From Woeseiaceae bacterium (GTDB lineage: Bacteria > Pseudomonadota > Gammaproteobacteria > Steroidobacterales > Woeseiaceae), in the NCBI GenBank assembly GCA_030065915.1, contig JASJCQ010000001.1:124001-188000 (forward strand): a stretch of DNA of 64,000 nt. The letters are read 5' to 3'. The position numbers were made by a program, and so were the translations under genes. The notes under the pieces are model-generated. The model saw nothing but the letters and a program-made list of their open reading frames with translations. It was not told the DNA's origin and did no database searches. Positions 1 to 64,000 of the stretch are shown here, in pieces (the first letter of the stretch is position 1; the number at the start of each line of letters is the position of its first letter).

Positions 1-263
1 CCGAGCTACTGACTAACGCAGAGATCGCACTCGCCAATATTTACCTGGCGTCGATCGAGGACCGGGTCGTCCTCGAGGCCGAGACTCGCCGGCTACGCGC
101 TAGCTCATCGAGGGCTGCGCAGACGCAGGAGGCGGCGCTGAACGAACGTCTCGCCATCGTCGAGACCGAAAACCGCATGCTAAAACGCCAGCTCGAGGAA
201 GCGGAGAGCAAGCTCGACGCCATCACGTCAATCGAACGCTCGATTCGAGAACAGGAACAGTAA
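1..263 (+). CDS. C-terminal fragment of a coiled-coil protein, possibly QseG/YfhG-like (5' end outside window)
   Basis: The reading frame whose codons begin at position 3 is open from the window edge to TAA at 261-263 and gives about 86 residues. The fragment is rich in Glu, Arg, Leu and Ala with heptad-like spacing and ends in a charged tail (IERSIREQEQ), so it looks like the C-terminal coiled coil of a longer protein. It lies 81 bp upstream of glrR in the same direction. In enterobacteria the gene between glrK/qseE and glrR/qseF is the lipoprotein gene yfhG/qseG, so position suggests a QseG-type partner. That is inference from context; the fragment is too short and too low in complexity to assign from sequence alone. 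Confidence 0.55.
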   Translation, partial: ELLTNAEIALANIYLASIEDRVVLEAETRRLRASSSRAAQTQEAALNERLAIVETENRMLKRQLEEAESKLDAITSIERSIREQEQ

Positions 264-344
264 TACGATTGCTGCACGCTCGCGACCTTGCCGGTGGCGG
301 CCATTCGAACTAGGCTTCATCCAACAGGATTATTGTTAAATAGC

Positions 345-1697
<1,353 letters not shown>

Positions 1698-1703
1698 CCG
1701 CCC

Positions 1704-1731
1704 CCTGTGGGAGCGACCCATGGTCGCGACA
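1704..1731. repeat. REP-like palindrome between convergent regulators
   Basis: A short element reading TGTGGGAGCGACC, CAT, GGTCGCGAC lies between the stop codons of glrR and prsR. GCGACC and GGTCGC form the stem. Elements of this GGAGCGAC...GTCGCGA type are common extragenic palindromes in pseudomonads and xanthomonads. Only one copy is evident in this window, so its repetitive nature is inferred. It could serve as a shared terminator for the two convergent genes. Confidence 0.45.
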
Positions 1732-1756
1732 ATTTGGTTGCGGTCGGAGTCTGACC

Positions 1757-3139
1757 CTAACCAACGGCTTTCTTGGAATACGCCTCGGCGGAAAGGCCGT
1801 ACTTTGAGAGCAGGTCATAAAGCGTCGGCCGCGTGATGCCCAGTAACTCGGCTGCCTTGGAGATGTTGCCGTAGCTCTTCGTCAACGCGACACGGATAGC
1901 CTTGGTTTCCGCATGCTGTCGAACTTCTCGTAGGTTTAGCGACTCGGCCTGATCGAGGTCGACATTCAGACCGAGGTCCTCGGCTGTGACGAGCTTGCCG
2001 TCCGCCATGATGACGGCGCCCTTGATCTTGTTCTCGAGTTCGCGGACGTTGCCTGGCCAGGAGTAGGCCTCGATTGCCTGTATCGCGTCGTCGCTGAAGC
2101 CGTTCAATGCACGCTTCTGCTTCTTGCAGTACTTCTGCAGAAGCGTACGGGCAAGGATCAGCCGGCCTTCTTCCCTGTCCCGATATGGCGGGATGTTGAT
2201 CGTGATCTCCGCAACTCGGTAATAGAGGTCTTCGCGGAACAGCTGCTGCTGGATCAGGCTTTCCGGGTTCTGGTTGGTCGCACAGACTACGCGAACGTCG
2301 ACCGAGATCTCTTCTCGCCCGCCGACGCGCTCGATGACACGCTCCTGCAGGAAACGCAGCATCTTGGCCTGCAATGGCATCGGCATGTCGCCGATCTCGT
2401 CTAAGAACAGCGTTCCGCCGTTCGCCACCTCGACCTTACCCGGCGTCGTCTTGACCGCGCCTGTGAAGGCACCCTTTTCGTGCCCGAAGAGCTCGGACTC
2501 GAGCAGGTTCTCCGGAATGGCCGCACAGTTGATTGCGACGAAGTTGTTGTCGGCTCGCGGGCTGCAGCGGTGTAGCGCCCTTGCAAGCAGTTCCTTGCCC
2601 GTACCACTCTCGCCCAGGAGCAGCGTCGTGACATCTGTCGGCGCGACCTTTTCGATCATCTTGCAGACAGCGAGCATGCCCTCGCTCGCGGCAACGATGC
2701 CATCGAGAGGCGATTCGCTGACCTGGTGCTGCAGGCGGCGATTCTCCGCCTCGAGTTCTGCAATGCTAAAGGCTCGATCGACAAGCAGCTTCAGCGTATC
2801 CGTATCAACCGGCTTCTCGTAGAAGTCGTACGCGCCCTGAGCGATGGCCGTTAATGCGTTTTCCTGGTCGCCATTTCCGGTTACGACGATGACCTTCGTA
2901 TGAGGCGCCAGCTTGATGGTGTCACGAAGCGTTGCGAGACCTTCCTCGACACCCTCGGGCTTCGGCGGCAAGCCGAGATCCTGCAGCACGACAGCGGGTT
3001 CGTGGCGCCGGAGCTCGGCGATCGCGGTCTCGCGATCCTCGGCCGTGTAGACCTCGTAGCCTTCAAAACACCACTTAAGCTGATTGAGCAGCCCCGGGTC
3101 GTCTTCGACAATCAGAAGCTTGCGATCGTTGTCGCCCAT
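1757..3139 (-). CDS. prsR: PEP-CTERM-box response regulator PrsR (sigma-54 activator)
   Basis: Response regulator of 460 residues of the PrsR family, which pairs with kinase PrsK and is linked to sigma-54 control of PEP-CTERM genes. The receiver contains LIVEDDPG and phospho-acceptor Asp54 in [10 protein letters not shown], the variant Q-D-L-G-L-P-P site typical of this family. A Leu-rich linker leads to an AAA+ domain with Walker [16 protein letters not shown] and [10 protein letters not shown], then a C-terminal FIS-type HTH ([20 protein letters not shown]). The ATG is preceded by a GGAG ribosome site on the minus strand. Its likely targets are the divergent PEP-CTERM genes 2-3 kb away, which both have -24/-12 promoters. 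The matching kinase gene is not adjacent but at the far end of the window (62.7 kb), an unusual separation. Confidence 0.93.
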
Positions 3140-3325
3140 GGTTCTCCAAGCGTACCCGCGAATTGACTCGTAATGGTGCCATGAAGAACAAGAAATTTGC
3201 AGAGTGCTGCGTCACACCGAAGACCGTGACGGGGCGCCAACTGCAGCCTGCCCAGCTGCACGGCCTGGTGCCGCAATCGCGCCCCGGAGAACCAGAAAGG
3301 GAAATGAATCACATTAAGTCGCATT

Positions 3326-3348
3326 TGTTATTGACAATCATTCTCATT
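3326..3348. promoter_or_regulatory. Fur box upstream of bfd
   Basis: The sequence TTATTGACAATCATTCTCAT matches the core of the Fur consensus (GATAATGATAATCATTATC) well. It overlaps a TTGACA -35-like hexamer at 3331-3336, so Fe-Fur binding would block transcription of bfd. This agrees with the iron-starvation induction known for bacterioferritin-associated ferredoxins. The call is by eye. Confidence 0.75.
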
Positions 3349-3385
3349 TAGAGTCTACTTTATGCACAGGGAGGTGCTTGTATCG

Positions 3386-3610
3386 ATGTTCGTTTGTATT
3401 TGTAACGCCATTACTGACAAACAGATTCGCAAGGCTGCAAAGGCCGGTGCCAGGGACCTGTGGGCGCTACAGGAGCAGCTGGGCGTTGCCACGAACTGCG
3501 GCTCCTGCAGCCAGGATGCCTTGGCGATCATTGAAGAGACGCAAAAGAACTCCCGCCCTTCCCGCTTCCCGCAACCGGTTCTTTACACACCGGCAACCAG
3601 TCGGGCCTGA
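3386..3610 (+). CDS. bfd: bacterioferritin-associated ferredoxin (Bfd)
   Basis: Small [2Fe-2S] protein that binds bacterioferritin and delivers electrons to release stored iron. The translation begins MFVCICNAITDKQI and contains the two Cys pairs C-x-C and NCGSC expected of the Bfd-type BFD/(2Fe-2S) domain. With the ATG at 3386 the protein is about 74 residues, slightly longer than the usual 60-70 because of a Pro/Arg-rich tail of unknown purpose. ATG 3386 is chosen because the family starts at this point and an AGGGAGG ribosome site precedes it; an in-frame ATG at 3362 would add eight residues. A Fur box lies just upstream and bfr follows about 190 bp downstream. Confidence 0.9.
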   Translation: MFVCICNAITDKQIRKAAKAGARDLWALQEQLGVATNCGSCSQDALAIIEETQKNSRPSRFPQPVLYTPATSRA

Positions 3611-3696
3611 TTCCTTAAAAGAGACTGGCGCCGACACGGCCAGCTCGTGGGCTTCGCGGTGAGCAACTCTACTAGCGCACTGAACGCGATAAGTTA

Positions 3697-3717
3697 CTAA
3701 TTGATAATGATTTTCAC
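3697..3717. promoter_or_regulatory. Fur box upstream of bfr
   Basis: AATTGATAATGATTTTCAC in the bfd-bfr gap is a near-consensus Fur site. It includes a TTGATA hexamer that could be the -35 element. bfr therefore probably has its own iron-regulated promoter rather than depending only on read-through from bfd. Confidence 0.72.
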
Positions 3718-3800
3718 TACGCAAGTAGCGCTTGCGTCCGGGCGCAGGACCGTTATGCTTGGCGACCTGCTTTTCCCCGTAATCAATATGGAGCCACCAA

Positions 3801-4283
3801 ATGAAGGGCGACGAAGACGTCATCAAGCACCTGAACACGGTCCTCAAGAATGAGCTGACCGCAATCAATCAGTATTTCCTGCACTCACGCATGCTTAAGG
3901 ATTGGGGACTCCACAAGCTTGGCGACTACGAGTACGGGGAATCGATCGATGAAATGAAACACGCCGATGTGCTCATCGAGCGCATTCTTTTTCTGGAGGG
4001 CCTGCCCAATCTGCAGGACCTGGGTAGACTTCGTATCGGCGAAGATGTGCTCGAGATACTGAAAGCCGATCTCGCGATGGAAAATGACGCTATACCCGAC
4101 TTGAGGGACGGAATAGCGCACTGCGACAAGGTTCGTGACTACGTGACGCGCGAGATTTTCGAGCGCATCCTGGAATCCGAGGAAGAGCATGTGGACTTCC
4201 TTGAGACCCAGCTGAGCCTGATCGACAAGATCGGCATTCAGAACTACCAGCAGACTCAGATTGGAGATGGTGCGGCAGGCTGA
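3801..4283 (+). CDS. bfr: bacterioferritin
   Basis: Heme-containing iron-storage protein, 160 residues, the standard length for a 24-mer subunit. All ferroxidase-centre ligands are present at canonical positions: Glu18, Glu51, His54, Glu94, Glu127 and His130. Met52, the inter-subunit heme ligand, is also present (ESIDEMKH), so this is a heme-binding BfrB-type subunit rather than a ferritin. It acts in the cytoplasm, oxidising Fe(II) and storing the mineral core. It follows bfd, its electron donor partner, and is preceded by its own Fur box and followed by a strong intrinsic terminator. It has no evident functional link to the surrounding matrix genes. Confidence 0.95.
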
Positions 4284-4328
4284 TTGCCTTTTGCAGGTTT
4301 TCGCGGTCTGGGCGTTGTCGCTCACGAT

Positions 4329-4355
4329 AAGGCCCCGTTCTTCGGGGCCTTTTTC
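4329..4355 (+). terminator. intrinsic terminator of bfr
   Basis: AAGGCCCCG, loop TTCTT, CGGGGCC followed by a T-run forms a strong GC-rich hairpin plus U-tract about 45 bp after the bfr stop codon. Confidence 0.9.
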
Positions 4356-4596
4356 TATAGTCAGAGGCTGCCGTCGAGTACAAGCTCGGACCCAACACAG
4401 AATTTGCGGCTCGTGGTCCGATGCGGGCTCACCGGATCGAGCTAACCCGACGCATCGAACTCCGGAATTGTCCAGTCAGTCCGGCAAAACGTTACCAACG
4501 CTGTGTTGGCAGCGGTAAACCGACCAGGCCAGCAACTACGCCGCTCTGACATGTCCTATCCTCCATCTTCCGGCATCAGACTGTAAGAGCGGGATC

Positions 4597-4634
4597 AAAA
4601 AAAAGGCCGAAACCTGAAGGTTACGGCCTTTTTA
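4597..4634. terminator. bidirectional terminator, mainly for the minus-strand PEP-CTERM gene
   Basis: A long stem (AAAAGGCCG paired with CGGCCTTTT, with an inner AACCT/AGGTT) is flanked by A8 on the left and T5 on the right. It can terminate both strands. It sits 40 bp beyond the stop codon of the minus-strand PEP-CTERM gene. The rest of 4356-4673 shows no gene I can support. Confidence 0.85.
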
Positions 4635-4673
4635 CTTCGACGAGAGAGAAGTCTACGCGTCGTAGCTGTTTCG

Positions 4674-5405
4674 CTATCCAACTCTGCGGCGGCGCGCGAG
4701 TCCCAGTCCTGCCAGACCAGACAGCAGCAAAATAGCGGCGCCCGGTGTTGGAACGGAGATCTTTATCGAACCAATGGCGAAACCGCTGGGTTCGTCTTTT
4801 CCGGTGCCGGTCGCGACAATCCTGAAGACCGTCCCGAACAATCCTCCGAATATCATATCGTCCGTGGCCTCGTCCGATCCGAAGATCGATCCGAGATCGA
4901 CCATTACGCCGTCAATGTACAGTTCGAACGAGCCGCAAGGCCCTTCTGTAGTATTTGCATTGACGCAGTCTCTGTCGTTACCTGCGTTGAAGTCGATGCT
5001 CAGGAGTTCGACGATTCTGCCAAAGTCGAACAAGACAAATTCGCCTTCATCGGCTTGAACCTGGTCATCTCGGCCGGCTTCACCAGGAGAGACTACGGCA
5101 AGGCCGGAATTTCTCGGCCAAAGGTCCTGCATGAGCAGACCGTCGCCGTCACTGTTGTTGCCGGTTACGGTAACCGACTGGCCATCAACCGTATAGGTCA
5201 GACCACTACCGGTTTCGCAGATGTCGGTACTGGAGATGTTAACGCCGTTACATGTGTTTGTGACGTTGAAATCGACGCCGTCGGTGCCATCGGGCGTGAC
5301 TGCGCCAGGATTTTCGAACTGGAAATAGATTTCGTCTGCAGTTACAGCGCCGGCGAGGGTCAAACTGATAACCCCAACTGCAGTTTTCAAAATTCGGCGT
5401 TTCAT
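4674..5405 (-). CDS. PEP-CTERM sorting domain protein
   Basis: Secreted protein of 243 residues with an N-terminal signal peptide (MKRRILKTAVGVISLTLAGA, cleavage near VTA-DE). The C-terminal tripartite sorting signal is VPTPG, a hydrophobic segment (AAILLLSGLAGLGLA) and a basic tail RRRRVG. This is the exosortase target architecture, so XrtA is expected to process it. The motif is P-T-P rather than the commoner P-E-P. The mature region is acidic, with several Cys and many Asn, Gly and Asp, and has no domain I recognise; a beta-rich Ca-binding or adhesive surface protein is plausible but unproven. A consensus sigma-54 promoter lies 56-74 bp upstream of the start, and a terminator follows the gene, so it is probably monocistronic. 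Confidence 0.88.
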   Translation of the reverse strand: MKRRILKTAVGVISLTLAGAVTADEIYFQFENPGAVTPDGTDGVDFNVTNTCNGVNISSTDICETGSGLTYTVDGQSVTVTGNNSDGDGLLMQDLWPRNSGLAVVSPGEAGRDDQVQADEGEFVLFDFGRIVELLSIDFNAGNDRDCVNANTTEGPCGSFELYIDGVMVDLGSIFGSDEATDDMIFGGLFGTVFRIVATGTGKDEPSGFAIGSIKISVPTPGAAILLLSGLAGLGLARRRRVG

Positions 5406-5460
5406 CTTTCTTCCTTCGTCCTTGAGACTTGAATGATTAGACAGCTATGCGCTAATTGTA

Positions 5461-5479
5461 AAGCAACAACCGTGCCACA
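5461..5479 (-). promoter_or_regulatory. sigma-54 (-24/-12) promoter of the minus-strand PEP-CTERM gene
   Basis: On the minus strand the sequence reads TGTGGCACGGTTGTTGCTT, essentially the consensus TGGCACG-N4-TTGCTT. The GG and GC dinucleotides are separated by exactly 10 bases, as required for RpoN promoters. It drives the gene starting at 5405. Confidence 0.9.
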
Positions 5480-5539
5480 CTTTTTTTTACACTATTTTCA
5501 GAGAGTTAGGAGCACGCGGATCTTCTTAGACTATCAAAC

Positions 5540-5556
5540 TGTAAAAAAAATCGACA
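5540..5556 (-). promoter_or_regulatory. candidate PrsR upstream activator site (minus-strand gene)
   Basis: Read toward the minus-strand gene, the sequence is TGTCGATTTTTTTTACA. It lies about 62 bp upstream of the -24 element. It matches the element at 5697-5713 in length and at both ends (TGTCGA...TTTACA), and the two have the same orientation relative to their own promoters. Assignment to PrsR is inference. Confidence 0.55.
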
Positions 5557-5696
5557 TTGTGCTGTTCCTGGCGAGATTTCGCTTTTTTATTGAAGGATGA
5601 ACCCAGGTTAGACGTGGCTCTGCAGGGATAGCTCCGAACGGCAAAGTTCCTTCAACTCAGAGCAGGTACTGCCAGATCGATTGTTCGAGCCCCATT

Positions 5697-5713
5697 TGTC
5701 GACATTCTTTACA
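5697..5713 (+). promoter_or_regulatory. candidate PrsR upstream activator site (plus-strand gene)
   Basis: TGTCGACATTCTTTACA lies about 53 bp upstream of the plus-strand -24 element. It shares TGTCGA and TTTACA at the same spacing with the site at 5540-5556. It also contains the perfect palindrome TGTCGACA. Assignment to PrsR is inference from the sigma-54 context. Confidence 0.55.
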
Positions 5714-5765
5714 TTCGAGGAAACCTGTGTCGGCTAAATCGCTGAAAATACGCTGTTTTTCCTTG

Positions 5766-5782
5766 TGGCATGTCTCTTGCTT
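5766..5782 (+). promoter_or_regulatory. sigma-54 (-24/-12) promoter of the plus-strand PEP-CTERM gene
   Basis: TGGCATGTCTCTTGCTT has GG at 5767-5768 and GC at 5779-5780 with exactly 10 bases between. Transcription would start near 5792, which makes the GTG at 5792 an unlikely initiation codon and favours ATG 5825. Confidence 0.87.
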
Positions 5783-5824
5783 CGATAGCAAGTGAAACGT
5801 CTGCTAAACGGAATTCAAGACATC

Positions 5825-6553
5825 ATGAACATAATGGACTATGGCAAGATCAGCGCCACATTGGGCGCCTTTATGCTGGCAGCGACTGCAGCTGCAGACC
5901 CGATTGTCATCGACTACCTCGGTGACGGCGTCAGCGATGACGGTGGCAACGTCGGCGGCTATTCGATGACGGACATCGACCAACAGGCCAATACCGATCC
6001 GGGAAATACAACTGACGATGTCAGCTGCATCAATTCGACCGGCGTCACCGGCACCGTCTCTGCCAACGGTTCAAGCGGCAATATCTGCTTCCAGGGCCAG
6101 GGCGGAACGCTGTCCGACATTGACATCATCGACAACCCGATCAGAAACGGAACGGCATGGTGGCAGTTCCCCACTCAGGGTAACGTCTACGTAACCAACA
6201 AGAACTGGATAGAGATCCTCCTGCCGGAAAACACGTTTGCGGTGTCACTTTGGGTTGGCGCCTCCTTCAACGGAAGCGCATGGATCGGCGCCTACAACAC
6301 TGACGGCGATTACGTTCAGACCGCACCGAACTTCAGTGTTGGCCCGGGCAAGACAAAGGGTTATGGCGTCTACGCGGGCGACAGCTGTTCGGCGCTGACC
6401 AAGATCATCGTCGAACCCAAAGACTGGGGATTCGGCAACCTGTCCATCAGCCAGGGGTCTTGTGTATCGGTCCCGGAACCCGGTCCGTTAGTCCTCTTGC
6501 TGCTCGGAATGCTTGGCATCGCGGTCAATCGTCGATACAGCCGAACCGCTTAG
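5825..6553 (+). CDS. PEP-CTERM sorting domain protein
   Basis: Secreted protein of about 242 residues. A signal peptide (ISATLGAFMLAATAAA, cleaved before DP) precedes a Gly/Asp/Asn-rich mature part. The C-terminus has the canonical sorting signal VPEPG, a hydrophobic stretch (LVLLLLGMLGIAV) and a basic end NRRYSRTA. It should be processed by XrtA, encoded near 62 kb. I recognise no catalytic domain. The only Cys residues are about two pairs that could form disulfides after export. The predicted sigma-54 transcription start is near 5792, so ATG 5825 is preferred to the in-frame GTG at 5792. The gene is divergent from the other PEP-CTERM gene and ends at its own terminator. Confidence 0.88.
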   Translation: MNIMDYGKISATLGAFMLAATAAADPIVIDYLGDGVSDDGGNVGGYSMTDIDQQANTDPGNTTDDVSCINSTGVTGTVSANGSSGNICFQGQGGTLSDIDIIDNPIRNGTAWWQFPTQGNVYVTNKNWIEILLPENTFAVSLWVGASFNGSAWIGAYNTDGDYVQTAPNFSVGPGKTKGYGVYAGDSCSALTKIIVEPKDWGFGNLSISQGSCVSVPEPGPLVLLLLGMLGIAVNRRYSRTA

Positions 6554-6578
6554 CTCGGGACTTAACACGATCTGCAGT

Positions 6579-6604
6579 AAGACCGGCATCTGCCGGTCTT
6601 TTTG
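6579..6604 (+). terminator. intrinsic terminator of the plus-strand PEP-CTERM gene
   Basis: AAGACCGGC, loop ATCT, GCCGGTCTT followed by TTT makes a strong hairpin with a U-tract 26 bp after the stop codon. Between 6605 and 6844 I see no feature. Confidence 0.9.
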
Positions 6605-6844
6605 TTTGCGGATCTACCCATCCACTGTCGCCGCCAGTTGCGCCGTCTGAGTGTGGAGATGCTTGTCAATTCCGTCGGACCACATTTGTCATTCGAGTTG
6701 AAAGCAATGCGTGCCTTCGCTCGACGATTCTCCCTCTACTACGTAGGAGACCGAACTCGGCCCCGAACACTGCTCTTTGCAGCCTGGTGAAAGCGTACTT
6801 CCCCAGACTGTTCGAGGTATTTGGTGCTCAGCCTGTATTGCAAT

Positions 6845-6860
6845 TGTGAACTGTTTCACA
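6845..6860. promoter_or_regulatory. CRP/Vfr-like palindrome (TGTGA-N6-TCACA)
   Basis: TGTGAACTGTTTCACA is a perfect half-site palindrome with 6-base spacing, the CRP/Vfr consensus architecture. It lies about 460 bp upstream of the riboswitch-controlled lipoprotein gene. A nearly identical site (TGTGAACTGCGTCACA) occurs at 62652. Confidence 0.6.
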
Positions 6861-6983
6861 AATTTGAGAATTGAAACATTGCAGCTTGTTCGAAGGCTCG
6901 CGACTCCAAATCGCAGAAAATGAACGGCTTTGGGCTGCTTCTCAGCTTGAATCTGAAACTATGTAAACTGGAAACGCCATTTT

Positions 6984-6999
6984 TGTGAGCTAAGTCACG
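6984..6999. promoter_or_regulatory. second CRP/Vfr-like palindrome upstream of the riboswitch gene
   Basis: TGTGAGCTAAGTCACG has the same TGTGA-N6-TCAC architecture, 139 bp downstream of the first site. A CATAAT hexamer at 7054-7059 could be the -10 of an activated promoter. The promoter itself is uncertain. Confidence 0.5.
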
Positions 7000-7130
7000 A
7001 AGGTAGTTGCACTCGTTGTCTTATTCGAATCCCTCCTCCCGGATCTCGTACAACATAATTTCCCTGTCGCCGATTTGAGACAGCTTCTAAAAGCTGGACC
7101 AGATGCTATTGTCACCTCCAGTGATGTTCA

Positions 7131-7147
7131 ACGCTTGGATCAAGCGT
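7131..7147. repeat. 7-bp inverted repeat just before the riboswitch
   Basis: ACGCTTG, GAT, CAAGCGT is a perfect inverted repeat immediately upstream of the riboswitch aptamer. It could be an operator or a small leader hairpin; no protein can be assigned. Confidence 0.4.
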
Positions 7148-7156
7148 AAGTAAATA

Positions 7157-7250
7157 CAATCAGGGCAAACCATCCGAAAGGTTGGGACGCAAAGCCACCG
7201 GTCTAAATGTGCCGTCTGACGCACATACGATAGCGGGGTTGCAAACCAGA
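7157..7250 (+). ncRNA. cyclic-di-GMP-I (GEMM-I) riboswitch
   Basis: The aptamer core is clear: AGGGCAAACC, a P2 hairpin closed by a CCGAAAGG GNRA loop, then GGGACGCAAAGCCACCGG. A P3 stem follows (TGTGC paired with GCACA), and the 3' part AGCGGGGTTGC completes the fold. These are the defining conserved elements of Vc2-type class I c-di-GMP aptamers. It sits about 55 bases before the TTG start of a surface lipoprotein gene with an AAGGA ribosome site at 7292. There is no obvious intrinsic terminator in between, so translational control is more likely than attenuation. A short CCTT/AAGG pairing could mask the ribosome site. Confidence 0.93.
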
Positions 7251-7305
7251 TCAGTCGTCCACCGTTCGCGTGCTTGCCTTCTTTATCAGACAAGGACGTG
7301 GTGCA

Positions 7306-9540
7306 TTGACTACTTCACTCCGTACGACAAGAAAAGCTCAGTGGCTTCTCGTAGCCCTATGCGCGTCGACGTTATCAGGGTGTCTATCCGAGAAGGACCA
7401 GGGCGACGATCCCGACGGTTCGCGAATTGTTCAGAACAACATCGGCGGCAGTGTCGGGGATGGACCGCTTGTCGGCGCCACGATACTGATTAGCTCCTCA
7501 TCGGGTGACCAGTTGGCGGAACTGGTGAGCGATAGCACCGCTGACTATTCGACAACAGTGACGACGGCGGTCGGCAACTATCCGCTTCGAATCATGGCTA
7601 CCGGAGGCACGGACCTCGTGACGTCCACTGGGCCTGATTTCGATCTCCTCGGTGCAGTACCCTCTTCTGGTTTCGAAACAACCGCGAACGTTAATCCGTT
7701 CTCCACGCTCGCCGTGTTGATCGCAGAAGAGGCCGGTACGTTCACCGCCAGCGGCCTTTCAGCAGCCGAGGCGACGGTCTCGAACGAACTCGGCTTCGGG
7801 CTGTCGTCGTTGGCAATATCGGGACCAATGAGCACGGCGGTGGATGCGTCGAACGTCTCCGAACTCGTACGCGCTTCCGAAGGTCTTGGCGAACTCATTC
7901 GACGAGTCAGAGACGTGATGCTGGCCGCCGGTTACAACATCGACGGAGACTACGCGGCGCGACTACTGGCGGCGGATCTTGTGGACGGCGAATTAGACGG
8001 TGTGGGTAGTAGCCTGGTCGACAGGCGAACCTCGGCGATTGCCGTCCTGGCCCAGTCTCAAATCGCCTTGGAATTGATGTCGAATGAGCTACACGTGAAC
8101 GGCAGCAACGCAACGAATTTAATGCGTTCAGCGATCATCCAGATACTGCCGGGCGAGCCGAGTGTCGATCTCGCTGACCTTACCGCAACGGACGGACTGC
8201 TCCGCCAGGCGACCCGGGGATTATCTGCAGCGGCGGCAATGTCTGATGATCCTGCTATCGATGATCTGTTGAACGACGCGCAGAACATTCAGATCGGCAT
8301 GGACGCTTCCGACACGATCCGAGTCCTGCCCGGCGACTACCGTTTTCGACTCGACACATTTATGCGCCAGGTCGCGGAAGGCGGCACAGACCTGGCTGAC
8401 CGTGTTCTGGCTGGAGGCTCAGACAACACACCGGGCCCTGGTAACAACGCTCCAAGCATTTCCGGATCGCCGGCTTCGTCGGTAGTGATCGGAAACGCGT
8501 ACACCTTCGTGCCGCTGGCCTCCGATGCCGACGGTGATCCGCTGACTTTCTCCGTGACCGGACTACCCTCCTGGGCCATCTTCGACTCGAACTCTGGCGC
8601 CCTGAACGGCGTCCCCACCGCTGTGGATGTTGGTGTGTACGCGAACATCAGGATCAGCGTCAGCGACGGTCAGCAATCGAGCTCACTCCCGGCGTTCTCG
8701 ATTCAGGTGTTTGGCGATAATTCAACGCCAGTCATCAGTGGAACACCAGCAAGCCGGGTCGCCGCGAACAACGCCTACAACTTCGTTCCGACTGCGTCGG
8801 ACCCCGACGGCGACGCATTGACGTTCTCCGTCGCAGGTCTGCCGGGCTGGGCCGGTTTTAATCCAGCGAATGGCGCGCTCAACGGCACTCCTGGTGTCGG
8901 CGACATTGGACTTTACACAGGCATTACGATCTCCGTGTCTGACGGTAACCAGAGCGCCGCATTGCCCGCGTTCTCGATTGAAGTGATCGCCACGAACACT
9001 GCGCCGAGCATAACCGGGTCTGCACGGGGTTCGGTTGTGGTTCAGGACCAATACAGTTTCATTCCGACTGCTTCCGACCCGGATGGAGATGCCCTGGTGT
9101 TTTCAATCTCGGGACTTCCCTCCTGGGCGAGCTTCAATACATCGACTGGCGCTCTGACCGGCACTCCCGATAGCGGAGACGTCGGCGTCTATTCCAACAT
9201 CGTCATCAGCGTATCCGACGGCTCACTGAGTCAGTCCCTGGCCCCATTCTCGATCGAGGTTGTGGCCCAGGGAGCTGCGACCGGGTCGGCCACGCTGACA
9301 TGGGTCGCGCCGACGGTGAACGAGGACGGTTCAGAACTGACCGACCTGGTAGGTTTTCGGATTTATTGGGGTACTACGCCGGGTAACTATACGAATTCGG
9401 TAGCTGTAGACGGTGCAGATACGACGTCGACAGTGATCAATGGGCTGGTGCCCGGCACCTACGAGTTCGTCGCCACAGCGGTGAACAGCAGCGGCCTCGA
9501 AAGCGCGTTTTCCGGGACGGCAACGAAGACGATCAATTAG
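7306..9540 (+). CDS. c-di-GMP riboswitch-controlled surface lipoprotein with Ig-like and FN3 domains
   Basis: Large lipoprotein (about 744 residues). A hydrophobic signal (WLLVALCASTLSGC) ends in a lipobox with the acylated Cys near residue 26. An N-terminal region of unknown function (about residues 40-380) starts with a carboxypeptidase-regulatory-like segment (VGDGPLVGATI). Three tandem putative Ig (He_PIG/cadherin-like) repeats of about 90 residues follow, each with a D-x-DGD-x-LTFS core and GLPSWA-type turn. A C-terminal fibronectin-III-like domain (TLTWVAPTVNEDG...GTYEFVATAVN) ends the protein. Such repeats occur in adhesins and matrix-binding proteins. TTG 7306 is chosen because AAGGA lies 9 bases upstream and it gives a proper signal peptide; GTG 7270 is possible. 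A shorter paralogue lies convergently at 9595-10290. Confidence 0.85.
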   Translation: MTTSLRTTRKAQWLLVALCASTLSGCLSEKDQGDDPDGSRIVQNNIGGSVGDGPLVGATILISSSSGDQLAELVSDSTADYSTTVTTAVGNYPLRIMATGGTDLVTSTGPDFDLLGAVPSSGFETTANVNPFSTLAVLIAEEAGTFTASGLSAAEATVSNELGFGLSSLAISGPMSTAVDASNVSELVRASEGLGELIRRVRDVMLAAGYNIDGDYAARLLAADLVDGELDGVGSSLVDRRTSAIAVLAQSQIALELMSNELHVNGSNATNLMRSAIIQILPGEPSVDLADLTATDGLLRQATRGLSAAAAMSDDPAIDDLLNDAQNIQIGMDASDTIRVLPGDYRFRLDTFMRQVAEGGTDLADRVLAGGSDNTPGPGNNAPSISGSPASSVVIGNAYTFVPLASDADGDPLTFSVTGLPSWAIFDSNSGALNGVPTAVDVGVYANIRISVSDGQQSSSLPAFSIQVFGDNSTPVISGTPASRVAANNAYNFVPTASDPDGDALTFSVAGLPGWAGFNPANGALNGTPGVGDIGLYTGITISVSDGNQSAALPAFSIEVIATNTAPSITGSARGSVVVQDQYSFIPTASDPDGDALVFSISGLPSWASFNTSTGALTGTPDSGDVGVYSNIVISVSDGSLSQSLAPFSIEVVAQGAATGSATLTWVAPTVNEDGSELTDLVGFRIYWGTTPGNYTNSVAVDGADTTSTVINGLVPGTYEFVATAVNSSGLESAFSGTATKTIN
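9301..9332 (+). repeat. 32-bp perfect inverted repeat, left copy (FN3-coding)
   Basis: This stretch, coding for WVAPTVNEDGS in the FN3 domain, is identical to the reverse complement of 9803-9834. It is the most conserved part of a larger paralogous region shared by the two convergent lipoprotein genes. Confidence 0.85.
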
Positions 9541-9594
9541 CTTCGCACAGCTCGTCCATGGACCAGGAGATGTCGACTTCCAGTGAATCCGGGG

Positions 9595-10290
9595 TTAAGG
9601 AATGATTTTCGTTGCAGGTGAAGAGAACGCACTCTCGATACCAGCCTCATTAAACGCCGTGGCGACGAACTCGTATTCACCAGAAGGAAGATCGCTGATA
9701 ACGACCGTCGTAGCACCTGGGTCGTCCAGGGTCACGCTGTTTGTAAAGCCTCCGGGACGTCGTCCGTAGTAGACGCGGAAGCCCGCAAGGTCAGTCAGTG
9801 CAGAACCGTCCTCGTTCACCGTCGGCGCGACCCAGGTTAGCGTGGCCGAACCAGTCGCCGCGCCCTGCGCAATCACTTCAATCGAAAATGAGGGGAGCGT
9901 TGCGCTGAGGGAGCCATCGCTTACGCGGACGGATATACCTGAGTAGACTCCGACGTCTCCCGGGCCCGGCACGCCGCTGATGAGCCCGCTGCTGGAATCA
10001 AACTCGGCCCAGCTCGGCAGGCCCGAGACAGAGAAGGTAAGCGCATCGCCATCGGGGTCTGTGGCCGTAGGCGTGAAGACGAATGCTCGCTCAACGGACA
10101 CCGATCCCGGCGGATTTCCGGAAATCGTCGGAGCAGAGTTAGCCGGTGACGGTGTGCCGGCAGGCAAGCTGGATTGATTGCTGCCTCCGTCAGAACCGGA
10201 GGATTCTTTGGACAGACAGCCCGCCATGCCCAACATAACCGGCAAAAACAGCAGCACTCGGAAGGTGTTGATAATCGGTCTAGCAGTCAT
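9595..10290 (-). CDS. second riboswitch-controlled lipoprotein, short paralogue (Ig-like + FN3)
   Basis: Lipoprotein of about 231 residues. The signal segment VLLFLPVMLGMAGC provides the lipobox, followed by a Ser/Gly-rich linker, one He_PIG-type Ig-like repeat (SAPTISGNPPGSVSVE...DPDGDALTFSVSGLPSWAEF) and one FN3-like domain nearly identical to that of the 7306-9540 protein. The longer open frame to 10422 is rejected because it would translate through the riboswitch; the start is the ATG at 10290 (MTARPIINTF). It looks like a one-repeat version of its neighbour, arising by inverted duplication or repeat expansion. Function is unknown; a surface or matrix-attachment protein induced or repressed by c-di-GMP is the simplest reading. 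Confidence 0.83.
   Translation of the reverse strand: MTARPIINTFRVLLFLPVMLGMAGCLSKESSGSDGGSNQSSLPAGTPSPANSAPTISGNPPGSVSVERAFVFTPTATDPDGDALTFSVSGLPSWAEFDSSSGLISGVPGPGDVGVYSGISVRVSDGSLSATLPSFSIEVIAQGAATGSATLTWVAPTVNEDGSALTDLAGFRVYYGRRPGGFTNSVTLDDPGATTVVISDLPSGEYEFVATAFNEAGIESAFSSPATKIIP
9803..9834 (-). repeat. 32-bp perfect inverted repeat, right copy (FN3-coding)
   Basis: Reverse complement of 9301-9332. It lies in the FN3 domain of the minus-strand lipoprotein gene. Confidence 0.85.
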
Positions 10291-10349
10291 TACGAAATTT
10301 TCTCGTGCCTGCCGGGCAACCGACCGTCGAATCAGACGATAACGTTCGT

Positions 10350-10427
10350 ACTTTGCAGCTCCGCTATCACAGAAGGTGACCGGAAGCTTTGCGTCCCATC
10401 CTTGCGGAAGGTATGCCCTCAAGCAGA
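10350..10427 (-). ncRNA. cyclic-di-GMP-I (GEMM-I) riboswitch, second copy
   Basis: On the minus strand the conserved core reads GAGGGCATACC, a P2 hairpin with a CCGCAAGG GNRA loop, GGGACGCAAAGCTTCCGG, a short P3 stem (GTCAC paired with GTGAT) and AGCGGAGCTGC. This is a class I c-di-GMP aptamer with a shorter P3 than the first copy. It ends about 60 bases before the ATG of the short lipoprotein gene. A GAAAATTTC palindrome overlaps the ribosome-binding region, which suggests translational control. Confidence 0.9.
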
Positions 10428-11327
10428 ATTAACGTGGATTAGCGCCCTACACGGACCGCCTCTCTTAATCGAAATTAACCATAACATGCTGAAATTTCTT
10501 TGAAACCTGTCTCAATGTTGCGACAAAGATCTACCGTCGGCTGTTTTCGTTTGCCTTGTAGTGACTTATCACCAGAGCCACAACTGGAATAGCAACTACA
10601 GAGGAAAAGTGACTGAAAATATTGAAGAAAGCGTCGAAAATCGCCTGCTCGGCGCCAAAAACTTTTGTTTCATGATGTTTCGGGGCCGTATTTCTTCGAT
10701 TCTGAAAGCAAACCGAGCAGTCCCAGGCGAATGCCTGGCTCCGGACACGCTTTGTCGACGACAGAACTTAGCGCCCGAATTCACCGGCCAGCCTGCGTCC
10801 GGATACGACCAACGGGCGTGCGGCTCCAATCACCGTAGGGACACACGTACTGGCGTTATTGGGACAGGCCTGGACAGGACCGGACTGTGCGTCGAAACGA
10901 TACATACATAGCGTTTGCGTAGACTAGCGCAGCCACAAGAAGATCTCATACCGTGGGAATCGGCAGTCGTTCTACACGCCTGGCCTGGCCTGCTGGTATT
11001 CGGCACAAACGGGTCGGCTACGGTACGGCGCCCCGACGGAAATCAATTGGCGCTCCTCGCGAATCCCAAGGTAATCCGCTCTGCCTCCATTCCACCTGGA
11101 GCCACTGCTTTGCTTAGGCTGCCGTTAAGCATCACAATGGCGCAATCAGCGAGTCCGAGAAAGCGACCTCGTTCAGGATCTGCGGCATCTCGCATACAGG
11201 CTATTGTGGTGTGAACCGCACGAACCAGAGCAAGAAAGTCACCCTTATCCCGGGTGGCGTTCAACGTGAGAGACAAGCCGGACCTGTTTGATATGGCGCT
11301 GCAATTAGAGACAAGGATTGCGAATTC
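10428..11327. other. 900-bp region without a supportable gene
   Basis: The part next to the riboswitch (10428-10560) is AT-richer and probably carries the promoter of the minus-strand lipoprotein transcript. Short open frames occur on both strands at 10561-11276, but none has a recognisable family, a convincing ribosome site and a convincing start. A minus-strand frame at 11043-11276 has coding-like composition and may be a remnant. Confidence 0.4.
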
Positions 11328-12362
11328 GTGAATGCCGACATCGAGAAACCACCGTTCTTTATCGTTGGATGCCCACGCTCCGGGACTACCTTGCTACAGG
11401 TCTTGCTTGATAATCAACCAAGTATCTCAATCCCTCCCGAGAGCCACATATTCGCTAATTTCTCCAGTTTCATTCAGCGACCGACAGACGTCGATAGACC
11501 AGAAGAAATGCACTTCCTGGCACAGCAAATGTTGGGTGCCCTGCGCATCGAAGAATGGGGCCTGAGTGTTTCCGCCTCGGAGTTCTGTGCTGGTGCCCCG
11601 TTCGAAAATCCCGCTCAGCTAATCGACAGGCTATTCCGGCTCTACGCCGAGCGTGAGGGCAAGCGACGGTGGGGAGACAAGACACCGCAACACGCTTTTT
11701 TCATAAACGACATCAAGTCCGTGTTTCCTGAGGCCAGGTTCATCCATCTCATTCGCGATGGCCGGGATGTTGCCGAGTCGTACAAGAGAGTCTTCATCGG
11801 ACCCCAGAGCATTTACGGCGCCGCCAAGCGTTGGAAGAATTACGTCAACGCATTGGACGATGCAAAGAACGACCTCGACGCCGAGCACTACCTGGAGATT
11901 CGATTCGAAGACCTGGTGAGCAACCCCGACAAACAGTTGGCGAAGATCCTCGCATTCCTGGATGAAGAGTATGCGCCAACTGGCGACGGCGAGATGGAAT
12001 CTCACGCGAGGAAACGCTACCTGAATATCGGATCTCACCATGGCTCATTGGCGAAACCCATTTCCAAGGCCAAAATCGGCGTATTCAAGTCAGCATTCAA
12101 TACTCGTGAAGTGCAGATTTTCGAAAGCATAGCCGGAGATGAACTGTCCAGTCACGGATACTCGCTGCAAACCAATGGAGATGCTCGCATTTCCATTTCC
12201 GAACACGCGAAATTTTTCGTCCAGGACCAAGTGCTGCGCTATGCGAGGAAGTTCAAGAGCGCGAATGGCCGGAAACAGCTGGGACGAGATCTGATACAGG
12301 CCAGACAAAAGACGGCGCGTAAGCTAGGCCACTTGTGGCTCAGGTTATCGCCGGGACGCTAG
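11328..12362 (+). CDS. sulfotransferase family protein
   Basis: PAPS-dependent sulfotransferase-like protein, 344 residues. The 5'-phosphosulfate loop FIVGCPRSGTTLLQVLLDNQP (near residue 12) and the 3'-phosphate-binding motif FIHLIRDGRDVAESY (near 138) are both intact. It probably transfers sulfate to a sugar hydroxyl of the surface polysaccharide or to another acceptor; the acceptor cannot be read from sequence. The start is GTG 11328, with AAGGA about 12 bases upstream. It is convergent with the GMC oxidoreductase gene and appears monocistronic. A second sulfotransferase gene lies at 44.8 kb. No PAPS synthesis genes are in the window. Confidence 0.85.
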   Translation: MNADIEKPPFFIVGCPRSGTTLLQVLLDNQPSISIPPESHIFANFSSFIQRPTDVDRPEEMHFLAQQMLGALRIEEWGLSVSASEFCAGAPFENPAQLIDRLFRLYAEREGKRRWGDKTPQHAFFINDIKSVFPEARFIHLIRDGRDVAESYKRVFIGPQSIYGAAKRWKNYVNALDDAKNDLDAEHYLEIRFEDLVSNPDKQLAKILAFLDEEYAPTGDGEMESHARKRYLNIGSHHGSLAKPISKAKIGVFKSAFNTREVQIFESIAGDELSSHGYSLQTNGDARISISEHAKFFVQDQVLRYARKFKSANGRKQLGRDLIQARQKTARKLGHLWLRLSPGR

Positions 12363-12432
12363 CTCTGCTCGCTTTCCAGGCGATTCCGTTTTTTTTTGCA
12401 GCTTGTGTTCTTGGCTGTCGGGCAGACACGCA

Positions 12433-13932
12433 TCATCCTGAGCGCAGTCGGACACCAAGGTGATCGGCGAGTCGGAGCGCCAATGCCGAGATGGTTACGG
12501 TTGGCGTCATGCCACCCCCGGTCGAGAATACTTCCGAACCACACACGTAGAGGTTTGGCGTCTCATGTACACGCAGGTCGCGATCCACCACGCTGCTGCG
12601 AGGGTCCTGCCCCATTCGACAAGCGCCTTGATGATGGCGGGAGAATGCGACGGGAGATTCGTGGATTCGTGTCGCGCCCAGTTTGTCGAGCCAACCGAGG
12701 ATAAGCGTTCTCGCACGCTCGAGCAGCAGGCGATCTTCGTCAGAGTAGTTGAATATGAGATGACCGACCGGGTTCCCGAAACTGTCTTTGCGAGTCTGCG
12801 AAAGAGTCACCCGGTTCTCCTTGGAAATCGTCATCTCGGTACCCGCTCCAAAGTAGATCGCCGCTTTCGCTAGCCGGCTTATCATCGAAGCAGTGTTGTA
12901 GGGTATGTTTCTTAGCCTGAAAGGCAGAAGATGATTCGGCAATACCCACGCCTGACGAAATACCGGAACAATAGCGCCCAGTCCCTCCTCGCGGAACGTC
13001 TCATAGAACTGGTGTGTACGGGCTACCTTGTTGGTGGGAGCGAGTGTTCCCCAACTGTGAGGAACCTGGGCCATGAAACCGACGTTCGGGTGATCATTGA
13101 AACCGCGGCCGACCATATCGTGCGCGTTGCCGATTCCGTTCGGGAACGTTTCGCTTGCCGACAGAAGCAGCATCCGGGGCGACTCCAGGCCGCCACAACA
13201 GACCACGAAATATCGCGCACGGGCTACGTAGGTTTCACCATCCAGTGACTTGACCTCGGCACCGTTCACCTTACGATCCGCGTCCGCAAGGAGGCGCGTG
13301 ACGGTCAAACCCGTCAGCACATGACCGTTGCCGGAGTCATGGAAAGCGGGGAGTATCTCTTTGTGCACGTTAAACATGCGAAACGTCTTGGTAGGCGTCG
13401 CCGTGGCGGACTCTTCTATGTCAACACCCAGGCGGTCGCAGAGGGACCTCAGGACTGATATGTCCGGGTTCGGAGGTAGCGGCAACGGACCGCTTCTCGG
13501 CGGCGAATACTCGTTTCGTTTTCCACCCCGGACGCGCAGTAGCTGCTCCGCGGTATCGTAGTACGGCTCGAGATCGGCGTACCGAATCGGCCATGGATTA
13601 TCGGCGGGCGTATACGGGTGTGTTTCAAAATCTGAGGGATGGAACCGCTCGCAACGCCCTGTCCAGAAATTTGAATTACCACCGAGAAGACGGGACGTCG
13701 TTCTCTTTAGTGGATAATCCGTATCTCCCGTAAAATCGTACCGGGCCAAAGACTGCACACGACTATTCGTTAACCAGGTTGCGAGTCCGCGCCCCGACTC
13801 CAGGATTAACGTCCGCACACCTTGTTTCGCCAGCGTCGTCCCAAGGATGGTACCGGCCGGCCCCGAACCAACAATGCACACGTCGTATGGCTCGGTGGCT
13901 TCGAGAACTGCTCTAGGATCACTGCTTGTCAT
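12433..13932 (-). CDS. GMC-family FAD-dependent oxidoreductase
   Basis: Flavoprotein of about 499 residues. The N-terminal dinucleotide motif is YDVCIVGSGPAGTILG. Motifs of the glucose-methanol-choline family follow (LLGGNSNFWTGRC; CGGLESPRMLL), and a C-terminal active-site region reads HHQGACRMG...NLYVCGSEVFSTGGGMTPT. It would oxidise an alcohol or sugar; the substrate is unknown. I start at ATG 13932, where AAGGAG precedes the codon at suitable spacing; the frame extends 30 residues further upstream without support. It is downstream of the epimerase gene on the same strand, with a gap of about 140 bp. The two could act on the same sugar intermediate. Confidence 0.85.
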   Translation of the reverse strand: MTSSDPRAVLEATEPYDVCIVGSGPAGTILGTTLAKQGVRTLILESGRGLATWLTNSRVQSLARYDFTGDTDYPLKRTTSRLLGGNSNFWTGRCERFHPSDFETHPYTPADNPWPIRYADLEPYYDTAEQLLRVRGGKRNEYSPPRSGPLPLPPNPDISVLRSLCDRLGVDIEESATATPTKTFRMFNVHKEILPAFHDSGNGHVLTGLTVTRLLADADRKVNGAEVKSLDGETYVARARYFVVCCGGLESPRMLLLSASETFPNGIGNAHDMVGRGFNDHPNVGFMAQVPHSWGTLAPTNKVARTHQFYETFREEGLGAIVPVFRQAWVLPNHLLPFRLRNIPYNTASMISRLAKAAIYFGAGTEMTISKENRVTLSQTRKDSFGNPVGHLIFNYSDEDRLLLERARTLILGWLDKLGATRIHESPVAFSRHHQGACRMGQDPRSSVVDRDLRVHETPNLYVCGSEVFSTGGGMTPTVTISALALRLADHLGVRLRSG

Positions 13933-14069
13933 TAGATGCTGCTCCTTGCTTAGCACTTCCTTGTGAAGGGCGTTCCTTGGGATTCCGTTCGTATTGTCGC
14001 CCGTGCCTGGCCGTGCACTCAATACGGACGTCTAATGTGGGAATGGCCTGGCGGCTGCTGATCGGTGCT

Positions 14070-15056
14070 TCATAGCAGACCTTGATCACGATACCAGTCT
14101 GCGGTTATTCGGGTACCTTCGTCCATGGACGTCTGAGGATCGTATCCAAGCAGCTTCCGGGCCTTTTCGATATTCGCGGCACGATTGACCGTAAAGAAAC
14201 CGACGCGCCGTCTGTGCAGCGGTGGCTCGACACCGAACGGCTTACAAATTGCCTCTACAACTCTGGCTGCCCCGAGTATTGGCCAGAGTGGCACATGTTT
14301 TACAGACCCCGAAGGCGCACCGACGGCCTTTTCAACCTCATTGACGAAAGCATTCAGCGTGACGTTCTCAGCGCCTCCCAGATTGAAGGTCTCCCCAACG
14401 GCATCGGGGTGAGTCGCACAGAGGAGCAATCCGCTGCACAGATCATCGATGTAGGACAGATTGTAGAGTGTTTCTCCAGAACCGAAGATCACGAAACGTC
14501 GCTTGGCCACATTCTTGAAGAGCTTGAGGTAGCGCATTTCACCCGGGCCGTAGCCGGCTGTTGGTCGAACGATCACGCCGTCCATCCCCAGCTCGTCGAA
14601 CAACTGGCGGGCGACTTCTTCCCCTTCGATCTTCGTTCGATTGTAGGGCTCGTCCGTAGCCACGTATGGCCGCGATTCATCCGCTGGTACAGATCCGGTA
14701 TCACCGACTACGCCGATCGTGCTGCAGTGGACGAATCTGTCCACACCGGCCTCGGCCGCTGCTCGAACGACGTTTGCGGTTCCGTCGACATTGATCGCCT
14801 GATAGTCCGCGTCAGCCAGGCTTGTTTCGCGAAACGCTGCAGCTAAGTGAAAAACGACGTCACAACCCAGCATCGCGCTGGCAAGACCTTCGGATTCACG
14901 GATATCGCCGAATACGACCTTGATGCCGAGTTCTTCAAGCTCTCGCCGATCGCTCGTTTTACGAGCGAGACCGACAACGTCGTGCCCGGCGCGAACGAGG
15001 TGACGGCAAAGGCTTCCGCCGGCAAATCCAGTCGCTCCAGTGACAAACGCTTTCAT
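14070..15056 (-). CDS. NAD(P)-dependent epimerase/dehydratase (extended SDR)
   Basis: Extended short-chain dehydrogenase of 328 residues. The Rossmann motif is VTGATGFAGGSL (residues 5-16), the family motif DVVFHLAAA is present, and the catalytic pair is YNRTK with an upstream Ser (HCSTIGV). Likely substrates are nucleotide sugars or related 3-beta-hydroxy compounds; subfamily cannot be set by eye. The ATG lies only about 20 bp after the 3' end of tRNA-Glu on the same strand, so it may be transcribed by read-through from the tRNA operon. The GMC oxidoreductase gene follows. Confidence 0.85.
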   Translation of the reverse strand: MKAFVTGATGFAGGSLCRHLVRAGHDVVGLARKTSDRRELEELGIKVVFGDIRESEGLASAMLGCDVVFHLAAAFRETSLADADYQAINVDGTANVVRAAAEAGVDRFVHCSTIGVVGDTGSVPADESRPYVATDEPYNRTKIEGEEVARQLFDELGMDGVIVRPTAGYGPGEMRYLKLFKNVAKRRFVIFGSGETLYNLSYIDDLCSGLLLCATHPDAVGETFNLGGAENVTLNAFVNEVEKAVGAPSGSVKHVPLWPILGAARVVEAICKPFGVEPPLHRRRVGFFTVNRAANIEKARKLLGYDPQTSMDEGTRITADWYRDQGLL

Positions 15057-15076
15057 ACACGGCTTTCCAAGGAAAG

Positions 15077-15152
15077 TGGCGTCCCCAAGGGGATTCGAAC
15101 CCCTGTTACCGCCGTGAAAGGGCGGTGTCCTAGGCCTCTAGACGATGGGGAC
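15077..15152 (-). tRNA. tRNA-Glu (TTC)
   Basis: The minus-strand sequence begins GTCCCCATCGTCTAGAGGCC, has anticodon TTC in CCCTTTCACGG, T-arm GGTTCGAATCC and an encoded GCCA 3' end. It is nearly identical to enterobacterial tRNA-Glu and 76 nt long. Confidence 0.97.
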
Positions 15153-15174
15153 ATAGGACTCTTACCGTAAGACT

Positions 15175-15250
<76 letters not shown>

Positions 15251-15262
15251 ACGGAACGCGGC

Positions 15263-15291
15263 ACTCTACGTTCTTGCTGCGGCACTGTCAA
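15263..15291 (-). promoter_or_regulatory. sigma-70 promoter of the tRNA-Ala/tRNA-Glu operon
   Basis: On the minus strand TTGACA (15286-15291) and TAGAGT (15263-15268) are separated by exactly 17 bases. A GC-rich discriminator (GCCGCG) follows, typical of stringently controlled tRNA promoters. Transcription would start a few bases before tRNA-Ala. Confidence 0.8.
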
Positions 15292-15364
15292 GAACTCCGG
15301 AGGATTCGACGCTAGTCTTTAAAAATCAGATAGTTGCGCAAAAAAAGTACCCGTCGCTGGAGCG

Positions 15365-16780
15365 TTACGAATTCGCGCTCGCAGCCCGTGCCTCGATGAT
15401 CTCTATTGCGTTGTCGAGCCGCTCAAGAACCCTTTCCTGCCCTATCAACCATAACGTCACGTCGATGGGTGGTGAAACGGGACCACCGGTCACCGCCACG
15501 CGTAAAGGCTGGCCGAGCTTGCCCATGTTGATATCGAAGTCAGCGGCGACCTCGACGATTGCCTCGTGTATCGCTGTCTGCCCCCAGTGCTCCAGCTCGG
15601 CCAGGCGTCGACGCGCAACTATTAGAGGCTCGAGAATAACGGGCCGCAGGTGCTTCTTCGCCGATTTCTCGTCGATGACATCAAAATCCTCGTAGCAGTA
15701 CCGAGCACTGGCGGCCATGTGCAGCAACGTGTCGGCCCGTTCGTGGTAGCCTTCAGCGATATGCTCTGGGTCGGGGCCGTCCGCGGGTTCCAGGCCAGCC
15801 TTGATCAGGTACGGCATGAGCCGTTCACCCAGTCGATCTGCGGGCATCGCGATCATGTGCTGTTGGTTGATCCACAGCAGCTTTTCAGGATTGAAAGACG
15901 ATGCCGAGTGGTTGACGTCCTTGATGTCGAACAACTCGATCATCTGCTCGACGGAGAAGATTTCCTGGTCACCGTGCGACCAGCCCAACCGCACGAGATA
16001 ATTCAACATAGCCTCGGGCAGGTAGCCCTCCTCCTCATACTCTCGTATGTCAACGGCGCCATGGCGTTTCGACAGCTTGGCTCCGTCCGGCCCCAGGATC
16101 ATCGGCAAATGTGCGTATTTCGGCGGTTCGGCGCCAAGCGCAGCCAGCATGTTCATCTGTCGCGGAGTGTTATTGAGGTGGTCGTCCCCACGAATCACAT
16201 GCGTGATTCGCATGTCATAGTCGTCGACGATAACCGAGAAATTGTACGTGGGCGACCCATCCGATCTTGCGATGATCAGGTCATCCAGTTGCTCATTCTG
16301 GAAAACGACACGCCCCCTGACGGCATCGTCAACGATGACCTCACCTTCCAGTGGGTTCTTGAAGCGGATGACAGGGTCGACACCCTCTCGCGGCTCCGTC
16401 TTGTCTCTCCACCGACCGTCATAGCGTACTCGCTCACCTGCCGCCATCTGCGCCTCGCGAAGTGCATCGAGTTCTTCTTTCGTGCAATAGCAGTAGTAGG
16501 CCTTGCCGGAATCCAACCAGTCGTCCAGAACCTCCCGGTAGCGCTCGTATCGCTCCGTTTGATAGAAGGGTCCTTCATCCGCGGTGAGCCCGAGCCAGGC
16601 CATGCCCTCGAGAATGGCCTCGACGTTTTCCGGTGTTGATCGCTCGCGATCCGTATCCTCGATTCGAAGAATGAACTGGCCGCCGTGATGACGCGCATAC
16701 AACCAACAGAACAAGGCGGTGCGGACACTTCCAAGGTGCAGAACGCCGGTAGGGCTCGGAGCAAAGCGGGTTCGAACCAT
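15365..16780 (-). CDS. gltX: glutamate-tRNA ligase
   Basis: Class I aminoacyl-tRNA synthetase charging tRNA-Glu, 471 residues, the usual bacterial length. The signature begins [20 protein letters not shown], where HLGS is the HIGH motif (near residues 15-18). The KMSKS loop appears as KLSKRHG (near 240). The C-terminal anticodon-binding domain is complete. A run of T follows the stop codon on the minus strand and may mark the end of the transcript before the tRNA promoter. The gene directly precedes the tRNA operon containing its own substrate tRNA-Glu, a simple synteny rather than a regulatory claim. Confidence 0.96.
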
Positions 16781-16981
16781 GATGAAAACCTGAGGGTCAC
16801 GTTGAACGCAGGGAGTTTAACAGAGGATGCTAGACGCGTTTCCTCACGCGTTCGAGTACGTGCTAACGCGCCAATGGGCGCCGAACTGCGGCGATATGCG
16901 CGATCTCGCCTTTGCAGGGTCCACACAGGAGTCTCTCGGACTCGCAGACATATAGGCGATACTGTCGAACCACCTGAAACG

Positions 16982-17941
16982 CTAAGCAGTCAAGGATTCG
17001 TGAGACTCGTGCGGATTGACTATCTCACGAATCGTGTACTCCTTCAGGCTGGAAGCATGCGTGAATATTACGATCTCGCCTACGAGCCCAATCGCCAACA
17101 ACTGAACGCCGAGGACGGCCAACAGGGACGCAACCAGCAATGCGGGACGATCGGCAAGTGGAACGCTGAATAGCAGGCGTTGGACAACCACCACCAACAG
17201 TGACACTGCTCCAACCGAAAGCGTTGCGCCACCCAGGAGTCCGAAGAAGCGAAGCGGCTTTTTGGTGAACTTAACGAGGAAGAAAACGCTAAGCAGGTCG
17301 AGAAGTCTGCGCGGGTATACCCCGAGATCAGGTACTCGCCGAAAAGTCTCTTTCTGGGATTGTGGAAGATCGATTTCGACGGTCCGGAAACCGCGCCTCG
17401 ATGCAAGGATCGGCAGGAACCGGTGCTGATCTCCGTACACCGTCACTTCATCGATCAGCTTCCTCGTCAGAAGCCTTACACCGCAGCCAAGGTCTTTGTA
17501 GTCGTCACCGGTCAACGCTCGGACCGTGCGATGAAAAAGACTGGTCAGTCCTCTGTTCATCTTCGAGTCCTGGCGTGGCCAACGCCGGCCTATCTTGATA
17601 TCCACATCTGATGAGTCTTCCAGTAACAAGGAGAGCGAGGACGGCTCGACCTGGTAATACGCCGGCAAGGTCAAGACTACATCGGTTGTTGACTCTTCGA
17701 AGCCAGCCGTTAGCGCTGTTGCCTCACCGAAGTTCCGGCCCAGTTGGATGATCGTCAGCTCGACGCCATCAGCGAGCATCTTGTCCAGCTGATTCCGCGC
17801 CCCGGTTTGCTCTCCGTCGAGCACATAAATGAAACGAGGGTCGCGGTCTGCGTCTCGAATCGCCGACGCGTATTCCGCGTGCAATTCCGGCAGGGAGTCG
17901 CAACGGCCAGAAACCGGAATGACTACATCGATATCATTCAT
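16982..17941 (-). CDS. GT2-fold membrane glycosyltransferase-like protein with altered donor motif
   Basis: Protein of 319 residues: an N-terminal GT-A domain (MNDIDVVIPVSGR...) followed by two C-terminal membrane helices (about residues 230-290), the layout of polyprenyl-phosphate glycosyltransferases such as GtrB/DPM1. The expected D-x-D/D-L-Q metal motif is replaced: the segment reads TLPAYYQVEP where its neighbour has TMDGDLQNDP. Classical metal-dependent catalysis is therefore doubtful, and it may be a partner or altered-specificity copy. It is downstream of the intact paralogue with an 11-bp gap, so the two are co-transcribed. The N-terminal VVIPVSGR also lacks the usual YNE. I regard it as a diverged paralogue. 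Confidence 0.75.
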   Translation of the reverse strand: MNDIDVVIPVSGRCDSLPELHAEYASAIRDADRDPRFIYVLDGEQTGARNQLDKMLADGVELTIIQLGRNFGEATALTAGFEESTTDVVLTLPAYYQVEPSSLSLLLEDSSDVDIKIGRRWPRQDSKMNRGLTSLFHRTVRALTGDDYKDLGCGVRLLTRKLIDEVTVYGDQHRFLPILASRRGFRTVEIDLPQSQKETFRRVPDLGVYPRRLLDLLSVFFLVKFTKKPLRFFGLLGGATLSVGAVSLLVVVVQRLLFSVPLADRPALLVASLLAVLGVQLLAIGLVGEIVIFTHASSLKEYTIREIVNPHESHESLTA

Positions 17942-17952
17942 AGTGGTTGTCC

Positions 17953-18921
17953 TTAAACAGCACTCTTGGTACGTCCTTGCGGACGGGATTTCATTGACGC
18001 AATCTGCGCAAGCCGCGCCAGGTCAACATCTCCTGTCCTGTAAATGAGCTCGCACAGCGCACCCGTCAGAATTAGCAGGAACGTCATCGTTGCGAGTAAC
18101 ACACCGGTGCCCGCGATCGACAGTGGAATCTCGCCGCCGCGAAGCACGGACCAGAATGCGTATAGCAGACACCACACACTGAACAGCGCGGGTAGCAGTG
18201 CCATGACGCCAAACCACCGAATCGGCCTTGCTCCGAACGAGACGATTGCTTTGATCGTCATCAGATCCATTAGCACTTTGTAAATGCGACTCAAGCCATA
18301 CTTCGACTCGCCAAACCGACGAGCGTGGTGTCTGACTTTGATTTCCGCAACCGTTGCCCCTGACAAGGACGCCATGGCCGGAATGAAGCGGTGCATTTCA
18401 CTGTACAGCGGTACGGATTTGATGACGTCCCGCTTGTAAGCTTTGAGCGAGCAGCCATTGTCCCGGATCGGCACGCCGGTAACCTTGCCGATGAGCCAGT
18501 TCGCTATGACGGAGGGTACCTTTCTGGTGAGAAACTTATCTTGCCGACGATGTCGCCAACCCACGACGATGTCATAGCCTTCCTCCATTTTCTCAAGAAA
18601 GAACGGTATGTCTCGTGGATCGTTTTGCAGGTCTCCGTCCATTGTCACGATGACCGAGCCGACCGCAAGGTCGATACCCGCCGCCATCGCCGGCGTCTGA
18701 CCGTAGTTGCGACGAAAATCGACAATACGCAGGCGAGAGTCCCTGGCTGCGAGCTCTGCCGCTACTTCGAAGGTACGGTCGCTGCTGCCATCGTTAACGA
18801 ATATGAATTCGCTCTCGAGCTCCAGGCCCTCCAAAGCGTCACGAATCGCCTCGTACAGGAGTGCGACGCTTTCTTCTTCATTGTAGAGAGGTACGACTAT
18901 TGTTAAATCCACACGACTCAC
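17953..18921 (-). CDS. polyprenyl-phosphate-type GT2 glycosyltransferase
   Basis: Glycosyltransferase of 322 residues of the DPM1/GtrB/ArnC type. The GT-A domain has IVVPLYNEEESV, FVNDGSSDRT and the metal motif VTMDGDLQNDP (near residue 95). Two transmembrane helices near the C-terminus (about 230-300) anchor it in the inner membrane. Such enzymes load a sugar from a nucleotide donor onto undecaprenyl phosphate for use by membrane GT-C transferases; the GT39-family protein at 31 kb is a possible user. GTG start. It is first in a two-gene minus-strand unit with the diverged paralogue. Confidence 0.85.
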   Translation of the reverse strand: MSRVDLTIVVPLYNEEESVALLYEAIRDALEGLELESEFIFVNDGSSDRTFEVAAELAARDSRLRIVDFRRNYGQTPAMAAGIDLAVGSVIVTMDGDLQNDPRDIPFFLEKMEEGYDIVVGWRHRRQDKFLTRKVPSVIANWLIGKVTGVPIRDNGCSLKAYKRDVIKSVPLYSEMHRFIPAMASLSGATVAEIKVRHHARRFGESKYGLSRIYKVLMDLMTIKAIVSFGARPIRWFGVMALLPALFSVWCLLYAFWSVLRGGEIPLSIAGTGVLLATMTFLLILTGALCELIYRTGDVDLARLAQIASMKSRPQGRTKSAV

Positions 18922-19176
18922 CGTTCCGGATCGTTACAACACAATACTGGTGCGCATTGGCGCCGGCCGCCCGTAGGATACCTGTAAAGTACGCGAGTAG
19001 ACACCAACGGGTTATCGTTATCCAGTCGGACACTCGTCACATTTCAAAGATTGATGATTGTCACAACACTTTCACCAAGCGCGTACGTATAATCCAGCGT
19101 GTCGCTCGTGTCTCCGTGGAAAATAATGGAACGGGAGCGGCCGACAAGACCGAATTCGAGGAGGCTCTTCGGCTCA

Positions 19177-20901
19177 ATGACGCGGACAAATGGGGAATTT
19201 CATGGGCTTCCGGCGTCCGCTGACGTCGTTATCGTTGGCGGCGGCATTGCGGGAGCCTGCGCGGCCTGGGACGCTGCCCAACGGGGACTCAATGCGGTTC
19301 TGGTAGAACAAGGCGACTTTGGTGGCTCAACGTCAGCCCAGTCGCTGAAGATTCTGCATGGTGGCATTCGGTACCTTCAGCATCTGGACATCAAGAGGCT
19401 GCGCCAATCGTGCCATGAGCGTAGTGCGTTTCTTCGAATTGCTCCCCATTTGACTCGCGTACTCCCCTTCGTGGTACCGACGGCCGGAATTGGATTAGAG
19501 GGTAAACTCGCGTTTCGCGCAGCGCTGGCACTATTGTCGGCGCTTACGTTCGATAGAAACCGCGGTATACGCCAGGCGCACCAGCGCATTCCCGTTGGCG
19601 GCATCATCGGCCGAGAGGAGGTTGAGCGCCGCTTTCCCGACATAGTCGATGAGCGCACCAGTGGTGCAGCGGTGTTCTACGATGGACAAATGCTCGACCC
19701 GCCGAGGTTGGTTTACGCAGTTGTCCGGACTGCGGCGCATGAAGGCGCCTCGGTGGCCAATTACTGCAGGGCGGTCGACATCGAAACCGGTGAAAGAGGC
19801 GTGAAATCAGTTGTCCTGCAAAACGTCGACACGGGTGAGGAATTTCGAATAGCTACATCCTGCGTAGTCAATGCCGCAGGACCGTTCGCCGTTGAGTCCT
19901 TTGCGACACCTGAGAACTGCGCCCGCAAAGTTAATTTTTCACGAGACATGGCCCTGGTGGTCGATCGAAAGTTCGATGACGAAGCGGCAATCGCAGTCCA
20001 GACGAAGTACAAGGATCCGGACGCCGTGCTGTCACGTGGGAACCGCCATCTGTTCATGGTCCCGTGGCGGGAATACACCCTGATTGGCGTTAACAGCAAA
20101 GTCTACCTCGACTCGCCAACCGAGATGAACGTCAATGACGATGAGATCCAGACGTTCCTCGATGAAATCAATGAGGCCTGCCCTCACCTCGCTCTGACAC
20201 GTGACGATGTACTTGTTGTTAATGCCGGTTTACTCCCTGCCGATGAAAGCAACGTGCTGGGCAGTAACGTGAGTTTCGGCAAGCGTTCCGTAGTGACGGA
20301 CCACGCGAAGCATGGAGGGCCGAATGGCTTGATCTCGGCGATGAGTGTCCGCTGGACAACCGGGCGATCGACGGCAGAAGACGCTATTGATCTCGTTGAG
20401 CAGAAACTCGGAAGGACGAAGACGCGCTGTCGAACAGCGTGGACACCGGTGCTCGGCGGCGATTTCAATGAGATTCAGCATCTCATTGACGCTATCGCGC
20501 AGGATGATCTAATGGGCAAGTTGCCGGAAGAGACGCGGGAGCGCATCGTTCATGCTTACGGAACCGAATGGACGGCGATCAAGCGACTCGTTGGCGAGAA
20601 TCCTGAGGATTCAAGATTGATCCCGGGCTCTACCGTAACGGCAGCCGAGGTTCGACATGCGGTCAGGAATGAACACGTCAAGCACCTCGCGGATGTCGTA
20701 TTCCGACGCACCGGTCTCGGGACGGGTTCTCACCCGGGTGACGCAGCTTTGAAGGAATGCGCAGAGATCCTTGGGGCAGAACTGAACTGGTCGGAAGAAC
20801 ACTATCTGCATGAGCTCGACGATGTAGCGGCTCGCTTTCCATTGTCGAATATCTCTCGCCCCGGAATCCCGTCCTACAGCCCGAAGGTGCAGCATGGGTG
20901 A
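19177..20901 (+). CDS. FAD-dependent glycerol-3-phosphate dehydrogenase/oxidase (GlpD-like)
   Basis: Flavoprotein of about 574 residues. The dinucleotide motif ADVVIVGGGIAGACAA (near residues 14-29), the GlpD signature LKILHGGIRYLQ and a C-terminal DAO_C-type helical domain (IVHAYGTEWTAIKRL...DVVFRRTGLGTG) match aerobic glycerol-3-phosphate dehydrogenases. Known members oxidise glycerol-3-phosphate to DHAP and pass electrons to quinone. ATG 19177 is preferred because GAGGAGG precedes it and the FAD motif follows shortly; an ATG at 19126 is possible. A TATAAT hexamer at 19088-19093 may be the promoter -10. Its stop overlaps the start of the GT4 gene, so it heads a polysaccharide operon, an odd setting for a catabolic enzyme. 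Confidence 0.82.
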   Translation: MTRTNGEFHGLPASADVVIVGGGIAGACAAWDAAQRGLNAVLVEQGDFGGSTSAQSLKILHGGIRYLQHLDIKRLRQSCHERSAFLRIAPHLTRVLPFVVPTAGIGLEGKLAFRAALALLSALTFDRNRGIRQAHQRIPVGGIIGREEVERRFPDIVDERTSGAAVFYDGQMLDPPRLVYAVVRTAAHEGASVANYCRAVDIETGERGVKSVVLQNVDTGEEFRIATSCVVNAAGPFAVESFATPENCARKVNFSRDMALVVDRKFDDEAAIAVQTKYKDPDAVLSRGNRHLFMVPWREYTLIGVNSKVYLDSPTEMNVNDDEIQTFLDEINEACPHLALTRDDVLVVNAGLLPADESNVLGSNVSFGKRSVVTDHAKHGGPNGLISAMSVRWTTGRSTAEDAIDLVEQKLGRTKTRCRTAWTPVLGGDFNEIQHLIDAIAQDDLMGKLPEETRERIVHAYGTEWTAIKRLVGENPEDSRLIPGSTVTAAEVRHAVRNEHVKHLADVVFRRTGLGTGSHPGDAALKECAEILGAELNWSEEHYLHELDDVAARFPLSNISRPGIPSYSPKVQHG

Positions 20902-22111
20902 CTCGCTCAACATCTTGTGTCCGACTTACTGGTATCCCGAACATGCTACGGATATCCATGCAACGTACGTCCACGATATCAACCGACACCTTGTAAGCCT
21001 GGGCCATCGCGTTACTGTCATCACACCCGGAAACGGGAATATGGCACCGAGAGAGACGTTCGACGGCGTCGAGGTTGTTCGATTCAAGATCGAGTTACCG
21101 GATGACTTAACCTACGGCAAGGTGGCGCAGAGCAAGGTAGGACCACTCGCAAAAATCAACAGGCTTGCCGCGATGGCAAAATACCTTCGGCTGCAGTACG
21201 AAAGTGCGCTGACCGAAGCCAGGAGTTTCCCTGTCGATATCGTGCACGGCCATTGGGCGATTCCGACAGGTCCTGCAATCGTACGCGCAGCGATGAAGCT
21301 GAACGTGCCGTCCGTCATCACCCTTCATGGTGGCGATGTCTACGTCAATAAGCAGCAAGGGTATAACTTTCCAACGAAGTGGTATGTACGACCGGTACTT
21401 AAATGGACGCTGAACAAAGCCAGTGCGCTCACTGCAATCAGCGACGATTGTCGCGAACATGCCCTTAATGCGGGCGCGCTTGACGAGAAAATAAGCATCA
21501 TCATGAATGGTGCAGACCTCCGAAGATTCAGCTGCGACAGCCAGGACAGCCACGATCTGGACTACGGGGAGCGCATGGTCTTTGCATGCCGGCAGTTGTT
21601 CCCGAGAAAAGGTATTCGTTTCCTTATCCAGGCGGCTGCGCGACTTGCTGACAAATACCCGGATTTACGTGTGGTCATTGCCGGCGACGGATTCGAGAAA
21701 CCCGACCTGATTGCATTGGCAGAAGAACTCGGAATTGGACAGCGTGTTGAGTTCCTGGGCTGGGTCGCGAACACCGAGTTACCGCGCTATTTTCGTGCCG
21801 CGCGTTTCTCGGTCATACCTTCGCTCGAAGAGGGATTCGGAATTCCCGCGGCTGAAGCAATGGGTTGCGAGATCCCGGTAATTGCCAGTGATGCAGGAGG
21901 GCTGCCGGAGGTCGTAGCCGATGGGCAGACCGGTTACGTCGTTCCGAAGGGAGATGTCGACGCGCTTGCATCAGCAATGGACACACTTCTCTCTGACGAT
22001 GCACTATGCGAACAGATGGGCAAGGCTGGTCGACAACGAGCTCTCGATCGATTCGACTGGCTCATCACAGCCGAGAAGATGCAATCCCTTTACCGGCAGC
22101 TACTTGCCTGA
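20894..22111 (+). CDS. GT4-family glycosyltransferase
   Basis: GT-B fold glycosyltransferase, 405 residues. The N-terminal domain begins LNILCPTYWYPEHATDIHATYVHD, and the C-terminal nucleotide-sugar domain has LFPRKGIRFLIQAA and the E-x7-E signature EEGFGIPAAEAMGCEIPVI (near 320). It transfers a sugar from an activated donor to the growing glycan on the cytoplasmic side. It overlaps the end of the GlpD-like gene by 8 bp and is followed by the deacetylase gene after 13 bp, so it is in an operon with wecB. Confidence 0.9.
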   Translation: MGDSLNILCPTYWYPEHATDIHATYVHDINRHLVSLGHRVTVITPGNGNMAPRETFDGVEVVRFKIELPDDLTYGKVAQSKVGPLAKINRLAAMAKYLRLQYESALTEARSFPVDIVHGHWAIPTGPAIVRAAMKLNVPSVITLHGGDVYVNKQQGYNFPTKWYVRPVLKWTLNKASALTAISDDCREHALNAGALDEKISIIMNGADLRRFSCDSQDSHDLDYGERMVFACRQLFPRKGIRFLIQAAARLADKYPDLRVVIAGDGFEKPDLIALAEELGIGQRVEFLGWVANTELPRYFRAARFSVIPSLEEGFGIPAAEAMGCEIPVIASDAGGLPEVVADGQTGYVVPKGDVDALASAMDTLLSDDALCEQMGKAGRQRALDRFDWLITAEKMQSLYRQLLA

Positions 22112-22124
22112 TTTGAGAACTGAC

Positions 22125-22985
22125 ATGGCAGAAAAACTCTTCTCATTCCGATGGGACATTGATCACCGTGCATGCATGACAGACGGGATACCAAAGGTCC
22201 AGTCCTTGTGCCGTGAATTCGGAGTGCCCAACACATTCTTTGTCAACATGGGGCGCTCAACGAACCTGAAGGAGTGGCTCGGCGGCGGATTGAAAGGGAC
22301 CAAAGCGAAGTTGACGGATATGGAGGCAATCAACCTGATCGAAAAGATCGGCTGGCCTCGTTTCATACTGGAAACGATAATGTCGCGTCCCGTCGGGCGC
22401 TCGTTCGTCAGTAGTCTGCAGTCGCTGCAAGCCGACGGACATGAACTGGGACTGCATGGTGGTTCCGACCACGTTGTCTGGAGCCGAAAGTTCGCTCAGC
22501 TGCCGGAGGAGTTTATCGTCGAGGACGTCTCGAAGACGCTTGAATTTTTCGAGTCTGTTTTCGGCAGGCCCACGGGATTCACGTCGCCTGGTTTCAAGTC
22601 AGATGAACGAATTATGCGACTGGTACAGGACCTGGGTTTCGAGTATCACGGCGACGCAATTGGCGGCATGCCGCATCGCTCCGAGGCGGATGGCCATAAG
22701 CTCGACCACTGGACCATTCCCGTCACCGTCTGCGGCCCGAGAACGATTCCGTACCTGGAGTGGCATGGAGCGAAAAAGACACCGATCGAAGATGTTATGG
22801 ACGATTTTCAGGGAATCCTGGATGAAGAGCGGCTGGTGGTCTTGTACGGACACCCCTGCTATGAAGGCGTGGAGATTGAGACGTTGCGGCGAATATTCGA
22901 GGCGGTCGAGAATAGCGGGTTCGATTTCGTCACACACGCGGATCTCGCCAAGCGGCTCGCGAACAACCAGCTGAGCCTCAATTGA
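22125..22985 (+). CDS. polysaccharide deacetylase-like protein
   Basis: NodB/polysaccharide-deacetylase fold protein of about 286 residues. It shows FSFRWDIDHRACMTDG where the catalytic D-D motif is expected, LGLHGGSDH as the metal His region, and TGFTSPGFKSDERIM. The motif spacing resembles cytoplasmic deacetylase or deformylase relatives acting on lipid-linked or nucleotide sugars rather than secreted chitin deacetylases; no signal peptide is visible. ATG 22125 is chosen because the family begins here and the longer frame would overlap GT4 by 190 bp. It is in an operon between the GT4 and wecB genes, so an N-acetylated sugar made with WecB is a reasonable substrate. Confidence 0.78.
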   Translation: MAEKLFSFRWDIDHRACMTDGIPKVQSLCREFGVPNTFFVNMGRSTNLKEWLGGGLKGTKAKLTDMEAINLIEKIGWPRFILETIMSRPVGRSFVSSLQSLQADGHELGLHGGSDHVVWSRKFAQLPEEFIVEDVSKTLEFFESVFGRPTGFTSPGFKSDERIMRLVQDLGFEYHGDAIGGMPHRSEADGHKLDHWTIPVTVCGPRTIPYLEWHGAKKTPIEDVMDDFQGILDEERLVVLYGHPCYEGVEIETLRRIFEAVENSGFDFVTHADLAKRLANNQLSLN

Positions 22986-22986
22986 T

Positions 22987-24114
22987 ATGATTAAGGTGCT
23001 TACTGTATTCGGGACGCGGCCGGAGGCGATCAAGATGGCGCCGGTGATCAAGGCCCTGGAAGCCGAGCCCGACAAGTTTGTCAGCAAGGTCTGTGTTACC
23101 GCACAACATCGCGAAATGCTCGACCAGATGATGGACGTGTTCCAGTTATCAGCGGACTACGACCTCGATCTGATGCGTGAAGGCCAGTCTCCGGCACAAG
23201 TTGCCGGAACCATACTGAGCCGGCTGCCTGACATCCTGAACGAGACGAAGCCCGATATTCTGTTAGTGCAGGGCGACACGATGACCACCTTTGCCGCCGG
23301 GCTATCGGCCTATCTCGCGCGCATTCCTGTCGGTCATATAGAGGCTGGCCTGCGCACAGGCAACCTGGATCATCCCTTTCCAGAGGAGATGAACCGACGT
23401 CTGACAACGCAGGTTGCGCAACTGCATTTTGCCCCCACCGACTCTGCTCGAAACGCCCTTCTCTCTGAAGGCGTCTCCGAATCGGATGTTTTTGTTACAG
23501 GAAACACCGTCATCGATGCACTTCTGGCGACCATCGACTCCAATCACACGTTTGTCTCTGCCGAATTGGCCGCTCTGCCGGAGGATCGTGAGATTCTGCT
23601 GGTAACGACCCACAGGCGAGAGAGTTTTGGAAAACCGCTGGAGAATATTTGCAATGCGATTGCCACATTGGCAAAACGATACTCCGAATACCAGGTGGTA
23701 CTGCCGGTCCACCCCAACCCCAACGTCAAGAGCCACGTTGTCAAATCTCTGGGGGATTTAGAGAACGTTACTCTGTGCGACCCATTAGAGTACCGTGACT
23801 TCGTCAATATAATGGGACGGGCGAAATTGATCCTTACCGACAGCGGTGGCGCCCAGGAAGAGGCGCCCTCTCTAAACGTACCTGTACTCGTACTGCGTGA
23901 AGTAACCGAAAGGCCGGAAGGTGTCCATAGCGGCGCATCGAGATTGGTAGGCACGGACTATGACTTTATAGTCGCGAATGCCATCGAATTGCTGGAAGAC
24001 CAGGAAGCGTATTCGCGAATGGCTGCATCAGCCAATCCGTATGGAGACGGTACTGCCGCAGCGAAGATTCTAAAGGCCCTGGGTGAGCGCTTGCAGCCGG
24101 CGAGTCTTGATTGA
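22987..24114 (+). CDS. wecB: UDP-N-acetylglucosamine 2-epimerase (non-hydrolysing)
   Basis: 375 residues, standard for WecB/MnaA. It starts KVLTVFGTRPEAIKMAPV and has the catalytic residues in VQGDTMTTFA (Asp), GHIEAGLRTG (Glu), FPEEMNRR (Glu) and TTHRRES (His). It interconverts UDP-GlcNAc and UDP-ManNAc in the cytoplasm. No wecC (UDP-ManNAc dehydrogenase) is in the window, so the product may be used as ManNAc. The start is one base after the deacetylase stop, indicating translational coupling. Confidence 0.94.
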   Translation: MIKVLTVFGTRPEAIKMAPVIKALEAEPDKFVSKVCVTAQHREMLDQMMDVFQLSADYDLDLMREGQSPAQVAGTILSRLPDILNETKPDILLVQGDTMTTFAAGLSAYLARIPVGHIEAGLRTGNLDHPFPEEMNRRLTTQVAQLHFAPTDSARNALLSEGVSESDVFVTGNTVIDALLATIDSNHTFVSAELAALPEDREILLVTTHRRESFGKPLENICNAIATLAKRYSEYQVVLPVHPNPNVKSHVVKSLGDLENVTLCDPLEYRDFVNIMGRAKLILTDSGGAQEEAPSLNVPVLVLREVTERPEGVHSGASRLVGTDYDFIVANAIELLEDQEAYSRMAASANPYGDGTAAAKILKALGERLQPASLD

Positions 24115-24224
24115 CCGCTACCCGCCCGGAACGTTGAGGACTTACCCTTGCCCAACATCCCCGCAGATCGAAGACTGACGCTTTACTTGCGGCATCGTCG
24201 CTAGTCTCTATACAGAAAATCCTG

Positions 24225-25184
24225 ATGTCGAAGAAGCTATGGACTATCGCTAAGGGTCTCGTCGCCGTTGCGATATTGACGGTCCTTTTTGCTGCGCTGG
24301 ATTGGCGCGACGCACTGCAGCGCTTATCCAACGTATCTTTGTCCTGGCTTGCAGTGGCGATCGCACTGAATATAAGCGCCTTCTTGCTGTCAGCGTGGCG
24401 CTGGCAGCGACTGGCAGCGGTACTAACCTCACCACCGAGATATTCGCAAGCGGTGCAATTCTACTGGATAGGCAAGTTCTTCAGCACCATTCTACCGTCA
24501 AACATCGGCGGTGACGTTGTTCGCGCGGCCATGGCGCGGCGATTCGGCTCGACAACCGTAATGCTCAGTAGTATCGCCGTAGAACGAGTCACAGGATTTC
24601 TCGTAGTAGTAACGATCGCCGTCGTGACACTGAGCACGATGCCCGACTTGCGAGAGTTGATCCCGTTCGGTTGGGCTCTACCTGTCGTTCTGATTGTATC
24701 GATGTGGATAGTTGGCTCGCGAGTTGTTACTTCAGACAGACTGAAGGAAATCGTAGAGAAGGCCAAGAATGGCGGTGGCCTCCGTTCGAAAATCGTATCA
24801 AAGCTACAGGTCATGATTAGCGGGGTCATGGCGTACAGGCATGAACGTGGTGCACTGGTGTTTACAACGTTGCTTTCTGTCGTGTTCTATGCGTTGCTGT
24901 TTGCCTTTCAGGGCAGTCTGATCTGGGCTGTCGATGGCGAAGTCACTGTAGCGGCGCTGGTGTCCGCAGCCCCGGTTGTCATCCTGGTCTCGGCATTGCC
25001 GATCACGATTAATGGACTCGGTGTCGCCGAGGCAGCATTCGTCGCAGTCTACGTCCTCGTAGGTGTCGATGCCGAGGCCGCATTGGCAGCTGCAGTACTG
25101 AGGCGCTTGATCATTACCGCGTCTGCACTGCCCGGCGCCTGGTTTTGGATGACGGTGCGCACAAAAGAGGCTGATCCCCGATAA
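24225..25184 (+). CDS. lysylphosphatidylglycerol synthase-type/flippase-like membrane protein
   Basis: Integral membrane protein of 319 residues with about seven or eight hydrophobic helices. Motifs of the UPF0104/LPG_synthase_TM family are present: WRWQRLAAV, FSTILPSNIGGDVVRAAMARRFGS and ITINGLGVAEAAFVAVYVLVGV. Family members are often found in glycan clusters and are proposed to move lipid-linked substrates, but no specific reaction is established for this one. It follows wecB after a 110-bp gap on the same strand and is likely the last gene of that unit. Confidence 0.8.
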   Translation: MSKKLWTIAKGLVAVAILTVLFAALDWRDALQRLSNVSLSWLAVAIALNISAFLLSAWRWQRLAAVLTSPPRYSQAVQFYWIGKFFSTILPSNIGGDVVRAAMARRFGSTTVMLSSIAVERVTGFLVVVTIAVVTLSTMPDLRELIPFGWALPVVLIVSMWIVGSRVVTSDRLKEIVEKAKNGGGLRSKIVSKLQVMISGVMAYRHERGALVFTTLLSVVFYALLFAFQGSLIWAVDGEVTVAALVSAAPVVILVSALPITINGLGVAEAAFVAVYVLVGVDAEAALAAAVLRRLIITASALPGAWFWMTVRTKEADPR

Positions 25185-25494
25185 GGTAACGGCGCTACGC
25201 TGAGTCGTAGGTTCTCCTACACGGCAGACCCCGCGATCTCGCAGCGTCTGCTGCCGAAATCAAACGTCGGCGCAAGACATCATAGGCTGTTGCCAATGGC
25301 GAGAGTGTTCATTGGCTCGCTTTCTCGAACAGACCGGGCAGAAAAGTCGAGTCGCCAAGGACCAAGAGCACCTTGGTATGGAAAGATGCTATCGCGCTCT
25401 TGCTACTTCAAAGAACGTCACGTATCGCGCCCAGAACGAGTTCCCTGATCCGGTTTCCTGAGAACAAATCAGCCACCCTGCAATCTTCAGCAAT
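25185..25494. other. 310-bp convergent intergenic gap
   Basis: This lies between the flippase-like gene and the convergent methyltransferase gene. I see no gene, repeat or convincing terminator. Confidence 0.4.
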
Positions 25495-26238
25495 TCACTC
25501 GGATGGCGCCAATGCTGCCGCGCCAATCTTCTTCGTAAACAATTTGTTCTTCTTGCCATAGAGAATGTAGCTTGCCCGGAAGAATGCAGAAAACAACCAT
25601 GCTGCAAACATGGCAACGTAGTTCAACGGATTCTTATAGAACACGTACAAGTTCAGCCCGAAGACATCGATACTCTCGAATCCCGTATGTCGCAGTACCT
25701 GTCTCAATGAATATTCCGTGAATGTATTCTGGTGATCAAAATTCTGAGCCAGCGCCTCTGCCCCGGTAATCGGATTTGCGCCGTTCAGGGCGAAGCAGAC
25801 AAAACGCCCCCCCGGTTTCAGTTTTTCTTTGCACACGGTGAGAAACTCGAGCATTTCTTCTTTTGTAAGATGATTCAGTTCCTGCTCGCAGAAAATCAGA
25901 TCATAGGAAGCATCACTGGCTTCGTCCAGGAAATCGAATGCATAGTCGACCTTGCAGTTCAGGCCCTTTGCCTCGGCATAGGCAATCTTTTCTTCAAATG
26001 AGTCTATTCCAAGAACGTGCTTGTATCCCTTGCTCGTCAGCAGGCTTACTCCGTACCCCGGACCACAGCTAATGCAGAGAATCTTCGCATCCAGGTCGTT
26101 CGGGAAGTATTGTGAGTAATTGTCCTCATAGAACATCGCAAAACTTCGATAGCCCTTTTCGATGTCGTCCGGTGCCTCCCAGAATGAGTCGAACGGCTCG
26201 ATTTTTGCTGCAAGCTCCCTTTTCCTTTCTGAACTCAT
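25495..26238 (-). CDS. class I SAM-dependent methyltransferase
   Basis: Protein of 247 residues with a Rossmann-type methyltransferase domain. Motif I is ILCISCGPGYGVSLL (near residues 53-67), post-I LGIDSFEEKI, motif II-like YDLIFCEQELNHL, and LKPGGRFVCF. A hydrophobic segment near the C-terminus (YVAMFAAWLFSAFF) suggests membrane association. The methyl acceptor is unknown; the gene order suggests a sugar or an intermediate of the adjacent TPP/ATP-grasp cassette. ATG 26238 is preferred, as AAGGACATTG precedes it. It is the last gene of a minus-strand run that starts at the ATP-grasp gene, though a gap of about 290 bp precedes it. Confidence 0.8.
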   Translation of the reverse strand: MSSERKRELAAKIEPFDSFWEAPDDIEKGYRSFAMFYEDNYSQYFPNDLDAKILCISCGPGYGVSLLTSKGYKHVLGIDSFEEKIAYAEAKGLNCKVDYAFDFLDEASDASYDLIFCEQELNHLTKEEMLEFLTVCKEKLKPGGRFVCFALNGANPITGAEALAQNFDHQNTFTEYSLRQVLRHTGFESIDVFGLNLYVFYKNPLNYVAMFAAWLFSAFFRASYILYGKKNKLFTKKIGAAALAPSE

Positions 26239-26527
26239 TATCAATGTCCTTGTGAGTCTCGATTATTGAATATGTTACCGTTTGCTGGCCAGACCGGACG
26301 AACGGTCCTGCGATCCCGAGTATCAGCCAAATCGCGACAGGTTGAGAGCCCTTGCCAGGGTTCAACATTTTCTACGACAAGTTTCGGTTAGCCAAGCCAG
26401 TAACGCGTATTTTACAGCGCCTTGTAGCGCGCTCAACCGCCGCGTCATGCGCTTCTTCATTCGGTGCCAGGCGGCTCGCGCTCTGGTCAATGATCTGCTC
26501 AACGCGGGGTCTTGCAGAGGCCGGAGG

Positions 26528-28249
26528 TCAGCGCAGTCTGCGCAAGAGCTTGAGGACACCGGGACCGACCGCAGACTTGAGTGCATTTCGTCGTTTCACC
26601 TTCTGCTTGATGGAGTCGAGAGACTCACCGTCCTCCAATTGGATCTCGATCACTGTAGGACCTTCTTGAAGTTGGGCGGCGCGAATCTGCTCTGCCAGGT
26701 CTTCGCTACCCATGACATATCTTGCACCCAGTGACGTCGAAAGATCCTTCAGATCGTACGGCTGAAGCCGCGTTGCTGATTCATGGCCATATTGTTCAAG
26801 CTGCTGCATTCGGATCTGGCCAAGGTATCCATCACGAAATACCAGTATCGGTAGAGCTACTCCTTCCTTACTCGCGGTCGTTATTTCTCCAGCTACCATC
26901 AGAAGACTGCCGTCCCCGATGAGGGCGGTCACCGGCCTTCCGGGAACTGCCAGTGCCGCACCTACCGCGGCAGGCAGACCAAAACCCATGGACTGAAAAT
27001 CGGAAGGGAAAATCAGGCTGCGGGGGCTCATTGCATCGACATGCGTTCTCGCAAGAATCTGATGCAGGCCTGTGTCAGTAACGAGTATTCCATCGTCACC
27101 CATCGCATCGCTAACCTGGGCAAACAAGTGCCGGCAATCTCCCTTGCCCCGCCAAACCGGCTCGCAGCGGACGGACGATCGGGATTCACTCAGTCGCTTC
27201 CTGAAGTCAGCGACTGCCGCGTATTGTCGCCGGCTGGAACCGCCGACATCGTGGGAACCCATCTTGGGAAGCGAACAAGTCAGAAAGTCCCCGATGTCCA
27301 TACGGCAGGCCCACCGAGCCGGGTAGTTGCCGTCGAGCACGCGACTGTCCAGGTCAACATGAAGCAGTTTGCTTTTGTCGAGAACAAGTCTGAATCCGCC
27401 CGTGCCGTTGTGGGAGAAACGACAGCCCAATGCCGCGACGAAATCGGCCGCACTCAGGAATTCATTCAGGACCTCAACGTCGTCGCTCAGCAAGTCCGCT
27501 CGAAGACACAAAGGATGATTCTCTGGGATGACACCACGAGCTGTGGGTGTCGTGAAAACCGCCGCTCCGGTGAGTTCGACCAGCTCTAGTAATTGGTCCG
27601 CGAAGTCCAAGGTCCCGCCGCCTGCGAAGACCACAGGCCGCTCTGCTTGCAACCAGCTTTCCAGTAACTCTGCGGGCACGGACTGACTCTCTGACCCGGA
27701 TTTCACAACCGGATCAGGCTTGGGGCTCAATGCTTGTGTTTCCGTCCCGAGCACACTGGAATCGACCTGCAACAAGACAGGACGAGGACCGGATTCCATG
27801 GCCGCCGCAGATGCCTGCGCCAGTACAGCCCTTAAGGACTCTGTATCTGAAATATCAAACACGTGGCAGCCCAGCGACGTCGCAATTTCACGCTGCTTCA
27901 GTACCTGAAGATCGTATTGAAATCCTCGCTCCGGAGGTGTCGGCGTGATGAGGATAACTGCCGACGAATCCAGCGCCGCCTCAGCGAGCGGCGGCACGGC
28001 CCAGGCGAAGCCGGGACCTGCGATACCGAGAAAAACGGCGGGTTGCCCGCTGGAGCGATACCAACCATTGGCCATGAAGCCTGCACCTGCCTCGCTGGCT
28101 GCGAGAACCGTTCGAATGCCGGACTGCCTCAGAGACTCAAACAACGCCACATTCTGGGTGCCCGGCAGACCGAACACGCAACGTACCCCAATTTCATCGA
28201 GCGCATTTACGAGCGCGTCGGCTCCATTAGTCAATCTACGTCTTGTCAT
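26528..28249 (-). CDS. thiamine-diphosphate-dependent enzyme (acetolactate-synthase-like)
   Basis: TPP enzyme of 573 residues with the three-domain ALS-type fold. The N-terminal PYR domain has VFGLPGTQN and the conserved Glu in AASEAGAGFMANG (near residue 55). A central domain follows, then a C-terminal PP domain with the Mg/TPP motif IGDGSLLMVAGEI. The usual second half of the motif (N-N) is replaced by VFRDGYLG, so substrate use may differ from IlvB. The reaction would be decarboxylation and ligation of a 2-oxo acid; the substrate is unknown. It is transcribed 34 bp after the FemAB-like gene. It is not next to an ilvN regulatory subunit, which argues against branched-chain amino acid synthesis. 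Confidence 0.82.
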   Translation of the reverse strand: MTRRRLTNGADALVNALDEIGVRCVFGLPGTQNVALFESLRQSGIRTVLAASEAGAGFMANGWYRSSGQPAVFLGIAGPGFAWAVPPLAEAALDSSAVILITPTPPERGFQYDLQVLKQREIATSLGCHVFDISDTESLRAVLAQASAAAMESGPRPVLLQVDSSVLGTETQALSPKPDPVVKSGSESQSVPAELLESWLQAERPVVFAGGGTLDFADQLLELVELTGAAVFTTPTARGVIPENHPLCLRADLLSDDVEVLNEFLSAADFVAALGCRFSHNGTGGFRLVLDKSKLLHVDLDSRVLDGNYPARWACRMDIGDFLTCSLPKMGSHDVGGSSRRQYAAVADFRKRLSESRSSVRCEPVWRGKGDCRHLFAQVSDAMGDDGILVTDTGLHQILARTHVDAMSPRSLIFPSDFQSMGFGLPAAVGAALAVPGRPVTALIGDGSLLMVAGEITTASKEGVALPILVFRDGYLGQIRMQQLEQYGHESATRLQPYDLKDLSTSLGARYVMGSEDLAEQIRAAQLQEGPTVIEIQLEDGESLDSIKQKVKRRNALKSAVGPGVLKLLRRLR

Positions 28250-28283
28250 TCACTTCAACAACGATCTCTGTCGGCCAGAAGCG

Positions 28284-29297
28284 CTACCGCCGCAGCAGCG
28301 TGCGCGCGACCGAGCTCAAGCGACTGCCCCAGCGATATCTTCGAGTTGATGGATACTCGAGTACGAGACACAGACGCAAGTCTCCGCCGAACTGACTCTT
28401 GAAACGCGTCACACTATTCAAACTTGCATCGGTCAAATCGTTATGCAAGTAACCTTCATCAGCCAGGGTCTCGAATGCCTTCCAGCGAAGATACGCATTC
28501 GAGCCCGTTTTCAAATGCTCGCCATCGGCGCAGGCGCTTACCGTTTCACACACAGGGTGGTCGCCCGTCAATACGAGCTGGGAAGCAATTGACTTTCCGT
28601 CCGGAAGGCGGGCATGAAAGAGACGGGCAAGACCCGCTTCGTGCAGAGCACCAAAATAATTCCGAAAGTCCGTCCTCGGCAAGTAAATCGGGGCACCCTT
28701 TCGAATATGCGTCTCCTCGTGCATCCGATAGAAGCTCTCGAAATCATCATCTACGGTGACGGTCACGCCCTCTCGATCGCAACGGCGGATAAGGCGTTTA
28801 AGGTTCCTGTCGACGAGTTCCCACTGCTGCTTCAGATCCGACAGGGGCACCAGATAAGTATAGGTTGGCGCCGCCTGCCAACCACGCTGCAGGAGTGCTC
28901 GAGCATCGACGAACGGCCAACGGAATTTGATGAGCGTCCTTGCATATCCCTGAGCCTCTATGCTCTTTGCTAATTCGTCGGTCAGCTTGATGAGACTCGA
29001 GGTTTGCTGAGACGGGTATCTCGACGCACCCTCCCCGACCACGAAACCGTTATATTGCAACAGCAACCGCGGCTCCAGAATCGTACCCCAGCGAGTCTCC
29101 CTTTCAAACAATGCGGTGCCGCCAACGCATACACCGTTCGCGGTGAGCGCCAGAATACGGAAACGGCATCCGGTTGACTTGGCGAGAACGTCCAGATACC
29201 TCGTACAGGCATAGACACTGCCGGTTGGAGACGATGCGACGAAGCGATCCCAGTCTTCGTAGCCAGATTCATCCAGGATATGTGGCTCGATGTTCAA
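28284..29297 (-). CDS. FemAB/GNAT-like acyltransferase (BioF2 type)
   Basis: Protein of 337 residues with two GNAT-like halves typical of FemAB/BioF2-domain transferases: N-terminal W-D-R-F-V-ASSPTGSVYACTRYLDVLAK, and a C-terminal half with RRCDREGVTVTV and a conserved H-N-D-L-T-DASLNSVTRFKSQFGG end. FemAB relatives transfer aminoacyl groups to peptidoglycan or amino sugars; in exosortase regions related genes are common but their acceptors are unknown. It starts at TTG 29297, overlapping the ATP-grasp stop by four bases, so it is translationally coupled. Coupling suggests one enzyme activates an acid and the other transfers it. Confidence 0.78.
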   Translation of the reverse strand: MNIEPHILDESGYEDWDRFVASSPTGSVYACTRYLDVLAKSTGCRFRILALTANGVCVGGTALFERETRWGTILEPRLLLQYNGFVVGEGASRYPSQQTSSLIKLTDELAKSIEAQGYARTLIKFRWPFVDARALLQRGWQAAPTYTYLVPLSDLKQQWELVDRNLKRLIRRCDREGVTVTVDDDFESFYRMHEETHIRKGAPIYLPRTDFRNYFGALHEAGLARLFHARLPDGKSIASQLVLTGDHPVCETVSACADGEHLKTGSNAYLRWKAFETLADEGYLHNDLTDASLNSVTRFKSQFGGDLRLCLVLEYPSTRRYRWGSRLSSVARTLLRR

Positions 29298-30523
29298 GCC
29301 GGAGTCTTCTCGCGATTTCGCGCGATTCGCCTGCTTATCATGCCTTTCGCCAATCTATAGAAATTTACGAATGCGGGCACCGGGTCAGACCACATGAATA
29401 CAGGTTGATACGACCGCGTCCAATCGAAAATCATGGTCAGAAACGCGGCGGCGCCACGATCCTTACTGTTCTTGTATGCTTCCCAGTCGTAGACCGGATA
29501 GGTGCCGCGCTTGCCGATCTTGTAGGGTTCCTGGTCTGGTATTGGCAGGCCAAGCGCATCCGCATAGGCTGGCTGGCAAACACTCAGGCCACATCGGTCT
29601 GCATAGTCGATAAACCACCAGGGCCTGCAGTTGACTTCCAGGATCTTGTAGAGCTTGTCGCGATCATCCAATTTAAACTCGGCGCTGAATATCCCGTGGA
29701 ATCCTGTGTGCTCAAAAAGACGCTGCAGCGTATCTACCGCTTGCTGCAGGGGCTGAAGTGGCACAGTAACCATGTCAGTGCTGTTGCCGAAATCGGGAGG
29801 ATACATTTGCAGTCGCTGCCTTGCCAGCAACTGCATTTTCGAACCATCTTTCGATCGATAACCGTCTATAAAGTAGTGATTCGTCGGTGGACCCGGAACG
29901 TATTCCTGGATCATCATTTCGATGCCTTCGGCCCACGCGACTTTCACTTTGTTCAATGCGTCGTCGGCATCACTGACGGAGAAACCTTTGACCCCAAAGG
30001 CTGCAAAGAAGGTCAACGAGTCGAACGGTTTGAGAAAAGCGCTCTCGTAGACATTGTCCGGTATTTCCCACGCGCTACTGTCCCGCTGCAGGCTAAACGA
30101 GCGCGGATGCGGTAGATCGAGTCGCTCGAGAACCTCGCGAAACAGGTTCTTGTCAACCATCAAATCAACGATCTCGGGCGCGGGAGTCCAGTGTTTGTAT
30201 CGATTACCAGCTGCGTTGCTTAGCCTTGATACAGACTGGGTCCAGGCGTCAGAGCAAGGCATCAGGACGGCGGTTTCCAGTCCCGTCGCATCCAACCATG
30301 CTTCAAGGTCGGCAGGTCCCAGCACGCCCTTCGGCCAGTCGCCCAGGGCCGTATGGAATCGTGACAGGCCCGCTATATCTGATTTATCCGAGGTGTATAA
30401 GACCTCGATGCCGGCGCGATGAAGAGAGCGAATTGTCCCTAGAGCTGTTTCTCCGACTCCCAATACAATTGCTGGCGGTTTGCGATGCGTTTGCGCACGA
30501 TTGTGGCTACTGCCTTGGATCAC
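29294..30523 (-). CDS. ATP-grasp family ligase
   Basis: Protein of 409 residues resembling carbamoyl-phosphate-synthase-type ATP-grasp proteins. The N-terminal pre-grasp part is AIVLGVGETALGTIRSLHRAGI. The ATP-binding region includes VDKNLFREVLERLDLPHPRS, LKPFDSLTFFA and MMIQEYVPG. The Mg/acidic end is GIFSAEFKLDDRDKLYKILEVNCRPW. Such enzymes join a carboxylate, via acyl phosphate, to an amine or other nucleophile. The specific substrate is unknown. GTG start. It is first in the unit ATP-grasp, FemAB-like, TPP enzyme, with the methyltransferase beyond a gap. Confidence 0.8.
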   Translation of the reverse strand: MIQGSSHNRAQTHRKPPAIVLGVGETALGTIRSLHRAGIEVLYTSDKSDIAGLSRFHTALGDWPKGVLGPADLEAWLDATGLETAVLMPCSDAWTQSVSRLSNAAGNRYKHWTPAPEIVDLMVDKNLFREVLERLDLPHPRSFSLQRDSSAWEIPDNVYESAFLKPFDSLTFFAAFGVKGFSVSDADDALNKVKVAWAEGIEMMIQEYVPGPPTNHYFIDGYRSKDGSKMQLLARQRLQMYPPDFGNSTDMVTVPLQPLQQAVDTLQRLFEHTGFHGIFSAEFKLDDRDKLYKILEVNCRPWWFIDYADRCGLSVCQPAYADALGLPIPDQEPYKIGKRGTYPVYDWEAYKNSKDRGAAAFLTMIFDWTRSYQPVFMWSDPVPAFVNFYRLAKGMISRRIARNREKTPA

Positions 30524-31001
30524 TTTCTATGTCACTAAAACTACGGAACTGTCATTGAACTTCGAACGCAATACGATGCCTCGAACGCTGCATTCATTGT
30601 CGCAGTCTACATGGGCCTTAGTAAATGGAAATTTTCGTCCAGCGTTTCCGGCATCGTCGGCAGCGCATTCGAAACGTCAGCAATTCAGGCGTTACGTTAA
30701 ACGGAAGGGACAAAGCGGACTTCCGCTGGCTCATTTTGTACCGGACCCTCCGGTGACACTAGCGGCACAAACTGCCGAGCGCGTTAGCTCCGCGCAGGCG
30801 TTGCGCCGTTGGCAGACGAGGTGTTAGAACATCGGCTTCGACAGGGCCAGACTTCAAGCGCCGCAGAGTGAGTTCGCGCAATCAAACTCGTCCCCGATTC
30901 TAGTACAATGCTGTGCGATTTTTACGCTGGATCAAGCCAGCGCACTCGCCCCGGCGTTCACTCGACAAGTCGGACTTTATAAACTGGAAGCGGAGGGCCC
31001 G
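30524..31001. other. 478-bp divergent intergenic region
   Basis: Promoters for the minus-strand ATP-grasp operon and the plus-strand GT39 gene must lie here. A TACAAT hexamer at 30904-30909 is a possible -10 for the plus direction, without a good -35. No sigma-54 element or CRP-like palindrome is apparent. Confidence 0.4.
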
Positions 31002-32978
31002 ATGCTCAACAGAGAGAATTCCTTGATCCGTGAAGACCACAACAAGCTGTTGATCGCAGCGATAGTTGTCGCGCTTGCTGTTGTCGCCGGATTACCCCGA
31101 TTCTGGAATCTCGGCGAGTTGGGTTTTTTTGGTGACGAGGAGACAACCTCTCTTCCGTCGCTGGCTCTGGCGGTTGATGGCGACGCCGTGATGCCGAGCG
31201 GGATGCCATACAATCGCGCAATCTCACAAACATGGGCAAATGCGCAGTCCGCCAAGCTGTTCGGGTTGAGTTCGGAGTTTTCCTATCGCCTCCCGAGCGC
31301 CGTTTCGGGAACCCTTACAGTCGTTGCCGTGTTTCTCCTGCTGACGCCTTTCTGCGGCAAGTACGTCGCTGCGGTCGCGGCTGTACTACTGGCTCTGTCG
31401 GAATGGAATATCATTCTATCCCGAACAGCACGAATGTATGGTCCGTTTCTGCTTTGCTTCCTGACCTGCGCGCTATCGACCTGGCTTTGGGCCACATCAA
31501 GAAAGCCGGCGTATTTCGTGCTGTCGGCCGTTAGCTTTGTGGGCGCGGCCACGCTGCATGCTCTAAGCGTTCTCTGTGCGATTATTCCATTGCTCCTGCT
31601 TGCTTTCCCTGACAAGAACAAAGTGAGACAACACTGGCTGTTGATCCTGTCTGGCGCGATGGGAGGCGCGGCCTGGGCTACTGCAAGGTACTTGCACAAC
31701 GTGCCGTTCAGGACCTGGCCCGTTAGCGACGGACGAACGAGAGTTCCAGTCAGTGGCGAATCAGCCGGTGACGAGCTGGCTCAATCTCTGTTTGAGATCG
31801 TGGGCTTGCAAGGAGTCGCCTGGTTGTTCCTGATCGCCGGCCTGGCCATCGGACTGTACGTTCTTAACACCCTGAATCTCTACAGACCTGATCGCCCGGC
31901 ATACAGGTGGCGCTCAATCGCGCTTTCCCTGTTGATCATTGGTGCATGCATCGGCGCGTGCCTGGCTTATTTGCATGCTTCTTTCATCTTGGTATTGCTG
32001 TTTCTCATTATGTATCCGGATTCCAAGATCGAACTGCTCAAGAAGACATGGCCCGCGATAGCCGCTGTGGCGCTAATCGCAGCGGTTCATACGATAGTGC
32101 TCGCGACTGATCTGTCAACATGGGATCTGGCGAAACGCATCATCGGTCACCCCTACCCTACAATCCTGGTGTTCGCTGAAGCCATGCCGGTCTTGGTCAC
32201 TCTGTTTCTAGCATCGGTTGTCATACTGGCTTTGAGCGATTACGAAGATTCCTCTGCCCCGGCTCGGCTATTCTGTATCGCCGCCATTCTGCCGCTTTTC
32301 GCGGTCGGATTGTTCGGCGGTGCGCCCATCCGGTACCTGACAACGGTGTACCCGTTCATTGTCCTGACACCTGTTGCTGTTGCGATACCTTTAATCCAGC
32401 GCTTTTTGGATCCTATGACATCGAACGCGAGAAGACTCTCGCTTGCAGCGTTGGGGATTGTGTCGATTGTCGGCGTACCGTCGCATAGCGTTTACGCGGC
32501 GATTGGGTCGGCGACGATAACTTATGGTGACAACCGGGCTTCCATGCAACTTCCATTCTATCCCGACCACAAGAATCCCGGCCTGTTCGTAAAGCAGATG
32601 ATGAGAGACGAAGATGTTGTAATCGCGGAAGATGCATTACAACAAGCCTGGTATGTCGGGGACGTAGACTATTGGTTCCGGAGTCCGAGAATCGAAGCCA
32701 GATTTCACTATATCGACCCGAACGATGGAAGACAGAAGGATATTTATGTGTCCAGCGAGATTCTATCTGCTGGTGATATCGAGGCTGTGCTGAACGCCGC
32801 CGGTGGACGGGTTTTCTATATTACTTCGGGCGAGTTAGTCGGCAAGGAGCAATGGTATCTGGACGAGGATCAATCTGATTGGTTGACGAAGCTCAGGGAA
32901 CTACGAACGCCACTCATGATTGGACAGGACGGGCAAACTGCGGTTTATTGCCTGAATTGTGACGCTCGTCTCGATTAA
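31002..32978 (+). CDS. GT39/ArnT-like membrane glycosyltransferase
   Basis: Polytopic membrane protein of 658 residues (about 11-12 hydrophobic helices) of the GT-C PMT/ArnT type. The conserved first periplasmic loop has an acidic motif (LGFFGDEETTS) shortly after the first helix, and a second motif SEWNIILSRTARMYGP matches family members. A C-terminal periplasmic domain of about 150 residues follows the last helix. It would transfer a sugar from a polyprenyl-phosphate carrier in the periplasm; the GT2 pair at 17-19 kb could make that carrier-linked sugar. ATG start with GGAG upstream. It appears to be transcribed alone. Confidence 0.83.
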   Translation: MLNRENSLIREDHNKLLIAAIVVALAVVAGLPRFWNLGELGFFGDEETTSLPSLALAVDGDAVMPSGMPYNRAISQTWANAQSAKLFGLSSEFSYRLPSAVSGTLTVVAVFLLLTPFCGKYVAAVAAVLLALSEWNIILSRTARMYGPFLLCFLTCALSTWLWATSRKPAYFVLSAVSFVGAATLHALSVLCAIIPLLLLAFPDKNKVRQHWLLILSGAMGGAAWATARYLHNVPFRTWPVSDGRTRVPVSGESAGDELAQSLFEIVGLQGVAWLFLIAGLAIGLYVLNTLNLYRPDRPAYRWRSIALSLLIIGACIGACLAYLHASFILVLLFLIMYPDSKIELLKKTWPAIAAVALIAAVHTIVLATDLSTWDLAKRIIGHPYPTILVFAEAMPVLVTLFLASVVILALSDYEDSSAPARLFCIAAILPLFAVGLFGGAPIRYLTTVYPFIVLTPVAVAIPLIQRFLDPMTSNARRLSLAALGIVSIVGVPSHSVYAAIGSATITYGDNRASMQLPFYPDHKNPGLFVKQMMRDEDVVIAEDALQQAWYVGDVDYWFRSPRIEARFHYIDPNDGRQKDIYVSSEILSAGDIEAVLNAAGGRVFYITSGELVGKEQWYLDEDQSDWLTKLRELRTPLMIGQDGQTAVYCLNCDARLD

Positions 32979-33101
32979 CAGGTTGCATTAGGTCGGATAA
33001 TCAGGGGCATTACTCCAGCGGTTCGCCTGGATCAGCCCTCTTGGCCCGGGCACGAGTCTGTAGCCGTTCAACGTGACTCAATCGCTAAGGATGCGGTTTC
33101 T

Positions 33102-34031
33102 ATGGAAATGTCAAAAGCCCAGATCATGAGAGTAAGCCTGCTAAGTGTCTTTGCAGTGCCTCTCCTCTCTATTGAAACTGCACGGGGATCGGAGTGCGAC
33201 ACACTTGCCGTACCTGCCAATGAACTGATCTGGTGCGATGACTTCGAAGACAGTGACCTGCCGCCTTCCGGGAACATCGCAGACAACTACCATGACTATC
33301 AAGACGAGGGCGGCCGTCTGCAACGGGTTACGACAAGGGCATGGAGTGGTGATTTCTCATTGCGGCAGGAATACACGAACGCAGGCGTTAAGTCGGCCGG
33401 CTATTTCTTTCGAACGTTTGGCCGGAGTCCCGTCTCGAGCCTAAGCCACAGCGACCGGGATTTTCGACAGATATTCTGGCGAATGTACGTTCTGCATCCG
33501 GACGGATTCGTCGATTTTCCGAGCAAACTGTCCAGGGCGACTGTTTTCGCTGCTGCAAACCGAGCCCAGGCGATGATCGGGCACGTCTGGATCAATGGCA
33601 ACGATCGTAACTATTGGCTTGTTGACCCCGCTTCGGGAACGGATGAATCCGGCAATCTTCGAACCACAAGGTGGAACGATTTCCCGAACCTGCGCTGGCT
33701 TGGCCAGGCGGCATCGACAACTCCAATCAGGACCGGACAGTGGCAATGCGTCGAGGCAATGATCTCCTTGAATACGCCCGGGCAATCAGACGGCGTGTTT
33801 ACGATGTGGATAGATGACCAGCTCGTCGCGACAAGAGAGAACTTGAATTGGCTAGGCTCGTACGATGACTATGGAATTAATGCTGTGATGTTCGAGAGCT
33901 ATTGGGGCGAAGGCTCTCCTGTTGTCCAGGAGAGGTATCTCGACAGCATCGTAATCGCCGAATCCCGCATCGGCTGTTCCAATTCAAGAGCGACCAGGCC
34001 GGCAAGAATTCCGTATTTGACTGTTCAGTGA
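33102..34031 (+). CDS. secreted concanavalin-A-like protein, possible polysaccharide lyase/binding protein
   Basis: Protein of 309 residues with an N-terminal export signal (MRVSLLSVFAVPLLSIETARG) and no PEP-CTERM signal. The mature part looks like a beta-jelly-roll: WCDDFEDSDLPPSG, SLRQEYTNAG, and a lyase-like strand GVFTMWIDDQLVATRENLNW close to the C-terminus, followed by YLDSIVIAES. This arrangement recalls heparin-lyase-I/alginate-lyase-like domains, but I cannot see a full catalytic set, so binding without cleavage is possible. AAGGA lies 10 bases before the ATG. It sits inside the polysaccharide region, as expected for a secreted lyase or matrix-binding protein. Confidence 0.65.
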   Translation: MEMSKAQIMRVSLLSVFAVPLLSIETARGSECDTLAVPANELIWCDDFEDSDLPPSGNIADNYHDYQDEGGRLQRVTTRAWSGDFSLRQEYTNAGVKSAGYFFRTFGRSPVSSLSHSDRDFRQIFWRMYVLHPDGFVDFPSKLSRATVFAAANRAQAMIGHVWINGNDRNYWLVDPASGTDESGNLRTTRWNDFPNLRWLGQAASTTPIRTGQWQCVEAMISLNTPGQSDGVFTMWIDDQLVATRENLNWLGSYDDYGINAVMFESYWGEGSPVVQERYLDSIVIAESRIGCSNSRATRPARIPYLTVQ

Positions 34032-34395
34032 AACCACAGCGAGATTCTTCTGTTTCTGGCCGCAGTAAGCAATAAGAAGTCACTGGTTCTGGAGCAGGAT
34101 TCCGGTAGGGTTGACTCGAAGACCACAGCAATCTCTGCCGGAAAACAGGCGACGACGAACTCCGAATCTTCACGTCCACCCAAGCCGACACCCTGCGGTG
34201 CAAGCCACGATTACGCCAGGAAAGCACCGTCCCGCTGAGGGACCGTAATCATCAGACCGGCAGCCGGGGATCAGAGAACTTCGTCTCGTTTGCTGGCTCT
34301 GATAAACGAGCGAGATGATGCCTACCAATATGCTGGCTTTCTGAGTCTCCTTACGCATCGAATGTCTCGCGGCGCAAGTTTCCACATCAACCGAA
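34032..34395. other. 364-bp convergent gap
   Basis: This lies between the jelly-roll protein gene and the convergent acyltransferase gene. I see no gene, repeat or clear terminator. Confidence 0.4.
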
Positions 34396-36321
34396 TCAGT
34401 GTTCGGTGTGCACTATGATCTTCACGATCTCGTCAACGACAAGTCTTGCGCCGTAGCGGGATAGATGGCTTCCATCATGCCAGACATACGGCTCTGCGCT
34501 TCCTTGCAGGAAAACTGGGCATGCGGGCGCTTCGCCGCAGAGGATTTCTGTCACATCCACAGTGTGAGCGCTACTGTCCTCCAACGCGTCGATCAGTATG
34601 TGAGAGTCCCGCCTTGCATCCGTAGTAGACGCTAGCACAGTACTCTTCTTATAAGATCCCGCTCTGATAATTGCCTCAAAATCTACGACTTTAGGATGTG
34701 GGAGTACGACAATTGGCGTCAAGCCTAGTTCTTCGAGCCGAGCCACAGTCCTCGCCAAGTTAGAGGGCAAATGATCTGCTCCGATCAGATCGCGACGAAC
34801 CTCATCAAGAAGCACTGGTTCTCCGTCCCAGTTTTTTTCGTGCATATACCGAGTATAGGAAGATGATAAAACAACGTACGCTTCTGATTTGTAACGCGAC
34901 GCGAGATTCCCGATTTTGGCTATAGTTTCGGAAGTATAGTCTTTGCATAGTGAGGTAAAGGGCTTCCCCATCCTGGCTGCTTCGTTTCGTTCGACATTCA
35001 AAATGGAGGGGCACGAATGCATGATAAAGCCTGTCATTGGAATTCCCAGCTGATTCAGTCTTTCGCCCAATTCGACGGTTAGGGTGTCCGCATAACTATC
35101 TCCCCATATAAAGACTGGACTTCCTGAACCTTCAAGATCGAATTGATCCACCGACTCGAGCGTCTCGCGAATATCGGTCGAATACAGTGGCTCCCTGAAT
35201 AGGTTTAATGTGTTCCCGATATTGAACTGCAGGATACAGCCAAAAACTACGAGAAAGGATGCGCACAGGGCGCTCGAGCCGAATACTAAGCGCCGGCTTG
35301 TCTTGTTCTTTCGCCTGAAAGGGGCCTCAATGGTGCGCCAGGACACGATAGCGAGAAGGACACTTATAAATAGCAGCCACAGGGAATAGCCGGCGCTCAG
35401 CTCTTGGGGACTGCGATATTTTGCGAGCGCTAGTATTGGTTGGTGCCACAAGTACAAGCTGTAGGACACCAATCCCAGCATTACGAACACTTTTCTTGAT
35501 AATAGAGCGTTCGCCAGTGTTCCAGGGACAGCGAGCAAAATCACCAAGGCAGTCCCAAGTGTAGGCACAACGGTGTAGAGACTAGGTGTAGGCGTACTCT
35601 CATCAAAGCCGTGGACCGCAATTGCGATGAGTATCAACCCGAAGGCACTACCCGTCTGGCTAAACACAGTGCAAGCGACAGCGCCTTTTTTCATCAGATA
35701 GAACGCACAGAATGCGCCCAACAAGATCTCCCAACCGCGGGTCGGCAGAAGATAGAATGCGGCGTTTGGATGCGAGAAGGCCGACCATTGTGCCATTGCG
35801 AGACTAATGGCAAACACGAAGGCTAAAACACAATAGATCACATTGGCACCGGAGCGCCACATCACCATTAGAAACAGAGGAAACAGAATATAATACTGCT
35901 CTTCGACCGCCAGGCTCCAAGTGTGCAACAAAGGCTTGAGTTCCGCTGCCGTTGCAAAATAGTCGCTCTCAAGCCAGAAAAGGACGTTCGAGGAGAATGT
36001 GACTACGGCAACTATGCTCTGTGCGAAATCAAGTAAGTCGCGTGGCAACAACCAGATCCACGCGAATGGAATCGAGACCAGGATCACGAAGAACAGCGCT
36101 GGTAGAATTCGCCTTGCTCGTCGTTCATAGAAGTCGAGGAGACTGAAACTTCCTTGCTCCATTTCTTTCCAGATGATCGATGTGATCAGGTAACCACTTA
36201 TAACGAAGAAGACATCTACGCCAACGAATCCACCGCTGAATTGCTCGAAGCCCGCATGAAAAAAAAGTACCGGGACTACAGCGACTGCCCGCAGGCCATC
36301 AATTTCAGCGCGATATTTCAA
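34396..36321 (-). CDS. membrane O-acyltransferase with C-terminal SGNH domain (OafA/YrhL type)
   Basis: Protein of 641 residues. It begins with the acyltransferase-3 signature YRAEIDGLRAVAVVPVLFFHAGF and SGGFVGVDVFFVISGYLIT, with about ten membrane helices up to residue 360. The C-terminal periplasmic SGNH-like domain has GDSYADTL (nucleophile Ser) and WHDGSHLSRYGA (Asp-His). Such proteins acetylate or otherwise acylate surface polysaccharides, using cytoplasmic acyl-CoA. TTG start at 36321 with GGATG upstream. It appears monocistronic and is divergent from the GT4 gene at 36.6 kb. Confidence 0.9.
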   Translation of the reverse strand: MKYRAEIDGLRAVAVVPVLFFHAGFEQFSGGFVGVDVFFVISGYLITSIIWKEMEQGSFSLLDFYERRARRILPALFFVILVSIPFAWIWLLPRDLLDFAQSIVAVVTFSSNVLFWLESDYFATAAELKPLLHTWSLAVEEQYYILFPLFLMVMWRSGANVIYCVLAFVFAISLAMAQWSAFSHPNAAFYLLPTRGWEILLGAFCAFYLMKKGAVACTVFSQTGSAFGLILIAIAVHGFDESTPTPSLYTVVPTLGTALVILLAVPGTLANALLSRKVFVMLGLVSYSLYLWHQPILALAKYRSPQELSAGYSLWLLFISVLLAIVSWRTIEAPFRRKNKTSRRLVFGSSALCASFLVVFGCILQFNIGNTLNLFREPLYSTDIRETLESVDQFDLEGSGSPVFIWGDSYADTLTVELGERLNQLGIPMTGFIMHSCPSILNVERNEAARMGKPFTSLCKDYTSETIAKIGNLASRYKSEAYVVLSSSYTRYMHEKNWDGEPVLLDEVRRDLIGADHLPSNLARTVARLEELGLTPIVVLPHPKVVDFEAIIRAGSYKKSTVLASTTDARRDSHILIDALEDSSAHTVDVTEILCGEAPACPVFLQGSAEPYVWHDGSHLSRYGARLVVDEIVKIIVHTEH

Positions 36322-36635
36322 GATTCATCCGAAATGGAATTAACGTGCGGGCCATTTGATAACATCGCGATCCAAGGAAGCAACCCATAGGGCAATCTAG
36401 AGACGTTGTTGATGGAAAACAACTCTGTTCGACGCAGTTTTCAATTGATCCAGGATCCACACTATCGGGTCCAACAATTTTCACAGCAACCGTCGAGATG
36501 ACAGCTTGCGAAATCAACCGATCCATGAATTAATTCACCACTGTCTCTTACTGGCGTAGCATCCTTGTCGAATCGATTCCTGTTGCGTTTGACTCCTTCA
36601 CTGTTGGCGGCGAAAGCCTTACGACAAATACCCAC
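36322..36635. other. 314-bp divergent gap
   Basis: This should hold promoters for the acyltransferase gene (minus) and the GT4 gene (plus). I cannot identify confident -35/-10, sigma-54 or operator elements. Confidence 0.35.
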
Positions 36636-37808
36636 TTGCACCACAGTGGAACGCCCTTAGCCTGTGGCACCAACAAATTGCTGAACCGTGACTCTAAACA
36701 AACTGTGCTGCTGTTGCGCGCCGGTAACACTGTTCTCGGCGCGGAACGTGTTTGCTTCGAATTGTGTCGACACCTTCCGGATTTGGGAATACGTCCGATT
36801 CTCGGCGTACCGGTCGGTCCCGATGATATTGGTCAGGAAATCGTTTCCGCCGCGACGGCGGAAGGTTTTGAGGTTTGGCCGTTTGAGGTGAGTGGCGCAT
36901 TCGACTTCGGTGTCATCAAGAGAATTCGGCATGCTGTGCAGTCTTCGGGCGTCGATGTTGTGCACAGCCATGGGTACCGCGAAGACCTGTATGCGCTAGG
37001 ATGCTCGCGGCATGCCAAGCTGCTAGCGACCAATCATCTTTGGAAGCGAACCACCCTCCGTCTTCGAGCCTACGCCTGGCTCGATTCGATCATGCTGAGA
37101 AAGTTTCCCCGGGTAGTAGCCGTATCGAAACCGATTGCCAGGGAAATGCTCGAAACCGGCATTGAGCCACAGAGAATACAGGTAATTTCCAATGGCATTG
37201 ATACGGAGGCATTCAGGCCGGGAGACGATGCCGGGTTGCGCGATCAGCTCTGTATTAGTCCCGATTCAATTGTGTTGGGTACTGTAAGCAGCCTGACTTC
37301 GGAGAAAGCAATCGATAATGCGATTTCCGCTATGGCATTAGTTCTTCCGGAATTCCCCGAACTGAAGCTCCTTATTGTTGGTGACGGACCATGCCGAGAG
37401 GAATTGGAACGACAGGTAGACGATCTGAGTATCGCACACGCTGTGATGTTCCTTGGACGACGGTCAGACATGGTCGAAGTCTATAGGGCCCTCGATGTGT
37501 TCCTGTTACCATCGCTAATCGAAGGATTACCCATGGCTCTCCTGGAGGCGATGGCCTGCGAAACTCCGGTTGTTGCGACATCCGTCGGCGACGTAGCAAG
37601 TGTGGTAGACGGTTCTGTTGGACGCCTCGTTGAGGCAGGTAGCGTAGAACAACTTGCAGATGGCATTCGGCGCCTGGTTGAGAGCGAGAGTGACAGAAAT
37701 CGAATGTCCAGTATCGCCAGACAACGGGTCGAAGGGGGATTCTCCTCTCGCGCCATGGCATCGAAGTATGCTGAAATTTATCGCAGTGTTCTGGCAGGCG
37801 TTTCCTGA
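36636..37808 (+). CDS. GT4-family glycosyltransferase
   Basis: GT-B glycosyltransferase of about 390 residues. The N-terminal domain has LLLRAGNTVLGAERVCFELCRHL, with DVVHSHGYREDLYALG. The C-terminal domain has VSSLTSEKAIDNAISAM, LLIVGDGPCREELE and the signature PSLIEGLPMALLEAMACETPVVAT. The start is uncertain: TTG 36636 opens the frame but has no clear ribosome site, and an in-frame TTG about 40 bases downstream is equally possible. asnB follows after 49 bp on the same strand. Confidence 0.87.
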   Translation: MHHSGTPLACGTNKLLNRDSKQTVLLLRAGNTVLGAERVCFELCRHLPDLGIRPILGVPVGPDDIGQEIVSAATAEGFEVWPFEVSGAFDFGVIKRIRHAVQSSGVDVVHSHGYREDLYALGCSRHAKLLATNHLWKRTTLRLRAYAWLDSIMLRKFPRVVAVSKPIAREMLETGIEPQRIQVISNGIDTEAFRPGDDAGLRDQLCISPDSIVLGTVSSLTSEKAIDNAISAMALVLPEFPELKLLIVGDGPCREELERQVDDLSIAHAVMFLGRRSDMVEVYRALDVFLLPSLIEGLPMALLEAMACETPVVATSVGDVASVVDGSVGRLVEAGSVEQLADGIRRLVESESDRNRMSSIARQRVEGGFSSRAMASKYAEIYRSVLAGVS

Positions 37809-37857
37809 AGGGAAAACGTACTTGCGGTCTAAACGAAATATGTTAAGTGCTTAGCTG

Positions 37858-39825
37858 ATGTGTGGAATTTCGGGTTTCTTCGACCCAGCTCTGATGTCGG
37901 ATGCCGCGCTGAACGAGCGCACACTCGATGACATGCGAGATCGGCTCGCTCACCGTGGACCTGATGACTCGGGGACCTGGAGCGACGCGTCTAGCGGTGT
38001 CGGACTTGCGCATACTCGGTTGTCGATTCTGGACCTGTCAGCGGCCGGCCATCAGCCGATGGAATCGCACTCCAGCCGTTTTTGTGTGACCTTTAACGGA
38101 GAAATCTATAACTATCGCGCCTTGAATGCTGAATTACAGAGCTTGGGGTTTACTCCCAGGGGTAGCAGCGATACCGAGGTCTTCCTTGCAGCGTTTGATC
38201 AATGGGGCGTGGAGGCGACACTTCCGCGTCTAAGCGGCATGTTTGCGCTTGCCGTATGGGACAGAAAGGAACGAGTTCTCTATCTTGCTCGAGACCGGAT
38301 GGGCGAGAAGCCTCTTTTCTTTGGATGGCTGGGCAAGTCCTTCGTATTTGCCTCGGAGTTGAAAGCGCTACGCGCGCATCCGGGCTGGAACCCGTCGGTC
38401 AACAGCGACGCTCTCGCGCTATTCATGCGTTACGCCTACGTCCCGGCGCCTTTCTCGATATATCAGGATATATACAAACTGCCCCCCGGTTGTTTTCTGT
38501 CAGTCTCGGCGTCTGACTGCCAGAACCCGTCATCTTTCAGCGCGGTGCCCGATGCCACCGCTGGTGTATTCGCGCCACGTCGATACTGGAGCCTGAAGTC
38601 GATTGCCAACGCCGGAACCTCTCAACCGCTTAGCGACCCGGAGGAATCGATAGTCCGACTGGAAACCACACTCAGCGAAGCGATCTCGGACCAGATGGTT
38701 GCAGATGTGCCGCTTGGCGCATTTCTGTCCGGGGGGGTAGATTCATCAACCGTCGTAGCGCTCATGCAGAAGCTCTCTTCCCAGCCGGTAAAGACGTTCA
38801 CCATCGGCTTTGACGTTCCCGGGTTCGACGAAGCCGAATTCGCGAGAAGAGTTGCCGAGCACCTCGGTACGAACCACACCGAGCTATACGTGACCGGCGA
38901 ACAGGCTCTGAACGTCATTCCTACACTTCCACACATTTACGATGAACCGCATGCCGACGCATCCCAAATCCCTTCGATTCTGGTTTCGCAACTCGCACGC
39001 GAACATGTAACCGTTGCGATGTCCGGCGATGGTGGCGATGAACTATTCTGTGGATACAACCGATACATGTTCAGTAAACGCATCTGGAAACTCGTAGAGC
39101 GACTACCCGGGCCGATTCGTCGTAGCATCGGGTCCGCATTGGGTGCGCTTTCGCCCACGACCTGGGAACGGGTCCTCAAACATGTGCCCGGTCGTCCGCC
39201 CCGCGTCGGATACAAATTGCATCGTCTGGCGGACGCGGTGCAGTCGGAAAGCCTGGTGGACGTCTACAAGCGGCTTATCAGCTACTGGCCACAGCCCGAA
39301 AGACTTGTTACGTCCAGCGTTGAGCCCACAGCGTTCTTTGGCGACGAAAACAGACTGGCGCCTCCAGCCACTTTCGTCGATCAAATGTGCTTCTGGGATC
39401 AGATCGCTTATCTGCCCGACGACAATTTGGCCAAGATGGACCGCGCTAGCATGAGTGTCGGCCTGGAGTCGCGTGCTCCGTTGCTTGATCACAACGTTGT
39501 GTCACTGGCGTGGCAACTGGACAACGGCTTGAAGATCCAGAATGGCGCAAGTAAATGGATTCTTCGGCAGGTGCTGTATCGTCATGTACCGCGAGAGTTA
39601 ATTGAACGACCCAAAATGGGCTTTAGCGTTCCTGTAGGCGAATGGCTCCGAGGCCCTCTCAAGGAATGGAGCGGCGATCTTCTGAATCGTGATTCGCTGG
39701 TCCGCCAAGGTTTCTTCGACGCCGACCTCGTACAGGAGACCTGGAACCGACACATATCCGGCCGCCGGGACGAACAGAATGCGTTATGGGCAGTATTGAT
39801 GTTTCAGGCTTGGCACAACTCATAA
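37858..39825 (+). CDS. asnB: asparagine synthase (glutamine-hydrolysing), AsnB type
   Basis: Amidotransferase of 655 residues. It starts MCGISGFFDP, so Cys2 is the glutaminase nucleophile, and it contains AHRGPDDSG and HTRLSILDLS from that domain. The synthetase domain has the pyrophosphate loop FLSGGVDSSTV (near 295) and ends in the conserved FSVPVGEWLRGPL region. Family members make asparagine or amidate other carboxylates. Within polysaccharide clusters such copies are often presumed to amidate uronic acids or other sugar acids, but this is inference. It is co-directional with the GT4 gene before it and convergent with the next GT4 gene, 15 bp away. Confidence 0.88.
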   Translation: MCGISGFFDPALMSDAALNERTLDDMRDRLAHRGPDDSGTWSDASSGVGLAHTRLSILDLSAAGHQPMESHSSRFCVTFNGEIYNYRALNAELQSLGFTPRGSSDTEVFLAAFDQWGVEATLPRLSGMFALAVWDRKERVLYLARDRMGEKPLFFGWLGKSFVFASELKALRAHPGWNPSVNSDALALFMRYAYVPAPFSIYQDIYKLPPGCFLSVSASDCQNPSSFSAVPDATAGVFAPRRYWSLKSIANAGTSQPLSDPEESIVRLETTLSEAISDQMVADVPLGAFLSGGVDSSTVVALMQKLSSQPVKTFTIGFDVPGFDEAEFARRVAEHLGTNHTELYVTGEQALNVIPTLPHIYDEPHADASQIPSILVSQLAREHVTVAMSGDGGDELFCGYNRYMFSKRIWKLVERLPGPIRRSIGSALGALSPTTWERVLKHVPGRPPRVGYKLHRLADAVQSESLVDVYKRLISYWPQPERLVTSSVEPTAFFGDENRLAPPATFVDQMCFWDQIAYLPDDNLAKMDRASMSVGLESRAPLLDHNVVSLAWQLDNGLKIQNGASKWILRQVLYRHVPRELIERPKMGFSVPVGEWLRGPLKEWSGDLLNRDSLVRQGFFDADLVQETWNRHISGRRDEQNALWAVLMFQAWHNS

Positions 39826-39840
39826 TCGCGCTCTGCGACG

Positions 39841-41091
39841 TTAACCAGAGTGACCCGCCAGCTGTCGATAGAATCCTACTAACTTGGCCGAAATCTCCGA
39901 ATTGTCGTAGTGCGATTCCGCGAGGCGCCGACCGGCGGAAGCGATCCGCTTCCGAAGCTCACTGTCTGCTATCAGCTCGGAGACCCGCTCCGCGAAAAGA
40001 TCAGACGTGTCGGCAATCAACAAGTGTTCGCCATCGACATAGTCCACTCCGGCCGCTCCGAGCGAGGTCGAGACTATCGGTTTTTCCAGTGCCATCCCTT
40101 CGATTATTTTTATACGCATGCCTCCACCAGAATGCAGGGGAACAATCATTATCGAGTGCGATGCCATAAAGTCGAAGGCGCTCGGCACCTCTCCCACAAC
40201 CTGCACACTCTTCATATTCAGCGTCGATAGCCAGGTCGGCATCGATCTTCCAGCTAATACGAGAGATACGTCCGGGTGTTCAGAAACTATATGCGGCCAC
40301 ACATCTCGTAAGAACCACTTCATGCCATCTTGATTTGGCAGCCAATCCATCGATCCAAGGTGGAAGATGGTCGTGCCAGCCGGTTTGCAATCGGAAGAAA
40401 CGCTTTTCACATCCAGGCCGAAGGGGATCGTTGTAATGGGTTTTCGGCATCCCATTCTCTCGAAGGTCCGTTTATCCGCATCCGTTATCGCGGCAACGCC
40501 ATCGAAATCATTGACGAATGTACGTTCATAGCGCTCCAATTGGTTTGCCAGATGCCCAACGTATGCACGCTTGAGTGGATTTGGTTCAAGCGCCTGAGTA
40601 CCCCTCCAGATCTCGAACTCCAGGTTATGTGCGCGATAGACTGCGGGAGCATTGGAAACGCTGCGCACAAAGTCGAGGTAGGGCGCGACATATGCGCTTT
40701 CAAAATGGATCACGTCGAATTCTTCCGATTCGAGCGTCTTGCGCAACAATGTTTCAAACCGCTTTGTATAAAAACGTTCGATATTGTAGGAACGTTTCGA
40801 GAAAAGGTGGCGCAGTGCGGACCATGCCTTCACGCGAGTGTCGTGATTGCACGCCTCGAACCGAGTCTCATCACAGTAACTGGTATTGGCAAGAGCATCG
40901 GTCGCCGGATGCTTCGGCGTTGCAATAGAAACGACCTTGACTCTGTGGCCTAAACCCAGCAAGCCATTGGTGATGTTATTAGCCGCGATACACCCTCCAT
41001 CAACTGGCGGGTACGGGGGCTTGGGGCAAATTTGCAGTACTCGCAACGGACTGCTGTGCGAAGCGTCAAGTTCTACCGAATCGGTGTCCAT
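39841..41091 (-). CDS. GT4-family glycosyltransferase
   Basis: GT-B glycosyltransferase of about 416 residues. It begins LRVLQICPKPPYPPVDGGCIAA, and the C-terminal half has HLGSMDWLPNQDGMKWFL and MIVPLHSGGGMRIKIIEGMALEKPIVST, typical of GT4 enzymes in exosortase regions. ATG 41091 is preferred: it overlaps the stop of the upstream GT2 gene by 19 bp, while the longer frame would overlap by 230 bp and lacks family similarity. It is third in a minus-strand run of GT4, GT2, GT4, which probably builds one part of the repeat unit. Confidence 0.87.
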   Translation of the reverse strand: MDTDSVELDASHSSPLRVLQICPKPPYPPVDGGCIAANNITNGLLGLGHRVKVVSIATPKHPATDALANTSYCDETRFEACNHDTRVKAWSALRHLFSKRSYNIERFYTKRFETLLRKTLESEEFDVIHFESAYVAPYLDFVRSVSNAPAVYRAHNLEFEIWRGTQALEPNPLKRAYVGHLANQLERYERTFVNDFDGVAAITDADKRTFERMGCRKPITTIPFGLDVKSVSSDCKPAGTTIFHLGSMDWLPNQDGMKWFLRDVWPHIVSEHPDVSLVLAGRSMPTWLSTLNMKSVQVVGEVPSAFDFMASHSIMIVPLHSGGGMRIKIIEGMALEKPIVSTSLGAAGVDYVDGEHLLIADTSDLFAERVSELIADSELRKRIASAGRRLAESHYDNSEISAKLVGFYRQLAGHSG

Positions 41092-42221
41092 ATTGCCTTT
41101 CGCTCTCCTCTCAAGTAGAGCCATTGGGCCCATAAGGCAGCAAAATTGACATGCAGAAAATAGAAAGGAATGTAAACAAACGGAATCCTTTTCCCAAGTG
41201 TTTGCGTAACCCATCCAACGGCCGCCAGAAGATATCCGAGTACCTGTCCTGTTAGCAAGACGCCATAGATTGACCAAATAGAGTGCTCGAGCACCAGGAG
41301 CCATGACGAGATAAGCGCGACAAGCAAGAGCTCGGGCACCAGGTAACGGAGAACCTTATGGCTCAAGAGCTGCACAGCGAATAGCCGGTACTTTGTGGGA
41401 TTGAGCATGTAGGCGTACTTAACAAGCGCATTAATCGAACGAACTGCCACACGAACGCGCATATTGAATTCCGAGCGACTATCCTCCAGAGTCTTCTCAA
41501 CTGCCGTTGCCCCGAGACCGTAGACGGTAACAAGCCCCATGCGGTATATCTCACTGGCGATAACAAAATCGCTTATCAGCTCTGGAGAAATTCTCGGGTA
41601 GTTTTCCTTCCGAACTGCATACAGGCAGCCCGATACACCGATCAAAGAATTAGCGGATGATTCCAGGTGCTTCAACCAGCGCTCGTAACGCCAGTAGAAT
41701 CCTGCTCCCTTGCCGATACCGGTTTCCTGATCACTCACGTACTCGAGCTCCGCCGCGACGCAGCCCACGGCTGCATCGGCGAATGGGCGCAGCAACGCGC
41801 GAAATGATTCCGACGTGAATTCTGTACTCGCATCGGTGAAAACCACTATGTCACCCCTGGCGCGATCTGCAGCCTGGTTTTGGGCCGCTGTCTTGCCTCC
41901 TCGTTGACTCAGCACCAGAAGCTCTACACCTTGATCCGCGAATGTCGACACGATCTCATTCGTCGAATCGTCGGAACGGTCCGACGCAACCAGGATCTGC
42001 AGCTTATCCCGTGGATAATCCAGCGATAGCGAGTTCAACAGCTTTTGGGCTATCGATTTCTCCTCGTTGTATGCCGTAATGATCAGAGTACAGCTCGGCT
42101 CGATGTCTTCGGCATTAACGCGGCGACGACGCACCAATACCACCAAATAGAGCATTGCGGGATAGCCAATGTACGTCCACGTCATAAGCGCCAGCGATAC
42201 CCACAGTACAAGCTCTAACAC
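41073..42221 (-). CDS. membrane-anchored GT2 glycosyltransferase
   Basis: Protein of about 382 residues. An N-terminal helix (LELVLWVSLALMTWTYIGYPAML) leads to a GT-A domain with CTLIITAYNEEKSI, the metal motif VVFTDASTEFT and a processive-type LIGVSGCLYAVRKE. Three or so C-terminal helices follow (residues about 290-360). It resembles cellulose/hyaluronan-synthase-like chain builders or single-addition GT2 enzymes. I prefer GTG 42221, with GGAG upstream; ATG 42266 would overlap the preceding gene by 20 bp. It is the middle gene of a three-gene glycosyltransferase unit. Confidence 0.84.
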   Translation of the reverse strand: MLELVLWVSLALMTWTYIGYPAMLYLVVLVRRRRVNAEDIEPSCTLIITAYNEEKSIAQKLLNSLSLDYPRDKLQILVASDRSDDSTNEIVSTFADQGVELLVLSQRGGKTAAQNQAADRARGDIVVFTDASTEFTSESFRALLRPFADAAVGCVAAELEYVSDQETGIGKGAGFYWRYERWLKHLESSANSLIGVSGCLYAVRKENYPRISPELISDFVIASEIYRMGLVTVYGLGATAVEKTLEDSRSEFNMRVRVAVRSINALVKYAYMLNPTKYRLFAVQLLSHKVLRYLVPELLLVALISSWLLVLEHSIWSIYGVLLTGQVLGYLLAAVGWVTQTLGKRIPFVYIPFYFLHVNFAALWAQWLYLRGERKAIWTPIR

Positions 42222-42246
42222 GGTGCAATAGTCTCCTGGACAGATG

Positions 42247-43416
42247 CTACGGACGACCTGCCGCATTCAGAAACAGCGATTCGTACTCTTTGACTGTCTT
42301 TTCGAAGTCGTAGTGCTCTTTGACTCGCTCGCGGCCGCGCTCCCCCATGGCGCGACGTTTTTCAGAATCTCCCTTCAATTCCGCTAAGGCCTTTATCAAG
42401 GCACCTACGTCCTCGCTCGGAGTGAGAATGCCGGTAACCCCGTCTTCAACGACGTTCGGATTCCCGCCCACACTTGTCGCAACCACTGCCAATCTCGACG
42501 CCATTGCCTCGAGAAGCGCGAGTGACGTACCTTCTGTTCTGGATGGCAGTACAAAAACGTCCAGCGCATCAAGAAACTCGGGAACATTGTCCGTGCGACC
42601 AATAAATCGGACGCGATCGGCAACCCCGAGCGAATCTGCAAGCGCCTGGAGCTGTGAATCGAGTTCGCCCGCACCAGCAATTACGGCCGTTACGTCCGGG
42701 CAGTTACTAACTGCTCGAATCAAGAGTTCGTGGTTCTTTTGCGGTGTCAACGAGCCAACGGTGCCGGCAACCCAGTCATCCACCTCAATCCCAAGCTTGC
42801 TTCGAATCTTCTGCCGATTCACGTGAGATCCAAACTCGTCGGTATCGATCCCGTTGATTATCTTGACAATCTTAGGAGCCTCGACGCCTTCGGCCCGCAA
42901 GACGTCACAGATCGCATCGGACACGGCAACAACACAAGTCGAATTACGAGTCATATGGACGCGCATTTTGCGCAGCAATGCGCCTTCGTCTTGTGCCAGC
43001 CGTCCATGCTCCGCGTGTACGACGGCTCCCACGCCTGCAGCCTTGGCTGCCGGATAGGCGTAGATAAGCGCACCTTCATTAAACGTGTGGATAATCGCAG
43101 GCTTGGTTCTCCTGAAGTGCCGATACAGCCGAAGCCAAAGCATGGGATCCACACCATTTCGTTTTTCAATAATGTGCGTTGGCACCCGATCCTTGTCTAC
43201 ACAATCCAGCGCCCCGTTCCTGGGATCGAAACAGACCAACGACGGATCGAATCTTGTCGGTTCAAGTCGATTCAAGAGCATCGCCGCCACCTTCTCCATG
43301 CCCCCAAGCTTGTGCGCTCCGACTCCCGGCAATACAAATTGAACATCCAGTTTGCTTATGACAGTTTCTCTACGGTCTTGGCTCAGTGCTAGTAAGAACC
43401 TGTAAAATATCGCCAC
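42247..43416 (-). CDS. GT4 glycosyltransferase (PEP-CTERM/XrtA-associated sugar transferase type)
   Basis: Protein of about 389 residues. The N-terminal domain has FVLPGVGAHKLGGMEKVAAMLLNRL, then VVHAEHGRLAQD, and the C-terminal domain has GTVGSLTPQKNHELLIRAV and PSRTEGTSLALLEAMASRLAVVAT. The Gly-Gly-x-E and H-A-E-H-G-R features resemble the GT4 family described near exosortase A systems. The exact subfamily is judged by eye. It is first in the three-gene minus-strand unit; the starting codon may lie within the first 20 residues, since the family similarity begins near LDVQFVLPG. The upstream gap to the plus-strand GT4 gene holds the divergent promoters. Confidence 0.83.
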   Translation of the reverse strand: MAIFYRFLLALSQDRRETVISKLDVQFVLPGVGAHKLGGMEKVAAMLLNRLEPTRFDPSLVCFDPRNGALDCVDKDRVPTHIIEKRNGVDPMLWLRLYRHFRRTKPAIIHTFNEGALIYAYPAAKAAGVGAVVHAEHGRLAQDEGALLRKMRVHMTRNSTCVVAVSDAICDVLRAEGVEAPKIVKIINGIDTDEFGSHVNRQKIRSKLGIEVDDWVAGTVGSLTPQKNHELLIRAVSNCPDVTAVIAGAGELDSQLQALADSLGVADRVRFIGRTDNVPEFLDALDVFVLPSRTEGTSLALLEAMASRLAVVATSVGGNPNVVEDGVTGILTPSEDVGALIKALAELKGDSEKRRAMGERGRERVKEHYDFEKTVKEYESLFLNAAGRP

Positions 43417-43582
43417 CCCGCATCCACCGCGGCGCCCTCAGTCGACGGTCCCGCAAATCTCAACGCAAGGTCTTCCCTTTGTCTGGATTATTGATCGCGC
43501 GGTCGATGTTATCTTGCTTGTATTCTGTATAACAAACATTATTCTCACGCCTGTATTAAGTGCCTGTCTACGGATCATCGAA

Positions 43583-44767
43583 GTGCAAAAAGAAATCAAT
43601 GTACTAATCATCGCCAGCGGATGGTTCAGAGGGACGGACGACGTCAATGATGGGAAATTTGACCTATTCTCTCAGAGGTTCCAGAACTGTATTGCACTTC
43701 GAACTGATCGCAAGGACTGCCGTTACGTCAAAACCAGCACCCATCTTACTCGAGGATTTTACCAGCCGAGCTGGGTTCGCAGAACCCGCATTCTCTCGAG
43801 GCTGCAGTTCTTTACCGCGGCGGTCTTAGAGTTTGGCCTGTTTGGCCGCAGGAAATGGCGCGCAGACATCGTTGTTGCACGTGACCCACTGAGCTCGGGA
43901 TTGACTAGTCTGGTGATAAGCAGGCTATTGGGCATCCCGTTCATCGTAGAACTCAACGGGAATTTTGCGAACGATGCGATCTGGCAACGACCGGATGGGC
44001 GTACCGCCGTACTCAGGAGGCGTATTGCATGGAGAGTCAAGAAATTCGTAATACAAAGAGCCGCAGCGGTGAAACAGATCTACCCCACACAGCTTGCTGA
44101 GCTATCGATTCCACGGGTCTCCGCGAGACTGTTCACATTTCACAACTATGTCGCGCCCAGCGATGTACAGAAGCACGAAAAGCAGGAAGGCGATTACCTT
44201 ATATCGATGGGATTCCCCTGGTACATAAAGGGCTACGATATTCTAATCAACGCCTACAACCTTGTTTTAAAGGAAAATCCAAATTACCCATATTCGCTCA
44301 GAATCGTCGGCTGGATTCGAGACCATGAGAAAGAGGAACTGGCAAGTCGATGTGACTTTTCAGACCCGCGAATTCACCTCTTGTCGCCTGTGCCATATGA
44401 GGAAGGTCAGCAGCTGATCGCGGACGCTGCAGCATTTGTTCTCGCGTCCAGAACCGACGCTATGGCGCGAGTCTTGATTGAAGCAATGCGGGCCGGAACC
44501 TTATGCATATCCTCGCGAGTAGACGGAATTCCGCACTACATTCGCGACCATGAGACAGGTCTCCTGTTTGATTCCGGGGACGAGCGCCAGCTGGCAGATC
44601 AGATTGCGTCACTTACCGACAACGACTACACCGCTCTGATCGAAAACGCACAACAGCGTGCGCAGGAAGACTACAGTGTCGCGTCATTTACAAGACACTA
44701 TGAGGAGATGCTGACGGCGGTACTGGAAGATGCGGCCGCAAACAACGTTCAAGCTCGTGTCTCCTGA
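43583..44767 (+). CDS. GT4-family glycosyltransferase
   Basis: GT-B glycosyltransferase of about 394 residues. The likely N-terminus is EINVLIIASGWFRGTDDVNDGKFDLF. It continues VVARDPLSSGLTSLVISRLLGIPFIVELNGNF, and in the C-terminal domain SMGFPWYIKGYDILINAY and FVLASRTDAMARVLIEAMRAGTLCIS. I start at GTG 43583 because the frame before it encodes an unlikely hydrophobic leader for a GT4 enzyme; a TTG at 43514 is possible. Neither has a strong ribosome site. It is convergent with the sulfotransferase gene, only 4 bp away. Confidence 0.83.
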   Translation: MQKEINVLIIASGWFRGTDDVNDGKFDLFSQRFQNCIALRTDRKDCRYVKTSTHLTRGFYQPSWVRRTRILSRLQFFTAAVLEFGLFGRRKWRADIVVARDPLSSGLTSLVISRLLGIPFIVELNGNFANDAIWQRPDGRTAVLRRRIAWRVKKFVIQRAAAVKQIYPTQLAELSIPRVSARLFTFHNYVAPSDVQKHEKQEGDYLISMGFPWYIKGYDILINAYNLVLKENPNYPYSLRIVGWIRDHEKEELASRCDFSDPRIHLLSPVPYEEGQQLIADAAAFVLASRTDAMARVLIEAMRAGTLCISSRVDGIPHYIRDHETGLLFDSGDERQLADQIASLTDNDYTALIENAQQRAQEDYSVASFTRHYEEMLTAVLEDAAANNVQARVS

Positions 44768-44771
44768 CTTT

Positions 44772-45707
44772 TCATTCGTAGCCGAATCGCTCCAGGTTTG
44801 GCTGCATCAGGGTAGTCAGTCGATCGTATTCATCATTCGATAAACGATCCCGCCATTTGGAACTCTCCCGCACTGTGCCATCGAAACCATGGCGCATTGT
44901 GTTTCCGAGCACGTGGTATTCGGCGTCAGAGAAATCGAAAATTCTATCGACGTATGTGACGTCCAGGAAGTTGCAGATGTCTTTCACTGCGGTCTGGGTG
45001 TCACTGCAAAGATCCTCGTGACGGATTTGCAGTACGCGGGTTTCCGGGTAGCGGCGGATCAGCCTATCGACACTCTCAATGTAGCCGTTCCATAGATCAG
45101 CAGCTTTCTCAATCGAAAAACCGTTTTGTGGCTGTGCGACTTTATACGATGCTGCGAATTTTCGTCCGTCCCGCACCTCATACAGAACCTTAATTGGTAT
45201 TGACGTGTAGTTCGCGAAAATATCTACGCGCCTGATGGACTTTGTACCGTCAACGTAAACACGGCTTCCGTCCCGCCGACAAATATTCTGGTAGAGCTTG
45301 ACGTTGGCGGAAATGAAATCGCGGATCGTTGACTTGTAGCGCGAAGAATTCGGAAGAAGGCGATCGAGTACCGGGGAAAGACGAAATGAGCGGAGAAGAC
45401 GTTGCACCGCTCTGACCTGTGAGAACTCGGGGAAAGGAGCGAAAATACGCTGATCGTACTTGCCGTCAATTCGGAAGTGTCCGCAGACGTCACGATAGAA
45501 CTCGCAATTATCGAGATTCTGTCCGCAGGAACAAAGCAGACTATCGGTTGCCTGGTCCCAGAACGGCATCAGTTCCCCGTTGCTGGACAGCTCGGGATGG
45601 TTATTAAGTAAAATAGAGAGAATCGTCGCCCCTGAGTACCAATTGGCCAATTGGAAGCACAGGCCGACATCGGGGTCCTCGAAATCGTACATTCCGGTTT
45701 CATTCAT
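44772..45707 (-). CDS. sulfotransferase-like protein with Cys-rich motif
   Basis: Protein of about 311 residues from ATG 45707 (MNETGMYDFED). The phosphosulfate loop region reads FQLANWYSGATILSILLNNHPE, where the usual R-S-G-T-T-L is altered to Y-S-G-A-T-I, so PAPS use needs care. A typical C-S-C-G-x4-C-x7-C segment (CSCGQNLDNCEFYRDVC) is found in many bacterial polysaccharide-linked sulfotransferases. A later region contains VLYEVRDGRKFAASYKV and LQIRHEDLCSDT, matching the 3'-phosphate and C-terminal motifs. It is likely to act on the surface polymer, but the acceptor is unknown. The longer frame to 45842 lacks similarity. Confidence 0.78.
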   Translation of the reverse strand: MNETGMYDFEDPDVGLCFQLANWYSGATILSILLNNHPELSSNGELMPFWDQATDSLLCSCGQNLDNCEFYRDVCGHFRIDGKYDQRIFAPFPEFSQVRAVQRLLRSFRLSPVLDRLLPNSSRYKSTIRDFISANVKLYQNICRRDGSRVYVDGTKSIRRVDIFANYTSIPIKVLYEVRDGRKFAASYKVAQPQNGFSIEKAADLWNGYIESVDRLIRRYPETRVLQIRHEDLCSDTQTAVKDICNFLDVTYVDRIFDFSDAEYHVLGNTMRHGFDGTVRESSKWRDRLSNDEYDRLTTLMQPNLERFGYE

Positions 45708-45806
45708 TGTCTGACAATGCCTTGAAATCGCTGATTTTTTTCCTAACCGCCTTGCAGAACTGTACGCCTGTACGGCTGCGCCGCGCTTTCTCTCCAGGAC
45801 GCCAAG

Positions 45807-45822
45807 TGTGACGAACGTCACG
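45807..45822. promoter_or_regulatory. CRP/Vfr-like palindrome at a class II position
   Basis: TGTGACGAACGTCACG has the TGTGA-N6-TCAC architecture. Its centre is about 43 bases before the transcription start predicted from the TATAAT at 45846-45851. That is close to the -41.5 position used by class II CRP-activated promoters. Confidence 0.6.
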
Positions 45823-45845
45823 CTGGCTAGCGGACCTCGCACCTG

Positions 45846-45851
45846 TATAAT
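45846..45851 (+). promoter_or_regulatory. -10 element (TATAAT) for the beta-helix gene
   Basis: A perfect TATAAT sits 25 bp upstream of the ATG at 45877. There is no good -35, but a CRP-like palindrome occupies the position where an activator would replace it. Confidence 0.65.
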
Positions 45852-45876
45852 ACCGGTCTAGTTTGGGTTTTTGGTT

Positions 45877-47304
45877 ATGAAAATGTCGACATACCGTTTC
45901 TTTATCATCGGTGCGTTCCTGTTTGCATCGATTCGCGTCGAAGCCAGCTGCGTCTCTGCGGAAGACGGAGACCTGTTCACGGACAAGGATCATCCGTCTG
46001 CCTCGGACAGCAACGTCGGTTCGCGCGAAAGGCCATTCGCAACCATCCAGAAATTGGTCGACTCCGTACAGCCCGGTGATTGTGGTTTCATTAGGTCATC
46101 GGCTGAACCTTATTTCGAAGATGTCCGGAAGTCGGGTAGCAATCGGGGTGGCATCACTCTCGATGTATCCGGCACAAGTGGCCAGCGAATCACAATATCG
46201 GGGTTTCCGGGTGAGCGCCCCGTCATAGACGTAAACAGACAACTGTCTTCGGACGGCGGCAAGCCGATGGCGGGCCTGTTGGTGCGCCGCGCCAGTTTTG
46301 TCACCATACGCAATATCGAGATTCGGGGCGCAAGGGCGTCTGGCGTGCTTATGTATTCGTCCGAAGATAACGAAGAGATCTTCGTTGAGGATATGCATAT
46401 TCACCATGTCTATGGTGCTGACAATGTTGGCGCCGTGCGGCTGGACCGGTGTAACAAGTGCGTTGTTCGAAACAGCGTTATGCACGATATCTATGACACA
46501 CGCCGTACCGAAAACGATATCAATGATGTCCCTTACGGAATGCACTCAGGCGTTCACGGTTACTTTCCATCCGAGTCGATAATCGAAAACAACCTGATCT
46601 TCAACGTGGATAAAGGTGTTTATCAGAAGCAATCCAACGAGGAAGAGTTAGCGAGCCATTCAGTAAGATTCAACATTTTTCGGGATGTCGGTTCCGCCTA
46701 TAGGCTCGACGTCATGGGGGTCGGCAGGCCGGCAGGACAGTCGCCAGCGTTTCATCACAATATTATCGAAGATGCCGGATCTGCCGTGACGATACGGTGG
46801 AAGAATGCCGGAACTCAAGGCACGGACCTACTCGTTTACAACAACACGCTGGTCGATACCGACTCGTTGGTAGCTGCAAGTAACATTCGCGGAGTTCAGG
46901 TTTACAATAACGCCATTGTTGGTAGCAATTCCGCCAACAGCTCTGGGCGCGTCTTCAGTCTGGAAGACCCGGGCGAGTGGGTAAACCAGATTGCGTATAT
47001 GGATTACAATCATTTCAGTGGAGATGCCAATCAAAGGTGGATTTTTGATCGGTACTTGCCGTCTGAGAATGAAGTGACGTCGATTGCCGGTCTCCGGAAT
47101 CTCGGATTCGGCCAGAACTCCAGTAGCGGCGAGATTAGATTGTCCAATTCGGGCGACTATTCGCTCGAACCCGCTGGCGCGTGGGATACGGCCGGACGTA
47201 ATGGCAGTCCGGTGGGTGCTGTCGGGCAACCAGTTGGTCCCACATCAGGCGCCGGTCTTATAAGACCCGCGCCGCCCGAACAATTCCGGCTTTCAGCGCT
47301 ATAA
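45877..47304 (+). CDS. secreted right-handed beta-helix protein
   Basis: Protein of about 475 residues. The export signal is STYRFFIIGAFLFASIRVEA. The mature start DGDLFTDKDHPSASDSN...SRERPFATIQKLVDSVQPGD matches the N-terminal repeat of pectate-lyase-like parallel beta-helix proteins. Rungs follow with N-, I- and V-rich repeats (VTIRNIEIRGARASGVLMY; CVVRNSVMHDIYDT; SIIENNLIFNVDKGVYQK). This fold is common in polysaccharide lyases, epimerases and binding proteins; catalytic residues are not obvious. It has its own promoter with a CRP-like site. It overlaps the convergent glycosyltransferase gene by 6 bp at the 3' end. Confidence 0.78.
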   Translation: MKMSTYRFFIIGAFLFASIRVEASCVSAEDGDLFTDKDHPSASDSNVGSRERPFATIQKLVDSVQPGDCGFIRSSAEPYFEDVRKSGSNRGGITLDVSGTSGQRITISGFPGERPVIDVNRQLSSDGGKPMAGLLVRRASFVTIRNIEIRGARASGVLMYSSEDNEEIFVEDMHIHHVYGADNVGAVRLDRCNKCVVRNSVMHDIYDTRRTENDINDVPYGMHSGVHGYFPSESIIENNLIFNVDKGVYQKQSNEEELASHSVRFNIFRDVGSAYRLDVMGVGRPAGQSPAFHHNIIEDAGSAVTIRWKNAGTQGTDLLVYNNTLVDTDSLVAASNIRGVQVYNNAIVGSNSANSSGRVFSLEDPGEWVNQIAYMDYNHFSGDANQRWIFDRYLPSENEVTSIAGLRNLGFGQNSSSGEIRLSNSGDYSLEPAGAWDTAGRNGSPVGAVGQPVGPTSGAGLIRPAPPEQFRLSAL

Positions 47305-48612
47305 GTCCTGGTATCGAGAGAACAACTCGTCGATTTTTTCGGCGCTCGTCGCGTTTTCCCCGAAAGCATCCAGCAGCTCTCTGGTACTCCAAAGCCGAGT
47401 TACATTGTCCTGGTCGTAATACGTTGCCTCGGGCGAATTAACCTTCACGACGAGACCGCGAGTCCAGGGCTCGCCGCTATCTCGCGCGATACCGGCTAGC
47501 ACATCCTCGAGCTTTGCCGTGGTTCTTGCCGCCGCGATGTTCGAACAGGCCCAGCTGCGCGGCTCAAACGGCTTCTCTCGGCATTCTTTGTCCTGCCTCA
47601 GGGTCCGCTCAAGCTCGTCCTCACTAATCAGGTATCCAGTCGACTCATTGATATAGTCCTTGTTAACCCCGATGTTCTCGCGAAGTACCAGACCCGGCAC
47701 GTTCGCAAAAAATCCTTCGAAGATCGTACGGTTGCTCCCCTCCTTAAGCGACATGAGGACGTTAAGACGAGATTGATTCAAGAGCTCATTGAGAGATTCT
47801 TGCGATAGCTGAACGAACTGATCCACGACATCGTTCAGGTCGAAATATCGGACCATAGACTCGATGTCTTTGCGGTGGTTACCCCACTGCCCGCATACGA
47901 GTGCCGACCTGTAATCAATATCCTTGAGTCTTGAAATGGTCTTTAGATAGACATGATGCCTCTTCATGGCATGGAAGTTGGCGATGAATATCGAGTCGTA
48001 GACCTTCGGTATCGAAACATCGAGAGGATGGAATACCCGATCGTCGACCCAGTCACTCGAACCAAACCGAACCGGGTACAGATTACTTCGTAGTGCTTCG
48101 ATGTATTGGAAGTCCAAAGTCTCGGAGCATTGGATGATCACAGGATTGTCCAACGCCATCCATTGATGAATCTCCGGCAAGGCGTAGCCCGACCAACTGG
48201 GCTCCAACACGATATGAAAATAATTCTCAAGCTCGCGGCAATTCATAATGATGAACGCGTCTGCGAACGTCTCCGTAAACTTGATCAAGAGGACCCCGCG
48301 CTCCACCCGATCGCCGTCTAGCCTCGGATTTTTGAGCACTATGCTCCTCGTAAGGACTGCATTCTCAGCCATCTCGGTGGGGTGATGCACAGATTCGACG
48401 AACGGTAGCCGGTCGCGGCGCTTCAGCAGGTACCTTTGAGCCCTGCCTCCTGTATCGTAACGTTCCGCTTTCATCAACAGCTTCAAGGCTCTGGTCTCCA
48501 GGCCCGGGGCACGATGCACCAGGAAGAAGACAAGACGCAGCAACCTCGCGGTTATCTTCCGACCAACCAGGTAAACCAGATCTAGCAGCAGAAATTTAAT
48601 ATAAGCGATCAT
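47299..48612 (-). CDS. putative GT-B glycosyltransferase, low similarity
   Basis: Protein of 437 residues. An N-terminal hydrophobic segment (KFLLLDLVYLVGRKITARLLRLVFFLV) suggests membrane association. The C-terminal half shows GT-B-like features: VCGQWGNHRKDIESMVRYF, LNELLNQSRLNVLMSLKEGSNRTIFEGFFANVPGLV and LREN, where E-G-S-N-R...E is the donor site seen in GT4-like enzymes. It is divergent from well-known families, so donor and acceptor are unknown. It is transcribed after the polymerase/ligase gene, with a 21-bp gap, and its 3' end overlaps that of the beta-helix gene. Confidence 0.72.
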   Translation of the reverse strand: MIAYIKFLLLDLVYLVGRKITARLLRLVFFLVHRAPGLETRALKLLMKAERYDTGGRAQRYLLKRRDRLPFVESVHHPTEMAENAVLTRSIVLKNPRLDGDRVERGVLLIKFTETFADAFIIMNCRELENYFHIVLEPSWSGYALPEIHQWMALDNPVIIQCSETLDFQYIEALRSNLYPVRFGSSDWVDDRVFHPLDVSIPKVYDSIFIANFHAMKRHHVYLKTISRLKDIDYRSALVCGQWGNHRKDIESMVRYFDLNDVVDQFVQLSQESLNELLNQSRLNVLMSLKEGSNRTIFEGFFANVPGLVLRENIGVNKDYINESTGYLISEDELERTLRQDKECREKPFEPRSWACSNIAAARTTAKLEDVLAGIARDSGEPWTRGLVVKVNSPEATYYDQDNVTRLWSTRELLDAFGENATSAEKIDELFSRYQDL

Positions 48613-48633
48613 TGCAATGCGAAAGCAGTCTTT

Positions 48634-49905
48634 TCAGGATCGACTCGTACTCAAGAACCCTGAGCCATCCAGTTGTCTGATTAGAACGGCATACATCGCG
48701 ATCCAAAACGGAATATGAGGATAGTACGCGATAGACACGAAGGCACCACCAGCAAGGAATGCTGCCATCGACAAGATCAGAATGGCGCAATTACGGGCCA
48801 ATAGCCTGTCCTCCGGCGTCGTTCTGGTAATTTGGTTTCGAATTCGATACAGGCGCCATGGAAGCCGGAACATAATGTAACCGTAGATCAATGCTCCAAC
48901 TGTTCCCAGTTCCGCTATCAGATCGAAATACACCGAATGCGCCGCGCGTCCCTGCAGTGACTTTTCACGCCCGGTCCACCATGAGGTCTTCTCCTGGAAT
49001 TGATTGACATTGAATCTGAAATTCTTGGCGCCGACGCCAAGAACCGGATTGGCCTTGTACATCAACCAGGCGATCTCCCACGTGCGGATTCGCTCGATTC
49101 GTGTACTGTTCTCCTTGTCGCTTATTGACGATACCTCATCAACGTATTCGCTCGGGACCAGGGAGACCAGCGCACCTCCAAGAAGAACCGCGGCTACGAG
49201 ACCCATCAGCAGATTCCTCCAGCGACGATCAGAGAGCCACCACATCCCGATTACTACTGCCGAAAAAGCGACGAATCCACCTCTCGAACGAGTTGCGATC
49301 ATTGCACCGATCACAAGCAAAGCGCAGAAATACAGCAACAGACGCAATCGTTTGGACTTACCGTCCGACCATGCGACATACGCTATGAAGGGGAGTACCA
49401 TTACCATTGCAACCGCAACGTCGTTCTGGTTTCCAATGAAAGAACCGGGGCCCCTCCCGCCGTTAGTGATCGTGTAAACGGCAGCCGCAGTATGAACGAA
49501 GATCCATAGCATAAAGAAGCGTTCGACTCGTTCGTGTGTATCTACGAGCAAGTAGACGGCGTAGACAAGTGGGAGCAACTGCGTCAAGTAGTCTATGAAG
49601 GTCTTTAGTGCTCCGAAATTGCGAGCACCAATGCTGCTGATACCTATGACTGCGATGATTAGCAACATAAGCCGGAGCGGGCTGTTGAAGTTCTGCCGGT
49701 TGAAATGCAGGAACGACCAGGCAGCGCAAGCATAGATGAACACTCCCGCAATTGGCAGGCCCTTCAACCCCGGAATGATCTCCTGTGGTCGCACGTATAT
49801 GAATACTATCGCCAGGTACAATAGTATCGTCCCAAAGCGCCTGTCTCCTGGCGACAGCTCCTTTGTTACTGCGCCGTTGCCCACTATTGAACTACCGCTT
49901 CGCAA
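48634..49905 (-). CDS. O-antigen polymerase/ligase family protein (Wzy/WaaL-like)
   Basis: Polytopic membrane protein of about 423 residues with at least ten hydrophobic segments. The N-terminus (LLYLAIVFIYVRPQEIIPGLKGLP) resembles the family of O-glycosylation ligases seen near exosortase A systems. The Wzy_C-type region includes RSRGGFVAFSAVVIG and a large loop with NPVLGVGAKNFRFNVNQF and HSVYFDLIAELGTVG, including the conserved periplasmic His. It either polymerises the repeat unit or ligates the glycan to a protein. TTG start at 49905 overlaps the wzx gene by 14 bp; a GTG a little downstream is possible. Confidence 0.83.
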   Translation of the reverse strand: MRSGSSIVGNGAVTKELSPGDRRFGTILLYLAIVFIYVRPQEIIPGLKGLPIAGVFIYACAAWSFLHFNRQNFNSPLRLMLLIIAVIGISSIGARNFGALKTFIDYLTQLLPLVYAVYLLVDTHERVERFFMLWIFVHTAAAVYTITNGGRGPGSFIGNQNDVAVAMVMVLPFIAYVAWSDGKSKRLRLLLYFCALLVIGAMIATRSRGGFVAFSAVVIGMWWLSDRRWRNLLMGLVAAVLLGGALVSLVPSEYVDEVSSISDKENSTRIERIRTWEIAWLMYKANPVLGVGAKNFRFNVNQFQEKTSWWTGREKSLQGRAAHSVYFDLIAELGTVGALIYGYIMFRLPWRLYRIRNQITRTTPEDRLLARNCAILILSMAAFLAGGAFVSIAYYPHIPFWIAMYAVLIRQLDGSGFLSTSRS

Positions 49906-51331
49906 GAGACAGAAGCTCCTTGAAAATTTGTGAGTCGAGCAGGAAAACGCTCAGCAAATAAGCCGCGATTCCTGTGCCAATGAGGGCGCCGACTTCCAGT
50001 AACCTCGGCATTCCCAGCGAATGAGTCACGAAATTTGAGAAGACTACAGCCACGATCATGATTGTAGAGCTCGCGATCACCGTACGCATAGGCCCGACCA
50101 GTTCCCCAAGACTGGACTCAATAGAATGCGTCAGACGTTCCATCAGGTAGACATAGGCGAATGGAATCACAGTCGCCCAGGCAATCGTGACTCCCACCAA
50201 ACCCCAACGGAGCCCGGCCAACATGCTGACAGGAAGCAAGAAAAACAATATCAACTGAAATCTCAGCGGGTATTGCGGATACGAAAGACTATCGAGCACA
50301 CGGGACGCGAGACTGCTGCCAATCAACAGTACGTTCGCAACGCACATAATCTGGAGTATTGGTGCGATCGGCGCCCACTTCTCTCCGATCAGCAAGGGGA
50401 TGAGATCGTCGGCCACGACCGCCAGTCCGAGAAACATCGGTAACGTAATAAGGTAAAGCACCGTATTGATCCGGATAAACACACTACGTGTCCTGGTCGC
50501 GTCGCCTCGAATTCTCGAAAATGCAGGAAACGCGATTGAGGCGAAGATCTGACCGATCTTGTCTGAAGGCATTCGTGCGAGCACGGTGGCCATTTGAAAG
50601 TACCCTGTCGCTGTTTGACCAAGAAACGCGCCGATAATCGCGATCGGCCAGTGTTTGTTCGCGTACTCTACTATACCGCCGCCCGCTACTTTCGACCCGT
50701 ATCGAAAATACGGGACTACCACAAGCATGTTCACAGCGCGAACGGGGACGAATCGGACCAACCTCCAAAACGATAGAACGATAAAGGCCTCGGCAACCAT
50801 CACGGAAATTATCAAGGACCAGTATCCGAAACCGGCGAATGCCATCGACAGTGTCACTAATGTGACAATCAGACTCGAGGCCATTCTTATCAGTGCCGCT
50901 TCCTTAAGCATAAGCCTGCGCATCGCAACAGCCTGCGGAACAATGCCAAGCGACGACAGAACAACGATCAATCCCGCAACCCGGACCACCTGGTCCAGGT
51001 CATCGAACGAAAAGTATCGGGCGATCGCAGGAGATGCGATGTACAAGAGCGCGTATATGACTGCTGCCGCTAACAGACAAACAAAGAACACGCTGCTAAC
51101 GTGCTCCTCCTTTACGACCTTGCGATTCACTATCGCATTGCCGAGCCCCATTCCAGCGACTCTTACACCGAGCCCGGTGAAAATCCCTGAAATCGCGACC
51201 ATACCGTAATCTTCCGGAACCAGTATTCGTGCGACCCAGATGGTCGATACCCAGGAGACAATTTGAACAATGAGCCGGGTTCCGCCTTCCCAAGCAAAGC
51301 CGCTGACTACTTTTTGTCGAAAGTTTTCCAA
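49892..51331 (-). CDS. wzx: polysaccharide flippase, Wzx/PST family
   Basis: Integral membrane protein of 479 residues with about 12-14 helices. The beginning VVSGFAWEGGTRLIVQIVSWVSTIWVARIL and the segment YGMVAISGIFTGLG are typical of Wzx/polysaccharide-biosynthesis proteins, as are IGAFLGQTATGYFQMATVLARMPSD and VLLIGSSLASRVLDSLS. It should translocate undecaprenyl-linked repeat units across the inner membrane. It is followed by the polymerase/ligase gene with overlap, so flipping and polymerising are co-expressed. The TTG start has weak ribosome-site support. Confidence 0.9.
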   Translation of the reverse strand: MENFRQKVVSGFAWEGGTRLIVQIVSWVSTIWVARILVPEDYGMVAISGIFTGLGVRVAGMGLGNAIVNRKVVKEEHVSSVFFVCLLAAAVIYALLYIASPAIARYFSFDDLDQVVRVAGLIVVLSSLGIVPQAVAMRRLMLKEAALIRMASSLIVTLVTLSMAFAGFGYWSLIISVMVAEAFIVLSFWRLVRFVPVRAVNMLVVVPYFRYGSKVAGGGIVEYANKHWPIAIIGAFLGQTATGYFQMATVLARMPSDKIGQIFASIAFPAFSRIRGDATRTRSVFIRINTVLYLITLPMFLGLAVVADDLIPLLIGEKWAPIAPILQIMCVANVLLIGSSLASRVLDSLSYPQYPLRFQLILFFLLPVSMLAGLRWGLVGVTIAWATVIPFAYVYLMERLTHSIESSLGELVGPMRTVIASSTIMIVAVVFSNFVTHSLGMPRLLEVGALIGTGIAAYLLSVFLLDSQIFKELLSLAKR

Positions 51332-51370
51332 CTCAATTGGAACTCAATGAAGTACCGTCATTGCACACAG

Positions 51371-52399
51371 CTAGGCGAGTCTTCGTCGGACAGAGCTCTT
51401 GACTACCTCGATCCACGATGCGTACTGGATCAAATCGGTCTTGGTGTCAGGGAAAGAGTATCTGGGCATACGATACAGTCGACTTCTGTCCGCTATGTTG
51501 ACGCATCCGGGAACCGCACTCACAGCACCCAGGAATCCCAGTTCCCTCGCGGCCTGCTCCTCTCGAACACCGAAATCTACCTCTCGACCAACCGGATAAC
51601 AGAAGACAGCACTATCCTTACCGAGTCTGGCGCGTAGATCGTTCTGCGACTTTTCGATCTCCTTCCTGCTCTCAGCCTCACTCTCCTGCGACAGAATGGA
51701 ATGTCGATATCCGTGTGGTTCCACTTTCAGGCCCATTCCTTGAATATCAACGAGCCTTTCCCATGTCGTCGGCAAGTACTTCTCGGGTGCTGCGTCCGGA
51801 ATCTGCACGTCCAGATCGCTAGCCCATTCCACTAGCTTCTTCTCTATCTCGGTGAAGCTGAGGTTCTTTAGCTCGTCTTTGAGCGCTTCCGCCATCTGTT
51901 GCCTGTTCATCTGCCTGGCGCCCTGAGCTCGGCGCCTACCGCCGAAACGAATGAACAATGGTTCTGAACACTGAGACAGCAAATAGTCTACCTTGGACTC
52001 CCAAAACCAGATATCACGATCGATGAACCCTGTGGTGACAAAGAACGTTGCCGGGCAATCGAATTCCAGGAAAATCGGTGCTGCTACTTCCGTTTGATCC
52101 CAATAGCCATCGTCCACGGTGAATGAGACCGATCGCGGAGGAAGAGATATCTCACCCCGAACAGAACGCGCGACGTCTTCAACCGTCACGAAGTTAAAGT
52201 CTCTCTGGCGGAGATATTCTAGAGACCAACGGAGAAAATCGGCATCGTCGCCGTTGATTCCCAGGGATGGGTGCGCGATACGATGCATCATAAAGATTGG
52301 CACATACCCAGGAAGAAAAGACTCGGCAACTCCAAGTACTGGCCGAGTCCCCATTAAGCGCACCGCGGAATCATACCCGACTCGTAGTACTCTACTCAC
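51371..52399 (-). CDS. polysaccharide deacetylase family protein
   Basis: Protein of 342 residues with a NodB-type domain. The region MMHRIAHP opens the fold, SVSFTVDDGYWDQ contains the catalytic Asp pair, PATFFVTTGFID follows, and VEPHGYRHSILS carries the metal His pair. A C-terminal Arg-rich tail ends the protein. GTG start with GGAG six bases upstream. It would remove N-acetyl or other acyl groups from the polysaccharide, either on the lipid carrier or after export; there is no strong signal peptide. It is 40 bp upstream of wzx on the same strand. Confidence 0.86.
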   Translation of the reverse strand: MSRVLRVGYDSAVRLMGTRPVLGVAESFLPGYVPIFMMHRIAHPSLGINGDDADFLRWSLEYLRQRDFNFVTVEDVARSVRGEISLPPRSVSFTVDDGYWDQTEVAAPIFLEFDCPATFFVTTGFIDRDIWFWESKVDYLLSQCSEPLFIRFGGRRRAQGARQMNRQQMAEALKDELKNLSFTEIEKKLVEWASDLDVQIPDAAPEKYLPTTWERLVDIQGMGLKVEPHGYRHSILSQESEAESRKEIEKSQNDLRARLGKDSAVFCYPVGREVDFGVREEQAARELGFLGAVSAVPGCVNIADRSRLYRMPRYSFPDTKTDLIQYASWIEVVKSSVRRRLA

Positions 52400-52472
52400 T
52401 CAAAACTCCACGTTCTATCATCACGTACACTGACAACACCAAATTCGGAACCAGGTTGAACATTGCATACAC

Positions 52473-53546
52473 ATGAATTCGTCTAGACAGTCAGATCCGA
52501 AACACCGTCTGGTCACCGCCGAGCACAGGCTTCCGCTTGATAGTGCCACACGGTTGCGAATAGCACGGTTCCAGGAGACCGTCGATCATTTCCACTTCCG
52601 CCAGGGCGTAGACTGGTCCTTTGCGTCTTCATTCGACACGGCACGTTTTTATGAAACAGTCGATAATCACAGCAATGTCCTTGCTTCTTCACTAGTCTCT
52701 ATAAACAAAAGCACGATTCCAGGTATCACGAATGCCGTAGTTTCGAGAGGCCCTCTGTTTGCGAACCTTGAGGCGCTTCGTGTGCATCTCACGCATCTTG
52801 TAGATTCACTGAAGCGAGAATGTACATCGCTACAGATAAGTCCGTTTGTGCCATATCCCGTAGCTTCACGCTGCGAGGACTGTCTCAACGATCTTGGATT
52901 CACGGCGAGCCAGGACGTGTCACTCTACGATCACACGATTGTCGCGCCCGTCCTGGAATCGAACGAATTACAGTGGCGATCATTACGACGGTCTTTCCGA
53001 ACGTCGGTCAATAAATCCAGACGTCAACAACTGTCGCTCATAGACAGTCGTTCCAAAGAGAGTTTTCTCGAATTTTCTCGTCACTTTAATGAGTTCGCCA
53101 GCCAACGTAACCTTGCCCCACTATCTGCTGACGTCGTTTCAAGTATTTTTGACCGTTACGCTCAGCTGGATCCACCGGCCGTTCTGTTGGTTCAGGCCAA
53201 ACGCTCTGAAGCCATCCTGGGCGGGATACTCCTCGTTCGCAATAGAGACAGATTGATCTATGAATGGGGCTGGACTGCACCCCACGACGTAACCCAGGGC
53301 ACGCCCGTCATGCACCCGCTTTTCTGGCGAGCTTTTGAAATTGCTCGAGAGCGAGATATCAACTCGATCGATCTGGGCGGCTATTGGAGCGAACTGGGTC
53401 ACGAAGATCCAATCAATCATTTCAAACTCGGGATAAGCAAGTCGGTCGTGAGGATCTTGCCGGAACACGTATACGTCATGTCGCCGCTGCTGTACGGTTT
53501 TCGGTCACACCTGCGAAAGTTGAGCTCCTTTGTTCGTCAAAAATAG
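52473..53546 (+). CDS. FemAB-like GNAT acyltransferase
   Basis: Protein of 357 residues. The N-terminal part has an SFDTARFYETVDNHSNVLASSLVS segment. The C-terminal acceptor half has SLRRSFRTSVNKSRRQQLSL, LLVQAKRSEAILGGILLVRNRDRLIYEWGW and the typical ending IDLGGYWSELGHEDPINHFKLGI. FemAB-like enzymes are a known part of exosortase A regions, but their acceptor is unknown. It is on the opposite strand to the core operon, with a 74-bp gap to the divergent deacetylase gene. A second FemAB-like protein, at 28.3 kb, has a different architecture. Confidence 0.8.
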   Translation: MNSSRQSDPKHRLVTAEHRLPLDSATRLRIARFQETVDHFHFRQGVDWSFASSFDTARFYETVDNHSNVLASSLVSINKSTIPGITNAVVSRGPLFANLEALRVHLTHLVDSLKRECTSLQISPFVPYPVASRCEDCLNDLGFTASQDVSLYDHTIVAPVLESNELQWRSLRRSFRTSVNKSRRQQLSLIDSRSKESFLEFSRHFNEFASQRNLAPLSADVVSSIFDRYAQLDPPAVLLVQAKRSEAILGGILLVRNRDRLIYEWGWTAPHDVTQGTPVMHPLFWRAFEIARERDINSIDLGGYWSELGHEDPINHFKLGISKSVVRILPEHVYVMSPLLYGFRSHLRKLSSFVRQK

Positions 53547-53645
53547 TCGGATGAACGACGGCACTAGTCTTCCACTCTAAAGTCATTGCATTGAAGACTG
53601 TTTTCCACTGTATGGACGTATTGGCGAGTCTGCTTCTTCAGCCTG

Positions 53646-54968
53646 TTAGAGGACGGCATAGCTGAGCGTCAGGTCAGCTCGCGTCTCGTCATAATCGAAT
53701 TCGGCCGTGTCACTGTCCCTCTTAAGATGGCGCACTGTCACCGATAGCCTGAGCTTTCGGCCTAATCTGGCCGCGAAAGACAGTCCGAACGTCGAGTCGT
53801 CATCTGCACGGTCGACCTGGTCGTAGTCTCGATTTGACAGTGAGGCGAAAACCGAGGCACTCATCGTCTGAGACAGTTCTCGGCTCACGCTGACGCGGCC
53901 CGTTATCGCTTCGCGATCGAGGCCGGTTATTGTCTCGTACGATTCGCCCCGCCAGCTTCCGCTCAAATCAATGTTTGTGCGTCCGAAAGACTGGCTGTAG
54001 CCAATGCTGGCGTAGTCATTTCGGAAGACATCGCCAAAGCCCTGGATGTCGAGGGCGCCCCTGTCGAAAAATGCATCGGAGGGCGTGGATGACTGAAACT
54101 GCTGTTCCAGCCTGAATATGTCGCCGTTGGTCGAATACTGAGAGCCGGCGCTAAGGCTCAGCGAAGCGCTTTCTGTTATCTCCCTCCGCAGAGCAAGATC
54201 CAGCAAGAATCCGTCGCCATCCAGTCCGCCGCGTTCGAAATAGTTCCAGCCCAGTTCGATCGACCATTCGTTCCTGGCCGTCTCGGCGACGAAGCCAAAT
54301 GATGCATTGAGCAGATCGATCTCCGGGAGCAGTTGATCTTCGTCGTACTCCACCTGGCTGCCGCCCACATTCACGCTCACGGTCCGCGTCGGTGCTATCT
54401 GTCGCTCCAGCGACAGGTTGCCCTGAAGCCTTGAGTTATCTAGTGGACGCGTGTCGTAACTCGCTTCCGTTTGGCTGACGCCCGCATTCAGAAACGTACG
54501 GACACCAATTGGCAGAACAAGCGTCGGACCTGTGGACACTGTCGTGACGTCTTCTCTGTTCTCAGGTGTGATCGCCTGAAAAGGATCGACAATCTGCTGC
54601 CCATGATTGGCCGACAGATTCCAGTACAGTTGCTCCTCCAAGAGTATCCAGTCAAAGTTGCCGATCAATCGACCTATGGTCTCATCGTCAAACAGGCCAT
54701 TGTCGTACTGGCGCCGCTCGACATTGCCCGTCGCCTCCAGCCTGTACGACCTCGACTGGCTGTTGACACCGAATTCCAGTCCGCCGGTATACACCGTCTC
54801 ATCACGCTCGCCTTCAGGGTCCAAGCCGGACGAGCGTGACAGATTGTCCGAATGCTCGACGCCGACGAACACGTCAACCGATGCGTCATTAACCTGAGCC
54901 TGCGCGAAGCCTGTCAAAATGGAATACAGTGCGGTTGTCCAAAAGATATACTTGCCTTCTACTCTCAT
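53646..54968 (-). CDS. PEP-CTERM system-associated outer-membrane beta-barrel protein
   Basis: Protein of about 440 residues. The signal peptide YIFWTTALYSILTGFAQAQ (cleaved after AQA) precedes a barrel with alternating strands and short turns (SYRLEATGNVERRQYDN; NLSLERQIAPTRTVSVNVGGS), and it ends with a typical C-terminal strand ADLTLSYAVL. It matches the outer-membrane protein family found with XrtA. It probably works with the export lipoprotein in secreting or anchoring the polymer. ATG 54968 is used, with AGGAG five bases upstream. It directly follows the BY-kinase gene, so it is the last gene of the xrtA operon. Confidence 0.87.
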   Translation of the reverse strand: MRVEGKYIFWTTALYSILTGFAQAQVNDASVDVFVGVEHSDNLSRSSGLDPEGERDETVYTGGLEFGVNSQSRSYRLEATGNVERRQYDNGLFDDETIGRLIGNFDWILLEEQLYWNLSANHGQQIVDPFQAITPENREDVTTVSTGPTLVLPIGVRTFLNAGVSQTEASYDTRPLDNSRLQGNLSLERQIAPTRTVSVNVGGSQVEYDEDQLLPEIDLLNASFGFVAETARNEWSIELGWNYFERGGLDGDGFLLDLALRREITESASLSLSAGSQYSTNGDIFRLEQQFQSSTPSDAFFDRGALDIQGFGDVFRNDYASIGYSQSFGRTNIDLSGSWRGESYETITGLDREAITGRVSVSRELSQTMSASVFASLSNRDYDQVDRADDDSTFGLSFAARLGRKLRLSVTVRHLKRDSDTAEFDYDETRADLTLSYAVL

Positions 54969-54969
54969 C

Positions 54970-55923
54970 CTACTCCTGCCTGGATTCTTCTGCCGCACGC
55001 TCGCCGGCAGCGTAGCCGTAACGGCCACCATAGTAGTCAAAACCCGCCTCGTTGCGTGCCTGGTTGAGAACGACGTTGACGGCTTTGCCCTCTTCCATCA
55101 TTTCAATCGCGTTCAGCACTGCACTGCGCGGGGTCTTGTTGGCGCAGACGATGAGAACCACCTGCCCGACCAAAGTCGATAGCACTCTCGACTCGCTGGT
55201 GGGAAGCAGGGGTGACGAGTCAAAAATCACGACGCGATTTGGATCCTGAGCACTGACAGCCTTGATCAGGCGTTCCATCCTGTTGCTCGCGAACAGCTCA
55301 GTGACATGGCTATTCATCTTGCCGGCCGGGATCAACGACAGTCCATCGACATCGGTTTCCACTATGACGTCGGAAAGGTCATAGTCTGAATCTCGCTGCA
55401 GAATATCGGTAAGGCCCGGTTGCTCTTCGATCCCGAACAGCCTGGAAACATGGGCTTTCGCAACGTCTCCATCTATCAGGAGCACGGATCGATCCTGTTC
55501 ACTGGCGATACTCAAAGCAAGGTTGATACAGGAAAAGGTCTTGCCATCTCCAGGCAATGCGCTTGTGACCAGGATCACGTGACCGCCCTCTATCTTCGTT
55601 GCACGTTTTCCGAATGCATGCGCAATAAGGGGACGCTTGATCTGACGGAACTGATTTATGATCAGCTGCTCTTCGTCATCCGGGGCGATAAATCCTGCGT
55701 CCGTCAACGATTTCCGAGACACCTCGACCAACTTGGTCGAGACCGGCGTCTCGAGTGCTGCTATCTGGCGTGTTTCGTCGCCCAATAAGGCTTCAGGCGC
55801 CTCATCATCCCCCGGAACGTCCCGTTTATCGACCAGAACACCCAGCTGGGAGACGGCCCCAGGTGTCCTTGCCTTGTTACGAGAACTCTGGATCTCATTA
55901 ATGGCTTTCTGGATTTTACTCAT
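54970..55923 (-). CDS. XrtA-associated BY-type tyrosine autokinase
   Basis: Cytoplasmic ATPase/kinase of 317 residues. A long N-terminal linker leads to Walker A VTSALPGDGKTFSCINLA (near 130), Walker A' LLIDGDVAKAHVS and Walker B VVIFDSSPLLPTSES. The C-terminal Tyr cluster FDYYGGRYGY would be autophosphorylated. It pairs with the chain-length determinant encoded just upstream, which overlaps by four bases (ATGA). Together they control polymer length and secretion. Confidence 0.93.
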   Translation of the reverse strand: MSKIQKAINEIQSSRNKARTPGAVSQLGVLVDKRDVPGDDEAPEALLGDETRQIAALETPVSTKLVEVSRKSLTDAGFIAPDDEEQLIINQFRQIKRPLIAHAFGKRATKIEGGHVILVTSALPGDGKTFSCINLALSIASEQDRSVLLIDGDVAKAHVSRLFGIEEQPGLTDILQRDSDYDLSDVIVETDVDGLSLIPAGKMNSHVTELFASNRMERLIKAVSAQDPNRVVIFDSSPLLPTSESRVLSTLVGQVVLIVCANKTPRSAVLNAIEMMEEGKAVNVVLNQARNEAGFDYYGGRYGYAAGERAAEESRQE

Positions 55924-57503
55924 AGGGACGCAAGCTTCCGGACTTCAGAGCCAACTTCGACTCCGACTTCTCTAAATACGAGCAGCAAAACGACTGCTAC
56001 GAAGATCATTCCTGTCGCCGAGGCAAATACAAGCAGTTCCCGGCGCCGCTTGCTTCGATGTTGTGACTCCCAGGCCATGCTTACGCTACCCAGCACGGGC
56101 AAACCCGTGATTCGCCGCAGGCTGTTGCCATCGATAAAGACAGGCTTGAGCTGCTGCAGCAAGTACGCGATTGCGCCGCCGACACCGAGACCCGCCAATG
56201 TGACCAACAGAATCAGCTGGCTGCGCATGGGGGACACCGGATTTCGGCCGACATTTGGCGGCTCCATCGTCTCGAACGTGACGTTATCCCAGCCCAGGCG
56301 CTTACGCCGCAGTTTCTCCTGCTCGTATTTGGCGCGCATGTCGTTATAAACACTATTGATCTGATCGTAATCTCGTGTGAGCTCAGCAAGCTGCGCTTCG
56401 ATCTGCGGGATGACGTCGATCTTCGCCTGCAGGTCAGCAACTTGTGTCCGAGACGTGGCCAACCGTCCCTGCAGCTCGGCAATTTCAAGATTTACCGAGT
56501 TCAATGAGATCTGGAGCTGCTGATAGACGGGATTATTTGACGCTACGTTCCCGGAGCCGCCGGCTGCCGAAAGCTCTTCCAACTGCTTTTCGCGCTGAGC
56601 CCTCAGTTGTGCTAGTTGATCCCTCGCAGCGATGACATCCGGATGTTTTTCGGTGAAGCGCGTCAGCAATTCCTGGATAGTCGATTCGAAGACGCTTATC
56701 CTCTGTTCAAGTTCGGTTTTAGGAATGACTCCGCCCGACCCGCCTGGGTCACTCAGAATGGGCTCCTGACCGCGTAACTGCTGCTGCAGCGTATCTCGCT
56801 GGTTCAGCAACAGGCTCAGTTCTCCCTGAATTTCGCGATTCTGCGCCAGGGCATCCTGCAAGGTTTCGAAATAGCCTCGACCTTCGCCAGGAAGCAGTCC
56901 GACATTTTCGCGCCTGAAATCAGCAAGCTCTCGTTCGCGCTGCTGTAGCTGCGCGCGATAGTCGGCGATACCCGACTCGAGAAATTCGAGCGCGTCTTCC
57001 GAACCGCCCGTCCTGCCAGCCCCGATCTCCTCGCGAAACGTGTCGAGCACCTCATCGACTACCTTGAGACTCATTTGCGGATCGGTATCGCGGTACGAAA
57101 TCCGGAATATCGATCCGTCCTTGTTTCGTCTCGAGCGGGTGTTCACAGAATCGATATTGATTGCCAGCGCCAGACTATCGATTAGCGCTTGCTTCTCTTC
57201 TCTCGTCGTGGCCCTGAGATCGAGGTCCGTATTCCTGGCTACCTTCTCAAGCGATGGCGTCAGCAGCATACTCTGGCGAACCCGATCCACCAGTGAGCTG
57301 TCCTCTCCCCCCCCAACGGGCACGAGACTATCAAGACGTGATTTGCCGACGTAGAAGATCGCCTCGGACTCGTACTTGTTTGGCATCATAAAGACGACCG
57401 CCCAACCAACAAGGCACGTGACCCAGGCAATGCCCAGCGCTAACCAGCGGAAGCGCCACGCGCCTCGTAACTCTGAAATAACCTGTTCAATTAGCTCATG
57501 CAT
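55920..57503 (-). CDS. XrtA system polysaccharide chain-length determinant (Wzz/GNVR type)
   Basis: Inner-membrane protein of 527 residues. It has a first helix near residues 18-38 (ALGIAWVTCLVGWAVVFM), a long periplasmic region with coiled-coil segments (about 180-370), and two C-terminal hydrophobic segments around 430 and 490. The region PPNVGRNPVSPMRSQLILL is the conserved motif preceding the later helix. It acts with the tyrosine kinase to set chain length and drive export. It is 12 bp downstream of the export lipoprotein gene and overlaps the kinase gene by four bases. Confidence 0.93.
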   Translation of the reverse strand: MHELIEQVISELRGAWRFRWLALGIAWVTCLVGWAVVFMMPNKYESEAIFYVGKSRLDSLVPVGGGEDSSLVDRVRQSMLLTPSLEKVARNTDLDLRATTREEKQALIDSLALAINIDSVNTRSRRNKDGSIFRISYRDTDPQMSLKVVDEVLDTFREEIGAGRTGGSEDALEFLESGIADYRAQLQQRERELADFRRENVGLLPGEGRGYFETLQDALAQNREIQGELSLLLNQRDTLQQQLRGQEPILSDPGGSGGVIPKTELEQRISVFESTIQELLTRFTEKHPDVIAARDQLAQLRAQREKQLEELSAAGGSGNVASNNPVYQQLQISLNSVNLEIAELQGRLATSRTQVADLQAKIDVIPQIEAQLAELTRDYDQINSVYNDMRAKYEQEKLRRKRLGWDNVTFETMEPPNVGRNPVSPMRSQLILLVTLAGLGVGGAIAYLLQQLKPVFIDGNSLRRITGLPVLGSVSMAWESQHRSKRRRELLVFASATGMIFVAVVLLLVFREVGVEVGSEVRKLASL

Positions 57504-57515
57504 AGCTTGGAGATC

Positions 57516-58133
57516 CTAAAATCGGGCCTGCGGTACGATAATCACATCGCCGGGATACAGACGCACATTCTGGCTTACGTCTCCGTCTTCCATTAAGTTC
57601 TTAACCCGAACGCGGCATTCAGTGGCGCGCCCGTCGACCTGGCGAACGATTTTTGAACGGTTGCCTGCCGCAAATTCATCAAGCCCACCAACCGCCACCA
57701 TCACATCAAGCAGTCGCAATCCCTCACGATACGGCACTGACTGCTCACGCACTACGTTGCCAACTACCTGGATCTGGTTGGCCGAGCCCTGGCTCGCGAC
57801 AATAATGTTGACCTTCGGCGTGCGAAGGTACTCTGAAAGCTGGGTTTCGATTACTCGCGCCAGTTCCGTGGGCGTTCGGCCGACTGCAACAACGTCCTCC
57901 ACGAGCGGTATCGAAATTCGTCCGTCGGGCCGGACCGGTACCGTGGTCGAAATGTCGTCGTGGCGCCACACAAAGACCTGTAGCGAATCTCCCGCACCGA
58001 TTACGTATTCGGTCGTTACCGCCTCCAGCTCCGGGCAGTCGCCGGTCTTCTCCGGGCCCGTCCCTCCACACGCCGTCATGAAGACCGCAAGAATGGAGAT
58101 GATGACCGATGATTTGTTCGACGTTGAATACAT
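57516..58133 (-). CDS. XrtA system exopolysaccharide export lipoprotein (Wza-like)
   Basis: Protein of 205 residues. The lipobox LAVFMTAC near residue 22 gives an outer-membrane-directed lipoprotein, followed by a PES domain: EYVIGAGDSLQVFVWRHDDIS and VPVRPDGRISIPLVEDVVAVG, then an SLBB-type part with VQVVGNV and LYPGDVIIVPQARF at the end. It is much shorter than Wza but has the length seen in exosortase systems. It should form the outer-membrane export channel. It follows prsT after an 8-bp gap. Confidence 0.94.
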   Translation of the reverse strand: MYSTSNKSSVIISILAVFMTACGGTGPEKTGDCPELEAVTTEYVIGAGDSLQVFVWRHDDISTTVPVRPDGRISIPLVEDVVAVGRTPTELARVIETQLSEYLRTPKVNIIVASQGSANQIQVVGNVVREQSVPYREGLRLLDVMVAVGGLDEFAAGNRSKIVRQVDGRATECRVRVKNLMEDGDVSQNVRLYPGDVIIVPQARF

Positions 58134-58141
58134 TGTGTCTA

Positions 58142-60949
58142 CTATCCCTCAATCTCTGCCAGCAGGGCTTTTGCGTTATTGCGTTCGTCGAAGTCGTCCT
58201 CAACGTCGAGCAACGGCCGCAGAATATCGAGGCTGTCGGATGTGCGCCCAACCCGGTGCAAGACGTAAGCCAGATGATACTGAATGTTCCCGGAACGCGG
58301 TGACTTCTCGGCAGCCTCCTCAATGAGAACCAGGGCCTCCTCGAGATTGCCTTGTTTAACGAGGATCCATCCTAGCGTGTCGGCCACTGAGCCAATGTCC
58401 GGACGCAGCGTGTATGCTTTCCGCGCCAGCGGCTCAGCCTTGTCACTATCCCCCGATTCATTGTAAATCCACGCCAGGTTGTTCAACGCTGGCACGTTGT
58501 CGGGATCGCCGGCAAGCACCCTTTCATACAACGCGATCGCCTCCGCGGATACTCCGAGGCGGTCGTTCTCCTGCGCAAGGAAAAGAGCTGTCGTGGCGTC
58601 GTCCGGGTTCTCCGCCAGCCAGGCTTCCAGGGTTGCGGCGGCTCCATCACGCCCTGCCGAACGCGCCGCCTGAAATGCTCGAAGCGCCAGAACCGCAGAC
58701 GGCGAAACGTCGAATGCGTCGTTGTACAGATCGGCCGCTCTTGCAAAATCCTGCCCGGCAAAATAGATGTCGGCCTCAAGATTGATGGGTGTTGCGGACT
58801 CGGGGTAAAGCGACTTCAGATCAGCTGCGATCTCGAGCGCCGCATCGGTGTTGCCGGCACCCATTTCGATTAGTGCCAACGTCGCCCTTGAACGCAAGTC
58901 GTTCGGATCGATTTCAAGCGCTTTGCCAAGCGCCCGTCTAGCGTCCTCAGACTGACCGAGAGACAGGTGGGCCTGGGACAGCCTATACCAGGCGTTGATC
59001 GACCCCGGACTCAATTCTGTTGCTGCGTTCAAATACGGCAGGGCTTCGCGGCCTTTACCGACCGAGACCAGTATGTCGCCCACACCCAGTTGAATCGTCG
59101 CATTTCCTTCCGCCAGGCGCGCTGCTTCCTGCGCCGTTTGCTCGGCGCGCAGCCGATTGCCCTGACGCAGGTAAGACTTCGCCAGCATCAGCTGTGGCAG
59201 CGCAGCGTTGTCGCTGGCTTCGATGGCCTGCAGCAAGAGCTGCTGGCTCTTCTCGAAATCGCCATCGACTGCCGCGTAGTTCGCGAGACTGGTCAGGGCG
59301 GTCAGGTTGCCCGGGTCGAGCTTCAATACAGCGTCGAATGCGGCGATGGAAGCATCAGCGTCGCCGGAACCGGCCGCAACCCGCCCGACGCCGATACGCG
59401 CCGGAACATGGTTCTCGTCGATGGCTAGCGCCTCGGTGAAGCGTTGCTGCGCCTTGTCGAGGATACCCCGGCGTAGATAGATGTCACCAATCAGCGTCAA
59501 CGCCCGTACATCGTCGCTGAAATCCTCGGCGATCTGGTCAATGCGTGCCTCCGCCTCGTCGCTTCTATCGGACGCGATCAGTGCCAGCGCGATGACGAGA
59601 TCCTTCCCGAAACTGTCGGCATCGTCGGGTAAGGATTCGGCCAACGCGACGGCCTCCTCGGATCGCTGTGCCTGCAAATATGCAGCGGCCAGCGACAACC
59701 TGAGCTCCGTGTTTTCAGGCTCTTTCTCCACGGCCTCTTCGAGCAGGCGAACTGCTCGCTCTACTGAACCTGTCCGTATCAATGCGTTGCTCGCAAACAC
59801 TGTGAGCTGAGCATCGCGCTCAGTCGATTCGAGCAAAGGGCTAATCGTCTCGACAGCGGCACGCGGTTCGGCCATCTGCACTTGTGCTGCGGCCAGCAGA
59901 CGGCGAGCTGCGAGATTCTGCGGCGCACGTGCTACGACCTGGCTCAGTGCGCCTTCGGCAGTCACGTAGTTCTCGAGTGCAACCTGTACGGAGCCGTACA
60001 GGAACAATGCGGACAGGTTATTTGGCGAGACCGACAGTACCTGCTCGAGCTCATTCGCTGCCAGTTCGTAGTCTTCGCGAGCGGCTGCGAGACGTCCGCG
60101 CAGGAAGCGGGTCATCGGCGTCTGGCCGGCAATGTTGCCCAATGCACGGATCGTCTGTTCGGCCTCGTCAAGCTTGCCCTGTGACAACTGCGCGTCCGCA
60201 AGCCCCGACACCGCCGGCAATTCAACGATGCGGCTGGGCTCCGCACGTGCCGTCTCTGCTGCACGTCGAAGCGCTTCTTCCGCCGCTTCCAGCTTGCCGG
60301 CACGAAGGTCGACCACACCACGCAGCAACCAACCGGGCGAATAGTCGGAATGTTCGCTGGCGAGGCGATCCAGATAGACTCGCCCCTCATCGACCCGACC
60401 CTGAGCTACAAAGGCGCCGGCCATCCCCCAGAGAGCCTTGGGAGAATCGGGCGCGATGGCAAGCGCTTCGCCGAACACCTCCTCAGCCTGGAGCGAACTG
60501 CCGAGTCCCAGCAGCGCTTCACCGCGGAATAGAATCGCCTGCAGGTCAGAGATGCCTTCCAGACCAGAGGGCTCCGACAAGAGCTCTAAAACGCCAGCAA
60601 AGTTACCAACGGCGAGCTGGACCTCGTAGTACAACGCCATGTGCTCGGCCGCATCGGCACCCAAGTCCTGCGCGCGCCTCAATTCCTTCTCCGCGGACAG
60701 CGGATCCGCGAAGGCCAGAGACACCTTTGCCAGCAGCAGGCGGCCGTCGACGTTGTCCGGCGCATCCTGCAGCAGATTCTTGAGCGTTACTACCGCTGTT
60801 GCGTAGTCCTTCTCAGCAATCTGTTCACGAGCATCGGCCATTTGCTCCTCGGGCGACTTGCTGCAAGCAGACAGCAGCAGCACCGAACAGCCGAGCAGGC
60901 ACCATTGAAACAGTTTGCCCTGGCGTGGTCTGGATACTGCCTTGTTCAT
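58142..60949 (-). CDS. prsT: PEP-CTERM system TPR lipoprotein PrsT
   Basis: Protein of 935 residues. The lipobox VLLLSAC near residue 29 is followed by more than 20 tetratricopeptide-like repeats of 34 residues covering nearly all the protein. PrsT proteins are large TPR lipoproteins found with exosortase A and PrsK/PrsR. They probably scaffold components of secretion or assembly in the periplasm. ATG 60949 (MNKAVSRPRQGK) is preferred, with GGGAG nine bases upstream, so the frame to 61003 is too long. It is 22 bp downstream of xrtA. Confidence 0.93.
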   Translation of the reverse strand: MNKAVSRPRQGKLFQWCLLGCSVLLLSACSKSPEEQMADAREQIAEKDYATAVVTLKNLLQDAPDNVDGRLLLAKVSLAFADPLSAEKELRRAQDLGADAAEHMALYYEVQLAVGNFAGVLELLSEPSGLEGISDLQAILFRGEALLGLGSSLQAEEVFGEALAIAPDSPKALWGMAGAFVAQGRVDEGRVYLDRLASEHSDYSPGWLLRGVVDLRAGKLEAAEEALRRAAETARAEPSRIVELPAVSGLADAQLSQGKLDEAEQTIRALGNIAGQTPMTRFLRGRLAAAREDYELAANELEQVLSVSPNNLSALFLYGSVQVALENYVTAEGALSQVVARAPQNLAARRLLAAAQVQMAEPRAAVETISPLLESTERDAQLTVFASNALIRTGSVERAVRLLEEAVEKEPENTELRLSLAAAYLQAQRSEEAVALAESLPDDADSFGKDLVIALALIASDRSDEAEARIDQIAEDFSDDVRALTLIGDIYLRRGILDKAQQRFTEALAIDENHVPARIGVGRVAAGSGDADASIAAFDAVLKLDPGNLTALTSLANYAAVDGDFEKSQQLLLQAIEASDNAALPQLMLAKSYLRQGNRLRAEQTAQEAARLAEGNATIQLGVGDILVSVGKGREALPYLNAATELSPGSINAWYRLSQAHLSLGQSEDARRALGKALEIDPNDLRSRATLALIEMGAGNTDAALEIAADLKSLYPESATPINLEADIYFAGQDFARAADLYNDAFDVSPSAVLALRAFQAARSAGRDGAAATLEAWLAENPDDATTALFLAQENDRLGVSAEAIALYERVLAGDPDNVPALNNLAWIYNESGDSDKAEPLARKAYTLRPDIGSVADTLGWILVKQGNLEEALVLIEEAAEKSPRSGNIQYHLAYVLHRVGRTSDSLDILRPLLDVEDDFDERNNAKALLAEIEG

Positions 60950-60971
60950 TTGTCTGTTCTCCCTGTCCTGC

Positions 60972-62510
60972 TCATTTCGGCCCCGGCGTCGGCAGCGCTC
61001 CAATCAGAGACCTGTTGATTGCCGGAAACTCTTCTGACAGCAAGGTTCTCGCTTCGTTGCAGTCTCGAATCTCGCATACGGTACTAACGGCAATTGATCC
61101 CGATTGCTCGGCGCCGACCAGTGCCAGAAGACCAAGCCGTAGCTGGGTCTCCACCCCCTTGGATCGGCTCTCGCCGTCGACCAGGAAGTGATACCAGATC
61201 AGGCGACGAACACCCGTAGGATAGTCCGCCATTATCTCATGGATTTCCAGCGGCTCGCCGCTTGTTATCGTGCCAATTGCTGCAGCCGGTTTGTCATAAG
61301 ACACCCGGGCGTTCTTACCGGCGAGAGACGTGTAATAGCCGATGAGTTCGCGTCCCTGTGATTGCGTCTCATACCAGTTCACGTACACGTCCAGTTTGCG
61401 CCCATCCCTGCTGTAGCGGGCCTGCGCTTCACCGTCGGGATCAACGAATTGAGGCTTCCAGTCTTCCCGTTCTGCCGCGACTGGGAGCCAACCCTCGATA
61501 GATGGCAATTGAATCGCGACATCAGCCGTATCGTTGGTCAAGAGCCGGGCCCAGACCAGAACCGGCAGAGCAAGCAGTACACAAGCGTAGCCCGCAGGTG
61601 CAAGTCGAGATTTCCCGAACTTTCGTGGCGAATCGGCATGTTGGCTTTCTGCCGGCAAATCGGGCTCGAGACGCCGAGCTATGAGAAAGAACGGCACCAG
61701 CATGACCACGAAAAGAACCCAGCCGAACGTATAGTGATCGACCTGCACGAGGTAGGATTGCATGTCGGTCAGGTGACCGGCGACGATGACTACCGTAACT
61801 CTGATCCAGTTTACGGCGATTGACATCGCGGCCGCGATCGCGAGCAGCGCGACGGAATCTCTCGCGCGAACATAGTTTAAGTGGCCATAGACCGTCGCTA
61901 GCGTCAGTGCCACGATGAAGAAGTGAATACCGCTACAGCCGCCGGCGATTTCGAAGACACCCGCCGGAATCTGGACGAAATTGCCCTCGATAAATGCTGG
62001 CACGCCAATCGCTTTGAGGATCACCGATACGGCGGCGGTTGTCATGGATTGCAGCAACGGATTTATGACATCCCAGACCGGTATCGCAGAATAGAGCAGT
62101 AGCACAGGGACCAGGATGCGTGCGACCGTTTGCCAGCCTGAAACGGATAAGACCGCGCATATCAGTATCAGTGGCCACAGCACCGTGGCGCCGAGTGCGA
62201 TGTTGGCGGCGAACGCCCAGATCCAGCCAAAGAGCAGGCCCGCCAGAACGACAAAGGCAGGTATAGATGGCCGCTGCGGGGTAGCAGAGATCGCGTCTCG
62301 TTGTCGATACACGAGCCAGACAACCAGTAGCAAGATCAACACGCCTTGAGAATAGCGGTGACTGTCCGACCACTTGGGCCAGAGCAACATCAGTGTCGGG
62401 CTCAAAGCCAGCATGACGGCGAGTAACGTGCCTGCGACGATCAGCCAATGGCTGACAGCTGCCCGGCCCTCATCCGCAACAGCATTGTTGCCGTTCGATT
62501 GCTTCGTCAT
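60972..62510 (-). CDS. xrtA: exosortase A (XrtA/EpsH) with fused EpsI domain
   Basis: Inner-membrane transpeptidase-like protein of 512 residues that recognises and processes PEP-CTERM signals. The N-terminal half has about eight helices. The catalytic Cys lies in FEIAGGCSGIHFF (near 195), the Arg in AVNWIRVTVVIVAGH (near 238) and the His in VDHYTFGWVLF. The C-terminal part (about 310-510) is an EpsI-type periplasmic domain, a fusion usual for exosortase A. Its likely substrates in this window are the two PEP-CTERM proteins at 4.7-6.6 kb. The gene leads a minus-strand operon with prsT, export lipoprotein, chain-length determinant, kinase and outer-membrane protein. A CRP-like palindrome is about 140 bp upstream. 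Confidence 0.96.
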   Translation of the reverse strand: MTKQSNGNNAVADEGRAAVSHWLIVAGTLLAVMLALSPTLMLLWPKWSDSHRYSQGVLILLLVVWLVYRQRDAISATPQRPSIPAFVVLAGLLFGWIWAFAANIALGATVLWPLILICAVLSVSGWQTVARILVPVLLLYSAIPVWDVINPLLQSMTTAAVSVILKAIGVPAFIEGNFVQIPAGVFEIAGGCSGIHFFIVALTLATVYGHLNYVRARDSVALLAIAAAMSIAVNWIRVTVVIVAGHLTDMQSYLVQVDHYTFGWVLFVVMLVPFFLIARRLEPDLPAESQHADSPRKFGKSRLAPAGYACVLLALPVLVWARLLTNDTADVAIQLPSIEGWLPVAAEREDWKPQFVDPDGEAQARYSRDGRKLDVYVNWYETQSQGRELIGYYTSLAGKNARVSYDKPAAAIGTITSGEPLEIHEIMADYPTGVRRLIWYHFLVDGESRSKGVETQLRLGLLALVGAEQSGSIAVSTVCEIRDCNEARTLLSEEFPAINRSLIGALPTPGPK

Positions 62511-62651
62511 GCGACCCCGATGGGTACAACCTTAGAATTGTCCTTCCGGACGCCCGTGCTGATCCGGCCAGCCTGGATGCGCTGGCCAGTCAGCCAATGT
62601 TAGCCGGTCCGCGGGTCTTAGTGTCGCGTCCGGTATGATGGGCCGTCAAAG

Positions 62652-62667
62652 TGTGAACTGCGTCACA
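62652..62667. promoter_or_regulatory. CRP/Vfr-like palindrome upstream of the xrtA operon
   Basis: TGTGAACTGCGTCACA is a perfect TGTGA-N6-TCACA palindrome differing from the 6845 site in only two spacer bases. It lies between the end of prsK and the start of xrtA. A CRP-family regulator could activate the xrtA operon, but the promoter -10 on the minus strand is not clear. Confidence 0.55.
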
Positions 62668-62711
62668 AATCAACTCGGTACCGGCTCACTTCTCACCCAC
62701 CACGCGACGGG

Positions 62712-64000
62712 TCACACGGCGCGCGGCAGGCAGACCGTCATCGTCGTGCCAACACGCGCTGTGCTGTCGACGTCGAGGTGACCGTCCAGCTCGCGAACGT
62801 ATTCTCGAACCTGGTACGCACCGATGCCCATGCCGTCGACACCCTTGGTGCTTTCGAACGGCCTGAACAACTGTTCACGGATGAACGTGTCGTCCATGCC
62901 GTGTCCGTCGTCTTTCACCGAGACTTCAACAGTGGAACCGGTCGTACCAATGGAGATGTTGATATTACCCTGCTCGTCACATGCGTCCTGAGCGTTTCGA
63001 ATCAGATGCACGAAAATGGCCGAGAGCTTCTCATGATCCGCCCGAACGGCCACTTCACGGTCCAGCCCGGCGACGTTCGGCACCGGTTTCCGATCGCTGA
63101 CCTGCTCGATGACACTGCCGAGAACCTCGCCCACCGAAACACGCTTGCGCCTCTCTTTGCGATTGCGCTCGGCCAACTGCGCGATGAGACGGTTCATTCG
63201 ATTCACCGAATGCTCGATGGTTTCGAAAGCGTCGTCGACAAAGTCCGGATTGCGTTTGTGCTTGCTGGCGTTCTTGACGACCAGAGACTGCTGGGCCGCC
63301 AGGTTTTTGAGGTCGTGCATCAGAAATGCGGTGAGTCGACTGTAGGCCTGGAACTGCCGGCCCTCGGCGACGCGCTCGGCATCGAGTTGCTGGGCCAGAA
63401 GGCCTGCTACCTGGCGGCCGACGATCTTCAGCAGGTCCGTGTCCTCGAAATGCAGCGTCACAGGAGAGTCCTGGTCCAGCACGAGCAGACCGATCAGCGC
63501 CGTGTCCTGCAACAGCGGTACTACCAAACGCTGGTTGTCGCTCTCGAGCCATTCGGGCAACTCGAGTTCCCCGTAGATTCCACGGTCCGTTCGGTACTGG
63601 CGTGTGTCGATCACCCAGCTGGAGGACTCCAGGAACCTGACGACGCCATCGCCCGGCGCCACGCGGATTCCTTCAGGCAAAGGGCAGTGCCACGCGGCGA
63701 ACGGTAACATGGCGGAGGTCGGCCCCTCACGTTGCAGCAACAAGAATCCCGAGCGGCTGCTCATGATCAGGGCGGCCGCTTCAATGCTGCGCTCGCCCAT
63801 CGACCGCTCGGCTTTCGGGTCGTAGAGGATCCTGGACAGCCGCTGCCACTCCTCCCGGTAGTCGTAGCGATTTCTGAAGAAATGCTTGGCGAAGAACACG
63901 CGGACCTGCCGCCTCAACTGCTCCGAAAGCAACAGCGCCGCACCGCCGAGCACTGCCGCAAAAACGAGAATCGCGGCCAGTGCGCTTCCCAAGCTGCCGC
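62712..64000 (-). CDS. prsK: PEP-CTERM system histidine kinase PrsK (N-terminus outside window)
   Basis: The C-terminal 429 or so residues of a sensor kinase, open to the window edge with no stop; the TTG at 63992 is not a true start. A hydrophobic helix (ALAAILVFAAVLGGAALLLS) comes first, then a GAF domain (about 110-210), the phospho-acceptor box FLMHDLKNLAAQQSLVV, an N box HLIRNAQDACD, and G boxes DDGHGMDD and GMGIGAYQVREYVREL. Full PrsK proteins are about 690 residues with several N-terminal membrane helices, which would lie beyond the edge. Its partner is PrsR at 1.8 kb. It is the first visible gene upstream of the xrtA operon, 200 bp away. Confidence 0.9.
   Translation of the reverse strand, partial: GSLGSALAAILVFAAVLGGAALLLSEQLRRQVRVFFAKHFFRNRYDYREEWQRLSRILYDPKAERSMGERSIEAAALIMSSRSGFLLLQREGPTSAMLPFAAWHCPLPEGIRVAPGDGVVRFLESSSWVIDTRQYRTDRGIYGELELPEWLESDNQRLVVPLLQDTALIGLLVLDQDSPVTLHFEDTDLLKIVGRQVAGLLAQQLDAERVAEGRQFQAYSRLTAFLMHDLKNLAAQQSLVVKNASKHKRNPDFVDDAFETIEHSVNRMNRLIAQLAERNRKERRKRVSVGEVLGSVIEQVSDRKPVPNVAGLDREVAVRADHEKLSAIFVHLIRNAQDACDEQGNINISIGTTGSTVEVSVKDDGHGMDDTFIREQLFRPFESTKGVDGMGIGAYQVREYVRELDGHLDVDSTARVGTTMTVCLPRAV

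Follow-up and report, generated by a model that had tools for sequence, protein, structure and literature searches.

Two c-di-GMP-I aptamers lead into convergent lipoprotein genes

The 64,000-nucleotide stretch of DNA that we analysed, referred to here as the window, carries two convergent lipoprotein genes whose stop codons lie 54 bp apart, each preceded by an aptamer of the c-di-GMP-I (GEMM-I) class.

7154..7246, forward strand: c-di-GMP-I aptamer 1 (RF01051, 76.2 bits, E 3.4e-13, cmscan)
7306..9540, forward strand: lipoprotein 1, 744 aa, TTG start (Pfam and alignment)
about 8449-9270, forward strand: three He_PIG Ig domains of lipoprotein 1 (Pfam)
9271-9537, forward strand: FN3-like C-terminus of lipoprotein 1 (Pfam, alignment)
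9595..10290, reverse strand: lipoprotein 2, 231 aa, with one He_PIG Ig domain and an FN3-like C-terminus (Pfam)
10351..10427, reverse strand: c-di-GMP-I aptamer 2 (RF01051, 55.0 bits, E 5.1e-8, cmscan)

The rest of the window's Rfam matches at gathering cut-offs are two tRNAs only. A first-pass annotation had claimed two class I aptamers with intact conserved cores and suggested a covariance-model search as the check; both aptamers exceed the RF01051 gathering score of 35 bits, and both have G, A and C at the ligand-contact positions G20, A47 and C92 (which we take in Vc2 numbering), so this claim holds. The host genome has five RF01051 matches in 3.96 Mb, comprising the window pair and three others, and its 31 GGDEF matches make c-di-GMP signalling plausible. 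Specificity of the window pair for 3',3'-cGAMP is not supported, both aptamers having G20; an A at this position, which we take to be the signature of the 3',3'-cGAMP-type GEMM-I variant, occurs in the aptamers of loci L042, L153 and L158. We also rejected c-di-GMP-I-GGC (RF03167) as a separate type here, as the listed places that were compared coincide with RF01051 matches. RF03167 matches occur in 72 of 73 genus genomes and, among 20 loci, outscore RF01051 for L150, the second L149 aptamer and L157.

As the first-pass annotation had it, the two genes are paralogous and of He_PIG/FN3-like type, with three Ig repeats in one product and one in the other. The lipobox is LSGC in lipoprotein 1 and MAGC in lipoprotein 2, and He_PIG (PF05345) scores 107.6 and 45.7 bits, respectively, against a Pfam cut-off of 24. 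The fn3 family (PF00041) reaches 21.1 and 21.2 bits, under the Pfam cut-off of 25 in both, hence our use of "FN3-like" only. With 60 of 89 residues identical (67%), these domains had been overstated as nearly identical. For the N-terminal region of lipoprotein 1, a Pfam search at a relaxed cut-off returned sub-threshold matches only, and a single-sequence AlphaFold model of this protein has a pLDDT of 34.

Further features of the window bear on its genomic context.

3801..4283, forward strand: gene whose product we take from its sequence to be bacterioferritin-like, a recurrent neighbour in relatives (tblastn synteny)
15080-15250: tRNA genes beside the gltX-like gene (Rfam)
15365..16780, reverse strand: gltX-like tRNA synthetase (class I E/Q type), a recurrent neighbour in relatives (Pfam, tblastn synteny)
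58142-61003: PrsT (NCBIfam)
60972-62510: XrtA (NCBIfam)
62712 to the window end: PrsK, partial (NCBIfam)

The lipoprotein pair had been linked to a matrix region carrying PrsKR and XrtA genes. XrtA and a partial PrsK are indeed present; PrsR had no match among 20 ORFs compared with NCBIfam or 10 compared with Pfam, in a window with 58 ORFs of at least 180 aa. The link itself is weak, because the XrtA/Prs genes lie about 50 kb from the pair and the neighbours that recur are the bacterioferritin-like and gltX-like genes.

The two aptamers differ in peripheral structure

Stem-loops P2 and P3 are present in both aptamers, whose cmscan alignments carry 2 and 4 non-standard-pair marks, respectively. 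Aptamer 1 has both a GAAA loop and its tetraloop receptor, a combination common at the periphery of this class. The P1 helix that closes the aptamer is a common peripheral feature of c-di-GMP-I riboswitches and is unpaired in the Rfam model; in the aligned flanks of aptamer 1 none was found (longest run, 1 bp), and aptamer 2 has a shifted 5-bp run including one G-U pair. In aptamer 2, GCAA replaces GAAA, P3 is short and uninterrupted, and our receptor pattern found no tetraloop receptor. The difference in P3 noted in the first-pass annotation is real, its nature being the absent receptor, together with the GCAA loop. Differing ligand thresholds, with c-di-GMP as the predicted ligand, are plausible given the receptor missing from aptamer 2 and the P1 missing from aptamer 1, and these losses may also reflect decay.

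It is indeed possible, if rather unlikely, that aptamer 2 and its leader are a decaying copy and that the gene is weakly or no longer under c-di-GMP control. Besides lacking the receptor and GAAA loop, aptamer 2 has an A in place of C after C92 and, at 57.4 bits, ranks 71st of the 75 aptamers compared. Against decay, it retains G20, A47 and C92, as well as the outer pairs of P3 (AGCU/AGCU, read from the alignment by eye), and by our pattern the receptor is absent from 13 of the 75 aptamers, 9 of which also lack GAAA, indicating that this is a recurrent form.

Aptamers recur upstream of related genes across the genus

Judged by sequence comparison, the window pair belongs to a genus-wide pattern. 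An aptamer lies upstream of 40 of the 54 related genes fetched from the genus (a sample that omits at least three partial matches, G083:C3, G066:C117 and G027:C22), and two of the 14 aptamer-less genes, L127 and L160, are at contig ends. Five family genes are preceded by tandem aptamers. A protein-similarity search added 20 new regions, in which 16 of 24 genes have an aptamer; in another 20 protein-chosen regions with genes not yet covered, other families included, 9 of 24 do. For the leader analyses that follow, start codons were picked by script, with L154 excluded on account of a start call that overlapped its aptamer.

A candidate anti-core strand lies between aptamer and start codon

The motif GGNUUGCY has two possible pairing partners, the ligand-binding strand of the aptamer and the Shine-Dalgarno region. 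It occurs no more than 75 nt from the start in 20 of the 40 aptamer-bearing genus genes, one of which is L145, where the motif is the aptamer's own 3' strand. It was found in 0 of 14 aptamer-less genes and in 0 of 23 control leaders (25 leaders of other riboswitches, two dropped for a missing start). In its strict form it is missing from half of the aptamer-bearing genus leaders, both window leaders among them, and from all five other-family leaders of the order.

We propose, with a probability of about 0.45, that the two aptamers belong to class I c-di-GMP riboswitches that govern the paralogous Ig/FN3-like surface lipoproteins as translational OFF switches acting through the aptamer's 5' strand. 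In the absence of ligand, this ligand-binding core strand (GGGCAAACC) would pair with an anti-core just ahead of the start codon, a pairing that would unfold the aptamer and free the Shine-Dalgarno region. c-di-GMP would instead hold the aptamer strand, leaving the anti-core to pair with a downstream core-like strand that overlaps the Shine-Dalgarno region, and translation would be off. The sequence case for this mechanism is strongest in about 20 relatives; both window leaders are diverged forms.

A serious competitor, to which we give a probability of somewhat over a third, is that these are ordinary c-di-GMP-I switches on surface lipoproteins with another or a mixed platform. The anti-core would then be no more than the 5' arm of a hairpin at the Shine-Dalgarno region, matching the core as a by-product. 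Of 44 lipoprotein leaders, 22 pair with their own core more favourably than 95% of their dinucleotide shuffles, as against 0 of 23 other riboswitch leaders (two at 0.055), which speaks against a by-product without cleanly separating it from the OFF-switch reading; as the leader sequences are related, these p-values are not independent. The hairpin's 5' arm has UUGC identical in 15 of 15 leaders with a variable third base, an invariance expected if it also matches the invariant aptamer strand, again with no clean separation of the two readings. On the side of a by-product, leaders with GGGUUGCCC mismatch the core once yet pair with the 3' arm, the motif is missing from half of the leaders, and the folds of L046 and L146 place the 5' arm in the hairpin as well, most of its core-matching stretch included. 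An unpaired UUU in the hairpin of these two leaders was not supported by the fold.

The inner helix of the hairpin is 93.6% paired, compared with at most 44.5% when slid, and its covariation taken by itself is weak, amounting to one pair changed on both sides, a level reached by 241 of 500 shuffles. With offsets and bulges chosen for best pairing, the third outer pair in the 15 leaders is G:C in 8, U:A in 4, C:G in 1 and unpaired in 2. In L142, which like L046 and L146 was picked by eye for folding, core, anti-core and downstream strand are all altered together (GGCAAUCC/GGAUUGCC/GCAAUACC). Variant cores often accept foreign anti-cores equally well, which counts against the OFF switch: 10 of 22 do so with the L142 core, and in window leader 2 the figure is 13 of 22.

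Predicted folding of the leaders

In the free MFE folds of both window leaders, the core is paired with the anti-core.

7162..7168, forward strand: AGGGCAA, the core strand in aptamer 1, with 7274-7280 as its predicted partner (free MFE)
7274..7280, forward strand: UUGCCUU, a putative anti-core in leader 1 that diverges from GGNUUGCY (free MFE)
7292..7296, forward strand: AAGGA, resembling a Shine-Dalgarno sequence, 9 nt ahead of the TTG of gene 1 (from sequence; partly paired in folds)
10410..10418, reverse strand: core strand GGGCAUACC of aptamer 2, paired with 10314-10321 (free MFE)
10307..10321, reverse strand: GGUUGCCC with CAGGC, the putative anti-core in leader 2, which pairs with the core and the P1 5' strand (free MFE)

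For leader 1 the core:anti-core pairing probability is 0.69 (its shuffles reach 0.83), with a duplex energy no better than shuffles (p 0.33). For leader 2 it is 0.82, a value reached by 0 of 12 shuffles (duplex p 0.005), which argues against decay of this copy. In favour of decay, folding did not find the Shine-Dalgarno half of the hairpin in leader 2, and it seems to have been lost. Across the set, 14 of 44 leaders have core pairing above 0.5, but so do 80 of the 528 shuffled sequences. At equilibrium it is near zero in a number of motif leaders, namely L149 (741-aa gene), L061, L068, L043, L143, L146 and one L045, as a by-product of the hairpin would predict.

With the aptamer forced, only 14 of 44 leaders lost more than 0.1 in openness of the Shine-Dalgarno region, and 3 gained (Wilcoxon p 0.003). 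Half of the 14 lack the motif (L123, L063, L045-, L110, L157, L062 and L074), and some motif leaders did not change (e.g. L146, L149, L061, L068 and one L045). In the window, openness went from 0.15 to 0.25 in leader 1 and from 0.08 to 0.03 in leader 2. We consider it improbable that c-di-GMP instead turns expression on, as with several adhesins. Two class I switches that control surface proteins in other bacteria do so, Vc1/gbpA (PMC4744006) and Bc2/cbpA (PMC7423583), and the three leaders with rising openness would fit; however, openness falls in more leaders than it rises, and core:anti-core pairing together with the start-proximal hairpin would place the Shine-Dalgarno region in a stem of the bound state.

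A transcription-terminator platform found no support: positions 6850-10650 contain 5 terminator-like sites versus 3.3 expected from shuffles, and none lies between aptamer and gene in either window leader. A promoter scan found none. Sequence comparison establishes the predicted aptamers, the genes, their homology and their recurrent association in the genus; the folds weakly favour the translational OFF switch.

Relation to known riboswitches

The window aptamers resemble RF01051 c-di-GMP-I in fold, score and ligand-contact positions and differ in the P1 undetected in aptamer 1, the receptor absent from aptamer 2 and the proposed use of the 5' core strand for switching. GEMM riboswitches ahead of fibronectin type III surface proteins are already in print for Geobacter, in reports on KN400_1971 (PMC13194489) and GSU1945 (PMC10599522); the likeness is a GEMM-I aptamer before an FN3 surface-protein gene, in another organism and with some Geobacter switches sensing cGAMP. 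Work on Cd1 (OFF) and pilM (ON) describes competing strands that choose between aptamer and expression platform, strand T pairing with the aptamer-stabilising strand A and acting on a terminator (PMC9262584); Cd1 shares the proposed OFF direction, whereas our candidate would pair with the 5' strand (P), with no terminator-like site seen. Vc1 of Vibrio cholerae is likewise a class I aptamer before an attachment gene, gbpA, and differs in being activated by c-di-GMP and in its target protein (PMC4744006), and Bc2 of Bacillus is a c-di-GMP-I switch on a surface adhesin, the collagen adhesin CbpA, differing in protein and as a transcriptional ON switch (PMC7423583). Tandem c-di-GMP riboswitches, as in Bc3-5 (PMC4759541) and a survey (PMC12452182), similarly place several switches on one function, but the window pair serves two convergent genes rather than one leader.

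Among the matches listed in the open-access literature, nothing concerned Ig/FN3 lipoproteins of the genus or such an anti-core. It is doubtful that the genus has a lineage of c-di-GMP-I switches of literature-unmatched design, in which an anti-core would capture the 5' strand, a core mimic would be fused to the Shine-Dalgarno region for translational OFF control of Ig/FN3-like lipoproteins, and canonical and receptor-less aptamers would be paired per locus or leader to spread the ligand response. If true, the proposed mechanism would yield a rule, readable from sequence, for how one set of c-di-GMP-I riboswitches acts in a genus that is uncharacterised, and would identify there a family of surface proteins that c-di-GMP controls directly. 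Compensation tests could draw on naturally occurring variants in L142 and in the tandem leader L068, and the naturally paired full and receptor-less aptamers would make it possible to ask what part tertiary contacts play in setting the threshold for ligand.

Two c-di-GMP-I aptamers ahead of paralogous lipoprotein genes

Scanning the window with Rfam at gathering cut-offs (35 bits for c-di-GMP-I) returned only two riboswitches, both c-di-GMP-I and both above that cut-off. This covariance-model check confirmed the first-pass annotation's claim of two class I aptamers facing inwards, each ahead of a lipoprotein gene.

7154-7246 (+), aptamer 1, Rfam c-di-GMP-I, 76.2 bits
7306-9540 (+), gene 1 (lipoprotein 1), TTG start, 744 aa, three He_PIG stretches (Pfam)
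10290-9595 (-), gene 2 (lipoprotein 2), 231 aa, one He_PIG stretch (Pfam)
10427-10351 (-), aptamer 2, Rfam c-di-GMP-I, 55.0 bits

The He_PIG stretches bear out the annotated Ig-like repeat counts of three versus one. Both lipoproteins have a C-terminal FN3-like domain scoring under the Pfam cut-off; these domains, previously called nearly identical, align with only 60/89 residues identical. Because each Ig repeat of gene 1 likewise matches the single repeat of gene 2 at 52-56/90, the genes are, judging by these alignments, clear but not recent paralogues. Leaders 1 and 2, aptamers included, match at 96/133 ungapped bases, consistent with duplication of riboswitch and gene as one unit. A search of the window's own genome with lipoprotein 2 as query found only genes 1 and 2. 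GEMM riboswitches ahead of FN3 surface proteins are described in Geobacter, in excerpts of two reports (PMC13194489, PMC10599522), so on those excerpts this kind of target is not new.

The genome contains five c-di-GMP-I aptamers in total, window pair included, and 31 GGDEF matches; a GGDEF match at G000:C35:38207-38674 lies ~1.1 kb upstream of another of its c-di-GMP-I aptamers. The aptamer at L036:4091-4175 (-), on contig C13, lies between genes which we take to be lpxC-like and M23 peptidase-secA-like, with ftsA/ftsZ-like genes presumably nearby. Two candidate PEP-CTERM proteins (window 4674-5405 (-) and 5792-6553 (+); motif under the Pfam cut-off) adjoin the lipoprotein locus.

Recurrence of the arrangement in relatives

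Matches to c-di-GMP-I occurred in all 37 same-genus genomes searched, own genome included, and in 54 of the 60 genomes examined, with up to 17 per genome. We fetched 80 loci (L-numbers): an RNA match selected 40, of which 3 are in the own genome, and similarity at the protein level the other 40. Across these loci and the window, an aptamer lay just upstream of 40 of 54 genus genes matching the FN3 part; in other families of the order the figure was 5/16. One set of 20 protein-similarity regions had aptamers upstream of 16/24 genes, and the other 20, which left out genes already covered by RNA-chosen regions, of 9/24. As far as these sequences indicate, the window pair is part of a genus-wide pattern of lipoprotein plus aptamer.

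Copy number, Ig number and orientation differ between loci: L045 and L072 carry a short and a long gene in tandem, each with its own aptamer; L149 and L157 carry convergent pairs in which only the short gene has an aptamer; and tandem aptamers precede one lipoprotein gene in five cases (L068, L112, L154, L115, L120). The window pair is flanked by a bacterioferritin-like gene (a name we assume from its sequence) and a gltX-like gene, one per side; among the fetched loci, which are short stretches, these occur in 11/80 and 8/80, and together in 2/80 (L074, L117).

Aptamer structure

In an alignment of 75 aptamers (window, own genome and relatives), the ligand-contact positions A47 and C92 were invariant and G20 was present in 72. 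The exceptions, L042:3994-4091 (-), L153:1744-1838 (+) and L158:2134-2229 (+), have A20, presumably a cGAMP-type signature, and sit upstream of the same lipoprotein family as the window's. The base 3' of C92 was C in 72/75, A in the window's two aptamers only and T in L153. Aptamer 1 stands alone among the 75 in having no P1 run longer than 1 bp in its aligned flanks. An unusual GGCACAGC core was seen in the c-di-GMP-I aptamers L038:4055-4153 (-) and L073:4006-4101 (-), ahead of genes we take to be FAD-linked-oxidase-like.

In aptamer 2 the loop reads GCAA, and P3 is short and uninterrupted, with no tetraloop receptor. As detected with our own search pattern, the receptor was present in 61/65 GAAA aptamers versus 1/10 with other loops (Fisher 5e-8, among related sequences), indicating that loop type and receptor co-occur. 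The P3 difference noted in the first-pass annotation therefore amounts to a missing tertiary contact in aptamer 2. Such absence recurs among these relatives, and three of the five tandems (L068, L112, L154) combine a canonical with a receptor-less aptamer. Weaker ligand affinity of aptamer 2 is plausible.

A candidate translational OFF switch

Twenty-two relatives' leaders, chosen for the motif GGNUUGCY or resemblance to it, were folded, and nearly all formed a start-proximal hairpin enclosing the Shine-Dalgarno region. Its 5' arm, GGNUUGCY (the anti-core), is complementary to the aptamer strand that binds the ligand, GGGCAAACC (the core); the 3' arm (GGAGCAAACC and variants) resembles this core. 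The motif occurred in 20/40 aptamer-bearing genus genes (19 without L145), and near the start of none of 14 aptamer-less genus genes, 23 non-lipoprotein riboswitch leaders of the fetched set (16 upstream of genes of the M23 type seen at L036) or five aptamer-bearing genes of other families. Duplex energy with the own core beat 95% of shuffles in 22/44 lipoprotein leaders versus 0/23 of the other riboswitch leaders. Across 15 aligned leaders UUGC was invariant and outer pair 3 varied (G:C 8, U:A 4, C:G 1, unpaired 2). In L142 core, anti-core and downstream strand all differ jointly, though its core also pairs with foreign anti-cores. Tandem leader L068 has, by eye, one matching stretch for each of its two cores. 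An argument for the anti-core from unpaired UUU in the L046 and L146 hairpins was contradicted by the folds.

We propose, at a probability of roughly 45%, that the two paralogous lipoproteins are under a translational OFF switch in which the anti-core captures the aptamer's 5' strand. A possible but somewhat doubtful alternative is that these are ordinary c-di-GMP-I riboswitches with another or mixed platform, the anti-core being merely the 5' arm of the Shine-Dalgarno hairpin. Part of the folding counts against the OFF switch. With the aptamer constrained, Shine-Dalgarno openness fell in 14/44 leaders and rose in 3/44; the motif is missing from 7 of those 14, and several leaders that have it were unchanged. 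Ensemble core pairing exceeded 0.5 in 14/44 leaders, 80/528 shuffles and 0/23 controls, and stayed close to zero in several leaders that carry the motif. In each window leader the free MFE structure does pair core with anti-core. Core pairing in leader 2 was strong (0.82, reached by 0/12 shuffles), and the Shine-Dalgarno arm of the hairpin is absent there; leader 1 (0.69) did no better than its own shuffles. Both window leaders are diverged. Given this divergence and the weak constrained and ensemble folding, the OFF mechanism is only proposed for the group, and with less certainty for the window.

In the excerpts available, Cd1 and pilM have a switching strand whose partner is the aptamer-stabilising strand and whose target is a terminator (PMC9262584), whereas the strand proposed here is the 5' one and the control translational; for attachment proteins, similar excerpts describe class I switches that act as ON switches (PMC4744006, PMC7423583). 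Though unlikely on present evidence, these leaders may represent a riboswitch lineage with an anti-core and a core mimic at the Shine-Dalgarno, in which full and receptor-less aptamers would be paired to spread the ligand response.
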